Part shown: positions 1-60,656 of the stretch, in pieces
Position numbering within the stretch: position 1 is the first letter of the stretch
How the letters are laid out: every line of letters begins with the position of its first letter
Translations under genes and position numbers: made by a program
NCBI GenBank assembly: GCA_027451445.1
Contig: DAIDJG010000379.1
Coordinates: 1 to 60,656, forward strand
From: Singulisphaera sp.
Lineage (GTDB): Bacteria > Planctomycetota > Planctomycetia > Isosphaerales > Isosphaeraceae
Direction of reading: 5' to 3'
DNA length: 60,656 nt
Notes under the pieces: generated by a model
Told to the model about the DNA's origin: nothing
Database searches by the model: none
The model's input: only the letters and a program-made list of their open reading frames with translations

Positions 1-273
1 CCCTTGGCGGCGAAATTCAGGATGAGTGGCGAAGTTGAGAACGTGAAGTTTATTCTTGTGCAATTCGTAGATCATGAAGCCGACGACCCGTTCCCCGTAC
101 TCGGCGACCATGCCGATACAGTTGCGCTGGCGGAGTACACGGAGGAACTCTTCCTCGCACCACGGGAACTCAAAACTGGCGTGCTCGATGGCCAAGACTT
201 CCGGCATGTCACGGCGAATCATCCAGCGAATATGGACGCGGACCTGAGCCTTGGTGGTCGGGACCGTGCTCAT
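1..273 (-). CDS. rimI: RimI-like ribosomal protein alanine N-acetyltransferase (5' part, runs off the window)
   Basis: The reverse strand reads open from an ATG at 273 to the window edge (91 codons, no stop). The protein starts MSTVPTTKAQVRVHIRWMI and continues through DMPEVLAIEHASFEFPWCEE, MVAEYGERVVGFMIYEL and LHVLNFATHPEFRRQG. This is the GNAT fold of RimI: the first helix with the FPW motif, the central strands, and the start of the acetyl-CoA loop (R-R-Q-G, usually R/Q-x-x-G-x-A) right at the edge. RimI acetylates the N-terminal alanine of ribosomal protein S18. A Shine-Dalgarno GGAG lies about 10 bases before the ATG (AAGGAGTGGCTCG). The C-terminal part, and so the exact subfamily, cannot be seen; another GNAT acetyltransferase remains possible. 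Confidence 0.8.
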   Translation of the reverse strand, partial: MSTVPTTKAQVRVHIRWMIRRDMPEVLAIEHASFEFPWCEEEFLRVLRQRNCIGMVAEYGERVVGFMIYELHKNKLHVLNFATHPEFRRQG

Positions 274-782
274 CGAGCCACTCCTTCCATGGAACGGTTG
301 AGACGAACAGAGACCATCCCCCGCGGCGAGGGCGGCCGGCGAAATCAGTTCAGCCCCGCAACATCCGACTTGAGCGGAAAAGATGGGAAGGATGCGTCCG
401 CCATGATCCTTCGTGTCCGATCGATCGGGCACGATCCTGTGCCCCGGACGCGAGTCGGATTCTAGCGAAGCCCCCCACTCCTGCCAAGGTCGCTTCCCAG
501 CGCCCCAGGTACCCCGTCCGGCTTACGTCGATCCTCGACGAATTCCTCGGGAAGTACACTGCCATTCGACCCCTCTCCGCTGGCATCCTCAATATCGCCA
601 CCTACAGGTATCGGATGCAACGGGTGGGATCGTGAGGATTGTAGGGGCTGGCCTTCACAAATGCCTCATTGGACGCAGGCTGATGGGACGGTCGCGCGGG
701 GCGGGCTCTCGCGGTCGTCTCGCGACAGGCGGATGGTTCCGTGGCCCCGGTCGAGCCACGGAACCGGAGGGATAAGCTGGCA
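274..782. other. Intergenic region without a recognised gene
   Basis: About 500 bases lie between the rimI start and the DUF1571 stop. Open frames here have poor composition (Arg/Ser/Pro-rich, no ribosome-binding sites) and look like GC-rich chance frames. The only clear structure is the hairpin at 735-765. The promoter of the rimI-like gene must lie in its left part, but no convincing -35/-10 pair was found. Confidence 0.5.
735..765 (-). terminator. Hairpin downstream of the DUF1571 gene
   Basis: GGTTCCGTGGC (735-745) pairs perfectly with GCCACGGAACC (755-765) around a 9-base loop. It sits 18 bases past the stop of the minus-strand DUF1571 gene, the position of a terminator, but no T-run follows on the minus strand. 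It could therefore be a transcript-end stabilising stem instead. Confidence 0.5.
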
Positions 783-1925
783 TCAAAAGCGGCCAAATGC
801 ATACTGCGGGTTCGAAGCATCGAAGTCACGCTCGTGCAGTCCGATATTCGTCCGCAAATTCAGGTAGGTGTACTCTTCGACGAGTTCGGGAGCGGCCCCA
901 TGATGCTTCGGCCAATCGTACGATTCGAACCGGATCGGAAGCCCATGTTCCGTGTCGATATACACCTTTACGGCATAATAACGGAAGCTCGCGTGCTTGC
1001 GCGGATGAATCGATTCGATCATCGTGCAGGCGTGCGGGCCGACTCGAAGATTTGGGTGAAAGTTGATGACCGACTCGGCGGGCGACAGTTCCATGGCCCA
1101 GGCCTTGGCGATGGTGTCGATGAGACCGCCGATTCCTGCCTCAGTGATTGGGTGCAAATTGTCTTCCATCGCCATCGATCCGCGCGGGTCGAGCCGCATG
1201 GTGCCGGCGAGGAGTTTGCCGAACCCAACGTCGTGCGCGAGCACTTTGCCGCCGTGACGCCCCTCAACGTAGATGGCCTCACGCCCCTTGTTGGGGGTCA
1301 CGAACTTGAAGTAGAAACTCGCGGGCCGTGTGCGTGACTTCATCTCCATCGTGTGCTGCGCGGAGAGCTTGCCGCCAATACGCTCGCGTTTGTGGAACGT
1401 GCACGAATAATCGTGGATGTTCTGATAGCGCTCCTGGCACTCGAGAATCGTCTTTTTGGCCAGCGCGATCGAATCTGCAACGTCGGGCGCCTTGGGCGTG
1501 CTGGGCTGTGGCGCGGCGATCGAGGCCGACGGGGCCGGTCGACTCGGCGACTCGGGCGGGGTGAGCGAGTGCGGAGGCGTGTTCGCGACGCTCGCAATCC
1601 GGGGTGGTTCTTCCGGAAGCTTACGCTCTGCGACTGGTGCGACCGGGGCTGCGGACGGCTTGATACCCAATCCCACGGGCTCGGCGAGGGCGGATGGCGC
1701 CGCCTCGCCGAATGCCAGGAGAATGGGGCGAGGACCCTCGTAGGTCTTAGGAGGGATCGCTGTCGAATAGTATTGCGTATCCGCGGGGTCTCCCGCCCCC
1801 CTGACGACTCGTTCGCCCGCTGCGCTGAGGAGAAGTCCCAACGTGGCCAGCAGGGCAAATACACGAACTCGTCCGGCTCGATCCCTCGTGAGCGCTGATC
1901 CTCGGCGGGGTCGAATCGTGGACAT
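783..1925 (-). CDS. DUF1571 domain-containing secreted protein
   Basis: 380 residues. The ATG at 1925 follows AAGGATATTCC, a good ribosome-binding site. Residues about 22-43 form a hydrophobic signal segment (VFALLATLGLLLSAAG). A Pro/Ala-rich linker follows (about 70-150), then the DUF1571 domain (about 155-375). Visible landmarks are ILECQERYQNIHDYSCTFHKRE, MKSRTRPASFYFKF, YIDTEHGLPIRFESYDWP and VEEYTYLNLRTNIGLHERDFD. DUF1571 proteins are common in planctomycetes and resemble lipoprotein-carrier (LolA-like) folds, but their function is not established. It is transcribed alone and diverges from the MBL-hydrolase gene. Confidence 0.85.
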   Translation of the reverse strand: MSTIRPRRGSALTRDRAGRVRVFALLATLGLLLSAAGERVVRGAGDPADTQYYSTAIPPKTYEGPRPILLAFGEAAPSALAEPVGLGIKPSAAPVAPVAERKLPEEPPRIASVANTPPHSLTPPESPSRPAPSASIAAPQPSTPKAPDVADSIALAKKTILECQERYQNIHDYSCTFHKRERIGGKLSAQHTMEMKSRTRPASFYFKFVTPNKGREAIYVEGRHGGKVLAHDVGFGKLLAGTMRLDPRGSMAMEDNLHPITEAGIGGLIDTIAKAWAMELSPAESVINFHPNLRVGPHACTMIESIHPRKHASFRYYAVKVYIDTEHGLPIRFESYDWPKHHGAAPELVEEYTYLNLRTNIGLHERDFDASNPQYAFGRF

Positions 1926-2248
1926 GGAATATCCTTCATCACTGGCGGCACGCCAGAGTACTGCGTTCTGAAATCAGGCAAGGTGCGAAATTGGGAAGCG
2001 AGAGCGAAGGGATGAACCTGAATCAGGGCTTCGATGAGGTGCCGGAGACCACGGGTTTCAGGTAGTTTTCCCCCTATCGATAGCTTAACATGCAAGAATC
2101 GAGCCAGACGGATTTTGCGCGGTTTCTGCGGCAGCCGTCGAAGTTGACGAGGTTTTTTTGCAATATTTTCCACGATTGGGATCCTCGTCGCGCGACCGGA
2201 TTGTCGTTTCTTCAAGGGGGTAGGTCGGAATTACAACGGAGTCCGCTG
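1926..2248. other. Divergent intergenic region (DUF1571 / MBL hydrolase)
   Basis: About 320 bases between two divergently transcribed genes, so both promoters are expected here. The middle (about 2070-2165) is more AT-rich than its surroundings and contains a T-run (GAGGTTTTTTTGCAATATT near 2150). The upstream in-frame extension of the MBL gene to 2090 runs through this tract and lacks family similarity, so I treat it as non-coding. No promoter boxes can be assigned with confidence. Confidence 0.4.
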
Positions 2249-2959
2249 ATGAATTCGGATCGCGATCAGACGTCCGCGCCGTCGCCCCCCTACTCCATCG
2301 CGGCAATCGAATCGCCAGAGTTTGCACAGATTGCGTATGTCGTCTGGCGGCAGGGCCGTGATGATGCGGTGGTTGTGGACCCAGGGTTTGACACCGAAAC
2401 GATCGTTGATTTGCTCAAACGTAAAAATCGGCGTATCGCGGCGATCCTTAACACACACGGACATGCGGATCACATTGTGGGGAACCGAGCCCTCAAGGAA
2501 GCGGCGCCCGACGTGCCGCTCATTATCGGGCGAAACGAAGCATTCTTGTTGACGGATGCCTTCGCCAACCTGAGCGCGGTGTTCGGCATGCCGCTGACCA
2601 GCCCGCCCGCTGACCGCCTGGTTGATGACGGCGAGCGGCTCGAAGCCGCTGGGTTTTTGTTCCTCGTTCGAGAAATTCCCGGTCATAGCCCCGGCTCGGT
2701 CGTATTCATCGCCGATGAATTTGAGCCGCCATTTGTGCTCGGCGGCGACGTGCTCTTCGCAGGTGGAGTGGGACGGACCGACAAGCCGGGCGACAACCCG
2801 AGGGCGCTTCTCGAGGGGATCCGTTCCAAGTTGTTCACTCTCCCGAACGACACGCTCATCCTCCCAGGCCACGGCCCACCCACAACCGTTGGGGAGGAAC
2901 GCAGAACGAACCCCTTTGTTGGTGAAAGTGCTGGCCTTTATCGACCAGGATCTTGGTGA
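2249..2959 (+). CDS. MBL-fold metallo-hydrolase (glyoxalase II-like)
   Basis: 236 residues from the ATG at 2249, chosen because GGAG (2238-2241) sits 7 bases upstream and the family similarity begins here. Metal-binding motifs are complete: H70-x-H72-x-D74-H75 (NTHGHADH), H146 (GHSPGS), D167 (GGDVLF) and H208 (LPGHGP). This is the binuclear zinc site of the glyoxalase II/YcbL group, which hydrolyses thioesters such as S-lactoylglutathione or related substrates; the actual substrate is unknown. The protein has no signal peptide, so it is probably cytoplasmic. It ends 10 bases before the metallophosphoesterase gene, so the two are probably co-transcribed. Confidence 0.88.
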   Translation: MNSDRDQTSAPSPPYSIAAIESPEFAQIAYVVWRQGRDDAVVVDPGFDTETIVDLLKRKNRRIAAILNTHGHADHIVGNRALKEAAPDVPLIIGRNEAFLLTDAFANLSAVFGMPLTSPPADRLVDDGERLEAAGFLFLVREIPGHSPGSVVFIADEFEPPFVLGGDVLFAGGVGRTDKPGDNPRALLEGIRSKLFTLPNDTLILPGHGPPTTVGEERRTNPFVGESAGLYRPGSW

Positions 2960-2969
2960 CGACAGGAAC

Positions 2970-3677
2970 ATGAGTGTCTGGGCGATCGCGGATTTGCATC
3001 TTTCGTTCGCGCGGCCCGAGCGACGGGAGCGGTACGCAGCGCGTTGGCGCGATCACGCCTCGAAAATCGAGCGCGAGTGGCGGTCCATTGTCCAGCCTGA
3101 CGATCTCGTTTTGATCCCCGGCGATATCTCGATGGCACGCAACCACCGCGATTTGCAGGCGGACCTGGCCTGGATCGATCGTCTTCCCGGAACGAAAGTC
3201 CTCGCCCCCGGGAATCACGACGTGTGGTGGAATGGTGTCGAGAATATTCGGCCGATGCTCCGGCCGAGCGAGCTGGCCGTGTGCGGCGACGCAGTCGCGA
3301 CGCACGGTCTCGTGATCTGCGGTAGTCTCGGCGCACCGGCGCTCGCGGATGATCCGACGACGGAACAGAGTGAGGCCCAATCACGTGCCGTCGCCGAACT
3401 CGAGCAAGCTCTCGCGGCGGCGCAGTCGCTTCGCGTGCGTGATGAGCCGCTGTACGTCCTGTGGCATTTCCCCCCTTTTGACCAGCACGGACGTCCTGGT
3501 CCCGGGGTCGAGTTCATCGTGAAGGCACGCACGACGGTCTGTCTCTATGGCCACCTGCATGCTCAGGGGCAGTGGTCTCGAACCGTTCAAGGGAACGTTG
3601 GCGGAGTACGCTATTACTGCGTCGCCGCAGACGCGGTCGGTTTTCGTCCCCTGCGTGTTGAGCCGAGGACTCGTTGA
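2970..3677 (+). CDS. Calcineurin-like metallophosphoesterase
   Basis: 235 residues; ATG at 2970 with GACAGG just upstream. All five calcineurin-type metal motifs are present: D8-x-H10 (ADLHLS), G51-D52 (IPGDIS), G81-N82-H83-D84 (APGNHDVWW), H166 (LWHFPP) and G194-H195-x-H197 (YGHLHAQG). It therefore has a binuclear metal phosphoesterase active site, but the substrate cannot be read from the sequence. It lies directly behind the MBL-fold hydrolase with a 10-base gap, which suggests a two-gene operon. Confidence 0.88.
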   Translation: MSVWAIADLHLSFARPERRERYAARWRDHASKIEREWRSIVQPDDLVLIPGDISMARNHRDLQADLAWIDRLPGTKVLAPGNHDVWWNGVENIRPMLRPSELAVCGDAVATHGLVICGSLGAPALADDPTTEQSEAQSRAVAELEQALAAAQSLRVRDEPLYVLWHFPPFDQHGRPGPGVEFIVKARTTVCLYGHLHAQGQWSRTVQGNVGGVRYYCVAADAVGFRPLRVEPRTR

Positions 3678-4043
3678 ACGGCTTCAACGAGCGCACAAGC
3701 ATCGCTGCGCACTCCCCATCCCACTTCGACTCGGAACCCGGGCTTCCGTTCGCCCCCGCCGGACACTTTTGCTGTCCCAAGTGGAAACCGCACCTCCCAT
3801 TTCATAGTTTTGGAGTGAGGAACGGGCGGGAATGTTGCCAGGAATGGTGCGAATCGATCCCGAGACGGGCAGCGATGTGATCAGCGTAAATGCTTGCGCC
3901 GTATGCTCGATCGACCCGAATTGAGGACCATCTGTCGCCTTCGGTACGCAGAATGCGAATAGTAGGGAGAGACGTCCTTCAGTCGGCGATGGCCGCCACG
4001 AGGAGTCGACAACCGGAGTTTCACTCTAATTCAGGAGAGTTCG
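3678..4043. other. Intergenic region upstream of csrA
   Basis: 366 bases with no credible gene. It should carry the csrA promoter and leader, but no strong -35/-10 match or long hairpin was found. The last 15 bases (TTCAGGAGAGTTCG) hold the csrA ribosome-binding site. Confidence 0.4.
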
Positions 4044-4238
4044 ATGCTGGTCTTGAGCAGGAAGCTGGGAGAGAAAATCGTCATCGGCGACAAGATTGTG
4101 GTGACCGTGGTCAAGATCGACCGAAACCAGATTCGAATCGGCATCGAAGCCCCACAGGATGTGTCGGTCTATCGGGAAGAGATTGCACCGCGCGTCCCGA
4201 CGAACTCGGTCGACGACCGCGCTCTTCCGGTCCATTGA
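4044..4238 (+). CDS. csrA: Carbon storage regulator CsrA (first copy)
   Basis: 64 residues, typical CsrA length. It starts MLVLSRKLGEKIVIGDKI and keeps the RNA-binding residues L4, R6 (SRK) and the C-terminal strand IEAPQDVSVYREEI with the R44-type arginine. CsrA is a dimeric RNA-binding protein that binds GGA motifs, often at ribosome-binding sites, to change translation. The ATG follows AGGAGAG at good spacing; this site contains a GGA and could itself be a CsrA target. Its last 70 bases overlap, tail to tail, the 3' end of the minus-strand isomerase gene. A second csrA occurs at 19722-19988 next to fliW; this copy has no fliW beside it. Confidence 0.93.
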   Translation: MLVLSRKLGEKIVIGDKIVVTVVKIDRNQIRIGIEAPQDVSVYREEIAPRVPTNSVDDRALPVH

Positions 4239-5152
4239 GTTGACTCGCGCGGCGTCGCTGGCTGACGGATGTTGGGCCACACGGATTGCAGCGCTGCTGC
4301 GACGCGCCTTATGGATGTCGCCGGATCCATTCCGGAAAGCGACGAACAACCTGCGAAGGGCTCGGCGATTACGGGTCCCTCATAGCCTCGACCCGCTAGC
4401 TCCCGAAGTAAGCCCTGCGCATCGATCGCGCCGTGGTCACCGGGCAATCCCCGTTCACGGTCTTTCATCGATCGACGATTGCAAATCGATCCCGCTGGCA
4501 GATCCGCCAGATGGACGGCGATGATCGAATCGACTCCCCACCATAATCCCGCCTCCCACTCCTCCCCTGCGGCAAAGAGATGGAAAGGATCAAGTAGGAT
4601 TCCGACATCGGGGCACTGACCCCGCAATGCTTCGAGTAGACCGTCAACATCTGCAAGCCGGCAGATAAACGGGACGCTGCGCCCCGTCCGCGAGGACTCG
4701 ACTCCAATCACCTCGAGTCCCAGCCGGATGCCGTGCCGTTGCAGCACACGTCCGATCGCGCTCAGTCGCGTGACATGCAGGTCGAAAGTTTCGGTCCATT
4801 CCGTGCGGAAGTCGGCCCGGCGATCTGAAGTCGCCACGACCTCGGGCATGATCCAGGTACCCGTCCGCGTAAGGCCCAGGCTCGCCGCTGCATCCGCGAG
4901 TTCGTCAAGTTGCGCGAGATCATGCGCAAATCGACTCTCATCTCCCCGCCAATCAACCGGCAGCGGCCAGACAGCGCCGTGAATGCCCACATCCTCCATC
5001 CGAGCTCGAAGTCCCGGCAGGTCCGCGCCCTCGAGGACGAGATCGCGTACCAGCAACTCAACCGCCGCGAAACCGTTCGACGCGGCGAGCGCGATCGTTT
5101 GTTCGGCCGATAACGTCAGACCCAGGGCTCTCGGGCTGAGACACGAATACAC
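4169..5152 (-). CDS. Sugar phosphate isomerase/epimerase-like TIM-barrel protein
   Basis: 327 residues from a GTG at 5152, preferred because GAGG lies 5 bases upstream and the first barrel strand (VYSCLSPRALGL) begins there; an upstream TTG at 5197 has no ribosome-binding site. Features of the xylose isomerase-like TIM barrel (AP endonuclease 2 fold) are GFAAVELLVRD, IRLGLEVIG with its metal-ligand glutamate, DVGILLDPFHLFAAG, IIAVHLADLPAG, GDHGAIDAQGLLRELAGRGYEGPVIAEPF. These cover the expected Glu, Asp-x-x-His, His and Glu metal ligands. Substrate unknown. The C-terminal 40 or so residues are low-complexity and overlap csrA on the other strand, so the last part may be poorly conserved. Confidence 0.85.
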   Translation of the reverse strand: MYSCLSPRALGLTLSAEQTIALAASNGFAAVELLVRDLVLEGADLPGLRARMEDVGIHGAVWPLPVDWRGDESRFAHDLAQLDELADAAASLGLTRTGTWIMPEVVATSDRRADFRTEWTETFDLHVTRLSAIGRVLQRHGIRLGLEVIGVESSRTGRSVPFICRLADVDGLLEALRGQCPDVGILLDPFHLFAAGEEWEAGLWWGVDSIIAVHLADLPAGSICNRRSMKDRERGLPGDHGAIDAQGLLRELAGRGYEGPVIAEPFAGCSSLSGMDPATSIRRVAAALQSVWPNIRQPATPRESTQWTGRARSSTEFVGTRGAISSR

Positions 5153-5410
5153 GCGGACCTCATCGGCTACGATGGCCAAAACATGAAAATCTATCAAACG
5201 TTTTAGGGGTGGCCCACCGACGAGCCAATGACGAGCACGTTACCAAGGTGGTTTGAAGTTGCCAAGTGCACAAACCGGAATCGTCCACCACCCGCCCCTT
5301 GGCGCGAACCTATTGAGCGCTCAGAATCAAGCACCCACGAATTCTCGAAGATTCGAGCGGTCGCACTCCGCGCACCGGGCGGAGGAGGGCGCGGGGCGAG
5401 GTGTCGGGCT

Positions 5411-8164
5411 ATGCTGTCGACCTGGATCGAAACTGCGGCGAAAGGCAGGCACGGAGGACCCGTGCGGGCCGGAATGTGGTCGTCCGTGGTGATCGGCACC
5501 CATCCCATCGAGGCGAATCAAACCGTTTGGTTAGAGATTTCAGCCGACGATGTCGCGATTGGTCCACTGCCGGGCTACTGGCTCGAGAACAAGGGGGTCA
5601 ACAGTCTCTGGCACGTCCCGATCCCACATCAGGCTGTGGGAGCGCGCCTGCATTACCGCGCGGTGGCTCGGCACGAAGGCGGCGAGCCGGTCTACAGCCC
5701 GTATCAGGACACGATTGTCCGACCGAATCTTCCTGATCGGACGGAATCTGCCGAGATCGTCTCGTTCAGTCCGGAAGGGCTCGTCGGCAACCGCATGATG
5801 ACCGTACGCGTCGATGCCCGAGGCTCGACCTACGACGTGTACTTCCCCACGGTCGGCCTCCATTCCGACGTTCGGCCGGCCGAAGGGGAACTGCCCCAGA
5901 GCCGGTCCCACTTTCGCGCGATCGCCGGGGGGCTCGCGTTAGGACGGCGGCTCGACTGGTTTACCGAACGGTTATCGTGGGAGCCCTTTCAACACTATCT
6001 CGGGGCCACCAACCTTCTCGTCACCGAACTGAACTGGCGCGGCGGTCCCATTCGGGTCATGGTCACCGACCTTGTGGCAATGGGGCCCAGCCTTCCGCGG
6101 ACGACCGGCGGGACCGAGTCGCCGGGGCAGTACATCAAGCGCTTTCGGATCAAGAACGACGGTACCGAAACCTACCATGCGCTGTTCGGCGTCTACATCC
6201 AGGCCGAGGTCAACGGAGGCATCGGCGAGCCTGGATTGAGCTGGCACGACGGCGACCGCACGATCCTCGCCACGAATCGAGGACACGGACACGCCAATCG
6301 CAAGCTCGCACGGGACGCCACGGTCGAATTCGCGCTGGCGCTCGATGGCCGGGGCGAGGTGCATTGCGAGCCAACCGGTCCGAACGAAGCGATCCTGTTG
6401 CGGTGGCTCGATTTGCCGGCCGGAGATTCCGTGAGCGTCGATCTCCTCATCAGCGGCGCATTTACGGGCTGGCGCGGCGATCCGGGTACGTTCGAGCACT
6501 GGCTGCGACCCGCGCTGGCGTGGTTTCGCAGCACGGACCTCGACGAGGTTGAACAGGCCACCGCGCAGGAGTGGGACGCCTTTGTCGAGCCGTTACCCAA
6601 CCTTCATTTTCCCAAGCCGACGTACGTGGTGAGCATGCGGCGATCGGCCCTGGCCGCCGCGATGCATGCCGACGCGCAGTGGGGCGCGATTGCGTCGGGC
6701 TTCGACCGCGGCTTGAGCGCGTACTGCTGGCCTCGCGACGCGATCTGGGCAGCGGGTGCGTTCGAGCGGCTCGGACATCCCGAAGTCGCGCGCAGCGCAT
6801 TGCAGTGGCTGAGTCGAGCGCGCATTCAAGGACGTCCTTACCTCTACTGGTTTCAGAAATACACGATTGACGGTGAGCCCGAATGGGAGACCCCGGCCCT
6901 GGACCCATCCGCGATGACGCCTTGGGCCCTGGAGCGACATTATCGCCGGACGGGCGATCTGGACCTGGTGTCCGCAAACTGGGCGACGATCGAGCAGGCC
7001 GCCGCAGTCTCGGCGGGCGAGTCCGGGCATCCTGGCCTGCGCTGGATCGAGGAGCTGAGCCTGGTCTCGTCCGCCGGCATTTGGGACAACCAGTACGGTG
7101 CCTTCTTTTATTCGAACGCCAGTGCCGTCGCCGGGTTACGCTCGGCCGCGCGGCTCGCGCATCTAGTCGGTAGAGACGAGGCGGCCGTCCGTTGGGCGGC
7201 ACTGGCCGAGCGAATTTGGCAGAGTGGCATCCTCGGGGATGCGCGAGGCGGCTCGGACGGATCGCAGTTGGGCCTCGTCGATCCGGACAGCAGCCGTTTC
7301 CTCGACGCCCGACGTCTTTCCACATTACGCGGCGTCTGGACTGACCACGCACAACTTCTGATCGATCGCTCTGCCGCGCTGGACATCAGCTTGCTGGGCG
7401 CGGCGGTTCCGTTTGGGCTTCTTTCGGCTGCCGATCCTCGACTCGTGCGCTCAGCGGAAGCGATTCTGCGGAACAATCCCATTGGCGGCGACCCCAACCT
7501 GCTTTCTCGCTGGTCCACGGATTCCGGCTCACGATCCGCCCGGTATTGCTCTCCCGGCGACTCGCACAGTCAGGATGTCTCCAGTCTCGCCAGCCTGTGG
7601 ATGGCACGCTACTTGATCCAGCTCGGCCAGGAAACGGGCCAAGTGCGGCACTGGAACCGAGCGCTCGCGATCCTCGACAGCATCCTTGCACGGCTGTTTC
7701 CGCTCGGGCTGGGGCTCCGTCCCGTCTTACGAGGGAGCGAACCCGCCCGCACCGCCAGTGGCGCGACGTCGGGAGTGTGGGAGTTGCACACCATGTTGGT
7801 CGAGACGTTGCTCGACTTTACGGGGGTCGAATACGACGTTCCCGACCGGCGTCTCACGCTGAACCCGGTGCTCCCAAGTGCTTGGCCCCACGTGGGCCTC
7901 ACGCAAACGTTCGAGTGCGGCGAGATCTCGTTCCGACTGGAACGCCCGATCGGAGGTAGCGTTTATCATCTCAGTCTCAAAGCGTCTCTGATCCGCCCGA
8001 TCACCCTCGATGTCGCGATCACCTGTCCCGGCTTGGTCGCTCTTGGCGATTGGCAGTCTGCACCCGACACGCCTCCACCACAACACGATCGTCGCGCGAG
8101 CCGGCTGAATTGGTCCGTCGCGCTGCCAGCGGACGACTCAACGTGGAATTGGACCTGGGGATAG
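5411..8164 (+). CDS. Glycoside hydrolase family 15-like protein (glucoamylase-type)
   Basis: 917 residues from the ATG at 5411, which has GAGG 9 bases upstream; the longer frame from 5228 has no family-like N-terminus. The N-terminal half (about 1-370) is a beta-sandwich-like domain (WLENKGVNSLWHVPIPH, VYFPTVGLHSDVRP). The C-terminal half (about 400-850) is an alpha/alpha barrel with GLSAYCWPRDAIWAAGAFERLG, the conserved GH15 motif, then IWDNQYGAFFYSNASAVAGL and SGVWELHTMLVETLLDFTG. GH15 enzymes remove glucose from the ends of alpha-glucans. At the place where many bacterial members have a catalytic W-E, this protein reads W-D, so activity is uncertain. No signal peptide is visible. It is followed at some distance by a beta-propeller gene and is probably transcribed alone. 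Confidence 0.75.
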   Translation: MLSTWIETAAKGRHGGPVRAGMWSSVVIGTHPIEANQTVWLEISADDVAIGPLPGYWLENKGVNSLWHVPIPHQAVGARLHYRAVARHEGGEPVYSPYQDTIVRPNLPDRTESAEIVSFSPEGLVGNRMMTVRVDARGSTYDVYFPTVGLHSDVRPAEGELPQSRSHFRAIAGGLALGRRLDWFTERLSWEPFQHYLGATNLLVTELNWRGGPIRVMVTDLVAMGPSLPRTTGGTESPGQYIKRFRIKNDGTETYHALFGVYIQAEVNGGIGEPGLSWHDGDRTILATNRGHGHANRKLARDATVEFALALDGRGEVHCEPTGPNEAILLRWLDLPAGDSVSVDLLISGAFTGWRGDPGTFEHWLRPALAWFRSTDLDEVEQATAQEWDAFVEPLPNLHFPKPTYVVSMRRSALAAAMHADAQWGAIASGFDRGLSAYCWPRDAIWAAGAFERLGHPEVARSALQWLSRARIQGRPYLYWFQKYTIDGEPEWETPALDPSAMTPWALERHYRRTGDLDLVSANWATIEQAAAVSAGESGHPGLRWIEELSLVSSAGIWDNQYGAFFYSNASAVAGLRSAARLAHLVGRDEAAVRWAALAERIWQSGILGDARGGSDGSQLGLVDPDSSRFLDARRLSTLRGVWTDHAQLLIDRSAALDISLLGAAVPFGLLSAADPRLVRSAEAILRNNPIGGDPNLLSRWSTDSGSRSARYCSPGDSHSQDVSSLASLWMARYLIQLGQETGQVRHWNRALAILDSILARLFPLGLGLRPVLRGSEPARTASGATSGVWELHTMLVETLLDFTGVEYDVPDRRLTLNPVLPSAWPHVGLTQTFECGEISFRLERPIGGSVYHLSLKASLIRPITLDVAITCPGLVALGDWQSAPDTPPPQHDRRASRLNWSVALPADDSTWNWTWG

Positions 8165-8548
8165 CGCTCTTGGCGCCATCGTTCTCGGCGACTGCCGACC
8201 GTGTGAACGCAACGTTGGCGCCAGGCCGGATCATGCGAGCCTGGACGCGCGGCATCCCCCGCGCAGAGCCACATCACCGTACAATGCCACGAGTTGACAT
8301 CGCTCAGTGCATGACGAATGATGAATTGCTAGCCCTTGAGCGTCAAGGCACGCCGTGTCAGCGCATATCTCGGCCAGCGACGGAAATCTCGTCCGGTTTT
8401 GCTCAAGATCGGGAAGATTTCCAACATTTCCCCGTCCGCCCAGCTTGACGAGACAGATTGCGTCGGCTAGGGATGGAAGGTGAGCTTAGTCATCGTGTAT
8501 CACACCGCGCCAGGAGGGCGCCTCCTGGGATTGAGAAAGGAACGGGCC
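8165..8548. other. Intergenic region upstream of the beta-propeller gene
   Basis: About 380 bases with no credible gene. It contains one candidate promoter (8294-8322). The tail end carries the ribosome-binding site AAAGGA ahead of the ATG at 8549; an in-frame extension back to 8480 would precede the signal peptide and is unlikely. Confidence 0.4.
8294..8322 (+). promoter_or_regulatory. Candidate sigma-70 type promoter
   Basis: TTGACA (8294-8299) matches the -35 consensus exactly; after a 17-base spacer, AATGAT (8317-8322) matches 4 of 6 positions of the -10 box. It points towards the beta-propeller gene about 225 bases downstream. A chance match is possible. Confidence 0.3.
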
Positions 8549-9928
8549 ATGCTCCGTCGCCTTGCGTTCGCTTGCACGTTGGTCCTCCTGGCGACTGGCC
8601 CGGCGCGGGCTCAGCTTCCATACACCAGCCATTTGCTCCCCACGCGATCGGCACTTTCACGCGTCGGCTTGGAGCGTCAGTGGATGGTGACCGTGCCGCT
8701 CAGGGGCAGTGAGCGCCTATTGTCGATCAATCTGGCCGGAGCCCTGCTCTGCACGCAGACTAACTTTGGGAACATCTGCGTGTACGACGCTGAGTCGGGA
8801 CAGTTCTTGTGGACGGCCCATCTCGACCGCCCGACGGGAGTCGCCTGGCCGGCCTCGGTCAACTCGACCTCTCTGTTCGTCACCAATTCCAACAAACTCT
8901 ATTCACTCGATAGGCGGAGTGGGCGACCGATCTGGGTCGCCGAACTACCAGCGCTTCCGACCAGCCCCACAGCCTGTGATGAACATCGAGTGTATGTGGG
9001 CCTCCAATCGGGGAAGGTCTACGCTTACAATAGTCAACTGTCCACCATGAAACTCGCTGTTAAGGGCGGCGGAGCTCGCGACGAGTACAAGTCGAGACCG
9101 GATACTCCGTGGAACTGGCAAACGAGCGGATCCGTCACCGGCCGCCCATTACCCGCTGGGGCCGTGATTGCTTTCGGAAGCAGTGATGGCAAGGTTTACG
9201 TTTCCCAGACGGAAGCTGCCGTGATGTTGTACCGGTTTGCAACTGCCGGCCGCGTAACGGCCTCGGTGGCGCCGCTCGGCCTGCGAACACTGATCGTCCC
9301 GTCAACGGACAAGAACGTCTACGCAGTTGACCTGTGGACCGCAGAGACCAAATGGGTGAACCCCACGGGCGCCCCTGTGGATCAGGAACCTCTGGTCGCG
9401 GACGATAACATCTACGTGATCAATGAGGCGGGAATGCTGTTTTCGCTCGATCCCGAGACCGGGGTGGCGCTCTGGCAAGTCCCCACGCATGGTGGCCGTT
9501 TACTGGCAATTGGAAAGACGCGGGTCTATCTCGAGTCGCACGACGGCGACCTCTTTGTCGTAGACCGCAAGACCGGAAAAATGGTCGTCGAACCGCGAAT
9601 GTCGTACGGGCGTGCGGGACTCAACTTGCGGGAGTTCCAGCTTAGCCCGACGAACAGTCAGAACGACCGTCTCTACTTTGGAACGCAATCCGGGTTGGTG
9701 ATCTGCATTCGCGAGGTGGGACAGCTTGCTCCGGTTCCGTTGCGCAATCCCAAGAGTCTCCCCTTCGGCTACCTCCCACCCGAAGGCATCGATTTGAGGG
9801 GGGTGGGCCAGCCGAAGCCGACGACAGTCGAGGCTCCGCCTGGGGAAAACACTCCGCCGGAAGGCGAAAAGAAAGATGAGGGCGGCGATAAGGAAAAAGA
9901 GATGCCCAAAGAGGAAGAGCCCAAGTAA
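8549..9928 (+). CDS. Secreted PQQ-like beta-propeller repeat protein
   Basis: 459 residues; ATG at 8549 with AAAGGA upstream. A signal peptide (MLRRLAFACTLVLLATGPARA) ends near residue 22. The body consists of repeated propeller blades of the YxxDxxTGxxxW type: VYDAESGQFLWTAHL, LYSLDRRSGRPIWVAEL, VYAVDLWTAETKWVN, LFSLDPETGVALWQV and LFVVDRKTGKMV. These are PQQ/WD-like blades seen in BamB and quinoprotein-like scaffolds, but no quinone-enzyme active site is apparent. The C-terminus is an unusual charged tail (about 430-459) rich in Glu, Lys, Pro and Gly. It is probably periplasmic or surface located; function unknown. A strong hairpin terminator follows at 9976-10015. Confidence 0.82.
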   Translation: MLRRLAFACTLVLLATGPARAQLPYTSHLLPTRSALSRVGLERQWMVTVPLRGSERLLSINLAGALLCTQTNFGNICVYDAESGQFLWTAHLDRPTGVAWPASVNSTSLFVTNSNKLYSLDRRSGRPIWVAELPALPTSPTACDEHRVYVGLQSGKVYAYNSQLSTMKLAVKGGGARDEYKSRPDTPWNWQTSGSVTGRPLPAGAVIAFGSSDGKVYVSQTEAAVMLYRFATAGRVTASVAPLGLRTLIVPSTDKNVYAVDLWTAETKWVNPTGAPVDQEPLVADDNIYVINEAGMLFSLDPETGVALWQVPTHGGRLLAIGKTRVYLESHDGDLFVVDRKTGKMVVEPRMSYGRAGLNLREFQLSPTNSQNDRLYFGTQSGLVICIREVGQLAPVPLRNPKSLPFGYLPPEGIDLRGVGQPKPTTVEAPPGENTPPEGEKKDEGGDKEKEMPKEEEPK

Positions 9929-9975
9929 AATCCATTCTCTCGCGAGCTCACTCGAAACGATCGATCAGCTCACGG

Positions 9976-10015
9976 ACGCTCTTCGGCTGACCCATGGAGG
10001 TCGGCCGAAGAGCGT
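9976..10015 (+). terminator. Strong hairpin terminator between the beta-propeller gene and purH
   Basis: A 17-base arm (9976-9992, starting ACGCTCTTCGGC) pairs with 9999-10015 (ending GCCGAAGAGCGT) around a 6-base loop, with a single G-T wobble. GCTTTCGTT follows. It lies 48 bases after the beta-propeller stop and 44 bases before purH, so purH probably has its own promoter or relies on readthrough. Confidence 0.7.
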
Positions 10016-10058
10016 GCTTTCGTTAATCACATTCGACAATGAGGGGAGCTTGAAGCGG

Positions 10059-11654
10059 ATGAACGAGATCGTGCCGGTTCGTAGAGCATTGCTGAGCGTC
10101 TCAGATAAGGCCGGACTGGTCGATCTCGCCCGCGTGCTCGCGCAAAAAGGGGTCCACCTCCTCGCCAGCGGTGGAACTCGCACCGCGCTGCTCGCGGCGG
10201 GGTTCGAGGTCACCGAGGTTTCGGATTACACGGGCCAACCTGAGATCCTCGGAGGGCGCGTCAAGACGTTGCACCCGAAGCTGCACGGCGGAATCCTTGC
10301 AAGACGGAACGAACCCGAAGATCTGAACGCCCTCAAAACGTACGGCATGGAGCCGATCGACCTTGTCGTTGTGAATCTCTATCCGTTTGCGGCGACAATC
10401 GCACGGCCAGGAGTGACCTTCGAGGAAGCGATCGAAAACATCGACATCGGCGGCCCCAGCCTCATTCGCGGCGCAGCCAAGAACCACGACCACGTGGCGG
10501 TTGTCGTCGACCCGGCCCAGTACCCCGAGTTGATCGCGCAGCTTGAGGCAACCGGTGGAACCACACTCGAGTTCCGCAGGAGGCTCGCGGGAGCGGTCTT
10601 CGAGCAGACCGCTCGTTACGACCGTATGATTGCAGACTACCTGGTGCAGGCCCTCCCAAAACACCCCGAAGAGCCTCCTTTCCCCGCGGTGTTCGCCCCT
10701 CGGTTCGAGCTGCGGAAGGTCCTGCGGTACGGCGAAAACCCCCATCAACGAGCGGCTCTCTACGTCGAGCCCGGCACAAACGGTCCCAGCGTCGCCACCG
10801 CGGAAATCCTGCATGGCAAGGAGCTTTCGTATAACAATCTGCTCGACCTGGATAGTGCACTTCGGCTGATCCGCAATTTCAGCGCACCCGCCGCGACGAT
10901 CTTGAAGCACAATAATCCGTGCGGCGCGGCCGAGGCCGACTCACTCGCGGCCGCGTTTGAGCTGGCGTACGAGGGCGATCCGGTCAGCGCCTTCGGCGGG
11001 ATCGTCGGAATGAATCGTTCCGTTGATCGTGCGACTGCGGAGCAACTCTGCGTTCCAGGCCGGTTTATCGAAGCGATCATCGCTCCGGACTACGAGCCCG
11101 ACGCACTCGGGATCTTGACCACCAAGCCCACATGGCGAAATAGCGTTCGCTTGCTCGCCTTGAAGGCACCAATCGGCCCGCACACCCCGACCGCGAGTGG
11201 GATGGACCTTCGGCGGCTCGAGGGGGGTCTTCTGGTTCAAGACTTCGACGCCATGGAACATGACCCCGAGCAGGGTCAAAGTGTGACGCAACGCGCCCCG
11301 ACGGCTGAGGAACGCGCGTCCCTCGGGTTCGCCTGGCGGATCTGTCAGGCGGTCAAGTCAAACGCGATCGTGCTCGCTCGAGGGCGCCAGCTCATCGGCG
11401 TGGGAGCAGGGCAGATGAGCCGGCTCGACTCAGTACGAATTGCGGTATCGAAGGCAGGCGACAAGGCTTCGGGTGCGGTGTTGGCCTCAGACGCGTTCTT
11501 CCCATTTCGAGACGGCCCCGACGTCGCTGCCGCCGCCGGAGTCACGGCGTTGATTCAGCCGGGCGGCTCCAAACGCGATGATGAGACGTTGGCGGCGTGC
11601 AACGAGCACGGGATGGCGATGATCCTCACCGGCCGGCGGCACTTCCGACACTGA
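10059..11654 (+). CDS. purH: Bifunctional AICAR formyltransferase / IMP cyclohydrolase
   Basis: 531 residues, close to the 529 of E. coli PurH. The ATG at 10059 begins [20 protein letters not shown], where the family starts; GGGGAG lies about 11 bases upstream. Residues 1-150 form the MGS-like IMP cyclohydrolase domain ([50 protein letters not shown]). The rest is the AICAR transformylase domain ([81 protein letters not shown]). It catalyses the last two steps of IMP synthesis in the cytoplasm. A hairpin follows directly. purA, the first step from IMP to AMP, is also in this window. Confidence 0.96.
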
Positions 11655-11656
11655 GC

Positions 11657-11683
11657 GCTTCGCGCTTTTTGAGGGCGCGAAGC
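11657..11683. terminator. Hairpin terminator between convergent purH and YXWGXW genes
   Basis: GCTTCGCGC (11657-11665) pairs perfectly with GCGCGAAGC (11675-11683) around the loop TTTTTGAGG. It starts 2 bases after the purH stop and ends 27 bases before the stop of the convergent gene, so it may serve both strands. Confidence 0.6.
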
Positions 11684-11710
11684 CTTGAGATCATGGCGTG
11701 TTCGTAACCG

Positions 11711-13939
11711 TCAACGGTGGCCGCCTCCGCCGTGGCCACCGCCACCCATGTGGCTCATCCCGCCGCCGGAAAACCCGCCACCCGCGCGCCCACCTCCAAA
11801 ACCGCCGGAGAACCCGCCACCCGCGTGCCCACCTCCAAAACCACCGGAGAACCCGCCGTATCCCCCGCCAAAGCCTCCCATATGTGCTGCGGGAGCGTAG
11901 CCGCCTCCGAAACCAGTGCCACCAAAACTTGGGGCGTGAGCGGTCGCAGGACCGTAATGCACCGACGGGCCGCCACCACCCGCAAAACCGCCCATGTGGC
12001 TCGGAGTCAGACCTCCCGTCGAAAGACCTCCGAGATGGCCGGGCGATAGTGCTCCGCTCGAGACTCCACCCAGGTGGTTCGGCGACAGTCCGGCGTGCCC
12101 TAAACCACCTCCTGCCAGTCCACTGTGAACCGCGGGGCCACCCAGGTGATTCGGCGACACTCCGTTGTGCCCTAAACCGCCTCCTCCGAGTCCACTGTGA
12201 ACCGCGGGCCCATCCAAAGCGCTGGCATTGCCGTTGAGCGTCCGCCCTCCACTCAATGCTGCATGGTTCATCCCCGAGCCGTTGAACGCGGGCCGCGCGG
12301 CGGAATGTGCGACAGAGGATGGCGACACCCCGTTAAACCCTGTATGCCATCCCGTCCCGTTATGGGTCGCCAGACTCGTTCTCGCCGTTGAATGGCCAGC
12401 CGTTCCGGCAGCGTTGTGATTCAACCCCGAACGATGCTGAAAAGGATTGGCAAACGCATGTGATGAGGGTGGCGACGCGACCCCGGAATGGTGCATGCCC
12501 GCGCTCCGGCCATTAGCTCCATTCCTGGAAATGTTGGTAATGTTGTTATTGATCGTCCTGGAGATATTCACCGTTCGGTTGAAGCTATTATTAATGCCAA
12601 TCCGATGTCCCGGTGCGAATGGGTAGTGGCGGTGGCAAGGAAATCCACCGTAGCCGAAGAACGGATACCCGAACCCGAAGAATGGATACCCAAATCCGAA
12701 CCCGAACAACCCGTAGCCAAGCCCCAGGCCTAGCCCGTAGCCGAGTCCGTAGCCAAACCCACCCAGGAACGGAGAGCCATAGCCATAGCCGAGACCATAT
12801 CCATAGCCGCCGTAGCCGTATCCCCCGTAACCGTAACCCCCGTAACCGCCATAGCCGTAGCCGAACGACGAGCACAGGAGTCCACCCATCAGTCCGTAAC
12901 CCCCGTAACCGCCGTAACCACCATAACCGCCGTAGCCATAATAGGTTGGGCTCGTGTAGTAGGGATAACCGTACCCTCCATAGTAGGGATAATCCAAATA
13001 CCCCGTGTAGGGGGGTAACGTGCCGTATTGGGCATAGCCGTAATAGCGGCCGCTCGGGTCATAGTAACAGCCCGGGTAGCCGTCATAGTAAGAGTTCGGC
13101 CGGCCGAAGGCGCCGTACAGCGAACCATAGGTTGACGGATCAACCTGAGAGTACGGCTGATACACGGTATTGGCGTTGCGCGCGGTCGGCTCGACCTGGG
13201 CGGGCGTGAAAAGTGTTCCACGGTCCTCGAGAACGCGGTCCCAGTAGCCTTCCTGGAACGCCCACCCCTCAGGCTGTTTGACCCATTGGGCGGGAACCCA
13301 GGACCAGCCTGGTTGCACGCGAGACCAGAAGCCCGGCTTCCAGACCACACCATTGGCATCAGGACAGTACTGCCCCGGGACCCAGAAATAACCATCGCCG
13401 GGCGCTTGACCTGGGTTATCGTCAGGATGTTCCGCTGGAGGTCCGTCCTTCCGAAAGTCGATACGATCCGTTTTACGGTCCGACCAAAAACCCGGCACGC
13501 GGTACCACCCCTGTTCGTCGCGACGCCAGTAACCGTTGACCCAGAACTTGCCTGGAGGGGCGACGCGCCAGGTGCCGGTCACCCAGACGAAGTCATTCTG
13601 ACCACGGTCCCACTCAAAGTATCCCTCGATCCACGTGGCGTTCGGATTCGGGGGATCGACGCCAGGCCGTTCCAGGATGGGAGGAGGCGGAGACTTTTGC
13701 AAATGAAACGGTTCACGATCCTTTGCGGGTGAAAGAAACGCCTCGTGCAGCGGGCCAGCCATCAGCGGCTTCACCGGCCGGTCGGCATCCACCTCCGCCG
13801 GTTTCCGATCTTCGATTGGCGGTAAGTCCAGATCCAATCCAGGAGCGGGCGGCGGGGCCACGGCTTGAGCAATGACCGGCCGGCCGCCATACGACGCGAA
13901 GAGAGCCAGTCCCAACCCGAGCAGAACGAACCGTTTCAT
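11711..13939 (-). CDS. YXWGXW-repeat secreted protein with Gly/Tyr-rich and Gly-rich regions
   Basis: 742 residues from the ATG at 13939, which has GGAG 8 bases upstream and is followed by a signal peptide (MKRFVLLGLGLALFASYGG). Residues about 90-280 hold tandem YXWGXW-type units (WIEGYFEWDRGQNDFVWV, FWVNGYWRRDEQGWYRVPGFW, YFWVPGQYCPDANGVVWKPGFW, WVPAQWVKQPEGW). Next is a long GYG/GYGGYG tract (about 310-470) with GLGYGLGLGLGYG. Then comes an Asn/His/Ser region with two near-identical 22-residue units (starting GPAVHSGL, ending SPNHLGG) and shorter SPGHLGG units. The end is Gly-rich (FGGGHAGGGFSGG). The composition suggests a surface, disordered or self-assembling protein. The domain is common in planctomycetes; its role is unknown. 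Confidence 0.85.
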   Translation of the reverse strand: MKRFVLLGLGLALFASYGGRPVIAQAVAPPPAPGLDLDLPPIEDRKPAEVDADRPVKPLMAGPLHEAFLSPAKDREPFHLQKSPPPPILERPGVDPPNPNATWIEGYFEWDRGQNDFVWVTGTWRVAPPGKFWVNGYWRRDEQGWYRVPGFWSDRKTDRIDFRKDGPPAEHPDDNPGQAPGDGYFWVPGQYCPDANGVVWKPGFWSRVQPGWSWVPAQWVKQPEGWAFQEGYWDRVLEDRGTLFTPAQVEPTARNANTVYQPYSQVDPSTYGSLYGAFGRPNSYYDGYPGCYYDPSGRYYGYAQYGTLPPYTGYLDYPYYGGYGYPYYTSPTYYGYGGYGGYGGYGGYGLMGGLLCSSFGYGYGGYGGYGYGGYGYGGYGYGLGYGYGSPFLGGFGYGLGYGLGLGLGYGLFGFGFGYPFFGFGYPFFGYGGFPCHRHYPFAPGHRIGINNSFNRTVNISRTINNNITNISRNGANGRSAGMHHSGVASPPSSHAFANPFQHRSGLNHNAAGTAGHSTARTSLATHNGTGWHTGFNGVSPSSVAHSAARPAFNGSGMNHAALSGGRTLNGNASALDGPAVHSGLGGGGLGHNGVSPNHLGGPAVHSGLAGGGLGHAGLSPNHLGGVSSGALSPGHLGGLSTGGLTPSHMGGFAGGGGPSVHYGPATAHAPSFGGTGFGGGYAPAAHMGGFGGGYGGFSGGFGGGHAGGGFSGGFGGGRAGGGFSGGGMSHMGGGGHGGGGHR

Positions 13940-14272
13940 GGCGATCACTCCGCCGACCATTTCGGACGTGGCGAACAAGGGGGATATCTCTTTATACGGG
14001 AGCCGCCGCCCGCCGCGCCAGTTTTCGTGGCTTTTCCGCGCGAAAAGGTTCGGTTTCCACCAGTGCGGCGATGCCAAGCAATAACCCGGCTTACGCGAAT
14101 CCTCCAGTTCGCAACACACGTACCGGGTAAACGAGCAAGCCACGTTCTCAGCGCGCCGGAGCAACATTCTCGCGGAAAGACCGCAAATCCCGCGTCTAGG
14201 GCTCTGATGCTGCGTTACAATCGCCAGCAGTCTGGTGCAGGGATCACCAGTTTGCTCACGTGGAGGTGAGTA
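13940..14272. other. Intergenic region upstream of the YXWGXW gene
   Basis: About 330 bases between the DUF1501 stop and the YXWGXW start, both on the minus strand. The in-frame extension of the YXWGXW gene to 14167 precedes its signal peptide and is not credible. No convincing promoter or terminator was found; only short, weak stems occur near 14229-14270. Confidence 0.4.
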
Positions 14273-15520
14273 TTACGCTTTTCGCAGCAACGGGAGCGGG
14301 TCGAACCCGGTTCCGAGGACGGGCGCACCTGGGCAACCGAGCCAGTTCTCGAGCAGCTCGGCGTAAACGCGACGAAAGTCGGTGTGGTGCTTGAGATCAC
14401 CGTCGTCGAGGTCGTCCAGACTGGGATGTTCGCCAACCAGACCGGGTTTGGCAACGGGACCGACGACAAGAACCGGAGCCGCAGCGCCGTGGTCGGTACC
14501 GAGCGAGGCGTTTTCACGCACACGACGGCCAAACTCGCTGAACGTCATGAGCGCAACGCGATCACTCTCCCCGGCAGACGCCAAATCCGCGTGAAACGCG
14601 GCAATCGAATCGGAGAGCTCGTTAAGTAGCGCGGCGTGGGTACCGAGCTGGTTCGCATGCGTGTCAAAGCCATCGAGCGAGGTGTAGAAAATGCGCGTCC
14701 CAAAGCCCGCTTTGATGATCTGTGCGATCAGCTCCAGTCGCTTTGCGAGACCGTAAGTGGGGTATTTCGAATCCGCGGACGCAGGCGCAAGTTGCTCGAG
14801 ACGCTTGCTCGAATCGTAGGCCGAGAGCGTGCTTCGCCTCATAAAGCCCAGCAGTGGATCGTTGGCGTCGCGATCCAGCCGAGCAATCTGATCGAGGGCA
14901 TCACGCTCGGCGCGGCGGTCGCTGTCCGAACCGCTAAGCTGCAATCGAAACTGCTCGAGGCTCGCCACGGAGGGAATCTCGGTCCGTTTCGCCTTCAACG
15001 CCAGTGCCAGCGAGCGCGTGCCGATCTGCACAGCGCGGAAGTCGTCGCCGGCCTTCGTCGGCAAGGCATCGACTGCCCGGCCAAGCCAGCCCGTTTCGAG
15101 GGCGCCGTTCTCGACGCGAGCGGTTTCCCAGATTTCCATCGACCGAAAATGCGACCGATCCGGATTGGGGTAGCCGACACCTTGGATCACCGAAAGCCTG
15201 CCGTCCTCATGAAGCTTCGCCATCTGCCCCATAGACGGATGAAGACCAATTTCCTTTGTAATCTTGTGAATCGCACCGGGGGCGAGTCTCAATGCGCGAC
15301 GGTTGCGCGGGTACCCCTCGAGTCCGTGCGGAACGACAGTGTTCAATCCATCGTTGCCCCCGAGGAGCTGAACGACGACAAGCACCCGTCCATTTGCCGA
15401 GCCCGCCGACGCTGCGCGCGCGGAACGGCTCAAGAACCCGGGAACCGTGTGCGCCCCCATCGACACGAGGGTGCTCGCGGCCAGAGATGACTTCAAGAAC
15501 GCGCGGCGGTTGGGAGACAT
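14273..15520 (-). CDS. DUF1501 domain-containing protein with a Tat-like signal
   Basis: 415 residues from the ATG at 15520, preceded by GAGGAG. The N-terminus MSPNRRAFLKSSLAASTLVSMGAH is a twin-arginine signal (RRAFLK). The DUF1501 hallmarks follow: RVLVVVQLLGGNDGLNTVVPH, LHPSMGQMAKLHEDGRLSVIQGVGYPNPDRSHFRSMEIW, IFYTSLDGFDTHANQ and FSEFGRRVRENASLGTDHGAAAPVLVVG. The fold is related to the alkaline phosphatase/sulfatase superfamily. DUF1501 and DUF1800 genes are classic neighbours in planctomycetes and other bacteria, and here the DUF1800 gene lies 58 bases upstream. The function is unknown; export to the periplasm is inferred from the signal. Confidence 0.93.
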   Translation of the reverse strand: MSPNRRAFLKSSLAASTLVSMGAHTVPGFLSRSARAASAGSANGRVLVVVQLLGGNDGLNTVVPHGLEGYPRNRRALRLAPGAIHKITKEIGLHPSMGQMAKLHEDGRLSVIQGVGYPNPDRSHFRSMEIWETARVENGALETGWLGRAVDALPTKAGDDFRAVQIGTRSLALALKAKRTEIPSVASLEQFRLQLSGSDSDRRAERDALDQIARLDRDANDPLLGFMRRSTLSAYDSSKRLEQLAPASADSKYPTYGLAKRLELIAQIIKAGFGTRIFYTSLDGFDTHANQLGTHAALLNELSDSIAAFHADLASAGESDRVALMTFSEFGRRVRENASLGTDHGAAAPVLVVGPVAKPGLVGEHPSLDDLDDGDLKHHTDFRRVYAELLENWLGCPGAPVLGTGFDPLPLLRKA

Positions 15521-15578
15521 GATCGGCGGCTCCTCACTTGTAACGCTCAAAAGCAGACCCGAACGTTCGATTTGCCGA

Positions 15579-16928
15579 TTATGCGAGCTGATACTCGGGC
15601 GACGTGAGGATCAGCGCAGGGACTTCCTTGGAAGAAGCCTTCGCGATCCGTTCCTGCACCTTCCGATCATAGGCATCCTGCACCAGCAGATCGATCAAAA
15701 ACGATGGCGAATTATTGCCGCGTCCATGTTTTGCGGCGAGCGCCCCGAGGTTCGCCCGTTCCTTGTCGGCGAGTAGTGACAGGACGAAGTTGGTGCGCGC
15801 AAGCATTGTGGTCGAGTTGGCCCAGGACGGCCCCCAGTCCCAACCGGCGACGCTCGGGGGTGCGTACAGCTTTTGTCCCATTCGTCCGCACGCTTCGGCC
15901 AGTTGATCCACCGGCAAGGTTGGTTTCAAGACTTCGAGCGCACGGATCGTGCCCACCGTCAGCTCCACGGGCGACTTCACGCGATGGCGCCGAAGGGCCT
16001 CGTCGTGGAAAAGGTTCGAGCTCAGGATCCTCTCCACGACCGTCCTGACGTTGTAGCCCGAGTCGCGGAAGTGTTGGGCAAGAGGCGCGATCAATTCCGG
16101 AGTCACCGCGTCGACCTCGGTGACGAAGTAGCGCACCAGTTTTCCACACAAGAACTCGGCACAGGCCGGTTGGCGGAGCAAAAGGGGTGGAATATCGTTC
16201 CCGTCAAAACGTCCGGTCTGGCCCAGGACGGTCTTCTCCCCGTCGTCGTGCTGAGCGCTGATTTCCTGGAACCGGTCGCGCACGACGAACCATCCCGTGA
16301 ACGCGCGCGCGGCCTCCTGGATATCCTTCTCGCTATAGTGACCGCGTCCGAGCGTGAAAAGCTCCATGACCTCCCGGGCGTAGTTCTCGTTCGGCTTGGC
16401 TTTGCGGTTGACCGTGGAATCGAGCCAGATCAACATCGCGGGATCCTTGCCGATCGCATTGATGAGCGCAGGAAAGGCCCCGAGGGCGTGCGTCCGCAGC
16501 AGGTCGTTCTGACGCTGCATGAGCGCGGGGTTTTCGACCTTGGCGTTGGACGTCGCGAAGTGGTTGTGCCAAAAGAGCGTCATCCGCTCGCGAAGCGGAT
16601 GCGCCGTGAAGATCATGCGGTAGAGCCAAATGCCCTGAAGTCGGGGCAACGCCGCCGCGGGCGCGAGTTGTCGTCCCATCTGGTCCAACAACGACTCGAA
16701 CTCGGCCGCCGGCTTACCGTCCGCGGTGCGAGCCTCGCCGTCGAGCAACCGTTGAATACTCGCCTTGGGACCGTCGCGGCGATCGCGCTCGAGCACGGCC
16801 CAGGGGGCCGCGAAGCCCGCGCGCCGGTGAAGATGGGCCACGCGGGCTAGATCCCATGGTTTATCGCTGCCGGGCTCGAACGGGGACCACGCGAGGGAGG
16901 GATCAGAAAGCAGTCCGGGCGAATTCAC
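15579..16928 (-). CDS. DUF1800 domain-containing protein
   Basis: 449 residues. The GTG at 16928 has AAAAGGAG 7 bases upstream, and its first bases overlap the stop of the upstream gene (GTGA), indicating translational coupling. DUF1800 landmarks are ARVAHLHRRAGFAAPWAVLER, RMIFTAHPLRERMTLFWHNHFATSN, IGKDPAMLIWLDSTVNRKAKPNENYAREVMELFTLGRGHYSEKDIQEAARAFTGW (cited as landmark positions about 145-215), the variable FDGNDI segment, and APPSVAGWDWGPSWANSTTML near the end. It works with the DUF1501 partner encoded next; the biochemical role of the pair is unknown. No signal peptide is evident at this start. Confidence 0.93.
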   Translation of the reverse strand: MNSPGLLSDPSLAWSPFEPGSDKPWDLARVAHLHRRAGFAAPWAVLERDRRDGPKASIQRLLDGEARTADGKPAAEFESLLDQMGRQLAPAAALPRLQGIWLYRMIFTAHPLRERMTLFWHNHFATSNAKVENPALMQRQNDLLRTHALGAFPALINAIGKDPAMLIWLDSTVNRKAKPNENYAREVMELFTLGRGHYSEKDIQEAARAFTGWFVVRDRFQEISAQHDDGEKTVLGQTGRFDGNDIPPLLLRQPACAEFLCGKLVRYFVTEVDAVTPELIAPLAQHFRDSGYNVRTVVERILSSNLFHDEALRRHRVKSPVELTVGTIRALEVLKPTLPVDQLAEACGRMGQKLYAPPSVAGWDWGPSWANSTTMLARTNFVLSLLADKERANLGALAAKHGRGNNSPSFLIDLLVQDAYDRKVQERIAKASSKEVPALILTSPEYQLA

Positions 16929-18721
16929 GGCCGATCTCCTTTTGAGCGGCCGAGCGCAAAGTCGAGACTCAAGCGGAACGTGTCGGCCCCGTCCCGTGCG
17001 GTCAATCGTCCGTGCCCAAGGTAGCGCAGAACGCTCAGCAACGTGTCGACGCCTTCCTCAGCCTGGGCCTTGTCCTGCCCTTTCTCGAGCATGTTCTGCA
17101 TGACCATGCGGCTCCGATTGATCTCCAGGAGTTTCGCGAGCTCAGAGCCGTCCGCCTCGATCGTGAGTGTCGTATCCCCCGATTTGGCGGGCGATTTCAG
17201 TGCCTTGATCAGGTCACGTGTCAGGCCAACGCTTGAGCTGATGATGAAATGGTTGCCCACATGCGCGACCGACGGGCTGAAGTTATGGCGATAATGCACG
17301 GGTTCCTGGGGGTCGGTACCGGATTTCGGCAGCATGAATCGGGTGGTTGCGATTGTGACTTCCTCGAAGGTTTCGGAACCCAGCTCCAGAGGGGGTGCCT
17401 TGTTTTGTGCCGAGCCCAGGTTGGCCAGGCCGACGAATGACTGGAACGCCATCTTCAGACGCAGAGGAAAATCTTCGTCGTCGGGTTTCAGATCGAGAAC
17501 GAGTGCGAACGCCGGATACTTGAGGTCCGGAACCGGCTTCATCTTACTGTAGTCCTGCCGCGCGATGACCAGGCGCCAATTGTTGTTGATCGACCCTGCC
17601 ACCGCGGCGAAATCGCTCCCGCCGAAGAACTGCCCTGCCGGTGTGTCGAGCTTGGAAAGATCCTGCGCTTCCTGCGGCTGGAACAGGTCAGCCTTCGCTT
17701 CCCAGACCGCGGCAAGATCGCGCCAAAGGCTCAGGCTTGCGATCGTTCCGGGCGGGCTCAGGAGTGGCGCAGCGGCGCTACCTTCAGGCGGAATGAACCC
17801 CTTATAGAGTGCGGCGTATCCCCCTTCCGGTTTTGGGAGCGTGATTCCGGCGGCCAGCTTTTCTCCGCTCCAACCCAGGCTCGCGGCAATCCATGAACCT
17901 TTGCGTAACGCTTCAATCCAGGACCCGAAGAAGAACGTCAAAGGCAAAGGCGTCTTTTCCGGGACCTCGAACTTTTTCGCGTCGATCTGTCGCAACCGGT
18001 CCAGCCTTGCAAATCCCCAGGCGAGCGCGTCGGGCCTCGTTTCGGCCTGTCGCGTTTTCCAGGCCGCGTCATCCACGATCGACTGGCCCGCTTTGACTCC
18101 GTCAAGAGTGCGGTCAATCAACCGCTTCACGGTGTCGCCCCGATCGCCCACGACCAACACGTCGTTCACGATCGCGTAGGCCCCCTTCTCTCCTGTGGCC
18201 CATCCGCGAATTCCGCGGTATTCCGCTGACTTTACAGGATCCGGTTTTCCCTTGTCCGCCGCGTCCTTCCGGGCGAGTTCCAGGAGCGCTGTATTGGCCT
18301 GAGTGAGGAAAGATGCGTCTCGCGGCACGATCAAGAGATAGATCGACGGGAGCCCGCCTTGAGGCACCTCAACGGCTAGCACAGCGCCTCCGCCGGCAAG
18401 GTTACGCAAGCCCTTGTCCCACGTGGTATCGAGCTTCGACAGGACGAAATCAAGGATCTCTCGTCCCCGAGAATAATCTTCACTTTTAATGTAACGAGAG
18501 TATTGTGGAATGGTGCTGAGCAACTTCTGGAAGGAACCACCCGCGACCTGGTCGACCAGGTCGGACGGCCGAGTGGCTTCGAGGTAGATCACCGCATCGG
18601 ACTGGACGAGGCGCGACGCTTTCGGCACCTCGGCAAGCGCTCGTCCCACGCCTCCGGTGACTACCGCCAGCAGCCCGACTGAAAACAACAGCCACCACCT
18701 CGCCAGGGCCGATCGAGCCAT
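16925..18721 (-). CDS. Secreted hypothetical protein coupled to DUF1800
   Basis: 598 residues from the ATG at 18721, with GGGGG about 6 bases upstream; a further ATG at 18745 has no good ribosome-binding site. The N-terminus MARSALARWWLLFSVGLLAVVTGGVGRALA is a signal peptide. The rest has the pattern of planctomycete DUF3352-like proteins: SDAVIYLEATRPSDLVDQVAGGSFQKLL, VLAVEVPQGGLPSIYLLIVP, YAIVNDVLVVGDRGDTVKRLID and HVGNHFIISSSVGLTRDLIKAL. I cannot name the family with certainty. Its stop overlaps the DUF1800 start by 4 bases, so the order is this gene, DUF1800, DUF1501 in one operon, which ties it to the DUF1501/DUF1800 system. Confidence 0.8.
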   Translation of the reverse strand: MARSALARWWLLFSVGLLAVVTGGVGRALAEVPKASRLVQSDAVIYLEATRPSDLVDQVAGGSFQKLLSTIPQYSRYIKSEDYSRGREILDFVLSKLDTTWDKGLRNLAGGGAVLAVEVPQGGLPSIYLLIVPRDASFLTQANTALLELARKDAADKGKPDPVKSAEYRGIRGWATGEKGAYAIVNDVLVVGDRGDTVKRLIDRTLDGVKAGQSIVDDAAWKTRQAETRPDALAWGFARLDRLRQIDAKKFEVPEKTPLPLTFFFGSWIEALRKGSWIAASLGWSGEKLAAGITLPKPEGGYAALYKGFIPPEGSAAAPLLSPPGTIASLSLWRDLAAVWEAKADLFQPQEAQDLSKLDTPAGQFFGGSDFAAVAGSINNNWRLVIARQDYSKMKPVPDLKYPAFALVLDLKPDDEDFPLRLKMAFQSFVGLANLGSAQNKAPPLELGSETFEEVTIATTRFMLPKSGTDPQEPVHYRHNFSPSVAHVGNHFIISSSVGLTRDLIKALKSPAKSGDTTLTIEADGSELAKLLEINRSRMVMQNMLEKGQDKAQAEEGVDTLLSVLRYLGHGRLTARDGADTFRLSLDFALGRSKGDRP

Positions 18722-18994
18722 GGGCCACCCCCGAAATCGTATCATCTGATCTGTTGAAGTCAGCGATGAACTGCCTCCACTACTCCGGGCAGCTCGTCGC
18801 GGTTTCAAGCTTCCTCGAAGACGAACGATTCGCACGCTTGGACCACCCGAAAGTATCGAATGAGTGGACAAGTGTCTGCAAGGTTATCGAGTCACATTGT
18901 CGCAGTTTGGAGAACGGGCTAGAATTGATTCGGGAGTCTGCGATGGCGCGTCCTCCTCCGCTCCGTTCACATCTCGCCTCGCCTGGGGATATGT

Positions 18995-19546
18995 ATGAAA
19001 GCCGAACTGGTTCCCGATAACGGGGACCCAGCGATCCCGATTGTGAAAGACATGACCATCGTGGGACGCCGAGAGTTCTGCGACGTCGTGATCGATGATC
19101 CGAGCTTGTCGAAGCGACACTGCGTCGTCGTGAAGACGGATGGGCTTCTCGTCATCCGTGACCTCGCGAGCACCAACGGTACCAAGGTGAAGGGCCAGCG
19201 CGTGCGCTGGGCCGCCCTTCTCCCCGATGACCGAATCGCTTTCGGGGCTTACAAGATGCGCGTCTATCTCGGGCCGGACGACACGCCCAGCCCTTCCGAG
19301 TTCCCCAAGGGACGTGGTGCAAGTGCGCCGCCTCGGCAGACCGTCGTAGCTCAGTCCCCTGCGAATGGGGAGCCCCGGCGCACGGTGGCCGCCCCACCGA
19401 ACGCGCCGAAGAACGGCGTCCAGCCGGAAAACGTGTGGGAAGAGGATGACAGCGACAGCGGTGACGACGGGAGCTCGATCTGGCGCCACCATCTCAATGC
19501 AGCGCCCGCGCTCGATGACGACGATGACATCATCGACCTGGACTGA
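18995..19546 (+). CDS. FHA domain-containing protein
   Basis: 183 residues. Residues 1-93 form a forkhead-associated domain, which binds phosphothreonine peptides: TIVGRREFCDVVIDDPSLSKRHCVVV (with the G-R, S and R-H signature) and IRDLASTNGTKVKG (the N-G motif). A Pro/Ala-rich linker follows, then a strongly acidic C-terminus (EEDDSDSGDDGS and DDDDDIIDLD). It is a single-domain signalling adaptor with no kinase or phosphatase beside it. The ATG at 18995 follows GGGGAT closely. Expression is probably monocistronic; a hairpin terminator lies at 19597-19640. Confidence 0.88.
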   Translation: MKAELVPDNGDPAIPIVKDMTIVGRREFCDVVIDDPSLSKRHCVVVKTDGLLVIRDLASTNGTKVKGQRVRWAALLPDDRIAFGAYKMRVYLGPDDTPSPSEFPKGRGASAPPRQTVVAQSPANGEPRRTVAAPPNAPKNGVQPENVWEEDDSDSGDDGSSIWRHHLNAAPALDDDDDIIDLD

Positions 19547-19596
19547 CGAGATTCGGTCGCATGGGAATTGCGGCGTGGATGGCTCATAACGAGAAG

Positions 19597-19640
19597 ACCG
19601 GACGCGGGCTCAGGGCATATGCCCTAGGCCGGCGTCCGGT
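19597..19640. terminator. Bidirectional hairpin terminator (FHA gene / csrA 2)
   Basis: ACCGGACGC (19597-19605) pairs with GCGTCCGGT (19632-19640), and the middle contains the perfect palindrome AGGGCATATGCCCT. It lies between two convergent genes, 50 bases after the FHA stop and about 80 bases from the csrA stop, the expected place for a shared terminator. Confidence 0.65.
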
Positions 19641-19721
19641 GGGAGCGGGTTCGCGAAAGCGGGGCGATGGATTACCGGGCGGAGGGATCCCCCGATCGGC
19701 TTTCCTGCACTCATTGCGACC

Positions 19722-19988
19722 TCAGAGGTCCTCGCTACGAGTGCGACGGGCGTCGCGCCGGAGCGGGGGATTGAGGTTCTCGACTTGTCGCGCGTCCTGG
19801 GGATCCAGGCGCGCTGCTTGCCGGTTCTCGCGCTGAATGGCTTCGTACACCTCTTGGCGGTGCACGGAGATCTCGATGGGGGCCGCGATCCCCAATCGAA
19901 CCTTGTCGCCCCGGATGTCCACCACAGTGATGACAATGTCATCACCGATGATGATGCTTTCGTCGCGGTGTCGGGACAGGACCAACAT
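19722..19988 (-). CDS. csrA: Carbon storage regulator CsrA (second copy, FliW-linked)
   Basis: 88 residues, longer than the usual 60-70. Residues 1-55 are standard CsrA: MLVLSRHRDESIIIGDDIVI and IGIAAPIEISVHRQEVYEAI, with L4, R6 and the C-terminal arginine site kept. Residues 56-88 are an extra Arg/Gln/Asn-rich tail (RENRQAARLDPQDARQVENL). It lies 131 bases downstream of fliW on the same strand, the usual fliW-csrA order, in which FliW protein sequesters CsrA. The ribosome-binding region reads GGAGGAAGGAG, with repeated GGA motifs that are potential CsrA sites. It shares the conserved core with the copy at 4044-4238 but differs at many positions, so the two are paralogues. Confidence 0.93.
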   Translation of the reverse strand: MLVLSRHRDESIIIGDDIVITVVDIRGDKVRLGIAAPIEISVHRQEVYEAIQRENRQAARLDPQDARQVENLNPPLRRDARRTRSEDL

Positions 19989-20119
19989 CTTCGGCTCCTT
20001 CCTCCTGCCAACGAGACCCGTGACCGTCCCTGATCACGTCGCCCGGGCTCTCGGTGACCACGACGGGGCTGGGGATGTTACGTCGCCGTTATCGGTTGCT
20101 AGCACGATGCTACATCGGA

Positions 20120-20593
20120 TCATGCCGTCGCTCGAAGCGGGGTTAGACCGGGCAGCACGGTAAGTGTTGGGACCTGGGGTTCGAGTGGGTACCGTACCGC
20201 GTACCGGCTCGAGGTCAGAACCAGTTGCCGGCCGAGCCGACGAACCGGGTTGAAGACCAGCGGGCCTTGGAGATTGACCGTGAGGCCGCCCCCCTCGCCG
20301 CGGTTGAGGATCACGTAGATGAGCGCAGAGCGCTCTTCGTCTAATTCCAGCGCCGCCCGGTCGCCCGGACGAAGCTCGACCCTGTAGTCGCTAACCGCCA
20401 ACGGCGGAGCGATCAGCGCGAAAGCCAGGTCCGGCGCGGTAATGCTTTGCAACCACGACAGACCAGCTACCACAGGGTCAGGAAGAAGAACGAACTGCGT
20501 GAACGAACGGAACCCGACCAGCCCCTCTGGAAGCCGGATGAAATCCGACTCCAGGGCCTGAATCAGGCCAAAGCGTGTCGTGACGATGTTCAC
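20120..20593 (-). CDS. fliW: Flagellar assembly factor FliW
   Basis: 157 residues; GTG start at 20593 with AAGGAGG about 9 bases upstream. The FliW pattern is clear: VTTRFGLIQALESDFIRLPEGLVGFRSFTQFVLLPD, WLQSITAPDLAFALIAP, ALIYVILNR and LTVNLQGPLVFNPVRRLGRQLVL. FliW binds CsrA and, in flagellated bacteria, flagellin, releasing or holding CsrA to control flagellin translation. The downstream csrA completes the module. No flagellar structural gene is present in this window, so the partner protein here is unknown. Confidence 0.93.
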   Translation of the reverse strand: MNIVTTRFGLIQALESDFIRLPEGLVGFRSFTQFVLLPDPVVAGLSWLQSITAPDLAFALIAPPLAVSDYRVELRPGDRAALELDEERSALIYVILNRGEGGGLTVNLQGPLVFNPVRRLGRQLVLTSSRYAVRYPLEPQVPTLTVLPGLTPLRATA

Positions 20594-21142
20594 TTCCTGT
20601 TTCCCTCCTTGAACGTCGGGCTAGGCGTTGCCACAGCCCGGCGCGACGCCTGGCGACTCCGTCCGATTCGAACCGGCCCCTCGGGTCCAATCAGCGGCCG
20701 AAACGGGCCGTTCCGCCTGGTCGAAGCCTCCGGACGCGAACACGACGCATCCCGCAGACACTCCCTCCCCCGCCCACCGGTTCCCACCGGAAGTCCGAGG
20801 TAGGTTTGACCGACCGTAGTATCGTCGTCCCGGCGCAATCAGGCTCAGCCCCAGTTAGCCGAAATTACGCCCCTTCGCCCCTTTGCGATGCCTATCCCAA
20901 TCAGTCCGTTCGTATCGGCAACGCACGGTGGGATTGTGCGGGTACTGCGCGTTGTAACGAGGGTCGAATCTGCGGCCGAAAGCCGCTGAAACGCGCGGCG
21001 CCTAAGACCGGCGCTCGCGACGATTGCCGCGCGCCGTCCGAGCGCCGTAAGAGATGCGCGACGCTCTCGAAGCATCTATGGAGTGAACCACCGAGGCGAG
21101 GCTCACACGGCTTCACAACTCAGCTCTGTGCGACCCATGGCG
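20594..21142. other. Intergenic region upstream of fliW
   Basis: About 550 bases between the proA stop and the fliW start, both on the minus strand. Open frames here are short, Arg/Ser-rich and without ribosome-binding sites. It should contain the fliW-csrA promoter, but no good -35/-10 or sigma-28-like element could be assigned. No clear terminator for proA was found. Confidence 0.4.
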
Positions 21143-22417
21143 TCACTCTCGGATCTGTCCTTCGCCGTAAACGATCCACTTCGTCGAGGTCAGCTCGCGG
21201 AGCCCACAGGGCCCTCGAGCGTGGTACTTGTCGGTGCTGATCCCAATCTCGGCACCCAGGCCGAGCTGGCCGCCGTCGTTGAAGCGAGTGCTCGCGTTCA
21301 CCATGACCGCCGAACTGTCGACCTCGGCCACGAACCGCCGCGCCGCCGCGAGGTCGCTTGTCACGATGGCATCCGTGTGCCCGGAGCCATGACGCGTGAT
21401 ATGAGCAATGGCCTCATCGAGTGAATCGACGATCCCAACCGCGAGAATCTTGTCCAGAAACTCGGTATCCCAATCGCTCGGTTCGGCGGGAACCATCCAG
21501 GGGACGACAGCCCGGCTCGCCTCGTCGCCTCGCAACTCAACCGACATGCCGCGGAGGACTTCCGCCGCGCGGGGCAGAAATCCCTCTGCAACGTCTCGAT
21601 GCACCAGCAACGTCTCCGCCGCATTGCAAACGCCCGGGCGCTGGACCTTCGCGTTTACGATGATGCTAACGGCCATGTCGAAGTCGGCCCCAGCGTCCAC
21701 ATACACGTGGCAGTTACCCAGGTAGTGCTTGAGCACGGGCATCCGGGCTTCCTCGACGACACGCCTGATCAAACTCTCGCCACCCCGAGGAATCGCCAAA
21801 TCAATCCGATCAGGAAGTTTTAGCAGGTACCCGACCGCGGCGCGGTCGGTCGTTGCGACGAGCTGAACGGCATCGCCGGGAAGCCCCGAGGGTACCAGTT
21901 CGTCCGCCAGGACGCGGTGCAGCGCGACGTTGGAGTGAATCGCCTCTTTACCGCCTCGGAGAATCGCGGCGTTGCCGCTTTTGATGCACAGGGCCGCCGC
22001 GTCCAGGGTGACGTTGGGCCGGCTCTCGTAGATCATGAAAACCACGCCGAGCGGCACCCGCACCTGCGACACCTCCAGGCCGTTGGGCCGGCGGCTCGAC
22101 GTGATGACCTCGCCCACCGGATCGGGCAAGGCGGCAACTTCGAGCAAGCCCTTGGCCATCTCGTCGATGCGCTTCGGGTTGAGAGTCAACCGATCGATGG
22201 CGGCCGCAGAGAGCCCGTATGTGGGGGCCTGGGCAATGTCACGCCGGTTCGCGTCGAGCAGCTCCTCCGTCCGGACGCGGAGCGCCTCGGCAGAGCGCCG
22301 AAGCCATTCGTTCTTCGCCTTGCCGCGCGCGATGGCCAGTTCCCGCGAAGCGCGTTTGGCGCGATCGGCCAGTGCAACGCACTCCGCCTGCAGGTCGTTT
22401 TCAATGAATTGGAGCAT
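21143..22417 (-). CDS. proA: Gamma-glutamyl phosphate reductase
   Basis: 424 residues, normal ProA length (E. coli 417). It reduces gamma-glutamyl phosphate to glutamate-5-semialdehyde with NADPH in proline synthesis. Landmarks are VPLGVVFMIYESRPNVTLDAAALCIKSGNAAILRGGKEA, IPRGGESLIRRVVEEA, VLKHYLGNCHVYVD, the catalytic-cysteine motif RPGVCNAAETLLVH, FLDKILAVGIVDSLDEAI, HGSGHTDAI and VNASTRFNDGGQLGLGAEIGISTDKYHARGP (at about 375-405). It begins 6 bases after the folP stop, so it is the last gene of the folP operon. No proB is visible in the window. Confidence 0.96.
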   Translation of the reverse strand: MLQFIENDLQAECVALADRAKRASRELAIARGKAKNEWLRRSAEALRVRTEELLDANRRDIAQAPTYGLSAAAIDRLTLNPKRIDEMAKGLLEVAALPDPVGEVITSSRRPNGLEVSQVRVPLGVVFMIYESRPNVTLDAAALCIKSGNAAILRGGKEAIHSNVALHRVLADELVPSGLPGDAVQLVATTDRAAVGYLLKLPDRIDLAIPRGGESLIRRVVEEARMPVLKHYLGNCHVYVDAGADFDMAVSIIVNAKVQRPGVCNAAETLLVHRDVAEGFLPRAAEVLRGMSVELRGDEASRAVVPWMVPAEPSDWDTEFLDKILAVGIVDSLDEAIAHITRHGSGHTDAIVTSDLAAARRFVAEVDSSAVMVNASTRFNDGGQLGLGAEIGISTDKYHARGPCGLRELTSTKWIVYGEGQIRE

Positions 22418-22423
22418 GAACGC

Positions 22424-23263
22424 TTATTCCCAACCGCATAAAGCGGACCACACTTTGATCGCGTCGACCATAGGTCCGACGTCATGGACGCGGACGACGT
22501 TCGCGCCTCGGCGACAGGCGGCCAGACTCGCCGTGACGGAGGCCGCTGCGCGTTGGTCGACCGGCCGGCCTGTCAGAGCACCCAGAAACCCTTTGCGCGA
22601 GACGCCGACCAACAGCGTGCATCCCAGCGTGGCAAATTGATCCAGGTTACGCAAGAGATCCAGGTTATGCTCGAGCGTCTTGCCAAACCCAATACCGGGA
22701 TCGATCGCGATCCGCGACTGCGGAATCCCCTGCGCGAGCGTCCACTCGACCCGACGCGCGAGATAATCGCGGACCTCGGTTACGACGTTGTCGTAACGAG
22801 GGTTCTTTTGCATCGACCATGGGACGCCCTGCATGTGCATTAGCACAACCCCGGCCCCGGCGTCCCGGATCACGTGCACCAGCCCTGGATCGGCTTCGAG
22901 CGCGGAGATGTCGTTGACGATGACCGCCCCGGCTTCCAGTGTCCGTTTCGCAATCATTGCCTTCGTCGTGTCGATCGAGATCGGCACGCTTACAACGGAC
23001 GCGAGCGCTTCGACCACCGGGAGAACACGTCGTAACTCCTCCTCCTCGGAGACGGGTGTCGACCCAGGACGGCTGGATTCGCCCCCGATATCGAGCAGGT
23101 CAGCCCCCTGCTCGATCATTGCGCCGGCGCGGGCGACCGCGGCGTCGAGGGTTTCGGCTCTTCCACCATCCGAGAAGCTGTCCGGCGTGACGTTCAAGAT
23201 CCCCATGACGCGGGGTCTACGGTCCGCCACAATCGGCCGCCCGCGCGCTTCCCAGAGGCTCAT
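22424..23263 (-). CDS. folP: Dihydropteroate synthase
   Basis: 279 residues, the usual size. It condenses p-aminobenzoate with hydroxymethyl-dihydropterin diphosphate in folate synthesis. Signatures are VMGILNVTPDSFSDGGRA, LLDIGGESSRPGSTPV, ISIDTTKA, VNDISAL, IAIDPGIGFGKTLEHN and VGVSRKGFLGALTGR, which cover both pterin- and pABA-binding loops. The ATG at 23263 follows GGAACGACATC. It is 6 bases from proA and 30 bases after lptE, so it is probably part of a lptE-folP-proA transcript. Confidence 0.96.
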   Translation of the reverse strand: MSLWEARGRPIVADRRPRVMGILNVTPDSFSDGGRAETLDAAVARAGAMIEQGADLLDIGGESSRPGSTPVSEEEELRRVLPVVEALASVVSVPISIDTTKAMIAKRTLEAGAVIVNDISALEADPGLVHVIRDAGAGVVLMHMQGVPWSMQKNPRYDNVVTEVRDYLARRVEWTLAQGIPQSRIAIDPGIGFGKTLEHNLDLLRNLDQFATLGCTLLVGVSRKGFLGALTGRPVDQRAAASVTASLAACRRGANVVRVHDVGPMVDAIKVWSALCGWE

Positions 23264-23293
23264 GATGTCGTTCCTTGCGCAGGCACACGGAGA

Positions 23294-23833
23294 TCAGTCG
23301 CCTTTGATGTCGCGATACCAGGGTGACTCCATCATATCCACAATCTGCGTGGCGATGTTGAAACAGACACGGTAGAAGGCGGTTTCCGTCGTCTCACCCA
23401 CTTCGGGCACGAAGTTCACCGTCTCCTGCACCTGCGTCGTCGCGCGTTTCTGTTCCTCTGCGGTTGGTGGGTTGTGCGTGAATTTGACCGCCACGGTGAT
23501 CGAGCCGTTCATACCACGCGGAATGTTGTAGGGGCTCTCGACGACGGTGTTCTTGTCCGCGAACTGAATCGTTCCCTCGAGGAGAGTGTCCGCTCCCTCG
23601 GGAGAACCGACGACCTTGTAGGGCGTTCGGCGCTCGATTTCCTTGATCACGAGCTCCGTGAGCTGCAAGTTGATCTCACGGCGGAACGACTGACATTTAA
23701 CGATCGGGACAAAAACCGTTCGGACGCTTCGATCGTAAGGTGCAGTGAAGTGATACCCGCATCCCGCGAACGGTATGGCTGCCGCGCCAATCAGGAATGC
23801 CCGACGCAGTCGAAGGAATTTCGGATCTCGCAT
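23294..23833 (-). CDS. lptE: LPS-assembly lipoprotein LptE
   Basis: 179 residues from the ATG at 23833, which has GGGAGG 7 bases upstream (a GTG 21 bases earlier lies before it). The N-terminus is basic then hydrophobic and ends in the lipobox FAGC (AAIPFAGCGYHF), so it is a lipoprotein; the CGYHF start is typical of LptE. The body has VRTVFVPIVKCQSFRREINLQLTELVIKEIERRTPYKVV and ADTLLEGTI, as in LptE. LptE plugs the LptD barrel that inserts lipopolysaccharide into the outer membrane. It lies 91 bases after a BamD-like lipoprotein gene, in an envelope-assembly context. Confidence 0.88.
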   Translation of the reverse strand: MRDPKFLRLRRAFLIGAAAIPFAGCGYHFTAPYDRSVRTVFVPIVKCQSFRREINLQLTELVIKEIERRTPYKVVGSPEGADTLLEGTIQFADKNTVVESPYNIPRGMNGSITVAVKFTHNPPTAEEQKRATTQVQETVNFVPEVGETTETAFYRVCFNIATQIVDMMESPWYRDIKGD

Positions 23834-23924
23834 CGGACGTCCTCCCTGCGACACAAATCGCCTGACCAGTCCAGGGCCAGAGCACGGAATGCCACTTGTG
23901 AACTCGCCCTCTCATAACGAACGA

Positions 23925-25253
23925 TCACATCATCCCCATTCCACCCATGCCGCCCATGCCCATGCCACCCATTCCACCCATGCCGTTCATGCCGCCACCC
24001 ATTCCCAGCGGACTGGCACCGCTGTTCGACGAGAAGGGATCCGACGACCCAGGTTGTGTGAACATTCGGCTGGGGAGCGACGGGGTTCGCGGCATCTTCG
24101 CCAGGGTCGCCAGCTCCGCCTTCGCTTTGGTGGCCCAGGGGCTCTTGGGCCAGCATTGGGGGATCTTGCCGAAGTAGTACTCGGCCGATGCGACCTTTCC
24201 GGTGCGGCGATAGAACTCGCCCACTTTGAACGCGCGCTCCGCGTCCTGGTCGTTGATAAGCGCCAGGGTATGGTAGAGCTTCTCGTTGTTCTCGGCCCGG
24301 TCGGGGAACGCCCGCATGGTTTTGTGGATCATCTCCCGCGCCTTCTCCAGGCCGGTTCCATCCAGTTCGGGCCCGCCGTAACCCTTGATCCAGGCGTCAA
24401 TGGCCGCGTGGTGCGCCTTCTGCAGGTCCGGGCTCTTGGGATACAGTTCCACGAATTGCCTGTAGTACTCGGCGGCCGTCTCATAGTCCGCCTGCTTCAC
24501 GTGAACATCGGCCAAAGTCATCGTGGCGTCGTCCGCGAGCGGCCCCAGCGGTTCATGCTGGCGCACGTGCTCCATGACCTGGAGCGCATAGCCCGTCGTG
24601 TCGAGAATTGGTCGGCGGCCCGTGAACCGCCCCTGCCAGGGGATGCGATCCTCGGGTTTTGTCTTGGGATCGCTCAGGGCAAGCCATTTCAGCCCGATGG
24701 CGTACTCACGGCTCGCCACCTTGTCCATGTAAAGAGTGCCGGAGTAATCCTTCACGAGCTGATCCAGGGCGTCATGCGCGTAGACGAACTTGCCTTCCTG
24801 ATAATACGATTCCGCAAGGTAGAACTGCGCCTTCTCGCCCCATGGTGTTTCCTTGCGCTTCTTGGCGATCGCTTTGAACGCCTTCTCGGCCTCGCCGTAT
24901 TGTTTTTGTTCGAACAGTGTGAAGGCTGCTTTGAATTCGGCGTCGGCTTCGGGGTTTTCCTGAACCTTGGGAGGTTCCCATCCCCTCGGCCCCTTGACGA
25001 GCGGCGTCTTGGCCGTCGGGTCCGTATTCGGACTCGGTTTGGGGGTCAGCCAACGACCGAGCAGGCCCTGGTTGTCGCCGAGCTCGGTCTTCGTCGGGGC
25101 CCTGGAGAACGTATCATCACGATAGGACCGCAGCGCGGCGAGTGGACCGTTCTGGCAGCCGCAGAGCAAACTCGTCGCGAAGAAACCCAGGATGGTGGCG
25201 TGATAAGAAGTCAACCAGCGTCGATTGCGGTGCTGCTGGGACTCCTCGGCCAT
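23925..25253 (-). CDS. BamD-like outer membrane assembly lipoprotein with TPR repeats
   Basis: 442 residues from the ATG at 25253 (GGAG about 9 bases upstream). Residues 15-36 form a lipoprotein signal with lipobox LCGC (FFATSLLCGCQNG). Tetratricopeptide-like helices follow: EFKAAFTLFEQKQYGEAEKAFKAIAKK, AQFYLAESYYQEGKFVYAHDALDQLVKDY, DVHVKQADYETAAEYYRQFVELYPKSP, VGEFYRRTGKVASAEYYFGKI. This matches BamD-type proteins of the beta-barrel assembly machinery. The C-terminus carries a Gly/Met-rich tail (about 418-442, repeated GGMGGMG) that BamD proteins usually lack. It begins 4 bases after the recO stop. Confidence 0.85.
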   Translation of the reverse strand: MAEESQQHRNRRWLTSYHATILGFFATSLLCGCQNGPLAALRSYRDDTFSRAPTKTELGDNQGLLGRWLTPKPSPNTDPTAKTPLVKGPRGWEPPKVQENPEADAEFKAAFTLFEQKQYGEAEKAFKAIAKKRKETPWGEKAQFYLAESYYQEGKFVYAHDALDQLVKDYSGTLYMDKVASREYAIGLKWLALSDPKTKPEDRIPWQGRFTGRRPILDTTGYALQVMEHVRQHEPLGPLADDATMTLADVHVKQADYETAAEYYRQFVELYPKSPDLQKAHHAAIDAWIKGYGGPELDGTGLEKAREMIHKTMRAFPDRAENNEKLYHTLALINDQDAERAFKVGEFYRRTGKVASAEYYFGKIPQCWPKSPWATKAKAELATLAKMPRTPSLPSRMFTQPGSSDPFSSNSGASPLGMGGGMNGMGGMGGMGMGGMGGMGMM

Positions 25254-25257
25254 CGGA

Positions 25258-26010
25258 TCACTCTCCAAGATAGGGCAAGAGTCGCGGACGATGACCGACC
25301 AGGTGGCTGATCACCGCCCCGAGTGTAGCTCGGACCGGTGCGAGCGCAGCGGGCGAGGGGTCAAGCGCTCGCCAGGCGTCGCCAGGAGTTGCCAAGACCC
25401 GGATCGCGTTGAGCGTGCGCCCCGACAAAGTCGCGACGTGCGGCTGACCCGGACGACACGAGGGGCAAAGTACACCGCCCGTCGCGAGCCCGAACGCAAC
25501 CGCGTTCGCGTCGCCCCGCACCTCGAAATCCGCACCACAATGGGCACAGGCTTCCAGTGCCGGCATATGCCCCAGTTCGCGCAGGCAGGCCAGCTCGAAC
25601 CGAAACACGCGCCGAGACCGCAACGACGGCTCGCCCAGATGCCGCAAGGTCACCACCGCCGCGTCGAACAGTTTCGGGTGCGGGTCGTGTGAGTCGGTCA
25701 GGTCTGTCAACAGCTCGGCGATGTAGTAGCCGGCATACAGGGCCGCCAGATCGCGGCGAAGGGACGCGAAGCGCTCAACAGGCGAGGCCTCGGTTAAGAG
25801 GTCCAGCGCCTCCGACGCCTTGTGCAGCCACACAATATCGGAAACCCCCAGGAGGTCAAGTCCACCCTGAAACGGCGACTTCAACCTCCGTGCCCCCTTT
25901 GCAAGCCCGGAGATCTTCCCCAGCTCGCGGGTGAACAGCGTCACGACGGAGCTGGTCTCGAACACGTCCACCGCACGAAGCACAAGCGCCAGGGAACGTA
26001 AGGCGGCCAC
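25258..26010 (-). CDS. recO: DNA repair protein RecO
   Basis: 250 residues from the GTG at 26010, preferred because GAGGAA sits 7 bases upstream and the family's N-terminal OB fold begins there (RSLALVLRAVDVFETSSVV); an upstream GTG at 26052 lacks a good site and would overlap the Uma2 gene. The N-terminus continues TLFTRELGKISGLAKGARRLKSPFQGGLDLL. A zinc finger C-x2-C (ACAHC) and C-x2-C (LCPSC) lies near residues 150-190. RecO loads RecA together with RecR in recombination repair. The next gene starts 4 bases downstream, so it is co-transcribed with the BamD-like gene. Confidence 0.93.
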   Translation of the reverse strand: MAALRSLALVLRAVDVFETSSVVTLFTRELGKISGLAKGARRLKSPFQGGLDLLGVSDIVWLHKASEALDLLTEASPVERFASLRRDLAALYAGYYIAELLTDLTDSHDPHPKLFDAAVVTLRHLGEPSLRSRRVFRFELACLRELGHMPALEACAHCGADFEVRGDANAVAFGLATGGVLCPSCRPGQPHVATLSGRTLNAIRVLATPGDAWRALDPSPAALAPVRATLGAVISHLVGHRPRLLPYLGE

Positions 26011-26048
26011 AATCGAATTCCTCGACGGAGACGATGCAGGGTCCTGCC

Positions 26049-26768
26049 TCACCCCGACTTTTGGGAACGAGCGATGAACTCAGCGTATTCCGGCGAATTC
26101 ATCCCTCGCTGAACCGTGCGCACCAGGCCCGTACGATCGCCCCGAATCAACGAGCCCGTGTCGAGCCACAAGCCCGGAAGCGATTCACTGCGCACGATTC
26201 CTTCCTGATCCGCCGCCAATCGCTCGTAGCGACCGTTTCGAAGAATGAACCAGTCGATCGCTTTTTCCTGAACGCGCCAGACGAGATACTCCAAAACGCC
26301 GTTGCGAAGATAGACCTGGAGCTTATCGTGTAAGTCGTAACTCACGCTCGTCGAAGCAACTTCTGCAATCAGCTCAGGTGCGCTCTCGATATAGTCGTCG
26401 GCACCGATCCGCACTCGGCCTCCAAATTCAGGCAGGACGTATAGGAAGGCGTCGGGTTGGGGCATGTTGTTGAGATCGAGCCGGAGTGACGAGTTGTCTC
26501 CTCCGTCCACCAGCGGCGTCCCCGACCAGTAATGACCGAGCCATGCAATGAGATGGAAGTGCGGCTTACCATGCTTCATATGCGTGACGGGCGAGCCCAT
26601 GTACACGACTCCGTCGATCAACTCAGCCTTCTTGAGTTGAGGCATTGCGTTGTAACGTCGCTCAAACTCAGCACGCGTCAGTCGGTCGCCATTTTCAAGG
26701 AGAGGCGGGGCAGCCTCCGACTCGTTTGGGAAGTGCGACTCTCGGGTCTCTTTCGCCACCGTCGCCAT
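26049..26768 (-). CDS. Uma2 family (DUF820) putative endonuclease
   Basis: 239 residues from the ATG at 26768, with GAGAGGG about 8 bases upstream. Uma2 hallmarks are present: LTRAEFERRYNAMPQLKKAELIDGVVYM, QPDAFLYV, YIESAPELIAEVASTSVSYDLHDKLQVYLRNGVLEYLVW (positions about 125-165), which gives the PD-(D/E)XK-like catalytic residues D, E and K in the usual order (PDAFL, ELIAEV, DKLQVY). These families are abundant in cyanobacteria and planctomycetes; their activity in cells is poorly known. It lies between corC and recO in the minus-strand block, with 38 bases to recO and 121 from corC. Confidence 0.88.
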   Translation of the reverse strand: MATVAKETRESHFPNESEAAPPLLENGDRLTRAEFERRYNAMPQLKKAELIDGVVYMGSPVTHMKHGKPHFHLIAWLGHYWSGTPLVDGGDNSSLRLDLNNMPQPDAFLYVLPEFGGRVRIGADDYIESAPELIAEVASTSVSYDLHDKLQVYLRNGVLEYLVWRVQEKAIDWFILRNGRYERLAADQEGIVRSESLPGLWLDTGSLIRGDRTGLVRTVQRGMNSPEYAEFIARSQKSG

Positions 26769-26889
26769 GGTAAAAACCCTCTCGCTCACGGCGATGCCTG
26801 TCTAGCTTTTAGTATCCCCGACTGTGACGAATCAGCGGAAGTCCAACGACTCGGAAAACCGAGGCTGGCCAGGGGACGCACCGCGATGA

Positions 26890-28176
26890 CTACGGACTTC
26901 CCACGGCTGCCGCAGGCTGTAAGTCGAGCTGAAGCCGCTTGATCGAGTGATCGGCGACTTCAAGGACCGTGAACTCGATCCCGTCATGGCGGAAGGAAAC
27001 TCCCGCCTCAGGAAGTCGGCCAAACGCGTTGAGGGCAAAGCCCCCCACGGTCAGAAAATCCTCGTCGGTGGGAAGGCTCAGGCTCAAGCGCTCGTTCAGT
27101 TCCTCGAGTGAGAGCGTCCCATCAACCTCATAGCGTGTCCCCCCAAGCGGAACCACCGAATCGGCGGGTGTGGGCTCGTCGTGCTCGTCGTCGATCGCGC
27201 CCACGAGTTCCTCGAGCAGATCCTCGAGGGCGATCAGACCCGCAACGCCTCCGTATTCATCGAGAACGATGGCGATATGGGTCCGCCGCGCACGGAATTC
27301 CTCCAGGAGCGCATAGGCGTCCTTGGTCTCGGGGACGCAATGGGCGGGGCGAACCAACTTTCGCGGGATCACAGCGTCGAGCCCGTCCTCGACGATCTTC
27401 GGGAAGAGGTCCTTGGCGAAGAGAATTCCCACGATATCGTCGCGATTCTCCCCAAAAATCGGAATTCGACTCCGACCGCTCTCCCGAAATGTGCGAACCG
27501 CGACTCGCGCGGAGACATTCGACGGGAGCGCCACCATCGACGAGCGCGGGATCATGATCTCTGCCACGTTGCGCCGAGTCATCTCGACGGCACGTTGAAG
27601 GAGTTCGCGAGCAGATTCCGGCAATTCGGCCTCGAGATCCTCCGGATCCTCACCGACGGCCGGGACCTCGACCTCGACACTCGACGGACGAGGCTGGCCA
27701 TCGCGAGTCTGGGTCCAACGGTCTACCAAAGTCTCGGCCTGGGCAGCCGCGAACGTGAGAGGGGTGGTCAACCACCTGATCCCCGCCGCGACCGTCCAGA
27801 GTGTATCGATCACCGTTTCCGCAAACACCCGGCCGATGATGCCCGCCATCACATAACCGAACCCACCGACAATCAGCGCAATGAGGATCATCAACTTCGT
27901 TGCCAACTGGGGGACAACGCGCTCCGCAACCGCCCCGAGCCATGCCGCCAGCAGTAACCCGGTCACCACCGCCACGGCCTCGGCACTTCGTTCTGTCCGC
28001 TCGTCCTCATGCGCGACCTCGTCCGCCCGATCGGGGCGGCCGCGCTCGCTGCAAATCTCTTCAAGACGCGTCCGCGAGTAGGTGCGCAGCGCCGTTGTCA
28101 ACGTGACGGCGACCAGGTGAAGAATGAGGATGAACAGCCCAAGGGCTAACATCCCCCAGAAGGTCAGTCCGATCAC
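26890..28176 (-). CDS. CNNM/CorC-HlyC family membrane protein with CBS pair
   Basis: 428 residues. The GTG at 28176 overlaps the ybeY stop by 4 bases (GTGA) and has GGAGAG 6 bases upstream. The N-terminus has three membrane segments (about 5-30, 68-90, 93-115; [54 protein letters not shown]). Two CBS domains follow at about 205-330 ([64 protein letters not shown]). A CorC_HlyC domain closes the protein ([23 protein letters not shown]). Such proteins act in magnesium or cobalt export or tolerance. The ybeY-corC neighbourhood is widely conserved. Confidence 0.9.
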
Positions 28177-28715
28177 CGCGCACTCTCCGGCAACGCGCCG
28201 ATCCGATTGGGTTCGGCCAGCGGAAATGGATTGATCAAACCGCGAAGGGCCAAGATTTCCCCCTCGCGCAAACGCATTGCCTCCGCAGCCGACGGATCCT
28301 TGTCATCATAACCACAAAGGTGAAGCAGACCGTGTACCACGTAGAGCGCAACTTCGTTCCACGGATCGATCCCCGCGCTGCGCGCGATTCTGGCTGCCGT
28401 TTCGGTGGAGACGATCAGCTCCCCGGAGAGAACCGGTTCGCCCGGTTCCGACAGCGGAAAACTGATCACATCCGTGGCCCAGTCGTGTCCAAGATGACGA
28501 CTGTTAAGCACGCGGATCGTCGCATCGTCGACAAGCGCAATCGAAAGACTGAATTGCCCGATCCCCTCGTCGCTGAGCGTGCCCTCGACCAATCGCTTGA
28601 GCGTATCGGCACGAAGATCGATGTGGGTCTGAGTATCGCTGATTTCGACAAGGCGCGCCAGGTCGGACGCCGCGGGCCACTCACGCGCCTCGTCCGATTT
28701 GTTTTCTATGCCCAT
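28173..28715 (-). CDS. ybeY: Endoribonuclease YbeY (rRNA maturation factor)
   Basis: 180 residues. YbeY is a zinc-dependent RNase needed for 16S rRNA 3' end maturation and ribosome quality control. The motif reads HGLLHLCGYDDKD at about 128-140: the first two zinc histidines (H128, H132) are present, while the third position, usually His in H-G-x-L-H-L-x-G-Y-D-H, is Asp138. Other landmarks are VLNSRHLGHDWATDVISFPL and LSGELIVSTETAARIA. Its stop overlaps the corC-like start, and it begins 20 bases after the HD hydrolase gene, so all are in one operon with phoH. Confidence 0.93.
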   Translation of the reverse strand: MGIENKSDEAREWPAASDLARLVEISDTQTHIDLRADTLKRLVEGTLSDEGIGQFSLSIALVDDATIRVLNSRHLGHDWATDVISFPLSEPGEPVLSGELIVSTETAARIARSAGIDPWNEVALYVVHGLLHLCGYDDKDPSAAEAMRLREGEILALRGLINPFPLAEPNRIGALPESAR

Positions 28716-28735
28716 GTTGGTTCGAGTTTGTAGGC

Positions 28736-30976
28736 TCAGGCCGTGCGCTGTTCGGGGTATTTGATACGGCCGTGATAGATGCCGATGAGCGATTTGATCA
28801 GGCTCTCACGGATCTCGCCAATCTCGCGCAAGGTCAGGCCGCACTCATCGAATTGGCCGTCACGCAAGCGTTTGTCGATGATTTCGCGGACGAGATTCTC
28901 CAACCGGGCGGGGGTCGGGTCGGACAGGGTCCGGCTGGCACTCTCCACCGCGTCGGCAACCATCAGGATCCCGGCCTCCTTCGAAAGTGGCTTGGGTCCA
29001 GGATAGCGGAAGGCGCTCTCGAGGATCGTCGTGCCGTCGGGATCATTATCATTGCGCCGATTGGCTTCGTGGAAGAAATACTCGACCAGCGTCGTGCCGT
29101 GATGCTGTTCGATCAGGTCGATGATCCGTTCCGGCAGGTGGTGCTGGCGACCCAGGTCGACACCATCCTTGACGTGGCCAATGATGATCAACGTGCTCAT
29201 CGCGGGGTTCAAGTTCGCGTGCCGGTTGGCCGCGCCCGCCTGATTTTCGACGAAGTAGTGCGGCTTCAGCATCTTGCCGATGTCGTGAAAATAGGCACCG
29301 ATACGCACCAGAAGAGCGTGCGCACCAATGCGCTCGGCAGCGCTCTCCGCAATCGCACCGACAGTGATCGAGTGATTGTGAGTTCCCGGTGCGCGACGAA
29401 CCAGCTCTTGAAGGAGCGGGTGGGTCGCATCGCCGAGCTCGAGGAGGCTAATTCCCGTCACAATCCCAAACGAGTTCTCGATAAAGGGCAAACTTCCTCC
29501 CAGGAAGAAGCCCGCCATGAGCCCCCATCCCGCGCGCCAGAGGCTATCGCTTGTGATCAGGCCGATCGGTTGGTTCTGCCAGAAACCCGTCGCCCAGGTC
29601 AGTACGAAGTAGCCTGCGGCGAGCGTAGCGCCAACCTTGATCAGCTTGGTTCGGGTGCGGACCTCGTCGAGCGTCAGCACACCCGCCGCTGTCCCGCCCA
29701 TGATGACGAGGAAGTGACTCATCCCGGTCCCAAGCGCGAGGCTTGTCAGAAGACAAAGCGCAAAGGTAACCATCAAGGCGAAGTGGGGGTTATAGGCGAT
29801 TGCCAGAATCATGCCGGCGATTGCCACTGGGATGAGCTCGGCCTCCCAGGGCTGCAAGACCAGGAGCCGCACGAGGCCAATCGCGGCAACGCTCAGTCCG
29901 CAGATCGCGGTGATCCGTCGAAGGTCACGGGCGATTTCGGGCTCGTGCCTGTGCACGTAGTACCCAATGAGAGCGTAGAGCGCCGCCACTAAAATCACGA
30001 TCGACACCGCGCGACGGACTCGCTCGCCGAAGCCCTGCGAAGCTGCGGCCATGTCATGCTCGAGGCGCAGCAAGATGAGCTGCTCTTCGGCAATCTTTGT
30101 GTCCTGTTCGACGAGGAGGTCTCCTCGCCGATAGACATCGTAGACGTCGCGGACACGGTTCCGCGCTTCCTCGCGCTGACGTGCGGTGTGCTGTTCTTCG
30201 TACGTCAGAGTGGGGGTGTGTGCAAGTTTTTCGGCCACGAGCTTGAACAAAACCGGCCCGATTCGCGGCGAGGTGAACGCAGCGACGAACTCCTTGTAAA
30301 GGATCTCCTCGGGCTTGGAAACCCGCTCCGGCACGACGCGCTCACGAGACACAAAATGTGCTGCACTCGGGGGTTGGCCCGCGTTGTGAACCGCGAGTGT
30401 CCGGCTTGATTCCTCATGTCTCGGGAGCGAATCCGGGCCGAGAACGCCGTCGCGCAGCACCGGCCCGAAGGCCAGCTTCACCTGCTGATGAAGCGCATCG
30501 AGTCTTTCGGGCGTATCCGTCGCCGCTTTGAGCTCCGCGAACGTCTCGTTTTTCAGGCCCCACGATTCGCGCAGCGAGAGGGGCAGATCCTCGAGCGTCT
30601 TGACCTTCGCGACGGAGTCCAGCAAATCTTCCAGCCGTGCCTGGTGATCGCGCAACGGGGCGGGGTCGTTCATCAGGAACGGAGCGATCTGGTCGACGAC
30701 GAGCTGGCGTTCGGCGTTACTTTTCTTTTGGTTCAATCGCTCGAACTTCTCGACGTTGACGCGGATCTCGCGATTGGGACGCTGCCCAAGCCGGTAGGTA
30801 AACGGCGGCCCCGCGCCGAAGATAATCATTGAGGTGGCGAGGACGGCGAGGCCGACGATCGCGAGACGCGACAAACGCTCTCGTTGACGGGCCAGGCGGC
30901 CCTGCTCGATGGCGATCGGGTTGGTGGGACGCAGTTGCGCCCGCGAAAGTTTGGGCCGACGTTTACCAAAGCTCAT
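28736..30976 (-). CDS. 7TM-HD family phosphohydrolase (PgpH-like, c-di-AMP phosphodiesterase family)
   Basis: 746 residues from the ATG at 30976. A first membrane helix (LAIVGLAVLATSMIIF) is followed by a long outside domain (about 60-340, 7TMR-HDED type), then seven membrane helices (about 345-500). A cytoplasmic HD domain closes it: H-N-H-S-I-T, GAYFHDIGKMLKPHYFVENQ, with HD at GAYFHD, GHVKDGVDLGRQHHLPERI, IEQHHGTTLVEYFFHEA, ILMVADAVESASRTL. This matches the PgpH family, which hydrolyses c-di-AMP. It sits between phoH and ybeY, the conserved order in many phyla. The start is supported by family fit; its ribosome-binding site is weak. Confidence 0.92.
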   Translation of the reverse strand: MSFGKRRPKLSRAQLRPTNPIAIEQGRLARQRERLSRLAIVGLAVLATSMIIFGAGPPFTYRLGQRPNREIRVNVEKFERLNQKKSNAERQLVVDQIAPFLMNDPAPLRDHQARLEDLLDSVAKVKTLEDLPLSLRESWGLKNETFAELKAATDTPERLDALHQQVKLAFGPVLRDGVLGPDSLPRHEESSRTLAVHNAGQPPSAAHFVSRERVVPERVSKPEEILYKEFVAAFTSPRIGPVLFKLVAEKLAHTPTLTYEEQHTARQREEARNRVRDVYDVYRRGDLLVEQDTKIAEEQLILLRLEHDMAAASQGFGERVRRAVSIVILVAALYALIGYYVHRHEPEIARDLRRITAICGLSVAAIGLVRLLVLQPWEAELIPVAIAGMILAIAYNPHFALMVTFALCLLTSLALGTGMSHFLVIMGGTAAGVLTLDEVRTRTKLIKVGATLAAGYFVLTWATGFWQNQPIGLITSDSLWRAGWGLMAGFFLGGSLPFIENSFGIVTGISLLELGDATHPLLQELVRRAPGTHNHSITVGAIAESAAERIGAHALLVRIGAYFHDIGKMLKPHYFVENQAGAANRHANLNPAMSTLIIIGHVKDGVDLGRQHHLPERIIDLIEQHHGTTLVEYFFHEANRRNDNDPDGTTILESAFRYPGPKPLSKEAGILMVADAVESASRTLSDPTPARLENLVREIIDKRLRDGQFDECGLTLREIGEIRESLIKSLIGIYHGRIKYPEQRTA

Positions 30977-31100
30977 GGAAGGTTCTCTGTGGCGCGGGGT
31001 CAATGAGAGCGTCTCCCATCCCCCGCCGAGGTGTGCCCGGCCGACATGAGCCGGGCTCCCGCGTGCTGACGTAATCGGCGACTACGCCTCACGCTCCGCC

Positions 31101-32114
31101 TCACCCCGAGGCGGCGGAACCAGCAGGTGGAGGATGGTCCGACGCGGCAGCCGCCGCGCGCGACCCACCCTCCTTCACCGGCTCCGCACTTTCATACGCG
31201 TTCACAATCGCCTGCACCAACGGATGCCGCACGATATCCGACTTATCGAGAAAGACCGTGCCCACACCGGGAACCACCCGCAGGCGATCCACCGCATCCG
31301 CAAGTCCGCTCGTCGACGACGGCGGTAGGTCGACCTGCGTGACATCCCCCGTCACCACAATGCGCGCGTTCTGCCCCATTCGGGTCAGAAACATCTTCAT
31401 CTGAGGAATCGTGGCATTCTGTCCCTCATCGAGAATGATGATCGCGTCGTTCAAAGTCCGTCCCCTCATGTACGCGAGGGGCGCAATCTCGATGAGGTCA
31501 TTGCTGATATAGCGCCGAATCTGCTCGTAATCCATCAAATCATGGAGTGCGTCCAGGAGCGGCCGCAGATAGGGATTGATCTTCGCTTCGAGATCGCCGG
31601 GTAAGAACCCAAGGTGCTCACCCGCTTCAACGGCCGGGCGGACGAGGACGATTTTCTTGATCTTCCCCCTGCGCAAGGCCGATACCGCCATCGCCACGGC
31701 GAGATACGTCTTCCCCGTGCCTGCGGGCCCGACGCAGAAAACTAACTCGAAGTCTCGCAACGCCTTGAGGTAACGGTTCTGCCCATCGGAGCGGGGCCGG
31801 ACGACCCGGTTACCCTCTCGAAGCTCAATGGTATCCGAGGGTTCCGAAGTGTCGGGAGTCTGGATCGACTCGATCGATTCCGTGACGACGCCGACATTGA
31901 TCGGCTGCTGGCGCCGGTAGAGATCGCGAAGCACCTCGACGACCTGACGCGCCTGCTCGACCCGCTCGACGTCCCCTTCAATGCGGACTACACCATGACG
32001 AGGTAGAATTTTGACCCCGAAGGCATCGCGGACGAGACGCAGATACTGGTCCCGGCTGCCGAAGATAGCGAGTTCTTCGTCAGATCCACCCAGACTTATC
32101 GTCACTTCCGGCAT
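31101..32114 (-). CDS. PhoH family protein (PhoH-like ATPase)
   Basis: 337 residues from the ATG at 32114, with AAGGA upstream; an extension to 32171 has no support. Residues about 1-100 form a small RNA-binding-like domain (ISLGGSDEELAIFGSRDQYLRLV). The ATPase domain follows: FCVGPAGTGKTYLAVAMAV (Walker A), LVRPAVEAGEHLGFLPGDLEAKINPYLRPLLDALHD (about 165-200), IIILDEGQNATIPQMKMFLTRMG (Walker B) and VVTGDVTQVDLPPSSTSGL. PhoH proteins are predicted RNA-handling ATPases or helicases; with YbeY this points to rRNA or mRNA processing. A Pro/Ser/Ala-rich tail ends the protein. It is the first gene of the phoH-pgpH-ybeY-corC block. Confidence 0.93.
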   Translation of the reverse strand: MPEVTISLGGSDEELAIFGSRDQYLRLVRDAFGVKILPRHGVVRIEGDVERVEQARQVVEVLRDLYRRQQPINVGVVTESIESIQTPDTSEPSDTIELREGNRVVRPRSDGQNRYLKALRDFELVFCVGPAGTGKTYLAVAMAVSALRRGKIKKIVLVRPAVEAGEHLGFLPGDLEAKINPYLRPLLDALHDLMDYEQIRRYISNDLIEIAPLAYMRGRTLNDAIIILDEGQNATIPQMKMFLTRMGQNARIVVTGDVTQVDLPPSSTSGLADAVDRLRVVPGVGTVFLDKSDIVRHPLVQAIVNAYESAEPVKEGGSRAAAAASDHPPPAGSAASG

Positions 32115-32360
32115 TCGAGATCCTTCATCGACCGAATTGGGGATGCATTGACGACTTAGGGGGCGAACCAATGCTGCCTCAAAACGGAGTCCCTATTATG
32201 AACCAGGATGCCGTCAAAAGGCAACGTCTTCTGTCGCCCGCTACGTGATACGGCCATCCTCACTACGAAGTTATCGAAACTGGAGGACATCGCCGATGTT
32301 TTCGGTAATGAAATGGCCCCACAACTCATCGAGTTCCATGTCCGAGGGTAGGCATGCGAT

Positions 32361-32750
32361 TTAGTACGCGGCCTTTTTTTTCTTGATCCTTCCCGGAACG
32401 GTCTCAGGCATGTCCATGTTCGACCGAGGGGGCGCAACCCGTGGGAATCGGATCTCGACTCTCCGGCCCAAGGCAGCAGCGATCCTCCGCAGCATCGCCA
32501 GGCTATGACCCTGGTAGTCCGCATCCTCCAGCCGGCTGACGGCCGAGGCCGTCGTGCCGATCCGCTCGGCCAACGCCTGCTGGGTCAGTCCGGCTTCCGT
32601 GCGAAGCCGGTAGATGCCGCGCGCGACCTCGGCCTCAGCCCTTACCTCATCGAGCAATTCCAACGCCTCGGGACGATCGTCGACGTAACGCCGTCGGAGG
32701 ATCTCAGCAGCGTCGCTCGTCGCTCGGCTCTTACTAGGCTTACGGGGCAT
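32361..32750 (-). CDS. XRE-family helix-turn-helix transcriptional regulator
   Basis: 129 residues. The DNA-binding domain spans about 48-98: GIYRLRTEAGLTQQALAERIGTTASAVSRLEDADYQGHSLAMLRRIAAALGRRVEIRF, shown here only as a landmark run of helices (the helix-turn-helix is TQQALAERIGTTASAVSRLE). The N-terminus is Arg/Lys-rich and contains ILRRRYVDDRPEALELLDEV. The C-terminus is basic (GRIKKKKAAY). The ATG at 32750 follows GGAGG, 7 bases upstream, and the previous ORF stops 1 base before it (TGATATG), so translation is likely coupled. This is the layout of an antitoxin or autorepressor, but no toxin could be recognised upstream. Confidence 0.85.
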   Translation of the reverse strand: MPRKPSKSRATSDAAEILRRRYVDDRPEALELLDEVRAEAEVARGIYRLRTEAGLTQQALAERIGTTASAVSRLEDADYQGHSLAMLRRIAAALGRRVEIRFPRVAPPRSNMDMPETVPGRIKKKKAAY

Positions 32751-32751
32751 A

Positions 32752-33003
32752 TCATTCCTCCGAGTACATGTGCCGTTGGGGATCCGCTCGGAACTTCCTC
32801 ATTCGCGTCACTGCCCGATCGATTTCCACGTCGGGAATGTGGTCCTCCTTGACGATGCGGTGCGCCAGGACCGCTTCGGGCAGCCAGGTCTTCGTTTCGA
32901 GATTCCGACCGGAATCACACCGTCTCGTGGCACGTGCAACCCGAGCTGCGAAGCCACCGCATCGCACCACAGTTAACGACGGAGCGATTTCAGTGACCGG
33001 CAT
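32752..33003 (-). CDS. Small hypothetical protein coupled to the XRE regulator
   Basis: 83 residues from an ATG at 33003 with GGAA 6 bases upstream. The N-terminus is irregular (MPVTEIAPSLTVVRCGGFAA), while the C-terminus looks more like real protein: TWLPEAVLAHRIVKEDHIPD and VEIDRAVTRMRKFRADPQRH. Its stop overlaps the ribosome-binding site of the XRE gene, the typical position of a toxin gene before an antitoxin gene, but I cannot match it to RelE, HicA or another toxin family. It could also be a decayed remnant; another start or a frameshift cannot be excluded. Confidence 0.4.
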   Translation of the reverse strand: MPVTEIAPSLTVVRCGGFAARVARATRRCDSGRNLETKTWLPEAVLAHRIVKEDHIPDVEIDRAVTRMRKFRADPQRHMYSEE

Positions 33004-33073
33004 GACACATTCCGTGACCGTTGGTGTCCGATCCGCCCGACGGAAATGCGCTCGCCCGCCGATGTGCCGGCGT

Positions 33074-33598
33074 TCAACGGAACTCAGGAATCGTGGAAGG
33101 CAGGCCCACGCGCATGAAGAATCGCGCAAACGCTTGCGAAAAGTGCTCGAGGAAAGGCGGCTTCAGCCGCCAACGCGGCCCCAATCGTTTCGCGTGATCG
33201 GCAAGGTAGTCGTGCGGAAGACTGAAGATCTCCCGAAAGTCGACCACGAGAGCCTGACGATTGTCCTCCGGCGCGGTGGGCGAAGCGAGTAAGTGCAGAC
33301 CTTCGATGCGACCCTTCAAAACCTCATTCCAGCGACCCTTGCGAGCAAACGCAGGATTAACGTCCTCGAATTCCGCCAGCGGAAAGATCGGACAACCAGC
33401 TACCAGCCTCACCTTTCGCTGCTCGAGGTCGCAGCTTTGCGTCACAATGATCAAATCGCCTTGATCCGTCCGGATTTCGTGCGGCTCACCCACGACTCCG
33501 AAAGCCGGGCCGACAACGGGGATCGAGCAGTCCGGCAGGAAGTCTCCTTGACGAAGCTCTTCCTCGTCGACTTGGAGCCAGAACGATTCCACCGTCAC
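33074..33598 (-). CDS. Hypothetical protein with conserved-looking SCDL and GCPI motifs
   Basis: 174 residues; the ATG at 33598 overlaps the stop of the upstream small gene (ATGA). I do not recognise a characterised family. Notable segments are EEELRQGDFLPDCSIP near the N-terminus, DLIIVTQSCDLEQRKV and RLVAGCPIF (two cysteines about 15 residues apart), and a C-terminal FLEHFSQAFARFFMRVGLP that looks like a conserved helix. There is no signal peptide or membrane segment, so it is probably cytoplasmic. Translation is coupled to the 76-residue gene before it. Confidence 0.75.
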   Translation of the reverse strand: MTVESFWLQVDEEELRQGDFLPDCSIPVVGPAFGVVGEPHEIRTDQGDLIIVTQSCDLEQRKVRLVAGCPIFPLAEFEDVNPAFARKGRWNEVLKGRIEGLHLLASPTAPEDNRQALVVDFREIFSLPHDYLADHAKRLGPRWRLKPPFLEHFSQAFARFFMRVGLPSTIPEFR

Positions 33599-33825
33599 GA
33601 ATCCTCCTCGTCGAGCAAATACGGCAGCGGCCTGAGACGTGCGCCCGGCCGAAACCGGGCAACCAGCATCTGAGTATTCCGAGGTGGTACCGGCGTGTAA
33701 TCGAGAAGTTCCGCTTGCTCCTCCTCCGAGGGCCCGGCGGGGAGTGCTGAACGACCGAACGAGGGGGCGCTCGACAGGCTAATCTGTTCGACGGGCCCGG
33801 TAGGCTCGGCGTAGCGTTGGGTCAT
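33595..33825 (-). CDS. Small hypothetical protein, first gene of the accessory cluster
   Basis: 76 residues; ATG at 33825 with a strong GGGAGG just upstream. The composition is Pro/Ser/Glu-rich and likely disordered at the N-terminus; the C-terminus reads NTQMLVARFRPGARLRPLPY and ends in LLDEEDS. It overlaps the 174-residue gene by 4 bases, which argues that the two act together. No family recognised. Confidence 0.65.
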   Translation of the reverse strand: MTQRYAEPTGPVEQISLSSAPSFGRSALPAGPSEEEQAELLDYTPVPPRNTQMLVARFRPGARLRPLPYLLDEEDS

Positions 33826-34028
33826 GATCCACCTCCCTCCCCATTCTAACGGCCGCAGACACGTTGGTCTGCGCGCGTCGATCTTTCTTCGAGCGGTTGA
33901 TCAAGCGCGGCGGCCGGATCTTGAAAGTGGCCTGCAACAAAGACCGCGCACATACTTAGCAAACGCGGCACTCGATTCATCGTCGCGCCGCATAAGAATC
34001 ATACAACGTGCGTCGCCCCACCCCTCGG

Positions 34029-34997
34029 TCACGGCCCCAACCAAAGCCAGTAACCAAACGCGAGCGGGGCGGCAAAGAGCAGCGAATCGAGAACATCCAG
34101 CACGCCGCCAAATCCGGGCACGGAATCCGAAGCATCTTTACGCGCGCAGTCGCGCTTGATCATGGATTCCATGAGGTCCCCAAGTTGGGCGGCTGACCCC
34201 ACGAGGACACCGAAACCGACCGCCGTCCACCAGTCGAGCGTGGGAACCTTGAGAACGAAACGCGCCACGGCGGCGACGACCACAGACGCGAAAACGCCTG
34301 CGCCAAGCCCGCCGAGGGCTCCTTCGACAGTCTTGTTTGGGCTCAGCCGCGGCCAGAGCTTATGCCTGCCGAAGAGCCGGCCAAACGTATACGCACCGGT
34401 GTCCGCCCCCTTCGACGTCGCGACGAGGAACGCGATGGGCAGTAGACCGTGGTAGGGACCGTCGAACCACCGTAGTTGAATGATGAAACTCCCGAGCAGC
34501 CCCACGTACGAAACCGCGAGAATGGTCCCCGCGATTGTGGCCATCGTGGCTCCTGGCTTCTGAAACTGGACGCTCTGCACGACGAACGCCGCCATGACGA
34601 CGACCACGAATGTGAGAAGCGGCCACGCGAGCGCACTGACCGGCATCAAAGGGTCGTAGGGCAAACGCTCGGCAAGGCGAGGGTCCTGAACGAACCGGTC
34701 GATCAGGTGAGGTGCCCAGTTTGCAAACACCAACGCCATGACACCGGCAAAGACGGTGTTACCGGACGGTCGGGCACTGGTCTCGTTCAGAAGACTGACA
34801 AGTTCCAGCGACGCGGACCCCAAAGCCACAATGGCAAGCAAAAACCAAAACGGGAACCACGGGGCAAGGAACTCATCGAGACAGAGTATGGCCAGCAGAG
34901 CCCCGACCATCGAAAAGCCAGTGACGAGTCGGGTGCTGAGCATCGATTGGGGCGAGTGTTGTTTGAGCTCGGAGGTGTTCGGATTCGTGATGAGCAC
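34029..34997 (-). CDS. cdsA: Phosphatidate cytidylyltransferase
   Basis: 322 residues from a GTG at 34997, 26 bases after the uppS stop; an ATG at 34943 (MLSTRLVTGF) is an alternative start and is family-like. It makes CDP-diacylglycerol from phosphatidate and CTP in the membrane. About eight membrane segments are visible, with RLSPNKTVEGALGGLGAG and the C-terminal signature SMIKRDCARKDASDSVPGFGGVLDVLDS. In the usual signature the PGFGG site reads P-G-H-G-G and the D-V site reads D-R, so two positions differ. It follows uppS, the usual order; dxr and rseP, which often follow, are absent here. Confidence 0.9.
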   Translation of the reverse strand: MLITNPNTSELKQHSPQSMLSTRLVTGFSMVGALLAILCLDEFLAPWFPFWFLLAIVALGSASLELVSLLNETSARPSGNTVFAGVMALVFANWAPHLIDRFVQDPRLAERLPYDPLMPVSALAWPLLTFVVVVMAAFVVQSVQFQKPGATMATIAGTILAVSYVGLLGSFIIQLRWFDGPYHGLLPIAFLVATSKGADTGAYTFGRLFGRHKLWPRLSPNKTVEGALGGLGAGVFASVVVAAVARFVLKVPTLDWWTAVGFGVLVGSAAQLGDLMESMIKRDCARKDASDSVPGFGGVLDVLDSLLFAAPLAFGYWLWLGP

Positions 34998-35023
34998 GAC
35001 GGTCGTCTCGAGTGTAACGCGCC

Positions 35024-35803
35024 TCAGCCCTTCGCACCAACAGATGGGAGCCCGCCAAACTTGCGCTGACGCGCCGCGTAAGACTGGCACGCAGCCAACA
35101 GGTCATCGGCACGAAAATCGGGCCAGAGCACGTCGGTCACCCATAACTCGGCGTACGAAATCTCCCAGAGCAGGAAATTGCTCACCCGCAGCTCACCCGC
35201 CGTTCTGACGAGCAGGTCGGGCTCGGGCATCTCCGCCGTGGAGAGATAGGACGCGAACATCGGCTCGTCGACCCGGTCCGGCTCGAGCCTGCCCGCGCGA
35301 ACGTCTTCCGCCAGCCGACGCGCCGCGTCGGCGATCTCGGTCCGCCCGCCGTAATTGACCGCCAGGCAGAGAGTCATACCCGTCTTGGTGGCGGTCAGTT
35401 CCATCGTACGATCGAGTTCGCGAAGCACATCGTCCGGCAGACCAGCTCTCCGCCCGATCATGGTTAGCCGGACATTCTGTTCGAGGAGCTCATCGCGCTC
35501 GACCACCAGGAAATGACGCAGCAGCCGCATCAGGAACTTGAGCTCGCGCGGCGGACGCTTCCAGTTCTCGACGGAAAGGCAATAGAGCGTCAACTGATCC
35601 AAACCCAGGCGACAGCCCTCTTCCACAACGGCCCGGACGCTCTGAATACCGCGCCGATGCCCCATGATGCGCGGCATGCCGCGACTCTGCGCCCAGCGAC
35701 CGTTTCCATCCATAATGATGGCAACATGCCGCGGAATCTGATCGGCCGTCAGGCCGACTTCCGCGAGTCGAGTGCGTCCTTCTTCAGTAATCGCGTTCGG
35801 CAT
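35024..35803 (-). CDS. uppS: Isoprenyl transferase (undecaprenyl diphosphate synthase)
   Basis: 259 residues. It builds the polyprenyl diphosphate carrier for cell-wall and envelope glycans. Signatures are HVAIIMDGNGRWAQSRGMPRIMGHRRG (with the catalytic Asp of MDGNGRW), LTLYCLSVENWKRPP, LCLAVNYGGRTEI and PDLLVRTAGELRVSNFLLWEISYAEL (the R-x-x-x-E-x-R set). The ATG at 35803 lies 56 bases after purA. cdsA follows at 26 bases, so uppS-cdsA is a co-transcribed lipid pair. Confidence 0.96.
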   Translation of the reverse strand: MPNAITEEGRTRLAEVGLTADQIPRHVAIIMDGNGRWAQSRGMPRIMGHRRGIQSVRAVVEEGCRLGLDQLTLYCLSVENWKRPPRELKFLMRLLRHFLVVERDELLEQNVRLTMIGRRAGLPDDVLRELDRTMELTATKTGMTLCLAVNYGGRTEIADAARRLAEDVRAGRLEPDRVDEPMFASYLSTAEMPEPDLLVRTAGELRVSNFLLWEISYAELWVTDVLWPDFRADDLLAACQSYAARQRKFGGLPSVGAKG

Positions 35804-35859
35804 TGTGTCCCGCGTCTTGTCTCGGGAAACGTTCTCTCAGGGCCATTGGCCCGCCGGTC

Positions 35860-37152
35860 TCATCCCACCTTCGTGATCGTCTGAAGGCGCTCGGGACCTA
35901 CGGACACGATGGAGATCGGTACGCCGATCTGCTTCGAGAGAAAGCGGACGTAATCGTGCGCAGCCTTGGGGAGATCGCTCCAGGATCGGGCCTTGGTGAG
36001 ATCCTCGCTCCATCCGGGCAACGTTTCGTAGACAGGACGGCACTCGGCGAGGTCGGCGACGTGCCCCGGAAGCTCCGGAATCCTCTTGCCATCCTTGTTC
36101 TCATACGCCACCGCGACCTTGATTTCGTCCAGACCGCTCAACACGTCGAGCAGCATCAAGGCGATTTCGGTCGATCCGCTCACTCGCGACGAGTAGCGTA
36201 CCGCTACGGCGTCAAACCAGCCGCAACGGCGCGGACGCCCCGTCACCGTACCATATTCGCGCCCAATGCGCCGGATGCGCTCACCGACATCGTTGTCCTG
36301 CTCCGTCGGGAATGGCCCGCCGCCGACCCGCGTGGTGTACGCCTTGACGATTCCGATCCAGCGGTCGATGTGACGCGTGGGCACACCCGACCCGGCCGCG
36401 ATGCCCGCGGCGCTGCTGTTTGAGCTGGTGACGTAAGGATAGCTGCCGTGATCCACGTCGAGGAGGGATCCCTGCGCGCCCTCGAACAGCAGCCTCTTCC
36501 CTTGCGCGAGCGAATGATGCATCCAGGTCGTGGTATCGCAGACCAAGGGGCGCAGGACGTCCGCGTATTCGAGGTATTCGTCCGCGACCTGCTTGGCGTC
36601 CAGAGGATCAAACTCGGGAAGCATCGCGGCGAGCAGCCGGTTCTTGTAGTCGATGATCCGGCTCAGGTGCTCTCGAAACTGGGCGGGGTGATACAGGTCG
36701 CCCACACGGACGCCGTGGACACGCCCGACCTTGTCCCGATAGCAGGGGCCAATACCGCGCCGGGTGGTTCCCAGGTGGTCCGCGGCCGAGGCTGACTCTT
36801 CCGTGAGCCTCTCCTCTGCCAGATGGTAAGGGAGGATCACATGCGCCCGATCGCTCACGTGGAGCCGTCCGCCGATCTCCACGCCTTGTTTCTTCAGCGT
36901 CTCGACTTCTTTGAGCAGGGCGGGCGGATGAATAACGACACCGTTGCCAATCACGCACTCGATGCCGGGCCGCAGAATCCCGGTCGGCAACAGAGAGAGC
37001 TTGTAGGTCACCCCGTCGGCGACCACCGTATGTCCCGCGTTGGCTCCCCCCTGGTACCGAACGACCGCGTCGTGCTGGTCACACAGCAGGTCAACAATCT
37101 TCCCCTTGGCCTCATCCCCCCACTGCAAACCGACAACACAAGTCGAACCCAC
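35860..37152 (-). CDS. purA: Adenylosuccinate synthase
   Basis: 430 residues from a GTG at 37152, which begins right at the family start (VGSTCVVGLQWGDEAKGKIVD) and has GGAG about 10 bases upstream; the longer frame to 37251 adds unsupported residues. E. coli PurA has 432. GTP-dependent conversion of IMP and aspartate to adenylosuccinate. Landmarks are QWGDEAKGK, YQGGANAGHTVV, LLPTGILRPG, TTRRGIGPCYRDKVGR, LLFEGAQGSLLDVDHGSYP, VGGGPFPTEQ and RPRRCGWFDAVAVRYSSRVSG. It is followed by uppS after 56 bases. Confidence 0.96.
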   Translation of the reverse strand: MGSTCVVGLQWGDEAKGKIVDLLCDQHDAVVRYQGGANAGHTVVADGVTYKLSLLPTGILRPGIECVIGNGVVIHPPALLKEVETLKKQGVEIGGRLHVSDRAHVILPYHLAEERLTEESASAADHLGTTRRGIGPCYRDKVGRVHGVRVGDLYHPAQFREHLSRIIDYKNRLLAAMLPEFDPLDAKQVADEYLEYADVLRPLVCDTTTWMHHSLAQGKRLLFEGAQGSLLDVDHGSYPYVTSSNSSAAGIAAGSGVPTRHIDRWIGIVKAYTTRVGGGPFPTEQDNDVGERIRRIGREYGTVTGRPRRCGWFDAVAVRYSSRVSGSTEIALMLLDVLSGLDEIKVAVAYENKDGKRIPELPGHVADLAECRPVYETLPGWSEDLTKARSWSDLPKAAHDYVRFLSKQIGVPISIVSVGPERLQTITKVG

Positions 37153-37281
37153 GGCGCCACATCTCCGATCAATCGCAGCGAAGCTCTCGCACTCAAAAGC
37201 TGCTTGGGATGGCAAAGGAACCAGCGTATCGTGCCGTCTCGGCCCCGTCAATTGCGCAAACTACGCGGGCGGCGTGAGACG

Positions 37282-38007
37282 TCATTTCTTCTGAAGTGCA
37301 TCGAGGCGACCCTGGGCCGTCTTGGCCTCAGGCGAAGCGGGGAATTGCTTCACCGTCTTTTGATAGAACTCGATCGCCCCGGCAGTCTTCTCCGACTTTT
37401 CGAGGTTCTGGCCCATCTTGAGCAGCGACGCGGCAGAACCGGACGCTCCGGTGGCCGGTTTCTTGGCCGTCGTCGATCCGCCCTTCTTCTTTTTCTTCGA
37501 GCTCTTGGTGGCCTTCTGCGACGGCGTGGGCTGATTGTTGTCCACCAGATCGCGCACGAGGTCATGGGGCTGTATGTAGAGCACCTTGTTCTTGTGCTCG
37601 CCTTCGAGAACCTTGACCTCTCCGCACACCACACCCTGGACCAGCGCGCCGCGACCAACCTGGATCTTGTCCACGACCACCGGACCGAGCGCGGTGATGA
37701 GAACCTTCGTCTTGAGATCGAGCAGGATCAGCTTGTGCTGGTCTTCCATCTTGTCGATGGCCGCGTCGTTGTTCACACTCGCGAGCTGAAGGTACGCCAC
37801 GAGATCCGGAACCGAGGCGAACGTGTTCACGCCGAACGGCTCGCCATCATCGTCGACCGCCCCAGTGCCCACCGCGACGGTATCGCCCACCTGGGGAACG
37901 TACGAAGGGTCGAGGGCCCGAACCGGCGGCCTGTCTGCGGCGTTGGCCCTCCCGTCCATCCAAGGAACGACCAGTACCAGGGTGACGAGACTCCAGCGGC
38001 AAGGCAT
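37282..38007 (-). CDS. Secreted hypothetical protein with a C-terminal TPR-like motif
   Basis: 241 residues from the ATG at 38007 (GAGGAG 8 bases upstream; a GTG at 38013 sits too close to it). A signal peptide (MPCRWSLVTLVLVVPWMDGRANA) is present. The N-terminal half (VGDTVAVGTGAV, KLILLDLKTKVLITALGP, VCGEVKVLEGEHKNKVLYI) has no recognised domain. A lysine-rich linker (SSKKKKKGG) leads to a short TPR-like helix pair (LLKMGQNLEKSEKTAGAIEFYQKTVKQFPASPEAKTAQ). It lies upstream of purA on the same strand, with 129 bases between, so it may have its own transcript. Function unknown. Confidence 0.75.
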   Translation of the reverse strand: MPCRWSLVTLVLVVPWMDGRANAADRPPVRALDPSYVPQVGDTVAVGTGAVDDDGEPFGVNTFASVPDLVAYLQLASVNNDAAIDKMEDQHKLILLDLKTKVLITALGPVVVDKIQVGRGALVQGVVCGEVKVLEGEHKNKVLYIQPHDLVRDLVDNNQPTPSQKATKSSKKKKKGGSTTAKKPATGASGSAASLLKMGQNLEKSEKTAGAIEFYQKTVKQFPASPEAKTAQGRLDALQKK

Positions 38008-38109
38008 CAACACTTCTCCTCACAAGTGATTACTTAATCGCCTTTTTACAGATAGCCGCGAACGAGTGAGCTGGAACCACTGACCCGGTCTCCTCGCGAC
38101 CGTCTCGTC

Positions 38110-39255
38110 CTATCCCATCATTTTCCGAAACTCCGCGAAGAGATACTGGCTATCGTGTGGGCCGGCCGACGCTTCCGGGTGATACTGGACGCCGAAGACA
38201 GGCAAGCGCTTGTGGTGCAAGCCCTCGAGCGTCTGGTCGTTGAGGTTGATGTGGCTTGGTTCGACGTCCGCGGGGAGGGTCGCCGGATCGACCGCGAAGC
38301 CGTGATTCTGGGTCGTGATTTCAATCTTGCCCGTCCGCTCGTTGCGGACTGGGTGATTGGCCCCTCGGTGGCCGAACTTCAGCTTGAACGTCGTGGCGCC
38401 GAAGGCTTGACCCAGAAGTTGGTGGCCGAGACAGATCCCGAAGATCGGAATCCCATGCGCCTCGGCGCCCTCTTTGATGAGCGTCCGCAATGTCTGAGTC
38501 GCGTCGGCCAGCGGCCGAGGGTCGCCCGGCCCATTCGAGATGAAGACACCATCGGGAGTCCGTTCCAGAATCGCTTCGGCCGGTGTCGAACCGGGAAGCA
38601 CCGTCACCCGGCAGCCGGACTCGACCAGATGCCTCGGAATGTTCCATTTCATCCCGAAATCGAGCGCGACGACATGGGGTCGCCGGCCCGACGGGCTCGC
38701 GCTTGTCGTTTCAACTTTCGGATCGGCGGCAATGTGGTCGAGCCCGGCGTCCCAGGTCGTAACCCGGTCGGGCATGACTTCCCGAACCAGGTCCCGGCCG
38801 ACCAAACCTGGACTCGCCTTGGCCTTCGCGACAAGGTTGTAATCGTCGAGGTCGGTCGTCGACAGAATCCCTTTCAGCGCCCCTTCGACCCGCGTCATGC
38901 GCACTAGTGCACGCGTATCGATCCCTTCGATTCCGAGCACTCCGAGCCGGGCGAGATACTCTTCGAGGCGGTCCTCAGCCCGATAATTGCTCACAAGGCG
39001 GCTCAATTCGCGAATTACGAAGCCGCGAACCCAGGGCTTGCCGCTCTCAGCATCTTGCTCGTTGACGCCGTAATTGCCGATCAACGGATACGTCATGGTG
39101 ACGATCTGACCGTGATACGAAGGGTCCGTGAGGATCTCCTGATACCCGGTCATGCTCGTGTTGAAGACAACTTCCCCGTCAACTTCGCCACGGGCCCCGA
39201 ACGCCCGCCCCGTAAAGACCATCCCGTTCTCAAGCGCAAGCTTCGCAATGTCCAT
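38110..39255 (-). CDS. carA: Carbamoyl phosphate synthase small subunit
   Basis: 381 residues from the ATG at 39255 (DIAKLALENGMVFTGRAFG), where the family begins; the frame open to 39336 adds unsupported residues. It is the glutaminase subunit that feeds ammonia to CarB for arginine and pyrimidine synthesis. The N-terminal domain shows GEVVFNTSMTGYQEILTDPSYHGQIV and IGNYGVNEQD. The class I amidotransferase domain shows GPGDPRPL, the catalytic-cysteine motif FGICLGHQLLGQAFG, and the His-Glu pair QYHPEAS. carB is not in the window. The permease gene ends 52 bases upstream. Confidence 0.96.
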   Translation of the reverse strand: MDIAKLALENGMVFTGRAFGARGEVDGEVVFNTSMTGYQEILTDPSYHGQIVTMTYPLIGNYGVNEQDAESGKPWVRGFVIRELSRLVSNYRAEDRLEEYLARLGVLGIEGIDTRALVRMTRVEGALKGILSTTDLDDYNLVAKAKASPGLVGRDLVREVMPDRVTTWDAGLDHIAADPKVETTSASPSGRRPHVVALDFGMKWNIPRHLVESGCRVTVLPGSTPAEAILERTPDGVFISNGPGDPRPLADATQTLRTLIKEGAEAHGIPIFGICLGHQLLGQAFGATTFKLKFGHRGANHPVRNERTGKIEITTQNHGFAVDPATLPADVEPSHINLNDQTLEGLHHKRLPVFGVQYHPEASAGPHDSQYLFAEFRKMMG

Positions 39256-39307
39256 GGCGTTCGAGCGAATCTCCCAGCGTTGGTGTCGTGAGCGCAGCGC
39301 GTTCCGG

Positions 39308-41074
39308 TCAGTATACGGCAACGTCGCCAGGCTCATCCAGCCAAGTTGACGGCGCCCGCCCCGACATCACCGCCGCGAAGGCCAGAAGCTGAACGATCAA
39401 CACGCAGGACGCCAGACTCACGGCATGTTCGAGGCCGTGTCCAGGCTGGTCCGCCAGGGCGAGAAGCTTGGGCGCAATCGTTCGACCCGCCCCCGTGGGC
39501 TGAAGTATGAGCGCGGGTGCGAGGTTGGTCGTTGCCAGCACGAAGCTCCAGACGATGCCAAACATCCCGCTGCGCCACTCGGGCCACGCATCGACACGCG
39601 GCCCGCGCCAGCCCGGCAGGCCAAGCATGCGAGAGGCCGAAACCGGCGCGTCTCGCTTCAAGCGCTCCTTCCAGACGGCGCGCTGGACCAGGCGTGGTAA
39701 ATGCACTGCGGCGACTGCAAGAAACACCAGAACGCTCGGGGCTCGGTAAACGTCCAACGCATTGCTGACCCAACCGAGCGGATCCGAGAGCGACGCAATC
39801 CCTCTGGTCCGGCGCGCGAGTTGACTGACGAGCCCCAGAACGGGCGAAACCGAGAGGGCGCCGACGCCCACGACAATCGGTGGCACCCCCCTGCTCCAGT
39901 TGGCCAGAATCGACCAGCCGGATCGGCTCCCAGCGCCCGCGCTCGCGAGTCCCTTTGCTGCGAAAACGGTGACCGCAACAACGGCAGATCCCACTGCGAC
40001 CGAGCGTGTGATGATATCGCGCAGCCGAAAGTCAGTGGTCAGATCCGTCAACGCGGTAAGTGCGGATCTCGAATCGTGACTTCCGGGATCAGCCCAAATT
40101 CGGATCGCTGATCCGAGCAGGCCGTACAATGGAAGCCAGAGCAAGACCGTGGCCCCGGCGAGGCATCCCCAGAATAGGACCGTGCGAACGACCCCTGCCG
40201 ACTCTGGGCGTTGACTCACCGAAGCCGGATAGGCCAGCGACTCGCCTCCCCACCAGCGGAGAAAGGTCCACGCGAGTAACACGTATAAGAGCGTGGTCAA
40301 CGCCAGAAGCGCCGCGCGAGCGCTCGGCTCGGGCGCGGAGACCGCTTCGATAATCTGGAACGCCAGGGTCCGGCGCAATCCGAGGATCAGCGGAGCACCT
40401 GGCTCAACGAGGATCACAGTGAACAACAGAGACAACGTCCTCATGACTTGAGGTCGCACCATCGGCCAGGCCAATCGTCGCCACGCACCCCAACGACTCA
40501 AGCCCGCCAACCGGCCCGCGGCTTCCCACCCAGGGTCGATCCGCGCCAAGCCGCGCATGGTCGCCAACATGATCATGGGCACGCCGACAGCGAGATCGAC
40601 CCAGGCCAGGCCGACCCACTCGCGAAGATCGGGGCTCATCCCTGCCGTCGACCAGACCTCGTACCACGGTCTCGACCGTCCGAACAGCAAGCGCAGTCCG
40701 AGCGCTCCAAAGAACGGTGAAACGGCGATGGGGGCGATGACAAGCGCAGAGAGGAGCGTCCTTCCCCAAAAGCGCCAACGACCGGCAACCCGTGCAAGGA
40801 TCGTTCCAACCAGGAGCGACCCGATCGAGACAACAGCAGCGTTGATCAGGCTATTCCGGGAACAATCCCATAAGAATGGGTCGAGAACGACCAAGGCGGC
40901 CGGAAAGAGCGATGTTCGCACTCCGCCCGACGGTCCTCGCTCCATCACGGCAGCCGGAATCAGCGCCAGGACGGGTATAAGTAGGACGACTCCGACGGCC
41001 CGAGCAACCGCTCGATATAAACCGCGAACGAACCTTATCACGACGAATTCAGGCCCCCGCTCGACAACCGTCAA
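39308..41074 (-). CDS. Fused ABC transporter permease (FbpB-like, two permease halves)
   Basis: 588 residues from a TTG at 41074 (AGGGCGAG just upstream); a GTG at about 41041 is an alternative. About twelve membrane helices fall into two permease halves, as in iron(III) transporters of the FbpB/SfuB type. The first half ends in a good EAA motif (WEAAGRLAGLSRWGAWRRLAWP); the second has a poorer one (SASRMLGLPGWRGPRV). It lies just upstream of carA on the same strand. The matching ABC ATPase and binding-protein genes are not next to it; the best candidates lie at 46.7-49.2 kb on the same strand. Confidence 0.82.
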   Translation of the reverse strand: MTVVERGPEFVVIRFVRGLYRAVARAVGVVLLIPVLALIPAAVMERGPSGGVRTSLFPAALVVLDPFLWDCSRNSLINAAVVSIGSLLVGTILARVAGRWRFWGRTLLSALVIAPIAVSPFFGALGLRLLFGRSRPWYEVWSTAGMSPDLREWVGLAWVDLAVGVPMIMLATMRGLARIDPGWEAAGRLAGLSRWGAWRRLAWPMVRPQVMRTLSLLFTVILVEPGAPLILGLRRTLAFQIIEAVSAPEPSARAALLALTTLLYVLLAWTFLRWWGGESLAYPASVSQRPESAGVVRTVLFWGCLAGATVLLWLPLYGLLGSAIRIWADPGSHDSRSALTALTDLTTDFRLRDIITRSVAVGSAVVAVTVFAAKGLASAGAGSRSGWSILANWSRGVPPIVVGVGALSVSPVLGLVSQLARRTRGIASLSDPLGWVSNALDVYRAPSVLVFLAVAAVHLPRLVQRAVWKERLKRDAPVSASRMLGLPGWRGPRVDAWPEWRSGMFGIVWSFVLATTNLAPALILQPTGAGRTIAPKLLALADQPGHGLEHAVSLASCVLIVQLLAFAAVMSGRAPSTWLDEPGDVAVY

Positions 41075-41215
41075 GAACTCGCCCTACCCACCAGATGAGC
41101 CTCGCGATTAGATCCTACCGCATCACGATCGTGAATTCCTGGCGGGGTGTCGATTATGTCCTGCTCTCGATGCCGGCTGGCATCTTAGGCGAATGCCTAC
41201 GGGAAGTTTATTCAC

Positions 41216-41246
41216 CGTAGACCTCACGCTCCGCGTGAGGCCTACG
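41216..41246. terminator. Hairpin with trailing T-run, upstream of the permease gene
   Basis: A 14-base arm (41216-41229, CGTAGACCTCACGC) pairs with 41233-41246 with one mismatch, and ATTTTT follows on the plus strand. It lies 110 bases after the DUF1559 stop and 140 bases before the permease start, both minus-strand genes, so the T-run is on the wrong strand for them. A related fragment (CCTCACGCTCCGC) occurs near 31088-31100, suggesting a dispersed repeat. Confidence 0.5.
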
Positions 41247-41286
41247 ATTTTTGACGTCTCCCGTTCAGAGATCACCAGAAACAGGT

Positions 41287-41320
41287 GCGGGGGCCAGAAC
41301 CTTCGGGTTCTGGCCCCCGC
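41287..41320 (-). terminator. 15-bp perfect hairpin with TTCG loop, downstream of DUF1559 gene
   Basis: Bases 41287-41301 (GCGGGGGCCAGAACC) pair perfectly with 41306-41320 around the tetraloop TTCG. On the minus strand it lies 36 bases past the DUF1559 stop, the terminator position, although only a short T-rich stretch (ACCTGTTTC) follows. The loop reads CGAA on the minus strand. Confidence 0.55.
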
Positions 41321-41355
41321 GTACCATGACCAAGCTCAGTGCACGAATCAACGGT

Positions 41356-42888
41356 TCAATCCTCGGAAGGGTCGACGACCTCGCCTCCGTTGCGGGTCAA
41401 CAACTCCCGGAGCGTCTTCGGTTTGATCGTTTCCTTGAGGAATCGGCCTGAGCCATCCGCGAAGCAAACGTTGGTCCCTTGCGGATGATGACCGAACAGA
41501 CCCTTTCCGGTCGGTTCGGCGCCGATGTCCCAATCGTCCGGCTTCGTCCAGGTCACGGCGAGCGAGTCACCGGCGTCTACCACCATGATCGTGTTCACCG
41601 TACCATCCGTAATTTCCTGGACCTTCACCGGCTGGGCTCCGGGGAAGATCGTCTGGGGACCTCGCGGTGTGAGATAGGTCGTTTTCCCTTCCCGAATCGC
41701 AGCCTGGTTCGCGCCGGGACAAGCGTATGTAACCGGCATCTGACTAATCAGGGCGCGGTTGTGCTCACTGTCCCACGGCTCGTCGAGGTGGAATTTCTGA
41801 TAGAGCGCCATCTGGCCCAGGAATGGGAGCAGATGGACCCGCCAACTCAGCAAGGGCTTTCCGTCCTTGCTCGTCGAGAAGGCGGCCGGGAACGTGTTAT
41901 GGTCGCTGTGGTAGTTGTGCATCGCCAGTCCAATCTGCCGCAGGTTATTCATGCACTGCGAGCGAACGGCCTTCTCGCGTGCTTGATGAACGGGGACCAG
42001 CACCAGCTCGGCCGTTTGCTTCGGGTCCGTCTCCAGCGTGACGCGGTCGCCGGCGAGTTGTGGCTTAAGCGGCTGAAGCGCGTTGACGAACGCGGCGAGC
42101 CGTGGATCTTCGCCTGCCTTTTGTGCCAGCACGTTCAGGGCACTCGCGACAATTTTCTCAAGTCCCTGCGCCGCCTGCTCGTCCTTCGCCTGCAACGTCG
42201 CGCGGAGCATCGGTTTAGGATCGACCACGACGGCGATCGAACCCCACTTGAAACCGCGAGTCACGGTCGTGATCGGTACACCACCGAAATCCGCCGGCAA
42301 AGCGGTCATCGACTCCTCCAACGCTCGTCGTTGGATCTCGCTCGGCATGAGGACGATTTGTACGGAAGCGTTAGCGCCGACAGAGAGTGCGGCCGCAAGG
42401 TCGGACCGAGGTGCCGGCTGGAGCGTGCGCACTTGTGCCACGGCGTCCGCCGTACCCGCGACGACGGCGCCACGCATCGTCTCGGCCTTGGGCCAACGGA
42501 ACGATGGAACCGGTGCCCCCTCAGTGAGTGCCGTAGCGATGGCCTTAGCGTCGGCGCCGTCGGCGAACGGGATCACCACCAGTGGGAGACCTGGGAAATC
42601 TGTAAGATCAACGAGGACATAGATATCGCGCGCCCCACCGCGTTTCAAAGCGTCGACCCACGCTTTGGTGCTTTGGACCGCGCCCTTCACCCGGTCATCA
42701 TCGGCCTGGTTTCCACCCACGGCCCGCACGATCGTTTCGACGTTGATCCGGTTCAGGTCAACGCGCACCAGCGCTGCGACTTCAGAACCGAGGAAAGGGG
42801 CCACGATTGCGGCATTTCGCTCCCCAACGGGATCCAGCGGAGGCGCCCCCAGCGTGATCAAGGCGGCAATCGGAATCAAACTAAGCAT
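41356..42888 (-). CDS. DUF1559 domain-containing secreted protein
   Basis: 510 residues from the ATG at 42888 (GGAG 10 bases upstream; another ATG lies 9 bases earlier). The N-terminus ([17 protein letters not shown]) is a plain signal peptide, not the prepilin-like methylation site common in DUF1559 proteins. Residues about 30-320 are a domain with [23 protein letters not shown] and [20 protein letters not shown]. The C-terminal DUF1559 module follows: [58 protein letters not shown], and [33 protein letters not shown]. These are extremely numerous in planctomycetes, function unknown. Confidence 0.9.
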
Positions 42889-42915
42889 CGCGATCATTCT
42901 CCGAGCAAGGGATTA

Positions 42916-44388
42916 TCAGTGCGCAAATTTTAAAATATATCGTAATGTAAACGTGGGGTTTTTCGGCGCCCCGGCAGGCGCCGGAGCCACGAGGGTTGCC
43001 GAATCCCCATCCTGGGTATAGGCGAACCGCTTACCGGTCAGGGGATCCATGGGCACCGGCGCGTCCTTGATGAGATCGAGACTTGCCGGCAAGGCGCCGT
43101 CGTGTTCGGCCGCGTACATGCGAACCGCCTCGATGCATTGCAGCGCGTCAAGGTGACGATCGAGCCGGAGGGACGCCAGTCGGACCTGGTTCAGAGCCGG
43201 CATGAGCGTGTAGAACATCCAAAGCATTGGGTTGGCAAGCTTCTCCTCGGCCTTCTGCATGACCGGGCGATCGACCTTCCCGGAGGACTGCCAGTACGGC
43301 ACGTTGAGCCACTTATAGCTGTCATCCAGGAGACGGTGGTATTCTCGCACCGTGTAGAGCGTCGCGACCTGAACGACAGGCATTGCTGCGACCGTACTTT
43401 CGGGTTCACCGGCCTCGATCAATGCTTTTTTCGCCTCGGGATAGACCTTCGCGGCCATTGCCGCGATGCCAATCCGTCGCGTCAATGCAGCGTTTCCATT
43501 CCCACGCGACGAACCTGGATCCGACGAGGTGAGCGCGAAGAGCTTACGCTCGAGTTCGTCGGTAAACTTTCGAGTGCGGTCCAAGGTCCACGGGCCATTT
43601 TCCAGTTCCGTCAAATCGGGGAATTCTTTCTCCAGCAGATACCGTTCCCCTTCGAGGCACCGCCGCATGTCGATGAACGGCCGCGGTGCGTCCGCAAGCG
43701 CCCAGACGAGATTCGGCGCTCCTGGGACCTGGATCAGATCCTCGATGCGCCGCAGCATGATGACGTCGATACTCACACCGACGAGGGCCTGAATCACCAC
43801 CGGCCCCTCGCTAACGTGCCGCCCCATCACGAGACCCGTCACGATCCAGTGAACGGCTTCGTCGGTCTTGCCATCCACAATCGCCGCTCGTGCTTGCAAC
43901 GCGACCAACTGTGCCAGGAACCTCATCTCCTGGATATCGGGGAGCCTCATCGAGATACCGTCCGAACGCAGATCGAATTCCCAGTCGCACGAGGAGCGAA
44001 TTGCACCCAGTTCGCATTCCTTGAGCGGATCATCGAAGGCATCCAGCACTTTGCGGGCGTCTTCTCGCGGCAGCTTGTCTACTGGATCCGTAATCCAGTC
44101 ATGAATCCGATCGTACAGCGGTGCGCCACGGACTCTATCCTTCCCTTGATCAGGCGCGGAGAACCGTGCCCGGCGTTCGAACACCATCTGAATGGCACGG
44201 TGGTAAAAGACTGCGGCGTTACCCGCGACTTGAGCTCTGCGCTCGGGTACCAGCCGATACCTGAGAGCCGGCCGAGGCTCGGCCGCCGGTCGCAACGCGA
44301 TGGTCGTGGGGTCGCTCACCGGTTGCGCTCGACCCGCAATCGGCGTCCACACCACGACGAGAACGATGAGAGGCAGTGCGTGCTTCAT
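42916..44388 (-). CDS. Secreted hypothetical protein of the ECF sigma operon
   Basis: 490 residues; the ATG at 44388 overlaps the stop of the preceding gene (ATGA) and has GGAG upstream. A signal peptide MKHALPLIVLVVVWTPIAGRAQ is present. The rest shows no family I can name. Segments include AVFYHRAIQMVFERR, DWITDPVDKLPREDARKVLDAFDDPLKECELGAIRSSCDWEFDLR (two cysteines near 120-130), and a C-terminal LRLDRHLDALQCIEAVRMYAAEHDGALPASLDLI followed by VPMDPLTGKRFAYTQDGDSATL. That ending recalls the C-terminal segment of some DUF1559/pilin-like proteins. It is translationally coupled to the membrane protein and the sigma factor, so it is probably a periplasmic part of the same response. Confidence 0.75.
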   Translation of the reverse strand: MKHALPLIVLVVVWTPIAGRAQPVSDPTTIALRPAAEPRPALRYRLVPERRAQVAGNAAVFYHRAIQMVFERRARFSAPDQGKDRVRGAPLYDRIHDWITDPVDKLPREDARKVLDAFDDPLKECELGAIRSSCDWEFDLRSDGISMRLPDIQEMRFLAQLVALQARAAIVDGKTDEAVHWIVTGLVMGRHVSEGPVVIQALVGVSIDVIMLRRIEDLIQVPGAPNLVWALADAPRPFIDMRRCLEGERYLLEKEFPDLTELENGPWTLDRTRKFTDELERKLFALTSSDPGSSRGNGNAALTRRIGIAAMAAKVYPEAKKALIEAGEPESTVAAMPVVQVATLYTVREYHRLLDDSYKWLNVPYWQSSGKVDRPVMQKAEEKLANPMLWMFYTLMPALNQVRLASLRLDRHLDALQCIEAVRMYAAEHDGALPASLDLIKDAPVPMDPLTGKRFAYTQDGDSATLVAPAPAGAPKNPTFTLRYILKFAH

Positions 44389-44909
44389 AGGGCATCTCCA
44401 TCTTGAAGGGCATTGCGCAGTTCGTCATGCAACAGTTGCAGGCGAGATACGTGAGCGGGCATGGAATCAACGTCGGAGGCGCGCGGAACGGGGGAGGTCG
44501 GCAAGCCGTCTAGTCCATAACGGAGAACCTGTCCGGCCAGGCGTTCGTAAGCGGTCCGGTCCAGTGAGAGCGCGAAGTCGACCCTGGCGGGAGGGGGAGT
44601 TTCCGTGCGCGGGGCGACGACTTGAACAGGCGTAGGGGCGACCGGATTCTCCCGGACGACGACCTTTTCGACGATCCTGACCGGCGGTCGAAATGCAAGT
44701 ACTCCCGCCTCACCGAGCGCCACGACGCCCAGGCTCGCCGCGATAGCCATCCACCAACGCCGCTGGACAACCAACCGTCGGAAGGAAGCCTCACCCGCGA
44801 GGAACATCACGCGGTCACGATCGATCTGGCTATTTGCGGGAACCAACGCACCGAGTGCCGTTTCCAACTCGTTCATTTCGGAATCGTGCGGGACGAATTC
44901 GTTCGACAT
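44385..44909 (-). CDS. Single-pass membrane protein, possible sigma-factor regulator
   Basis: 174 residues from an ATG at 44909 (GGGGG about 4 bases upstream), overlapping the sigma gene by 37 bases; an ATG at 44876 would overlap the sigma stop as ATGA. The N-terminal 65 residues are cytoplasmic (LETALGALVPANSQIDRDRV). One membrane helix follows (RRWWMAIAASLGVVALGEAGVLAF), then a Pro-rich outside region. It is where an anti-sigma factor gene would be, but no zinc-binding anti-sigma motif (H-x3-C-x2-C) is present. The outside part (VDFALSLDRTAYERLAGQVL) has no known domain. Confidence 0.7.
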   Translation of the reverse strand: MSNEFVPHDSEMNELETALGALVPANSQIDRDRVMFLAGEASFRRLVVQRRWWMAIAASLGVVALGEAGVLAFRPPVRIVEKVVVRENPVAPTPVQVVAPRTETPPPARVDFALSLDRTAYERLAGQVLRYGLDGLPTSPVPRASDVDSMPAHVSRLQLLHDELRNALQDGDAL

Positions 44910-45388
44910 GGCACCCCCAAACGCTCTCTCAAACACGTCAGTCCGGCCTGGTAAATCCGATGAGCGGTACTCGCCGAATGTCCCGCCATCTGGGCGATCT
45001 CATCAAAGGTGAGGCCGCCCCAGATGTGCGCGACGATGATCTCGCGTTGGTCTGGTGACAGTGCGGCGAGTGCCGCCTGGGCCGATTCGGCGTCGACCGC
45101 GGCTTCCTTTTGGCCGAGCGACTTGATCTCGAACCACGCCGAGACCGGCGTCGCCACCTCAGTCTCATACCGGCGCCTTCGGCGCTGCTTGACGCCGGCG
45201 TTGATCGCGCCGTTGCGGACCGTGCGAAACAGCCACGCTCGCGGATTGCTCGGTTGGATCGGCAGCCCGGCTAACCTGACGAACGCTTCCTGCACGACGT
45301 CTTCCGGTTGGTCGACCCACTGACGCGCGAAGAGTTCGAGCGCGGCGGCGTGCTGGTCGATCAAACGTCCGAGCGTTTCGGATTCCAT
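44873..45388 (-). CDS. ECF RNA polymerase sigma factor
   Basis: 171 residues. Region 2 lies at about 20-75 (VVQEAFVRLAGLPIQPSNPRAWLFRTVRNGAI) and region 4 at about 105-155 (LAALSPDQREIIVAHIWGGLTFDEIAQMAGHSASTAHRIYQAGLTCLRERL), cited as landmarks. This is the minimal two-domain layout of an extracytoplasmic-function sigma factor. The start lacks an obvious ribosome-binding site. It heads an operon of three genes that overlap by 37 and 4 bases, with the membrane protein and the secreted protein following; the signal it senses is unknown. Confidence 0.9.
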   Translation of the reverse strand: MESETLGRLIDQHAAALELFARQWVDQPEDVVQEAFVRLAGLPIQPSNPRAWLFRTVRNGAINAGVKQRRRRRYETEVATPVSAWFEIKSLGQKEAAVDAESAQAALAALSPDQREIIVAHIWGGLTFDEIAQMAGHSASTAHRIYQAGLTCLRERLGVPCRTNSSRTIPK

Positions 45389-45504
45389 GCGCCGCTGGGC
45401 CCTCGGGTCATCATGGCCAATCTACAAAGAAGACCACGGCCGAGACGCGCGATCCCAGGTTTTTTCCTGGCGCCTAACAGTGCGTGCGCGCCCACGAGAG
45501 GGAT

Positions 45505-45606
45505 GGGTGGCCGGGGCAAAGGGGAGCGCAGCTCCCCGTGCCCCGGTGGGCCGCGAGACGCTTCCGGGGCACGTCGGCCTTCCGGCCTCCTCTGCCCCGG
45601 CCACCC
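45505..45606. repeat. Nested inverted-repeat element with four CCGGGGCA copies
   Basis: The ends GGGTGGCCGGGGCA (45505-45518) and TGCCCCGGCCACCC (45593-45606) form a 14-bp perfect inverted repeat. CCGGGGCA occurs in alternating orientation at 45511-45518, 45539-45546, 45564-45571 and 45593-45600, giving two adjacent hairpins. The first has an inner GGGGAGC/GCTCCCC stem. The layout resembles REP/BIME-type intergenic repeats. Confidence 0.6.
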
Positions 45607-46126
45607 CCGGGGCTCCCACATCGCGCACAATCTGTTGGGCGCCAGGGGTTTTTTGGTCAGTCGCAGAAAAACACGGTCCGCCAGCGCAACCGAGGATGCG
45701 GCAAGCCGTAAAACCGCCGGGTACGCCCTGGCTGGGAGCGGTTCGGGGTCGAGTCGCGCGCAGCCGCTGACGCCGCGGTCCGGCGCGAACGCCCAAACGC
45801 ACGCAAGGCGCCCTTGTGCCGGCTTGATGTGGAATCGGCGACAACCGTAAACGATGACGAAAAACTTACCACCCAAGAATTGCGCAGCACCCGGGAAAAC
45901 ACCTTGTCGAATCACGATCGCGGACCGCAAGGACTTGCAACCTACTCGGAACATATAGGGAAAGGGATCAGAGTCTCGATGAGCGATGACGGAAGACGCG
46001 CCCGGACTCCTTTTCGTACCCGACCCATTCAGGATAATGAGGGAAGGCTGGGGAACTCGTTCTCGTCCATCACTTTTAATAGGCGCCCTCCCGAGCAGCC
46101 GCCTTCTCGGCGCAAGTGTTCAGAGG

Positions 46127-46412
46127 TATTTCTCGGATACTTCGTAAGTGCTCGGCAGATGGTGTGCGAAAATGGGAAGCCTTGGGTGGTCGAGGTCGAG
46201 CCCGCAGGGCGATGCCCTTACCGGCTCGACCCAGTCACCCGCCCGTGCACCTATTCGATGGCCTGCACGGAGGTATATTTCGAATATTTCGTAATCCTCG
46301 GAGCATTTTTCGTGCATCTGTTCGGCAATCTGTACGGAAGTATATTTCGGATATTTCGTGAATTTCGTGAACGCTCGCCAGTTGGTGCGCGAAGATGCAA
46401 AATGTTGGGTGG
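46127..46412. repeat. Degenerate direct repeats of an AT-richer motif
   Basis: Three related units: 46127-46189, the short 46274-46300, and 46341-46412. All carry TAT-TTC, then GATA or AATA, then TTCGT. The first and last also share a downstream block, CTCG-CAG-TGGTG-GCGAA-ATG-AA-TTGGGTGG, with scattered differences. No protein-coding reading is convincing. Confidence 0.5.
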
Positions 46413-46541
46413 CTGGGGACGAGACCTCGCGCCCTAACCTGGGCCTTGCCCACAAGGGGGAGGGATTGTTTATGTTCGTGGCTTCGCAAGGTTTACGACG
46501 ATCGCGACGTCGGCCCGAAACGAGAGCGCGCATGTGCGCAG

Positions 46542-46624
46542 CCCATTCGGTATTTCGGAACCCCAAGACTCTCAAGGAGTTCCGAATTACCGAATGGGCG
46601 AGACTATTCGGTAATTCGGAACCC
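46542..46624. repeat. 20-bp inverted repeat plus a third direct copy
   Basis: Arm 1 (46542-46561) and arm 2 (46579-46598) are complementary over 20 bases with one mismatch and a 17-base loop. A third copy of the core ATTCGGTAATTCGGAACCC follows at 46606-46624 in the direct orientation. It lies upstream (in plus-strand terms) of the ABC ATPase stop. Confidence 0.6.
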
Positions 46625-46707
46625 TAAGATAGAAAAAGAATTACGTCAGGATGTCCGATATCGCAGGTGAGTGATCGAGACGCGCGTCATCATGCCAAGT
46701 CAACTTG

Positions 46708-47796
46708 TCACTTCGTCGCCGCATATTTGCCGGAGAGGACGACGACGAACTCCGGCGGCACGGAGAGCGTCACGGTCTGCCCCTCACGAAGGCCTTGCGA
46801 CTGGCTCTGAAGGGCCAGCGCAATGACGGGCCAATCACCCGGCCCACGGAGATGGATTTGCCGCGTCTCGCCCAAAAACAGGAGGCGCTCGACGGTCGCG
46901 GAGAAGCGGTTGGAACCGGGAGCCACGGGTCCAAGGGCGAGTGCCTCGGGTCGGATCGCCACCGTGACGGGTGTGCCAACGGGCAGTTGTTCCGTCGCGG
47001 TGTGACCAATCAGACGGCCGAAGGGAGTCCGCACAACAACTTCTCCGCGCTGTGCGGGACCTTCGACCTGCGCCTGTAGCAAATTCGTGGGTCCCAAAAG
47101 ACGGGCTACGAACGCGTCCGTCGGCCGGTTATAGATCTCCTGCGGAGCCCCCGCCTGGACGATTCGGCCCAGGTCGAGCACCGCAACGCGGGTCCCCACC
47201 GAGAGCGCCTCGCGCGCATCTCCCGAGAGGACCAGCGTGGTGATTTCGATCTCGCCGTGCAAGCGCACGATCTCGTCGCGAATTTCATCGTGCTGGCGCG
47301 CGTCGAGTCCTTGCAGCGGTTCATCCAGGATCAGCAGCTCGGGGGAGGCGGCAAGCGCCCGCGCCAACGCGGCTCGCTGGCGTTGAATGACGGTCAGCCG
47401 CGCCGGCTTCTCGTCGGCCAAACTGTCGATCCGCAGCAGGGAGAGCAACTCGCCGACCCGTTCTTTCCTGCGAGCCCGTCCCACGCGTTGGACCTTCAGG
47501 GGAAAGCCCACGTTCTGGGCCACGGTCAAGCGGGGCCACAGCGCATCGCCCTGAAAAACCACGCCCACCTTGCGCGCCGCCGGCGGCAGTTTGTGCACGA
47601 CCCGCTCGTTGAGGAAGATCTCGCCGTCATCGAGCGTGACGAGCCCCGCGATGGCATGAGCGAGGGTCGTCTTGCCCGCCCCTTTGGGACCAAGCACGTA
47701 GGCGAGTTCCCCAGGACGGAGCTCGAGCGATGCGCCGTCGAGCGCAGCGACCGGACCGAAACGCTTCACAAGCCCCTCAAGGGTGACTCGAACCAT
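46708..47796 (-). CDS. ABC transporter ATP-binding protein with degenerate signature and switch
   Basis: 362 residues from the ATG at 47796 (AGAGG 5 bases upstream), overlapping the binding-protein gene by 20 bases. It resembles FbpC/PotA-type importers: Walker A GPKGAGKTT (36-44), Q82 in VVFQGDALWP, Walker B LLILDEP (154-160), D-loop GLDA, and a C-terminal TOBE-like region (VGTPVTVAIRPEALALG). Two motifs are abnormal. The signature, normally LSGGQ, reads LTVIQ (134-138), followed by a normal RQRAALARAL. The H-loop, normally T-H-D, reads S191-G192-D193, so the switch histidine is absent. Both are needed for ATP hydrolysis in typical ABC proteins, so activity may be impaired or altered. Confidence 0.88.
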   Translation of the reverse strand: MVRVTLEGLVKRFGPVAALDGASLELRPGELAYVLGPKGAGKTTLAHAIAGLVTLDDGEIFLNERVVHKLPPAARKVGVVFQGDALWPRLTVAQNVGFPLKVQRVGRARRKERVGELLSLLRIDSLADEKPARLTVIQRQRAALARALAASPELLILDEPLQGLDARQHDEIRDEIVRLHGEIEITTLVLSGDAREALSVGTRVAVLDLGRIVQAGAPQEIYNRPTDAFVARLLGPTNLLQAQVEGPAQRGEVVVRTPFGRLIGHTATEQLPVGTPVTVAIRPEALALGPVAPGSNRFSATVERLLFLGETRQIHLRGPGDWPVIALALQSQSQGLREGQTVTLSVPPEFVVVLSGKYAATK

Positions 47797-49174
47797 CGGT
47801 CCTCTCGACTCGTTCGGGGACAACCGAAAGAAAGGTCCGCCTTGCTTGCCGGTCGACTCGCCGATAGCGCTGACGGGCCCAGGCCGTCCATTCGGCGCGA
47901 AGCCAGGCGCGAAAGCGTTCCTCGCGGACCAGCCGGCCTTTCACGGCGTCGGCCAACTCGGCCAGAAGCTTGTCGTCCACCGGATGCTCCGGGAGCAGCC
48001 AACTTCGAAACAACCAGGACCGGCAATCCGCCTCGGGCGCAACCTGCTGGAGCAGCGTTTCAAGCAAGGCGCCCGAGTCTTTGCCCTTCAAAAGCTTGGC
48101 GACCGAAGCCGGCGGCCAGGGCGGCGATTCCGTGAGCACAGCCTCGTACACAGGCCACTGCCTCGTGAATCCCAAGGTCTCGCAAGCCGCAGACAACTCG
48201 TTCTGCGCGTCGACGAGCGTGGCTCCGAGAAGGTCGGCAAGCAATGCATCGGCAGCCGGCGAGGATACATCGACCGTCGAGGGCGCCTCCGCCTGACCGC
48301 GCTCGCCGAGAAACTCCAGGAATAGATTGGACAGCGTGATGTTCCCGCCTCCCTGAACAATCGCGACCCCTTCGACCCAATCCAGTCCGCGAGGTCCAGA
48401 CACGAATACGACAGAGTTCGTCTCCGAGCGGTCCTCCCGTAGCAGTGCAGGAGCGACGGCGGCCTCGCCGCGTTCGACCGACGCCAGCGCTGCACCGGCT
48501 AGCCGACAAACGCGCTGCGATGCTCCCGCCGTCCGAACAAGGCGCGCATAGCCCGCAGCCCAATCGGATTCGTTCAGCACACTCTTGGCCCAAGCCAGCG
48601 CCCACGGGGCGTGACGCGGGTCGTCAAACGTGAAGCGTCGACCAGGATACGCGTAGGCGATGATCTGCGAGGGATCTCCGCCGGCCAAAAGCGCACGACC
48701 ATCACCGATCGCCCCATTTACGGCGAACCGAATGGGCTCGCGACGTGCGATGCGCCAACGAATACCGCCCGGCATCCCAGCATTCGCGAGCCAACCTTGA
48801 CGCTCGAGGGCCGAATACGCGGCAACCGAACCACCCAGCGCGAGATCGATGGAGCGTCCCCGAGCTACCGGTCCTTTGTTGTATGCGGAAATGACACGAA
48901 TCAAAGATTCGCCAGGGTCGACGTACAACCACTCGATGTCGTGCGCCAATCCCTGGCCGTCGGGCTGGTCGGCGAGCCAGCGTTTGAATTCGTTCGCGAG
49001 CGCGGTGCGCTCATCCTCGGACCAGGTCGTCGCGATCTTCAGCGACGCACTCCGCGACGAGAGCGGGCCGCAACCGGTCGCGATGAGACACAAGCCGCTG
49101 AGCAGAGCCCCGCTCCAGAGCCGGCGCGGTACGAGACGCCGGTTCTGGTGCAATCGTTGGTCCAGGAAGCGCAT
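47777..49174 (-). CDS. ABC transporter substrate-binding lipoprotein
   Basis: 465 residues from the ATG at 49174 (a GTG lies 12 bases earlier; neither has a clear ribosome-binding site). The N-terminus is basic then hydrophobic and ends in lipobox ATGC (GLCLIATGCGPL), so it is a lipoprotein. The body has a periplasmic binding-protein pattern: LKIATTWSEDERTALANEFKRWL, IDLALGGSVAAYSALERQGWLA, RRFTFDDPRHAPWALAWAKSVL, VEGVAIVQGGGNITLSNLFLEFLG, the last typical of iron/spermidine-like binding proteins. It is the first gene of a pair with the ABC ATPase; ligand unknown. Confidence 0.8.
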   Translation of the reverse strand: MRFLDQRLHQNRRLVPRRLWSGALLSGLCLIATGCGPLSSRSASLKIATTWSEDERTALANEFKRWLADQPDGQGLAHDIEWLYVDPGESLIRVISAYNKGPVARGRSIDLALGGSVAAYSALERQGWLANAGMPGGIRWRIARREPIRFAVNGAIGDGRALLAGGDPSQIIAYAYPGRRFTFDDPRHAPWALAWAKSVLNESDWAAGYARLVRTAGASQRVCRLAGAALASVERGEAAVAPALLREDRSETNSVVFVSGPRGLDWVEGVAIVQGGGNITLSNLFLEFLGERGQAEAPSTVDVSSPAADALLADLLGATLVDAQNELSAACETLGFTRQWPVYEAVLTESPPWPPASVAKLLKGKDSGALLETLLQQVAPEADCRSWLFRSWLLPEHPVDDKLLAELADAVKGRLVREERFRAWLRAEWTAWARQRYRRVDRQARRTFLSVVPERVERTDGSSHP

Positions 49175-49222
49175 GATAGGGGTCACACGGGCCGTCGACG
49201 AGCGGCGTCCAAAGAACGAAGG

Positions 49223-51118
49223 TCACTCCTTCGGACGGGAGCCCAGTGTCACCTGGAGTTTCTGTTCCTTCCCCTCGCGCTGCACGACAATCTCCACGGA
49301 ATCGCCCGGCTTGTACCGGCCCATGCTCTCCATGTAATCGTAGATCGTCGCGACCGGCTTGCCGCCAAAACCGGTAATGACGTCGCCCGCTTTCAAGCCC
49401 CCTTTTTCGGCAGGGCTCCCTTCGCGAACTCCAGCGAGCTTCATACCCTTCTTGGACTCGTCGCCGTAGTCCGGCATCGTGCCGAGGTAGACCGAGAGTC
49501 CGTTGCGCGCCGGGTCTCCGCCGCCGCGGCGAGGAGGTGCAGCGAGGTGTACGAGAACAGGCCTTTCGGGCCGGCGCACGACATCAAGGAGCAGCAGCTC
49601 CAGGTAATCGGCGATCCGGGCCATTCCACCAAAGTTGATGCGTTCCGAGTCATCACTCGGCCGGTGGTAGTCGCGGTGGACACCGGTGAAGGCGAAGAGC
49701 ACCGGGATGTCCTTGCCGTAGAACGACTGGTGATCCGAGCCCCCGAAACCGTCGCTCAGCCCGGCGATCTTCTTGATCTTGAGACCCGCCGATGGCCCGA
49801 GTGCCTCCACAATCAGGTCAATTCCGGCCACCGTCCCCGTGCCGATCATGCTCAGCTCGCCCTTGTCGTTCAGGCGACCGACCATGTCAAAATTGACCAT
49901 CATCACGGTGTTCTTGAGCGGATAGAGCGGGTGTTCGACGTAGTGGCGCGATCCGAGCAGGCCTCGTTCTTCACCCGAGAACGCGATAAAGACAACGCGG
50001 CGCGGGAGCGGGTCAGGACGCCGCGCCAGACGCCGCGCCATCTCCAGAACCATCGCGGTGCCCGATGCGTTGTCGTCGGCGCCGTTGTGAATATCGCTCG
50101 ACAGCAAGGCCAGCGAGCCCGAGAAAAGCCCCCCGCGACCGAGGTGATCGTAGTGGGCGCCGATCACAATCGTTTCATCGGCCAACGGCCCCTCACCTTC
50201 CAAAACGCCCACGACGTTCTTGGTCTCGATGGCCATTCGGTCAATCGTGACGTGCGCTTTGAGCTTCCAATCGGCCAATTCCTTGGACCGAGGTTTGAGG
50301 TCGGCGTCGATATCTTTTTCAACGGTCTCCAGCGATGGCAGTCCGGCATCGGCCAGAAGCTTGTCGGCGAGCGAACGCTTGATCATGACAAACGGGAGGG
50401 CGGAATTGACATCCTGGCCCGCCTCGTGAAGCTTCAGAAGCGTGTCCTTGTCGTCCTTCAGGCTCCCCATGTCGTTGACGAGCAAAACCGCCGCTGCGCC
50501 GTGCTGAAAGGCGTTCGTCGCCTTGTGGCGGAAGGTCGCAAAGTTGCTGTTGTTCTTGCCGTCGAAAGGGCTATCGTCCTTGTTGCTTTGTGGTTCACGT
50601 CTCAGGATCAGTACGGCCTTCCCTTTGACGTCGATCCCGGCGTAGTCGTCGTAGTCAAGCTTGCGACTCTCGTCCCTGGCCGTGATCCCGTAGCCGGCGA
50701 AGACGATGGGGATTCCCTCGAACGTCCCGCTCACGCCGATCGCGAGGGGGCTGAAATCCGCCTTGTCGGCTTCGATCCGTTTATCAGTGGGTCCGTCGAA
50801 CGCGAGATCGAGAGGCTTCCCGAGTGTGGGGATGCCGCCCAGGGTGAACGTCTGAAAGTAACCGTTCGCTCCCGGCGCTGTCTTGAGTCCCGCTTGCTCG
50901 AACGCCTTCGCGATATAGTCGGCGGCTGCTTCAATCCCCTTCGAGCCCGGAGACCGGCCTTCGCGCGCGTCATCGGCCAGAAAGGAGACGTCCGCCTTGA
51001 GCCGCGCTTCGGCCGGCGTGGGGATGTGCTCGGCGGCGTTCAACAACGCCGGCGCGCCCCCAACGCCCAGTACCAGAACGATCAACAATCCCCTCGTATT
51101 CCGAACGCGCCCATGCAT
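49223..51118 (-). CDS. M28 family zinc metallopeptidase with PA and PDZ domains
   Basis: 631 residues from the ATG at 51118 (AAGGA about 9 bases upstream; an ATG 6 bases earlier is an alternative; the frame open to 51697 is not credible). A signal peptide (VRNTRGLLIVLVLGVGGAPALLNAAE) is present. A PA domain (about 105-215) interrupts the peptidase. Zinc ligands of M28 are visible: GAHYDHLG, GADDNASG, SGEERGLLGS, VNFDMVGRL and HRDYHRPSDD. The C-terminus is a PDZ domain (SVYLGTMPDYG, VREGSPAEKGGLKAGDVITGFGGKPV). It is a secreted or periplasmic aminopeptidase-like enzyme and diverges from an M29 peptidase gene. Confidence 0.92.
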   Translation of the reverse strand: MHGRVRNTRGLLIVLVLGVGGAPALLNAAEHIPTPAEARLKADVSFLADDAREGRSPGSKGIEAAADYIAKAFEQAGLKTAPGANGYFQTFTLGGIPTLGKPLDLAFDGPTDKRIEADKADFSPLAIGVSGTFEGIPIVFAGYGITARDESRKLDYDDYAGIDVKGKAVLILRREPQSNKDDSPFDGKNNSNFATFRHKATNAFQHGAAAVLLVNDMGSLKDDKDTLLKLHEAGQDVNSALPFVMIKRSLADKLLADAGLPSLETVEKDIDADLKPRSKELADWKLKAHVTIDRMAIETKNVVGVLEGEGPLADETIVIGAHYDHLGRGGLFSGSLALLSSDIHNGADDNASGTAMVLEMARRLARRPDPLPRRVVFIAFSGEERGLLGSRHYVEHPLYPLKNTVMMVNFDMVGRLNDKGELSMIGTGTVAGIDLIVEALGPSAGLKIKKIAGLSDGFGGSDHQSFYGKDIPVLFAFTGVHRDYHRPSDDSERINFGGMARIADYLELLLLDVVRRPERPVLVHLAAPPRRGGGDPARNGLSVYLGTMPDYGDESKKGMKLAGVREGSPAEKGGLKAGDVITGFGGKPVATIYDYMESMGRYKPGDSVEIVVQREGKEQKLQVTLGSRPKE

Positions 51119-51345
51119 GCCCATCAGTCCTTCGTTGGTCGATTCGATCGCGGCTTCACCGTCCACCCTGATTCTCAGGCCTTGATTTGAAAGCGTCAAG
51201 AACCGCGCGGCGCTGCCCACACCGATTGAATTCCACAACCGGGTCTCCGAGGCATTCCGCGCACCAACGCGTTGCAGACCTTTCAACGTTGCGTTACATT
51301 GAATTCTTACGGACTTCCGACAACTGTCTTTTTGGGCTGTTACGA

Positions 51346-52434
51346 GTGACAAACGAGCGGATCGAGCGCTGGGCGGATTTGCTGGTGGATTACTGCCTTC
51401 GCGTCCAGTCGGGGGAGACGATCCTTGTCGGTTCGGAGTGGGAAGCGCGGCCGCTCGTCGAGGCCTGTTATCGGGCGATCGTGCTGCGGGGAGGGCATCC
51501 GCTGGTCCGGCTCGAGTTGCCCGGTTTGAGCGAGTTCTTCGTCCAGCATGCGACCGAGGAGCAGCTTGCCCACTTGCCACCGGTTGCGTTGTATGAAGCA
51601 CAGACGGTCGATGCACGGATACGGATCGCCGCCGAAAGCGACACCCGCGCGATGAGCCGGATCGACCCCGCCCGGCAGGCTGCGTTCGACCGCGCACGCC
51701 ATCCCATCCGTCAGGCGGCGCGCGAGAAACGCTGGGTCCTCACCCAGTATCCCACCGCAGCCTACGCCGACGACGCCAAGATGTCGTTGGAAGACTATGA
51801 ATCGTTTGTCGCCTCGGCGATGTTTCTGGATCGCCCCGACCCCGGCGCGGCCTGGCGAGAATTGGGCGAGCGCCAGGCGGGCCTGGTCACTTTTATGTCG
51901 CAGGTTAAAGCGTTGCGCATCGAGGCCGCTGATACCGACATCACGCTTGATGTCGGAGGCCGCACCTGGATCAACTCGGATGGCCGGCGTAACATGCCTT
52001 CTGGAGAGATCTTCTCGGGACCGGTCGAGGATAGCCCCCGAGGACGCCTGCGCTGTGGGTTCCCCGTTTGCCGAGGTGGCCGTGAGTTGGTCGGCATCGC
52101 CCTTGAATTCGAGGGTGGGCGTGTTGTCGCAGCGCACGCTGAGGAGGGTGAAGACTACCTGCACTCCATGCTCGACCTCGATCCGGGTGCACGCCGGCTC
52201 GGTGAAATTGGCATCGGTCTCAACTATGGGATCAGCCGCTTTACGGGCAGTATTCTTTACGACGAGAAAATCGGTGGGACCGTTCACCTCGCCCTGGGAC
52301 AGAGTTATCCCGAAACCGGCGGCCGGAACGAATCGGCACTGCACTGGGACTTGATCATCGACACGCGAACGGGCGGCCGAGTCACGGCGGACGGCGTCGT
52401 CGTGATGGAGGACGGGCAATGGAAGGTCGGCTGA
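51346..52434 (+). CDS. M29 family aminopeptidase
   Basis: 362 residues from the GTG at 51346 (VTNERIERWADLLVDYCL), where the family begins; the frame open to 51187 has no support. M29 enzymes (aminopeptidase T/S) use two metals. Candidate ligands appear in order: E in PSGEIFSGPVED, E in LGEIGIGLNYGISR, H in GTVHLALGQSYPETGG, then H and D in SALHWDLIID. It is cytoplasmic, with no signal peptide. It diverges from the secreted M28 peptidase gene with about 230 bases between the starts. Confidence 0.9.
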   Translation: MTNERIERWADLLVDYCLRVQSGETILVGSEWEARPLVEACYRAIVLRGGHPLVRLELPGLSEFFVQHATEEQLAHLPPVALYEAQTVDARIRIAAESDTRAMSRIDPARQAAFDRARHPIRQAAREKRWVLTQYPTAAYADDAKMSLEDYESFVASAMFLDRPDPGAAWRELGERQAGLVTFMSQVKALRIEAADTDITLDVGGRTWINSDGRRNMPSGEIFSGPVEDSPRGRLRCGFPVCRGGRELVGIALEFEGGRVVAAHAEEGEDYLHSMLDLDPGARRLGEIGIGLNYGISRFTGSILYDEKIGGTVHLALGQSYPETGGRNESALHWDLIIDTRTGGRVTADGVVVMEDGQWKVG

Positions 52435-52543
52435 GGTTCGCGACGTTTCGCTGCTGACGTCCGGATACGCAAATCGACGATCTCGATCACTTGACTCGTA
52501 TCGTGCCTTTCTGTGGGGTCCTTCTTTAGGTTGAGGCGCTGCC

Positions 52544-53818
52544 ATGAAGTTCGTATTTCCCTTCCTCGTTGCCCTGGCGTTGGCGGTTCCCGCGCGGGGA
52601 CAGGCCATCGATGCCGCGCTGCGCGACCGCGTGAATCAACTCGTTGAGAAGCTGGACGCCCCGAAGCTCGAGGCACGGCAGGCCGCTGAAGATAGTCTCA
52701 TCAAGCTCGGCACACGCGTGTTGCCCCTGCTGGACGCGGTGAAAGGAGGCACGCCGGAACGCAAAGAGCGATTGGAACACATCCGATCCAAATTGCGCCA
52801 GGAGATGGAGGCGAGCAACCTGGGTGCATCGACGGTCAAGCTCGTAGGCAAAGGGATTCGGCTGTCCGAGGCGCTCCAAAAACTGCAGGCGCAAACCGGG
52901 AACCTGATCACCGACCTCCGCGAGCAAGAAGGCGGCGAGACGACCAACCCCGCGCTTGATCTCGACATCGTCGACAAACCGTTCTTCGAAGCACTCGACA
53001 TCATCTGCAAGCAGGCCGAGATCACGCCCAACTTCTACACTGGCGACACCTCGATCGGGCTCATGGCCGGCAAGCCGCCCGAGAAGGCGCTCGTGCAGTA
53101 TTCCGGCGCGTTTCGCATCGCGTTTCGACAGATCGCGTCGGCCCGTGACCTGCAAGCGGGAACGTCGAGCGCAAATCTTCAATTCGAAGTCGCGTGGGAA
53201 CCACGGTTGCGGCCAATGCTCCTCGCCCTCAAGGTCGACGAGACCGAAATCAAAGACGATCAGGGCCACAAGCTCGAGCCCCAGGTCATGGAGGAATCGA
53301 GCGACGTGGTGCTCCGTCCCGAAAACCCCGCCGCCGAACTCAATCTCAACCTCAACGCACCGGAACGCGCAGCCAAGATGCTCAAGTCCGTAAAGATCAA
53401 GGCCGAGGTCAGCGTTCCTGCCGGAATCAAGACATTCCGGTTCCCGAAGCTGGACGTCAAGAAAGAAGCGGTCCAGAAGCAAGGCGACGTGAGCGTTACC
53501 CTGGAAGGAACCGAGATCGACGAGCAGGTCTGGAAAGTGAACGTCGTCGTTGCCTACCCCGGCGGCGGAGCCGCGTTCGAGAGCTATCGCCAGGGTCTGT
53601 TCAACAACCAGCTCTGGCTCCAGAAGGCGGACGGGTCTCGCTTCGAGCACAATGGCGGGTTCTCGAACACGATGTCCGATGAAGGTAAACTCGGATTCGA
53701 ATACCTCTTCGTCGACGCTCCGGGCAAACCGGCCGATTATGGACTCGTGTACGAGACGCCGAGTAAGGTTCAGACGATCCCGTTGGAGTTCACGTTCGCT
53801 GACGTCCCGCTCCCGTGA
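52544..53818 (+). CDS. Secreted hypothetical protein
   Basis: 424 residues; ATG at 52544 with GAGG 8 bases upstream. A signal peptide MKFVFPFLVALALAVPARGQ is present. The N-terminal part has a short helical segment (VNQLVEKLDAPKLEARQAAEDSLIKLG). The rest is beta-rich, with KGIRLSEALQKLQAQTGNLITDL (a possible secretin-type short domain), VVLRPENPAAELNLNLN and VWKVNVVVAYPGGGAAFESYRQGLFNNQLWL. No characterised family recognised. It is monocistronic or leads a short transcript. Confidence 0.78.
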   Translation: MKFVFPFLVALALAVPARGQAIDAALRDRVNQLVEKLDAPKLEARQAAEDSLIKLGTRVLPLLDAVKGGTPERKERLEHIRSKLRQEMEASNLGASTVKLVGKGIRLSEALQKLQAQTGNLITDLREQEGGETTNPALDLDIVDKPFFEALDIICKQAEITPNFYTGDTSIGLMAGKPPEKALVQYSGAFRIAFRQIASARDLQAGTSSANLQFEVAWEPRLRPMLLALKVDETEIKDDQGHKLEPQVMEESSDVVLRPENPAAELNLNLNAPERAAKMLKSVKIKAEVSVPAGIKTFRFPKLDVKKEAVQKQGDVSVTLEGTEIDEQVWKVNVVVAYPGGGAAFESYRQGLFNNQLWLQKADGSRFEHNGGFSNTMSDEGKLGFEYLFVDAPGKPADYGLVYETPSKVQTIPLEFTFADVPLP

Positions 53819-54118
53819 CGGCGTCAGCCACGATCATATCAAAACAAGGTGCGGGAACGGATAACCGCACCTCGCACCTCCACTCGTATCCGCCGCGCAA
53901 TGAAACCCGCCCATCTTTCCCGGAATCGCTTTTAGGCGGCATTTTATCTCACCTTGCCATTTTTCCTCAACGAGATCATATCCTCTGTCCGAACAGTGAG
54001 TAGCGAGGGGAGCGCAGGGCCGCCAGGCGAGCGCGCCGTTTTACCCGCGCGTGGCGTTGGGCACGCGTTGAGGGACGTTCCCGCTCGAGTTCGCCGTCCG
54101 AGGGAGGGAGCCCACTCC
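53819..54118. other. Intergenic region with a small hairpin
   Basis: About 300 bases. GGTGCGG (53848-53854) pairs with CCGCACC (53865-53871), a possible terminator of the upstream gene, but no T-run follows. The in-frame extension of the next gene to 53954 runs through this tract and lacks support. A T-rich stretch near 53930-53970 could hold a promoter. Confidence 0.4.
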
Positions 54119-55840
54119 ATGACGCGATTCCGGCCACTTCGTCAATCACGGTCCACGCCCCTCGTCGAGCCTCTAGAGGGACGGCCTTTGCTTTCGCTCT
54201 ATACGGGACCCTCGACCGTGTATCCGGTCCTTACGCACGGAGCGCTTTACCAGTTGACGGTGAGCGGTGGGGGTTTCGAGAAGGTCCGCGAAATGGGGCA
54301 CGGCCAGGTCAGGGTCATTCTCTTCGGAACCACCGCAAGCAGCACCCTGACGGTCAACCTGCTCCGAGGGCGCCCTCACTTTCCGCTGGCGCCTTTGGAG
54401 ATCGGCAACATCATCGTCAGGTCCGGTGAGCTGGGCAAGATCGACGGACTGTCGTCCGCAGACCTCGAAGGGCCAATCACTCCGATCTCGGGCGTGAATA
54501 GCCTCTCGTTCGCGGAGATCGGACCCAAGGCGAGCATCAACGTGCTCGGCTCGCTCGGAAGCCTCACCGCCGGCGGGGTCAATCTCGGCCCGAATGGATC
54601 GATCTCGGTATCCGGAGACGTCACCGGAGCCATCAATATCGGCGGCGCCGTCCTCAACGGGGGCAAACTCAGCATCGGCAACGATGCCACCGGCCCGATC
54701 TCCGCAAGTTCGCTGACAATCGAGCACAGCGGATTGCTCAGTGTCGGGCGAGACGCAACCGCCGGAATCTCGATCAACAATGACCTCACGCTCGACTCGG
54801 GCGGCAACGTGTCGATCGGGCGAAACTTCGGTGGACTGACGGTCAACGGTGACCTCGTTGTGACACCGACCGGAGGCTCCGTCAACGTAGGTGGCAATTT
54901 CGACGGCCTCACGGTCACCGGTGTGGTCCAGGGGAACGGCACGTCGCGGCCCGACGTCTTCGCCGGTCTCGATCTCAATGGCCTGAAAATCCTCGGCGGA
55001 CAGCCCAACGCGGGCGGACTTCAGCACGCCAGCATCGTCGTCGGTAAGAACATCAACGGCTTCGACGTGTCGCACGGCGTGTTCAACAGCTTTATTTCCG
55101 CCGGAGTGTTGATTGACGGCAAGAGCGGCCCCAGCCTCTCGCCCAATATCAGCCCGGACGGAAATACGGCCGTCTTTGATTCCAATATTCGCGCCGGCAT
55201 TGAGATCAAGAACTTCTTGATCAATGGCGACGTTGTCTCCGATTACCCGACGAACCCGCAACCGACCGGCTACCGCACGCGAATTGTCGCGGGCGAAGAC
55301 GCGGCGGGGAACTTCACGGCAGGTGGAAGCATCAGCAACTTCCAGATCACCGGCGAACTGGTCGACTCGGTCCTCGCCGCAAGCGTCCAGCCGTTTGGAG
55401 GCAACGGCACGTTGCCCGTGACCGGCTACGGCGCACCCTTGCCGATCCCCGGCACAACGCCCGGCGACGGCGGCGCCAACACGTACGACCAACCTGCGGG
55501 CGTCATGGTCGGCGGAACAGTCGGTACTCCGATCTCCTACCCGAACTACTCCGAGGTCTCGTACTACAACGAGAAGCCGACCGGCGTCGCATACAACCCC
55601 GCCGATCCGACGATCGACGACGACATCCTCCCCGGCTCGATCAATGCCGGTTTCGCGTCAACGCCGTTGCCCGACTCCTCGCTGACGTCACCCACCACGG
55701 TGCTGCCGCTGCCGACGACGTCGACGGTGCTCGGTGGTGTCATTTCGACGCCACACGGCGACAACCAGGACTACGCCGGCATCTTCGCCGCCGACACCAG
55801 CGGGGTGTTCGTCGGTCAGATTCCCACGAAGACGGGCTGA
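54119..55840 (+). CDS. Large surface protein with LEPR-XLL-like export motif and beta-solenoid-like repeats
   Basis: 573 residues from the ATG at 54119, which has GGGAGGGAG 9 bases upstream. The N-terminus carries the planctomycete VEPLEGRPLLS motif (residues about 17-27), like LEPR-XLL, probably linked to export or anchoring. The middle (about 150-310) has short Gly/Asn-rich repeats of about 20 residues (INVLGSLGSLTAGGVNLG, ISVSGDVTGAINIGGAVL, LSIGNDATGPISASSLTI, VSIGRNFGGLTVNGDLVV, VNVGGNFDGLTVTGVV) that suggest a right-handed beta-helix or solenoid. The C-terminus is less repetitive. No enzymatic motif is seen; it is probably a structural or adhesion-like protein. A good terminator follows. 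Confidence 0.82.
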   Translation: MTRFRPLRQSRSTPLVEPLEGRPLLSLYTGPSTVYPVLTHGALYQLTVSGGGFEKVREMGHGQVRVILFGTTASSTLTVNLLRGRPHFPLAPLEIGNIIVRSGELGKIDGLSSADLEGPITPISGVNSLSFAEIGPKASINVLGSLGSLTAGGVNLGPNGSISVSGDVTGAINIGGAVLNGGKLSIGNDATGPISASSLTIEHSGLLSVGRDATAGISINNDLTLDSGGNVSIGRNFGGLTVNGDLVVTPTGGSVNVGGNFDGLTVTGVVQGNGTSRPDVFAGLDLNGLKILGGQPNAGGLQHASIVVGKNINGFDVSHGVFNSFISAGVLIDGKSGPSLSPNISPDGNTAVFDSNIRAGIEIKNFLINGDVVSDYPTNPQPTGYRTRIVAGEDAAGNFTAGGSISNFQITGELVDSVLAASVQPFGGNGTLPVTGYGAPLPIPGTTPGDGGANTYDQPAGVMVGGTVGTPISYPNYSEVSYYNEKPTGVAYNPADPTIDDDILPGSINAGFASTPLPDSSLTSPTTVLPLPTTSTVLGGVISTPHGDNQDYAGIFAADTSGVFVGQIPTKTG

Positions 55841-55863
55841 GCGGCCACGAAGCACTCCACCCA

Positions 55864-55899
55864 AAGTGCCACGCTCCCCACCCCGGGGACGTGGCACTT
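55864..55899 (+). terminator. Hairpin terminator after the LEPR-like gene
   Basis: AAGTGCCACG (55864-55873) pairs with CGTGGCACTT (55890-55899), with a second inner pairing (TCCCC/GGGGA), and CGTATTT follows. It begins 23 bases after the stop codon. Confidence 0.7.
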
Positions 55900-56115
55900 C
55901 GTATTTCCCCCAGCGTGACGGCCAAGAAAACGATCTTGCTCGCGAATATCCATCAGCAAGGCAGATCCCGGCCGCGACTCGACGGGTTCCGGGGACTTTA
56001 CCGCCCGATTCCGCGGCGGTAGGATGCCTGCACTGTTCGACTCGCGCTGTCGGACTCTCTCGCGGATGAGCTGGCGCGCGAAGACTTCCTGCTGAGAAAC
56101 CGGAGAACTTTCGTC

Positions 56116-56952
56116 ATGTCCTTGGACTCCAAGTCGACGCCCCCCCCGACGAGCGCCTCGTCTGTGAAGCACCGGGACCAGGGAATCCGGATTTTCACGT
56201 ATCCCAAGACCATCTTCTTCTTTCCAACGCTCGTGATCGCGTTTCTCTGCGGCTTTGTGATGCTTTACGAGGAGCATCAAAATGACAAAAACAAGTCCGC
56301 GGCGGCGGCCGTGAAGACGATCGAATCGAGCGGCCCACAAGCCTCGTCGGACCAGCCAGTCACGAAGGAAGAGCGCTTTCGGAGGGTGGAGAATCTAGTC
56401 GCAATTCTGTTCCTCACGGTCTTCGCGTTCAACCTCTTGATCATGGCCATCGATTTTCCGCGATTCGCTGCCGCGGGATTGCTCGTGACGATACTCTTCA
56501 TCCTGTTTTTCGTGCTCTGGTTCGGCGCGTATTTCCAGTTGAACGTCGCGCGCGCAATCTTGCATTTCCTAGGCCATCTCTACGGTTACGCGAACTCTGG
56601 ATTCTACTTCACCATTGGAGTGATCCTGAGCGTGATCTTCGCGGTCATCTACGTGACTCGCTGGCTCGATTACTGGGAAATCATGCCCAACGAGATCTTG
56701 CACCACCACGGTCCACTGAGCGATCTGGAGCGTTTCCCTACGCTGAACCTGAAGTTCGACAAGGAGATTCCCGACGTCTTCGAATTCGCTTTTCTGGGTT
56801 CTGGGCGACTCGTTCTCCATGTTGCCGATGAACGCAAATCGATCGTGCTGGACAATGTGTTGTTCATCAACACCAAAGAAGAGGCGCTCAAGAAGCAGAT
56901 GAGCCGCCTCGAGGTCCGCGTCACGACCGACCAGGAGGTCGCCGAGAGCTGA
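56116..56952 (+). CDS. Multi-pass membrane protein of unknown function
   Basis: 278 residues; ATG at 56116 with GGAG about 10 bases upstream. Four membrane helices are visible: IFFFPTLVIAFLCGFVMLY (about 33-51), ENLVAILFLTVFAFNLLIMAI (about 91-111), AAGLLVTILFILFFVLWFGAY (about 118-138) and FYFTIGVILSVIFAVIYVTRW (about 163-183). A cytoplasmic C-terminal region (about 185-278) is soluble and charged (WEIMPNEILHHHGPLSDLERFPTL, RLVLHVADERKSIVLDNVLFI). No family recognised; it may be a membrane-anchored regulator or planctomycete-specific protein. It stands alone between a repeat tract and the previous gene. Confidence 0.75.
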   Translation: MSLDSKSTPPPTSASSVKHRDQGIRIFTYPKTIFFFPTLVIAFLCGFVMLYEEHQNDKNKSAAAAVKTIESSGPQASSDQPVTKEERFRRVENLVAILFLTVFAFNLLIMAIDFPRFAAAGLLVTILFILFFVLWFGAYFQLNVARAILHFLGHLYGYANSGFYFTIGVILSVIFAVIYVTRWLDYWEIMPNEILHHHGPLSDLERFPTLNLKFDKEIPDVFEFAFLGSGRLVLHVADERKSIVLDNVLFINTKEEALKKQMSRLEVRVTTDQEVAES

Positions 56953-57451
56953 GGAGGGATCCCCGACCCCGTGGATGGGCCCCTTGCGGTCGCGCGGTGC
57001 AAAGTTAGGCTTGTACACTGTTTTGTCGGTTTCACTTCCGAATGGAAGTATTGCACTCGTGATTCTTTATGTTTTCCGCCCCAAAGGGGCCAAATATGAT
57101 AGCCTGGGGCAACGCCCCAGGACGATTCACGATGCGTAAACCTCCCCGCCCCCGCTCCTTTTTCGCTGGCCTATGGCCAGCGAAAAAGGAGCGGGGGCGG
57201 GCAAACAAAGCAGTATACAAGGCTATTCTAATACCTGGGGCGTTGCCCCAGGCTATCATATTTGGCCCCTTTGGGGCAGACGGTGCAGCCGCGTTGATCC
57301 GGGAAGCAAACGCTCACGCGCAACAGACTCCCGAAGGGCCGTTTTCCTGGTCAGCCCCAACATCTCGCCGCGCCACTCTAGCCCTCTTGTATCCCGCAAG
57401 AGCGAAGGCACGTAACGCCAAGGCGTCGCTCGCGAGCAGGCCCCGAAGTGC
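56953..57451. other. Intergenic region containing the 200-bp nested palindrome
   Basis: About 500 bases between convergent genes (membrane protein, plus strand; response regulator, minus strand). The central 200 bases are the nested palindrome at 57078-57277. The flanks (56953-57077 and 57278-57451) hold short frames only; none looks like a gene. Confidence 0.6.
57078..57277. repeat. 200-bp nested perfect palindrome (MITE-like)
   Basis: Bases 57078-57121 and 57234-57277 are perfect 44-bp inverted repeats, with the central part GGGGCCAAATATGATAG. Inside, 57145-57171 and 57175-57201 form a second perfect 27-bp hairpin with a 3-base loop (TAT). The two spacers (57122-57144 and 57202-57233) are unrelated to each other. 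The arms contain shorter palindromes (GCCCCAAAGGGGC, CCTGGGGCAACGCCCCAGG). There is no transposase frame, so it would be a non-autonomous element if mobile. Because it sits between convergent genes it could also act as a bidirectional terminator. Confidence 0.8.
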
Positions 57452-58873
57452 TCACGCCTCTGCCGACTCAAACTCCACAGGGTCTTTGAACCGCGTACGG
57501 TCGAGCTCGTATTTTTGGAGCTTCTGAGTCACGCTGCGCCGTGAGAGCCCGCTGTGTTTGGCACAACGAGCCACGTTGCCCTTGTACTTCGCGAGCAACC
57601 GCGTCAGATAGTCGCGTTCGACCCGGCCGACCAGATCGCTGGTCAGATCCGGGAGGGGACGCTCGATATCGATCAGTGAACTCGAGTATGGTCGGGGCAC
57701 GCGCGGAAAGACGGTGGTTGGAAGCGCATCGCGGTGAACCGCCGCGCCGTCCGCCATTGCAACGGCCGCCTTGATCGCGTTCTCAAGCTCACGGACATTG
57801 CCCGGCCAACTGTGCGCGAGGAGAGCCTGCATCGCCTCCGTGTCAATCTCGGTCACGGGCGGAGTGCTCATCCGTGTGAGCTTGACCAGAAAGTGCATGG
57901 CGAGGAGCGGAATGTCCTCGATGCGCTCGCGCAGGGGGGGTAGCTCAATCCGCACGACGTTCAGTCGGTAGAACAGATCCGGACGGAACCGCCCTGCCTT
58001 GACCTCGTCTTCCAGGCGCTTGTTGGTTGCAGCGACAATGCGGACGTCGACCTTAACGGTCTCCGTGCCACCAATCCGTTCAAACGTCCCGGTCTGCAAC
58101 ACACGGAGCAGCTTGGCCTGCATCGACGGTGACACATCCCCCACCTCGTCGAGGAAAAGCGTGCCGCCATCCGCCAGTTCGAAGCGCCCTTTCTTTCGCT
58201 TGTCGGCGCCCGTGAAGGCCCCCCGTTCATGCCCGAACAACTCACTTTCCAGGAGCGATTCGTGCAACACCGCGCAATTCAACGCGTGGAGCGGACCGAC
58301 CCGACGGTTATCCGCTGCGTGAAGCGCCTGGGCGACGAGTTCCTTACCCGTTCCTGTCTCACCGTAGATCAAAACTGTCGAGCCCAGCGGCCCGACCTGC
58401 TCGATCATGTCGAAGATGCGCCTCATCTTGGGACTCTTCGACACCATGTTCTGAAAGCTATACGACTCGCGCAACTGCTTTCGAAGCTGCTCGAGCTCAT
58501 CGATGAGGCGCCGACGGTCCATGATCCGCTGCACGAGAATTCGCAGATGCTCGGGCTCATATGGCTTGGTCACGAAATCATCCGCACCGGCCTTCATAGC
58601 ATGCAGCGCGATCTGCGTGTCGCCGTGACCTGTCAGTACGATGACACCCAGCGGCATCTTTTCGGCCCGCACTGTGGCGAGGAGGTCGAGCCCCGACATG
58701 TCGGGCATGCGCAGGTCGGTGACCATCAGGTGGAACACACGTCGTCGCAGCGCATCGAGTGCGGATTGACCGTCGGTCGCGGTCTCGACCTCGTCGCCAT
58801 CCATCCCCAGTACGACTCGCAAGTGTTCCCGAATCAGGGGGGTGTCGTCGACTACCAGGATACGTCGCTTCAT
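57452..58873 (-). CDS. Sigma-54-dependent response regulator (NtrC family)
   Basis: 473 residues from the ATG at 58873 (AAGGGG about 9 bases upstream; the frame open to 58969 is unsupported). The receiver domain (1-120) has D9/D10, the phospho-acceptor D53 (VTDLRMPDMSG), T81 and K103 (VTKPYEP). The AAA+ domain (about 140-375) shows Walker A GETGTGKE (171-178), the sigma-54-contact GAFTGA (218-223), Walker B LDEVG (241-245) and RLNVVRIELPPLRER. A C-terminal Fis-type helix-turn-helix follows (GNVARCAKHSGLSRRSVTQKLQKY, about 433-456). Phosphorylation should switch it on to activate sigma-54 promoters. No histidine kinase gene is adjacent, so it is an orphan here. Confidence 0.95.
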   Translation of the reverse strand: MKRRILVVDDTPLIREHLRVVLGMDGDEVETATDGQSALDALRRRVFHLMVTDLRMPDMSGLDLLATVRAEKMPLGVIVLTGHGDTQIALHAMKAGADDFVTKPYEPEHLRILVQRIMDRRRLIDELEQLRKQLRESYSFQNMVSKSPKMRRIFDMIEQVGPLGSTVLIYGETGTGKELVAQALHAADNRRVGPLHALNCAVLHESLLESELFGHERGAFTGADKRKKGRFELADGGTLFLDEVGDVSPSMQAKLLRVLQTGTFERIGGTETVKVDVRIVAATNKRLEDEVKAGRFRPDLFYRLNVVRIELPPLRERIEDIPLLAMHFLVKLTRMSTPPVTEIDTEAMQALLAHSWPGNVRELENAIKAAVAMADGAAVHRDALPTTVFPRVPRPYSSSLIDIERPLPDLTSDLVGRVERDYLTRLLAKYKGNVARCAKHSGLSRRSVTQKLQKYELDRTRFKDPVEFESAEA

Positions 58874-59050
58874 GCTCGTGCCCCTTCGTTGCGGCTCATC
58901 GGGTGGGTCGTCACGAAAAGTCCCAGTCGTCACGTGACGTCCTGCCAGGAAGGGATGGGTCCGCTCCATGGACGGCTGATCGAATCATCGCGGCTGGCGC
59001 AAGGCCCCATCTCATCAAAACACCACAAATAACGTCATCTGGAGCACCGT

Positions 59051-60586
59051 TCAACTCTTCTTGGGCAGTTCCGACGTTACGGGTTTCTCCTTGTCATCGC
59101 CAGTACCCGAGTTGTTTGGTGCGAGCAATACCCGGAATTCCGGCTTCGCCCCTTTCAGAATTCTCACCACGAGGTCGCTATTCTTGGGACGCTTCGCGAG
59201 AATCGCGCGCAATTCATCGAGTGTTCCGACCCGTTGCTTGTCGACGTCGGTGATCACCATGCCGGGTTCCAGGCCATTCGAATCAGCGGGTGAGTTGGGA
59301 TCAACCGCCGTGATCAGCAGTCCGGGGTGTTCGCCGCGCGGCATTCTCGGCTGGCCTCCGAACCGGCTCTGTTCCACGACGTGCAGCCCCAGCTCAGGAA
59401 ACGCCGTAGCCCCCAGCGAGTCAGCCACGGCGGGCCCGATGGCGCCCGGGAAAATCGGCGTCCGGCGGAACTCGCGGAGGAATCCTCGCCCCGGAAACTG
59501 CAGCGGACCGACAGGATTCAGGCCAAACGTTTCCGGCTGCTCGCGAGGCGCGACCTGAATTTCCTTGGCCGTCCCATCCCGTTCGATCGCCACAGACAAC
59601 GGCGCACCGACCTTGGCGACTTCCACGGTGTTCTGTAGCCCAATCACGCCCGCGAAGGGCTTGCCGTCCAGCCGCGTGATAATATCACCCGGGAGCACGC
59701 CCGCCTCGGCCGCTGGGCCGCCCGGTGTTACACCGTTGACCACCACCGCGCCTGGAACATCGAGACGCTTGGCCGTCACCGCGTCGACCGGACCCACCTG
59801 CACGCCGAGATACGCCCTCCGAACTTTCCCGTCCGTCGCCAGCTCGGCAGCGACCCGCCGAGCGCGTGCCGCGGGAATGGCAAAACCGACTCCATCGTGG
59901 CTACCCGTCTGAGTCTTGATCGCCGTGTTGATTCCAACGACCTCCCCTTTGAGGTTGATCAACGGCCCACCGGAGTTCCCCGGATTGATCGCAGCATCGG
60001 TCTGGATCAGATCCTCGTAGAGCGTGACTCCAATTCCACGCCCCTTGCCGCTGATGATCCCCGCCGTCACGGTCCCGGAGAGTCCGAAGGGCTGACCGAT
60101 CGCCAGTACCCAGTCGCCCACATCGAGCGTCTCGGAGTCGCCCCACTCGGCCTGGGTCAGGCCTTCACCGGGAATCACCAGGAGGGCCAGGTCGCTCTTC
60201 GGGTCATGGCGCACCTGCTGAACCTCGCGCGTGCGGCCGTCTTGCAGCACAACCACGACCCGCGACACACCCTGTACCACATGGTCATTCGTTAACACAT
60301 AGCCCTTGGCCGCGTCGATGATCACACCAGACCCACCGCCCTCTTCCGGCACGAAATTCGGTATGAAGTCGCCGAGCGGCCCCGTCGCCGCAGGCGGCAG
60401 CGGGATGCGCCCGGCTCCGCCTCGCACGGTCACGACCGCAGGCATGACCCGCTGCGCAGCCTTTCGAAATCCGGCCGAGAGCGATTCCGCATCCCCGTCG
60501 CCTCGGGCGGTCGACATCGTTACGACGAAGAGGGACGCAAGAACGGTCCCAACACTCAGGTTGCGCCGACATCGAAAGAAAGGCAT
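59051..60586 (-). CDS. HtrA/DegP family serine protease with two PDZ domains
   Basis: 511 residues from the ATG at 60586 (GGGG about 8 bases upstream). A signal peptide (about 1-30, SVGTVLASLFVVTMSTARG) precedes the trypsin-like domain. The catalytic triad is complete: H102 (TNDHVV), D132 (KSDLALL) and S205 (NPGNSGGPL). Two PDZ domains follow (about 275-360, AYLGVQVGPVDAVTAKRL and GPAAEAGVLPGDIITRLDGKP; about 425-490, LLITAVDPNSPADSNGLEPGMVITDVDKQ). It is a periplasmic protease/chaperone for misfolded proteins. It is the gene nearest the right edge and is probably monocistronic; 177 bases separate it from the response regulator start. Confidence 0.95.
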   Translation of the reverse strand: MPFFRCRRNLSVGTVLASLFVVTMSTARGDGDAESLSAGFRKAAQRVMPAVVTVRGGAGRIPLPPAATGPLGDFIPNFVPEEGGGSGVIIDAAKGYVLTNDHVVQGVSRVVVVLQDGRTREVQQVRHDPKSDLALLVIPGEGLTQAEWGDSETLDVGDWVLAIGQPFGLSGTVTAGIISGKGRGIGVTLYEDLIQTDAAINPGNSGGPLINLKGEVVGINTAIKTQTGSHDGVGFAIPAARARRVAAELATDGKVRRAYLGVQVGPVDAVTAKRLDVPGAVVVNGVTPGGPAAEAGVLPGDIITRLDGKPFAGVIGLQNTVEVAKVGAPLSVAIERDGTAKEIQVAPREQPETFGLNPVGPLQFPGRGFLREFRRTPIFPGAIGPAVADSLGATAFPELGLHVVEQSRFGGQPRMPRGEHPGLLITAVDPNSPADSNGLEPGMVITDVDKQRVGTLDELRAILAKRPKNSDLVVRILKGAKPEFRVLLAPNNSGTGDDKEKPVTSELPKKS

Positions 60587-60656
60587 GGTATCACCCCACG
60601 AACATGCGCCTTCGTTCCCGAGGAGAGCGATCGTCAAGCTTGCGCAAACCTCCTCC

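Follow-up and report, generated by a model that had tools for sequence, protein, structure and literature searches.

A nested palindrome between two convergent genes

The window, that is, the whole analyzed stretch of 60,656 nucleotides, lies on contig C379 of a draft planctomycete genome bin (10.9 Mb, 622 contigs, 4.8% estimated contamination). It contains a nested palindrome flanked by a predicted membrane protein gene and an NtrC-type regulator gene, which, as originally predicted, are convergent (gene boundaries are those of the ORFs). The region is organized as follows, with the other contigs of the bin denoted by C and a number:

56116..56952, plus strand: upstream neighbor, predicted membrane protein, outside the element; no Pfam family, occurs in most related genomes
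56992..57361, no strand: probable whole element with subterminal arms, ends within +/- tens of bases; flanks shared with other copies, analogy with family B (below)
57078..57121, plus strand: left arm (outer hp1, linker ending in TAG, inner hp2); 96% identity to the left arm of C486:447-492
57078..57090, plus strand: hp1 of the left arm, GCCCC-AAA-GGGGC, from the sequence
57100..57102, plus strand: TAG, the 5' foot of hp2, in a position equivalent to the GTAG of REP sequences; from the sequence
57103..57121, plus strand: hp2 of the left arm, CCTGGGGC-AAC-GCCCCAGG, from the sequence
57145..57201, no strand: inner hairpin, perfect 27-bp stem with a TAT loop, from the pairing; same place in C419, C549 and C292
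57234..57277, plus strand: right arm, the left arm inverted; 91% identity to the right arm of C486:1187-1232
57452..58969, minus strand: convergent neighbor, NtrC-type response regulator (REC, sigma-54 activator, Fis HTH), outside the element; from domain matches

The outer arms are reverse complements at 44 of 44 bases, and their pairing extends to 57075-57121/57234-57280 if one mismatch is allowed; the inner stem (57145-57171/57175-57201) is perfect over all 27 bp. Pairing thus bears out the nested arrangement in the original prediction, including the statement that the two spacers separating the arms from the inner stem show no relation. The smaller palindromes that it had perceived within the arms are two hairpins per arm, GCCCCaaaGGGGC and CCTGGGGCaacGCCCCAGG, with the 12-base linker that carries TAG at its end located between hp1 and hp2. 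The palindrome is real and far above the level expected by chance: the 21-base arm hairpin has no matches in 100 shuffles of the window, and the single-stranded DNA fold of 57075-57280 has a predicted energy of -102 kcal/mol, compared with -36.8 +/- 3.4 in shuffles (z = -19.5). In the predicted single-stranded form, the element is a single long hairpin with the inner hairpin on top.

Diverged copies in the same genome

Altogether, the genome contains about 30 inverted arm pairs, which belong to two families, A, the family of the window element, and its sister, B. A DNA search retrieved the following relatives in family A:

C419: full copy
C292: full copy, interrupted in the right arm by an insert
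C549: one arm plus the inner hairpin
C143: arms fused, core lost
C448: remnant
C486:447-1232: both arms (identities above), with starts 740 bp apart, enclosing an intact Y1_Tnp ORF

Family B consists of about 26 inverted pairs and, additionally, C579:11670-12388, located around a second Y1 gene, so that, in each family, an intact Y1 (IS200-type) transposase gene lies within one of the pairs (C486 in A and C579 in B). The palindrome in the window represents a single copy of a probably mobile, non-coding DNA element, and the suggestion that it is a dispersed, palindrome-type element agrees with the presence of the same arms elsewhere in the genome. The multiple copies with identical ends that were proposed as a check materialized in part: the element is multicopy, but no near-identical second copy was detected in this genome, the best other family-A copies being 75-79% alike over the aligned part.

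The similarity between copies is not confined to the arms. The left flank (56992-57077) is shared with C419 and, from about 57048, with C292, and the right flank (57278-57347/57361) is shared with C143, C448 and C292. Given that these stretches on either side turn up again in other copies, the window element is probably larger than 57078-57277, with a full span of roughly 56992-57361. For comparison, the complete family-B unit is about 370-390 bp, and 32 of the 55 family-B flanks carry a 34-base end motif, GAAATCGGGAAsTTrTTCCCGGCCTGTTCCTnAG, outward-facing on both sides and 30-67 bp outside the arm; the 40 genome-wide matches of this motif are mostly next to arms. The motif (for example, G000:C160:21032-21065, and 39 others) contains a CGGGAA..TTCCCG hairpin placed symmetrically around family-B elements and may be either the true outer end or an older palindrome that the elements inserted into. 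The window has no match to it, and it is absent from both transposase-bearing copies, which argues against a firm assignment of the limits of the mobile unit and of what moves the complete family-B unit.

A short, non-coding, multicopy element with inverted ends could also be a classic MITE of a DDE transposon, with terminal inverted repeats and a target-site duplication. However, the similarity running beyond the arms implies that the outermost ends lie farther out, the transposase gene within near-identical arms encodes a Y1 enzyme rather than a DDE one, and the few copies inspected by eye showed no duplication: among these family-B copies, there was one possible GATC, at C434, and none that was consistent, the ends in the window being inexact. 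Target-site duplications are not expected for this type of Y1 transposase. We therefore consider a DDE-transposon origin extremely unlikely.

A Y1 transposase gene enclosed by the same arms

The search for a related full-length transposase with similar ends, suggested in the original prediction, leads to C486, a 4-kb contig of the bin (for which the contamination estimate given above applies). The ORF between its arms is intact and encodes a 150-aa Y1/IS200 transposase (PF01797, 6e-24; NCBIfam IS200 model NF033573 over the cut-off). The REP-transposase model NF047646 yields only 21 bits against a cut-off of 80, which places the protein outside the REP-associated class. The Y1 protein of C579 is 47% identical to that of C486, the two being the transposase copies of this genome. 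The PDB relatives by sequence are the transposases of ISDra2 and IS608, enzymes that act on hairpins or folded single strands.

We fetched 80 relatives of the two proteins from named genomes, mainly, of Verrucomicrobiota, Planctomycetota and Acidobacteriota. The HUH motif DHVH is present in both proteins of this genome and in 74 of the 80 relatives; a Y motif of the form Y[IV]..Q..[RH]H (Y---Q--HH or --RH) is found in 72 of the 80, in C579 as YIQGQEEHH and in C486 as YIEGQKERH. A WQ motif, most commonly followed by xG[YF], is present as well, and most of the relatives are 147-152 aa long. Quentin et al. (2018; PMC6006769) describe TnpA_Y1 subclass 1.2 by DH[IV]H, WQ, YIKNQKEHH (Y---Q--HH), a length of about 148 aa and low genomic copy number; by this motif and length assignment, the transposases analyzed here agree with subclass 1.2 in the HUH motif, the WQ and Y motifs, length and low copy number. 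Quentin et al. place subclass 1.2 mostly in Cyanobacteria and Bacteroidetes, whereas the relatives found here come mostly from the PVC group and Acidobacteriota. In the same work, the subclass is described as generally lacking typical terminal structures (REP, 'no'). Class 3 of the same classification (Planctomycetes, Acidobacteria, CnGA foot) was also considered and rejected, its motifs being NHVH, W[TA] and Y----Q.

Acido-Lenti-1 and the transposase in other genomes

Both arms of the window element match the Rfam family Acido-Lenti-1 (RF01687), the left one on the minus strand (57077-57121, 32.6 bits, E 2.8e-5) and the right one on the plus strand (57234-57278, 31.7 bits, E 5.1e-5). Both scores fall short of the gathering score, 37. 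Of the 72 matches in this genome, most of which form -/+ pairs about 175 bp apart, 18 sister arms exceed it. Rfam has listed Acido-Lenti-1 since 2010 among small RNAs of unknown function, filed as an sRNA from comparative genomics; the paper describing the motif gives it in a table ('RNA? y').

Among 59 planctomycete genomes, RF01687 was detected at 1e-6 in 14, with a maximum of 54 matches per genome, compared with none of 14 control genomes. The transposase profile was likewise found in 14 of the 59, 12 of these being common to both sets (Fisher p = 6.8e-9, uncorrected for phylogeny, as are the other association statistics, all of which span related genomes). When the 500 bp upstream of each transposase gene were compared with the reverse complement of the 500 bp downstream, inverted arms exceeded their own shuffles by a clear margin at 64 of the 76 testable loci; a fixed score was reached at 67 of the 76, against 9% when the flanks of different loci were exchanged and 0 of 29 control loci of an unrelated gene. 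Many of the segments matched in this comparison have the same double-hairpin layout, with sequences that differ between species. In a separate planctomycete sample, inverted arms were present at 25 of 28 transposase loci. Acido-Lenti-1 itself was found at 11 of 20 transposase loci in a first sample (two above the gathering score) and at 12 of 20 in a second (seven above), and in G066:C37, G107:C24 and G092:C12, the gene lies directly between two inverted matches. The foot preceding hp2 is G/A/T-TAG in 67 of the 68 arms in which TAGC plus a stem was detected (GTAG 26, ATAG 21, TTAG 20, CTAG 1; 66 further arms went undetected by that scan), and the window has ATAG. That 67/76 and 25/28 loci have inverted arms made of double hairpins is at odds with the reported lack of REP-type structures in subclass 1.2; this is either a disagreement with the description of Quentin et al. 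or a difference between taxa.

The filing of Acido-Lenti-1 in Rfam as an sRNA from comparative genomics and the conservation of the paired hairpins would fit a genuine small RNA or RNA element transcribed from intergenic regions. Among the adjacent matches listed, however, 19 are in -/+ order, 10 are on the same strand, and none is in +/- order, so that the inverted pairs follow a fixed orientation rule; the arms flank the transposase symmetrically; there are as many as 54 copies in a genome; and no promoter-like site was found ahead of the window copy. All these features are unexpected for an RNA gene, and that the arms are an RNA of this kind appears highly unlikely to us, although an RNA might additionally be made from the element. 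In our assessment, Acido-Lenti-1 is likely to be, rather than an RNA family, a double hairpin in the terminal DNA of a widespread group of TnpA_Y1 transposases of the subclass 1.2 type, and this group would thereby represent a separate kind of REP-transposase pair, between IS200 (with respect to the enzyme) and REPINs (with respect to inverted ends and non-autonomous copies served in trans). As far as our partial literature search shows, the interpretation of Acido-Lenti-1 as transposon-end DNA and the existence of cognate ends for subclass 1.2 are new; an earlier link between Acido-Lenti-1 and a transposase may exist in print. In three genomes, G101, G065 and G066 (loci L315, L324 and L302), two to four Acido-Lenti-1 arms stand in tandem beside the transposase, all oriented alike and spaced by about 51-144 bp.

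Conserved arms, drifting cores

Median identity between family-B copies is 89% in the arms, about 65% in the core and about 62% in the outside spacers, with random sequence reaching 59% in the same alignment. With arms so much alike and cores near random, the copies are old, and their arms are either maintained by selection or repeatedly corrected. Within family-B copies, the linkers of the left and right arms are more similar than in permutations (p = 0.0003, with shared ancestry of the copies uncontrolled); for hp1, the similarity did not exceed that in permutations (p = 0.28).

Four family-A copies have a perfect inner stem (26-32 bp) despite differing in its sequence, with changes on both sides; the stems in C419, C549 and C292 are different but perfect. 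Bertels and Rainey describe REPINs in similar terms: the ends are conserved, and the spacer, although less so, retains its hairpin through compensatory changes (PMC3116915). Because inner stems are perfect yet differ, and the copies are diverged, exact pairing does not imply recent spread. Of the two possibilities in the original prediction, recent spread or active maintenance, the former conflicts with the near-random cores and with the lack of a near-identical copy, and the latter fits the maintained arms; the element is, by these comparisons, old and maintained, not recently spread. In this genome, the type of inner hairpin seen in the window occurs nowhere outside these elements, and hence we rejected a separately inserted repeat as its source. 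The Rfam microRNA matches on the inner hairpin, all far under gathering, were dismissed as chance matches to a long stem. In C392:22549-22794 (L102), a family-B half element has a different long perfect inner hairpin (CCCGAAGCGCGAGCGAGGGATTAT/ATAATCCCTCGCTCGCGCTTCGGG) that is unrelated to the one in the window.

Neighboring genes and transcription termination

Between convergent genes, very stable hairpins could serve as a bidirectional terminator or an mRNA-stabilizing structure and be retained for that role, mobility being past; REP sequences elsewhere in bacteria can terminate or stabilize transcripts (PMC6006769). The original prediction had allowed for termination of both transcripts. In the window element, however, the terminator scan detected no U-tract or T-run after any stem. 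In the congener G001, no such element is present downstream of the orthologous membrane protein gene (the intergenic DNA is not alignable), and the regulator gene adjoins the membrane protein gene in none of the 29 related loci compared. A role in termination or stabilization would, moreover, leave the transposase link unexplained. Retention of the element for such a role thus seems very unlikely, although the element may have a secondary influence on transcripts. A single copy at a conserved syntenic place, which had been named in advance as a sign of a conserved RNA or terminator, is not what the multicopy distribution and these gene neighborhoods show. When the flanks in the window were searched against 59 relatives, the matches were arm-sized only and came from two genomes. 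The membrane protein itself, without a Pfam match, was yet found in 45 of the 59 sampled relatives.

A putative single-strand transposon family and its relation to known systems

The shared inverted arms, the single transposase-bearing copy in each family, the cross-genome association and the arm-specific conservation suggest, with a probability that we put at roughly 0.84, that the window element is a non-autonomous copy of a single-stranded DNA transposon family, in which inverted subterminal double hairpins surround a non-coding core with a third, long hairpin. It is best read as a REPIN/PATE-like element mobilized in trans by a Y1 transposase via folded single strands; the movement is what we infer from these sequence features. 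Once the element becomes single-stranded, for example, on the lagging-strand template, each arm would fold; a HUH/tyrosine transposase supplied in trans would recognize the folded arms with their TAG foot, and would cut and join single strands, moving or copying the element. IS200/IS605 transposases act in this way on subterminal hairpins, and the same has been proposed for RAYT with REPINs. Arm conservation and core drift would both be expected if nothing but the arms, and a core that is still able to fold, matters for recognition; alternatively, the arms might be repeatedly corrected against each other. The analysis turned up neither empty sites, nor excision products, nor polymorphic insertions and, as all copies are diverged, the activity may be past. 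If the proposed reading is true, a public RNA family shifts to mobile DNA, a group of single-strand transposases described without a DNA partner gains one, and an additional intermediate links insertion sequences with domesticated REP systems.

Among the closest parallels are REPINs and the REP-RAYT system (TnpA_REP; PMC3116915, PMC6006769). As in a REPIN, two inverted REPs lie in one predicted long hairpin, a TAG foot is found at the outer 5' side of hp2, the ends are more conserved than the spacer, which undergoes compensatory changes, and the genome also encodes a cognate Y1 transposase, with these ends on either side of its gene. Unlike in REPINs, two hairpins spanning about 45 nt make up each end, the foot is NTAG and not strictly GTAG/GTGG, there are tens rather than hundreds of copies, and the enzyme belongs to the IS200-like subclass 1.2 type, with its low score on the REP-transposase model. 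With the IS200/IS605 elements IS608 and ISDra2, the family shares the transposase family with its HUH and tyrosine motifs and the recognized subterminal hairpins; in contrast, its ends are inverted copies of each other with an extra outer hairpin, and there are one or two diverged transposase copies instead of many identical ones. Compared with Acido-Lenti-1 as filed, a small RNA, the arms are the same motif or score just under the cut-off, but here they are the paired DNA ends of a transposase family. In another genus (G010, L127 about 1230-1650), a related paired element lies within a further inverted repeat (TACAGCGGTTTACCGTCG / CGACGGTAAACCGCTGTA), and thus palindromes may be a preferred insertion target.

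The PATEs of Haloquadratum (PMC3119063) are similar in that they lack a transposase and have near-terminal palindromes resembling those of IS605-type transposons, a variable 20-50 bp outside the palindromes and a short conserved outermost sequence. They differ in having no terminal inverted repeats, whereas the palindromic ends here are inverted copies, in bacterial elements with another transposase subclass. In PATEs, cores are also deleted, through recombination between repeats; here, the core is gone from two collapsed copies, C143:4830-4900 (L032 1831-1901), in which the arms share one hp2, and C394 (L268), with one hp1, both of which are what deletion between palindromes would be expected to give. 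Finally, small elements are inserted into the palindromes of PATEs, and the right arm of the family-A copy in C292 is similarly split within hp2 by a 148-bp insert (C292:4417-4564; L029 1918-2065) with inverted ends ACACAAGT ... ACTTGTGT. This insert, a single copy in this genome, has GGCGTTGCCC on either side, in a duplication-like arrangement, and in the congener G001:C92, a similar ACTTGTGTAGTA end abuts the same point of the arm.
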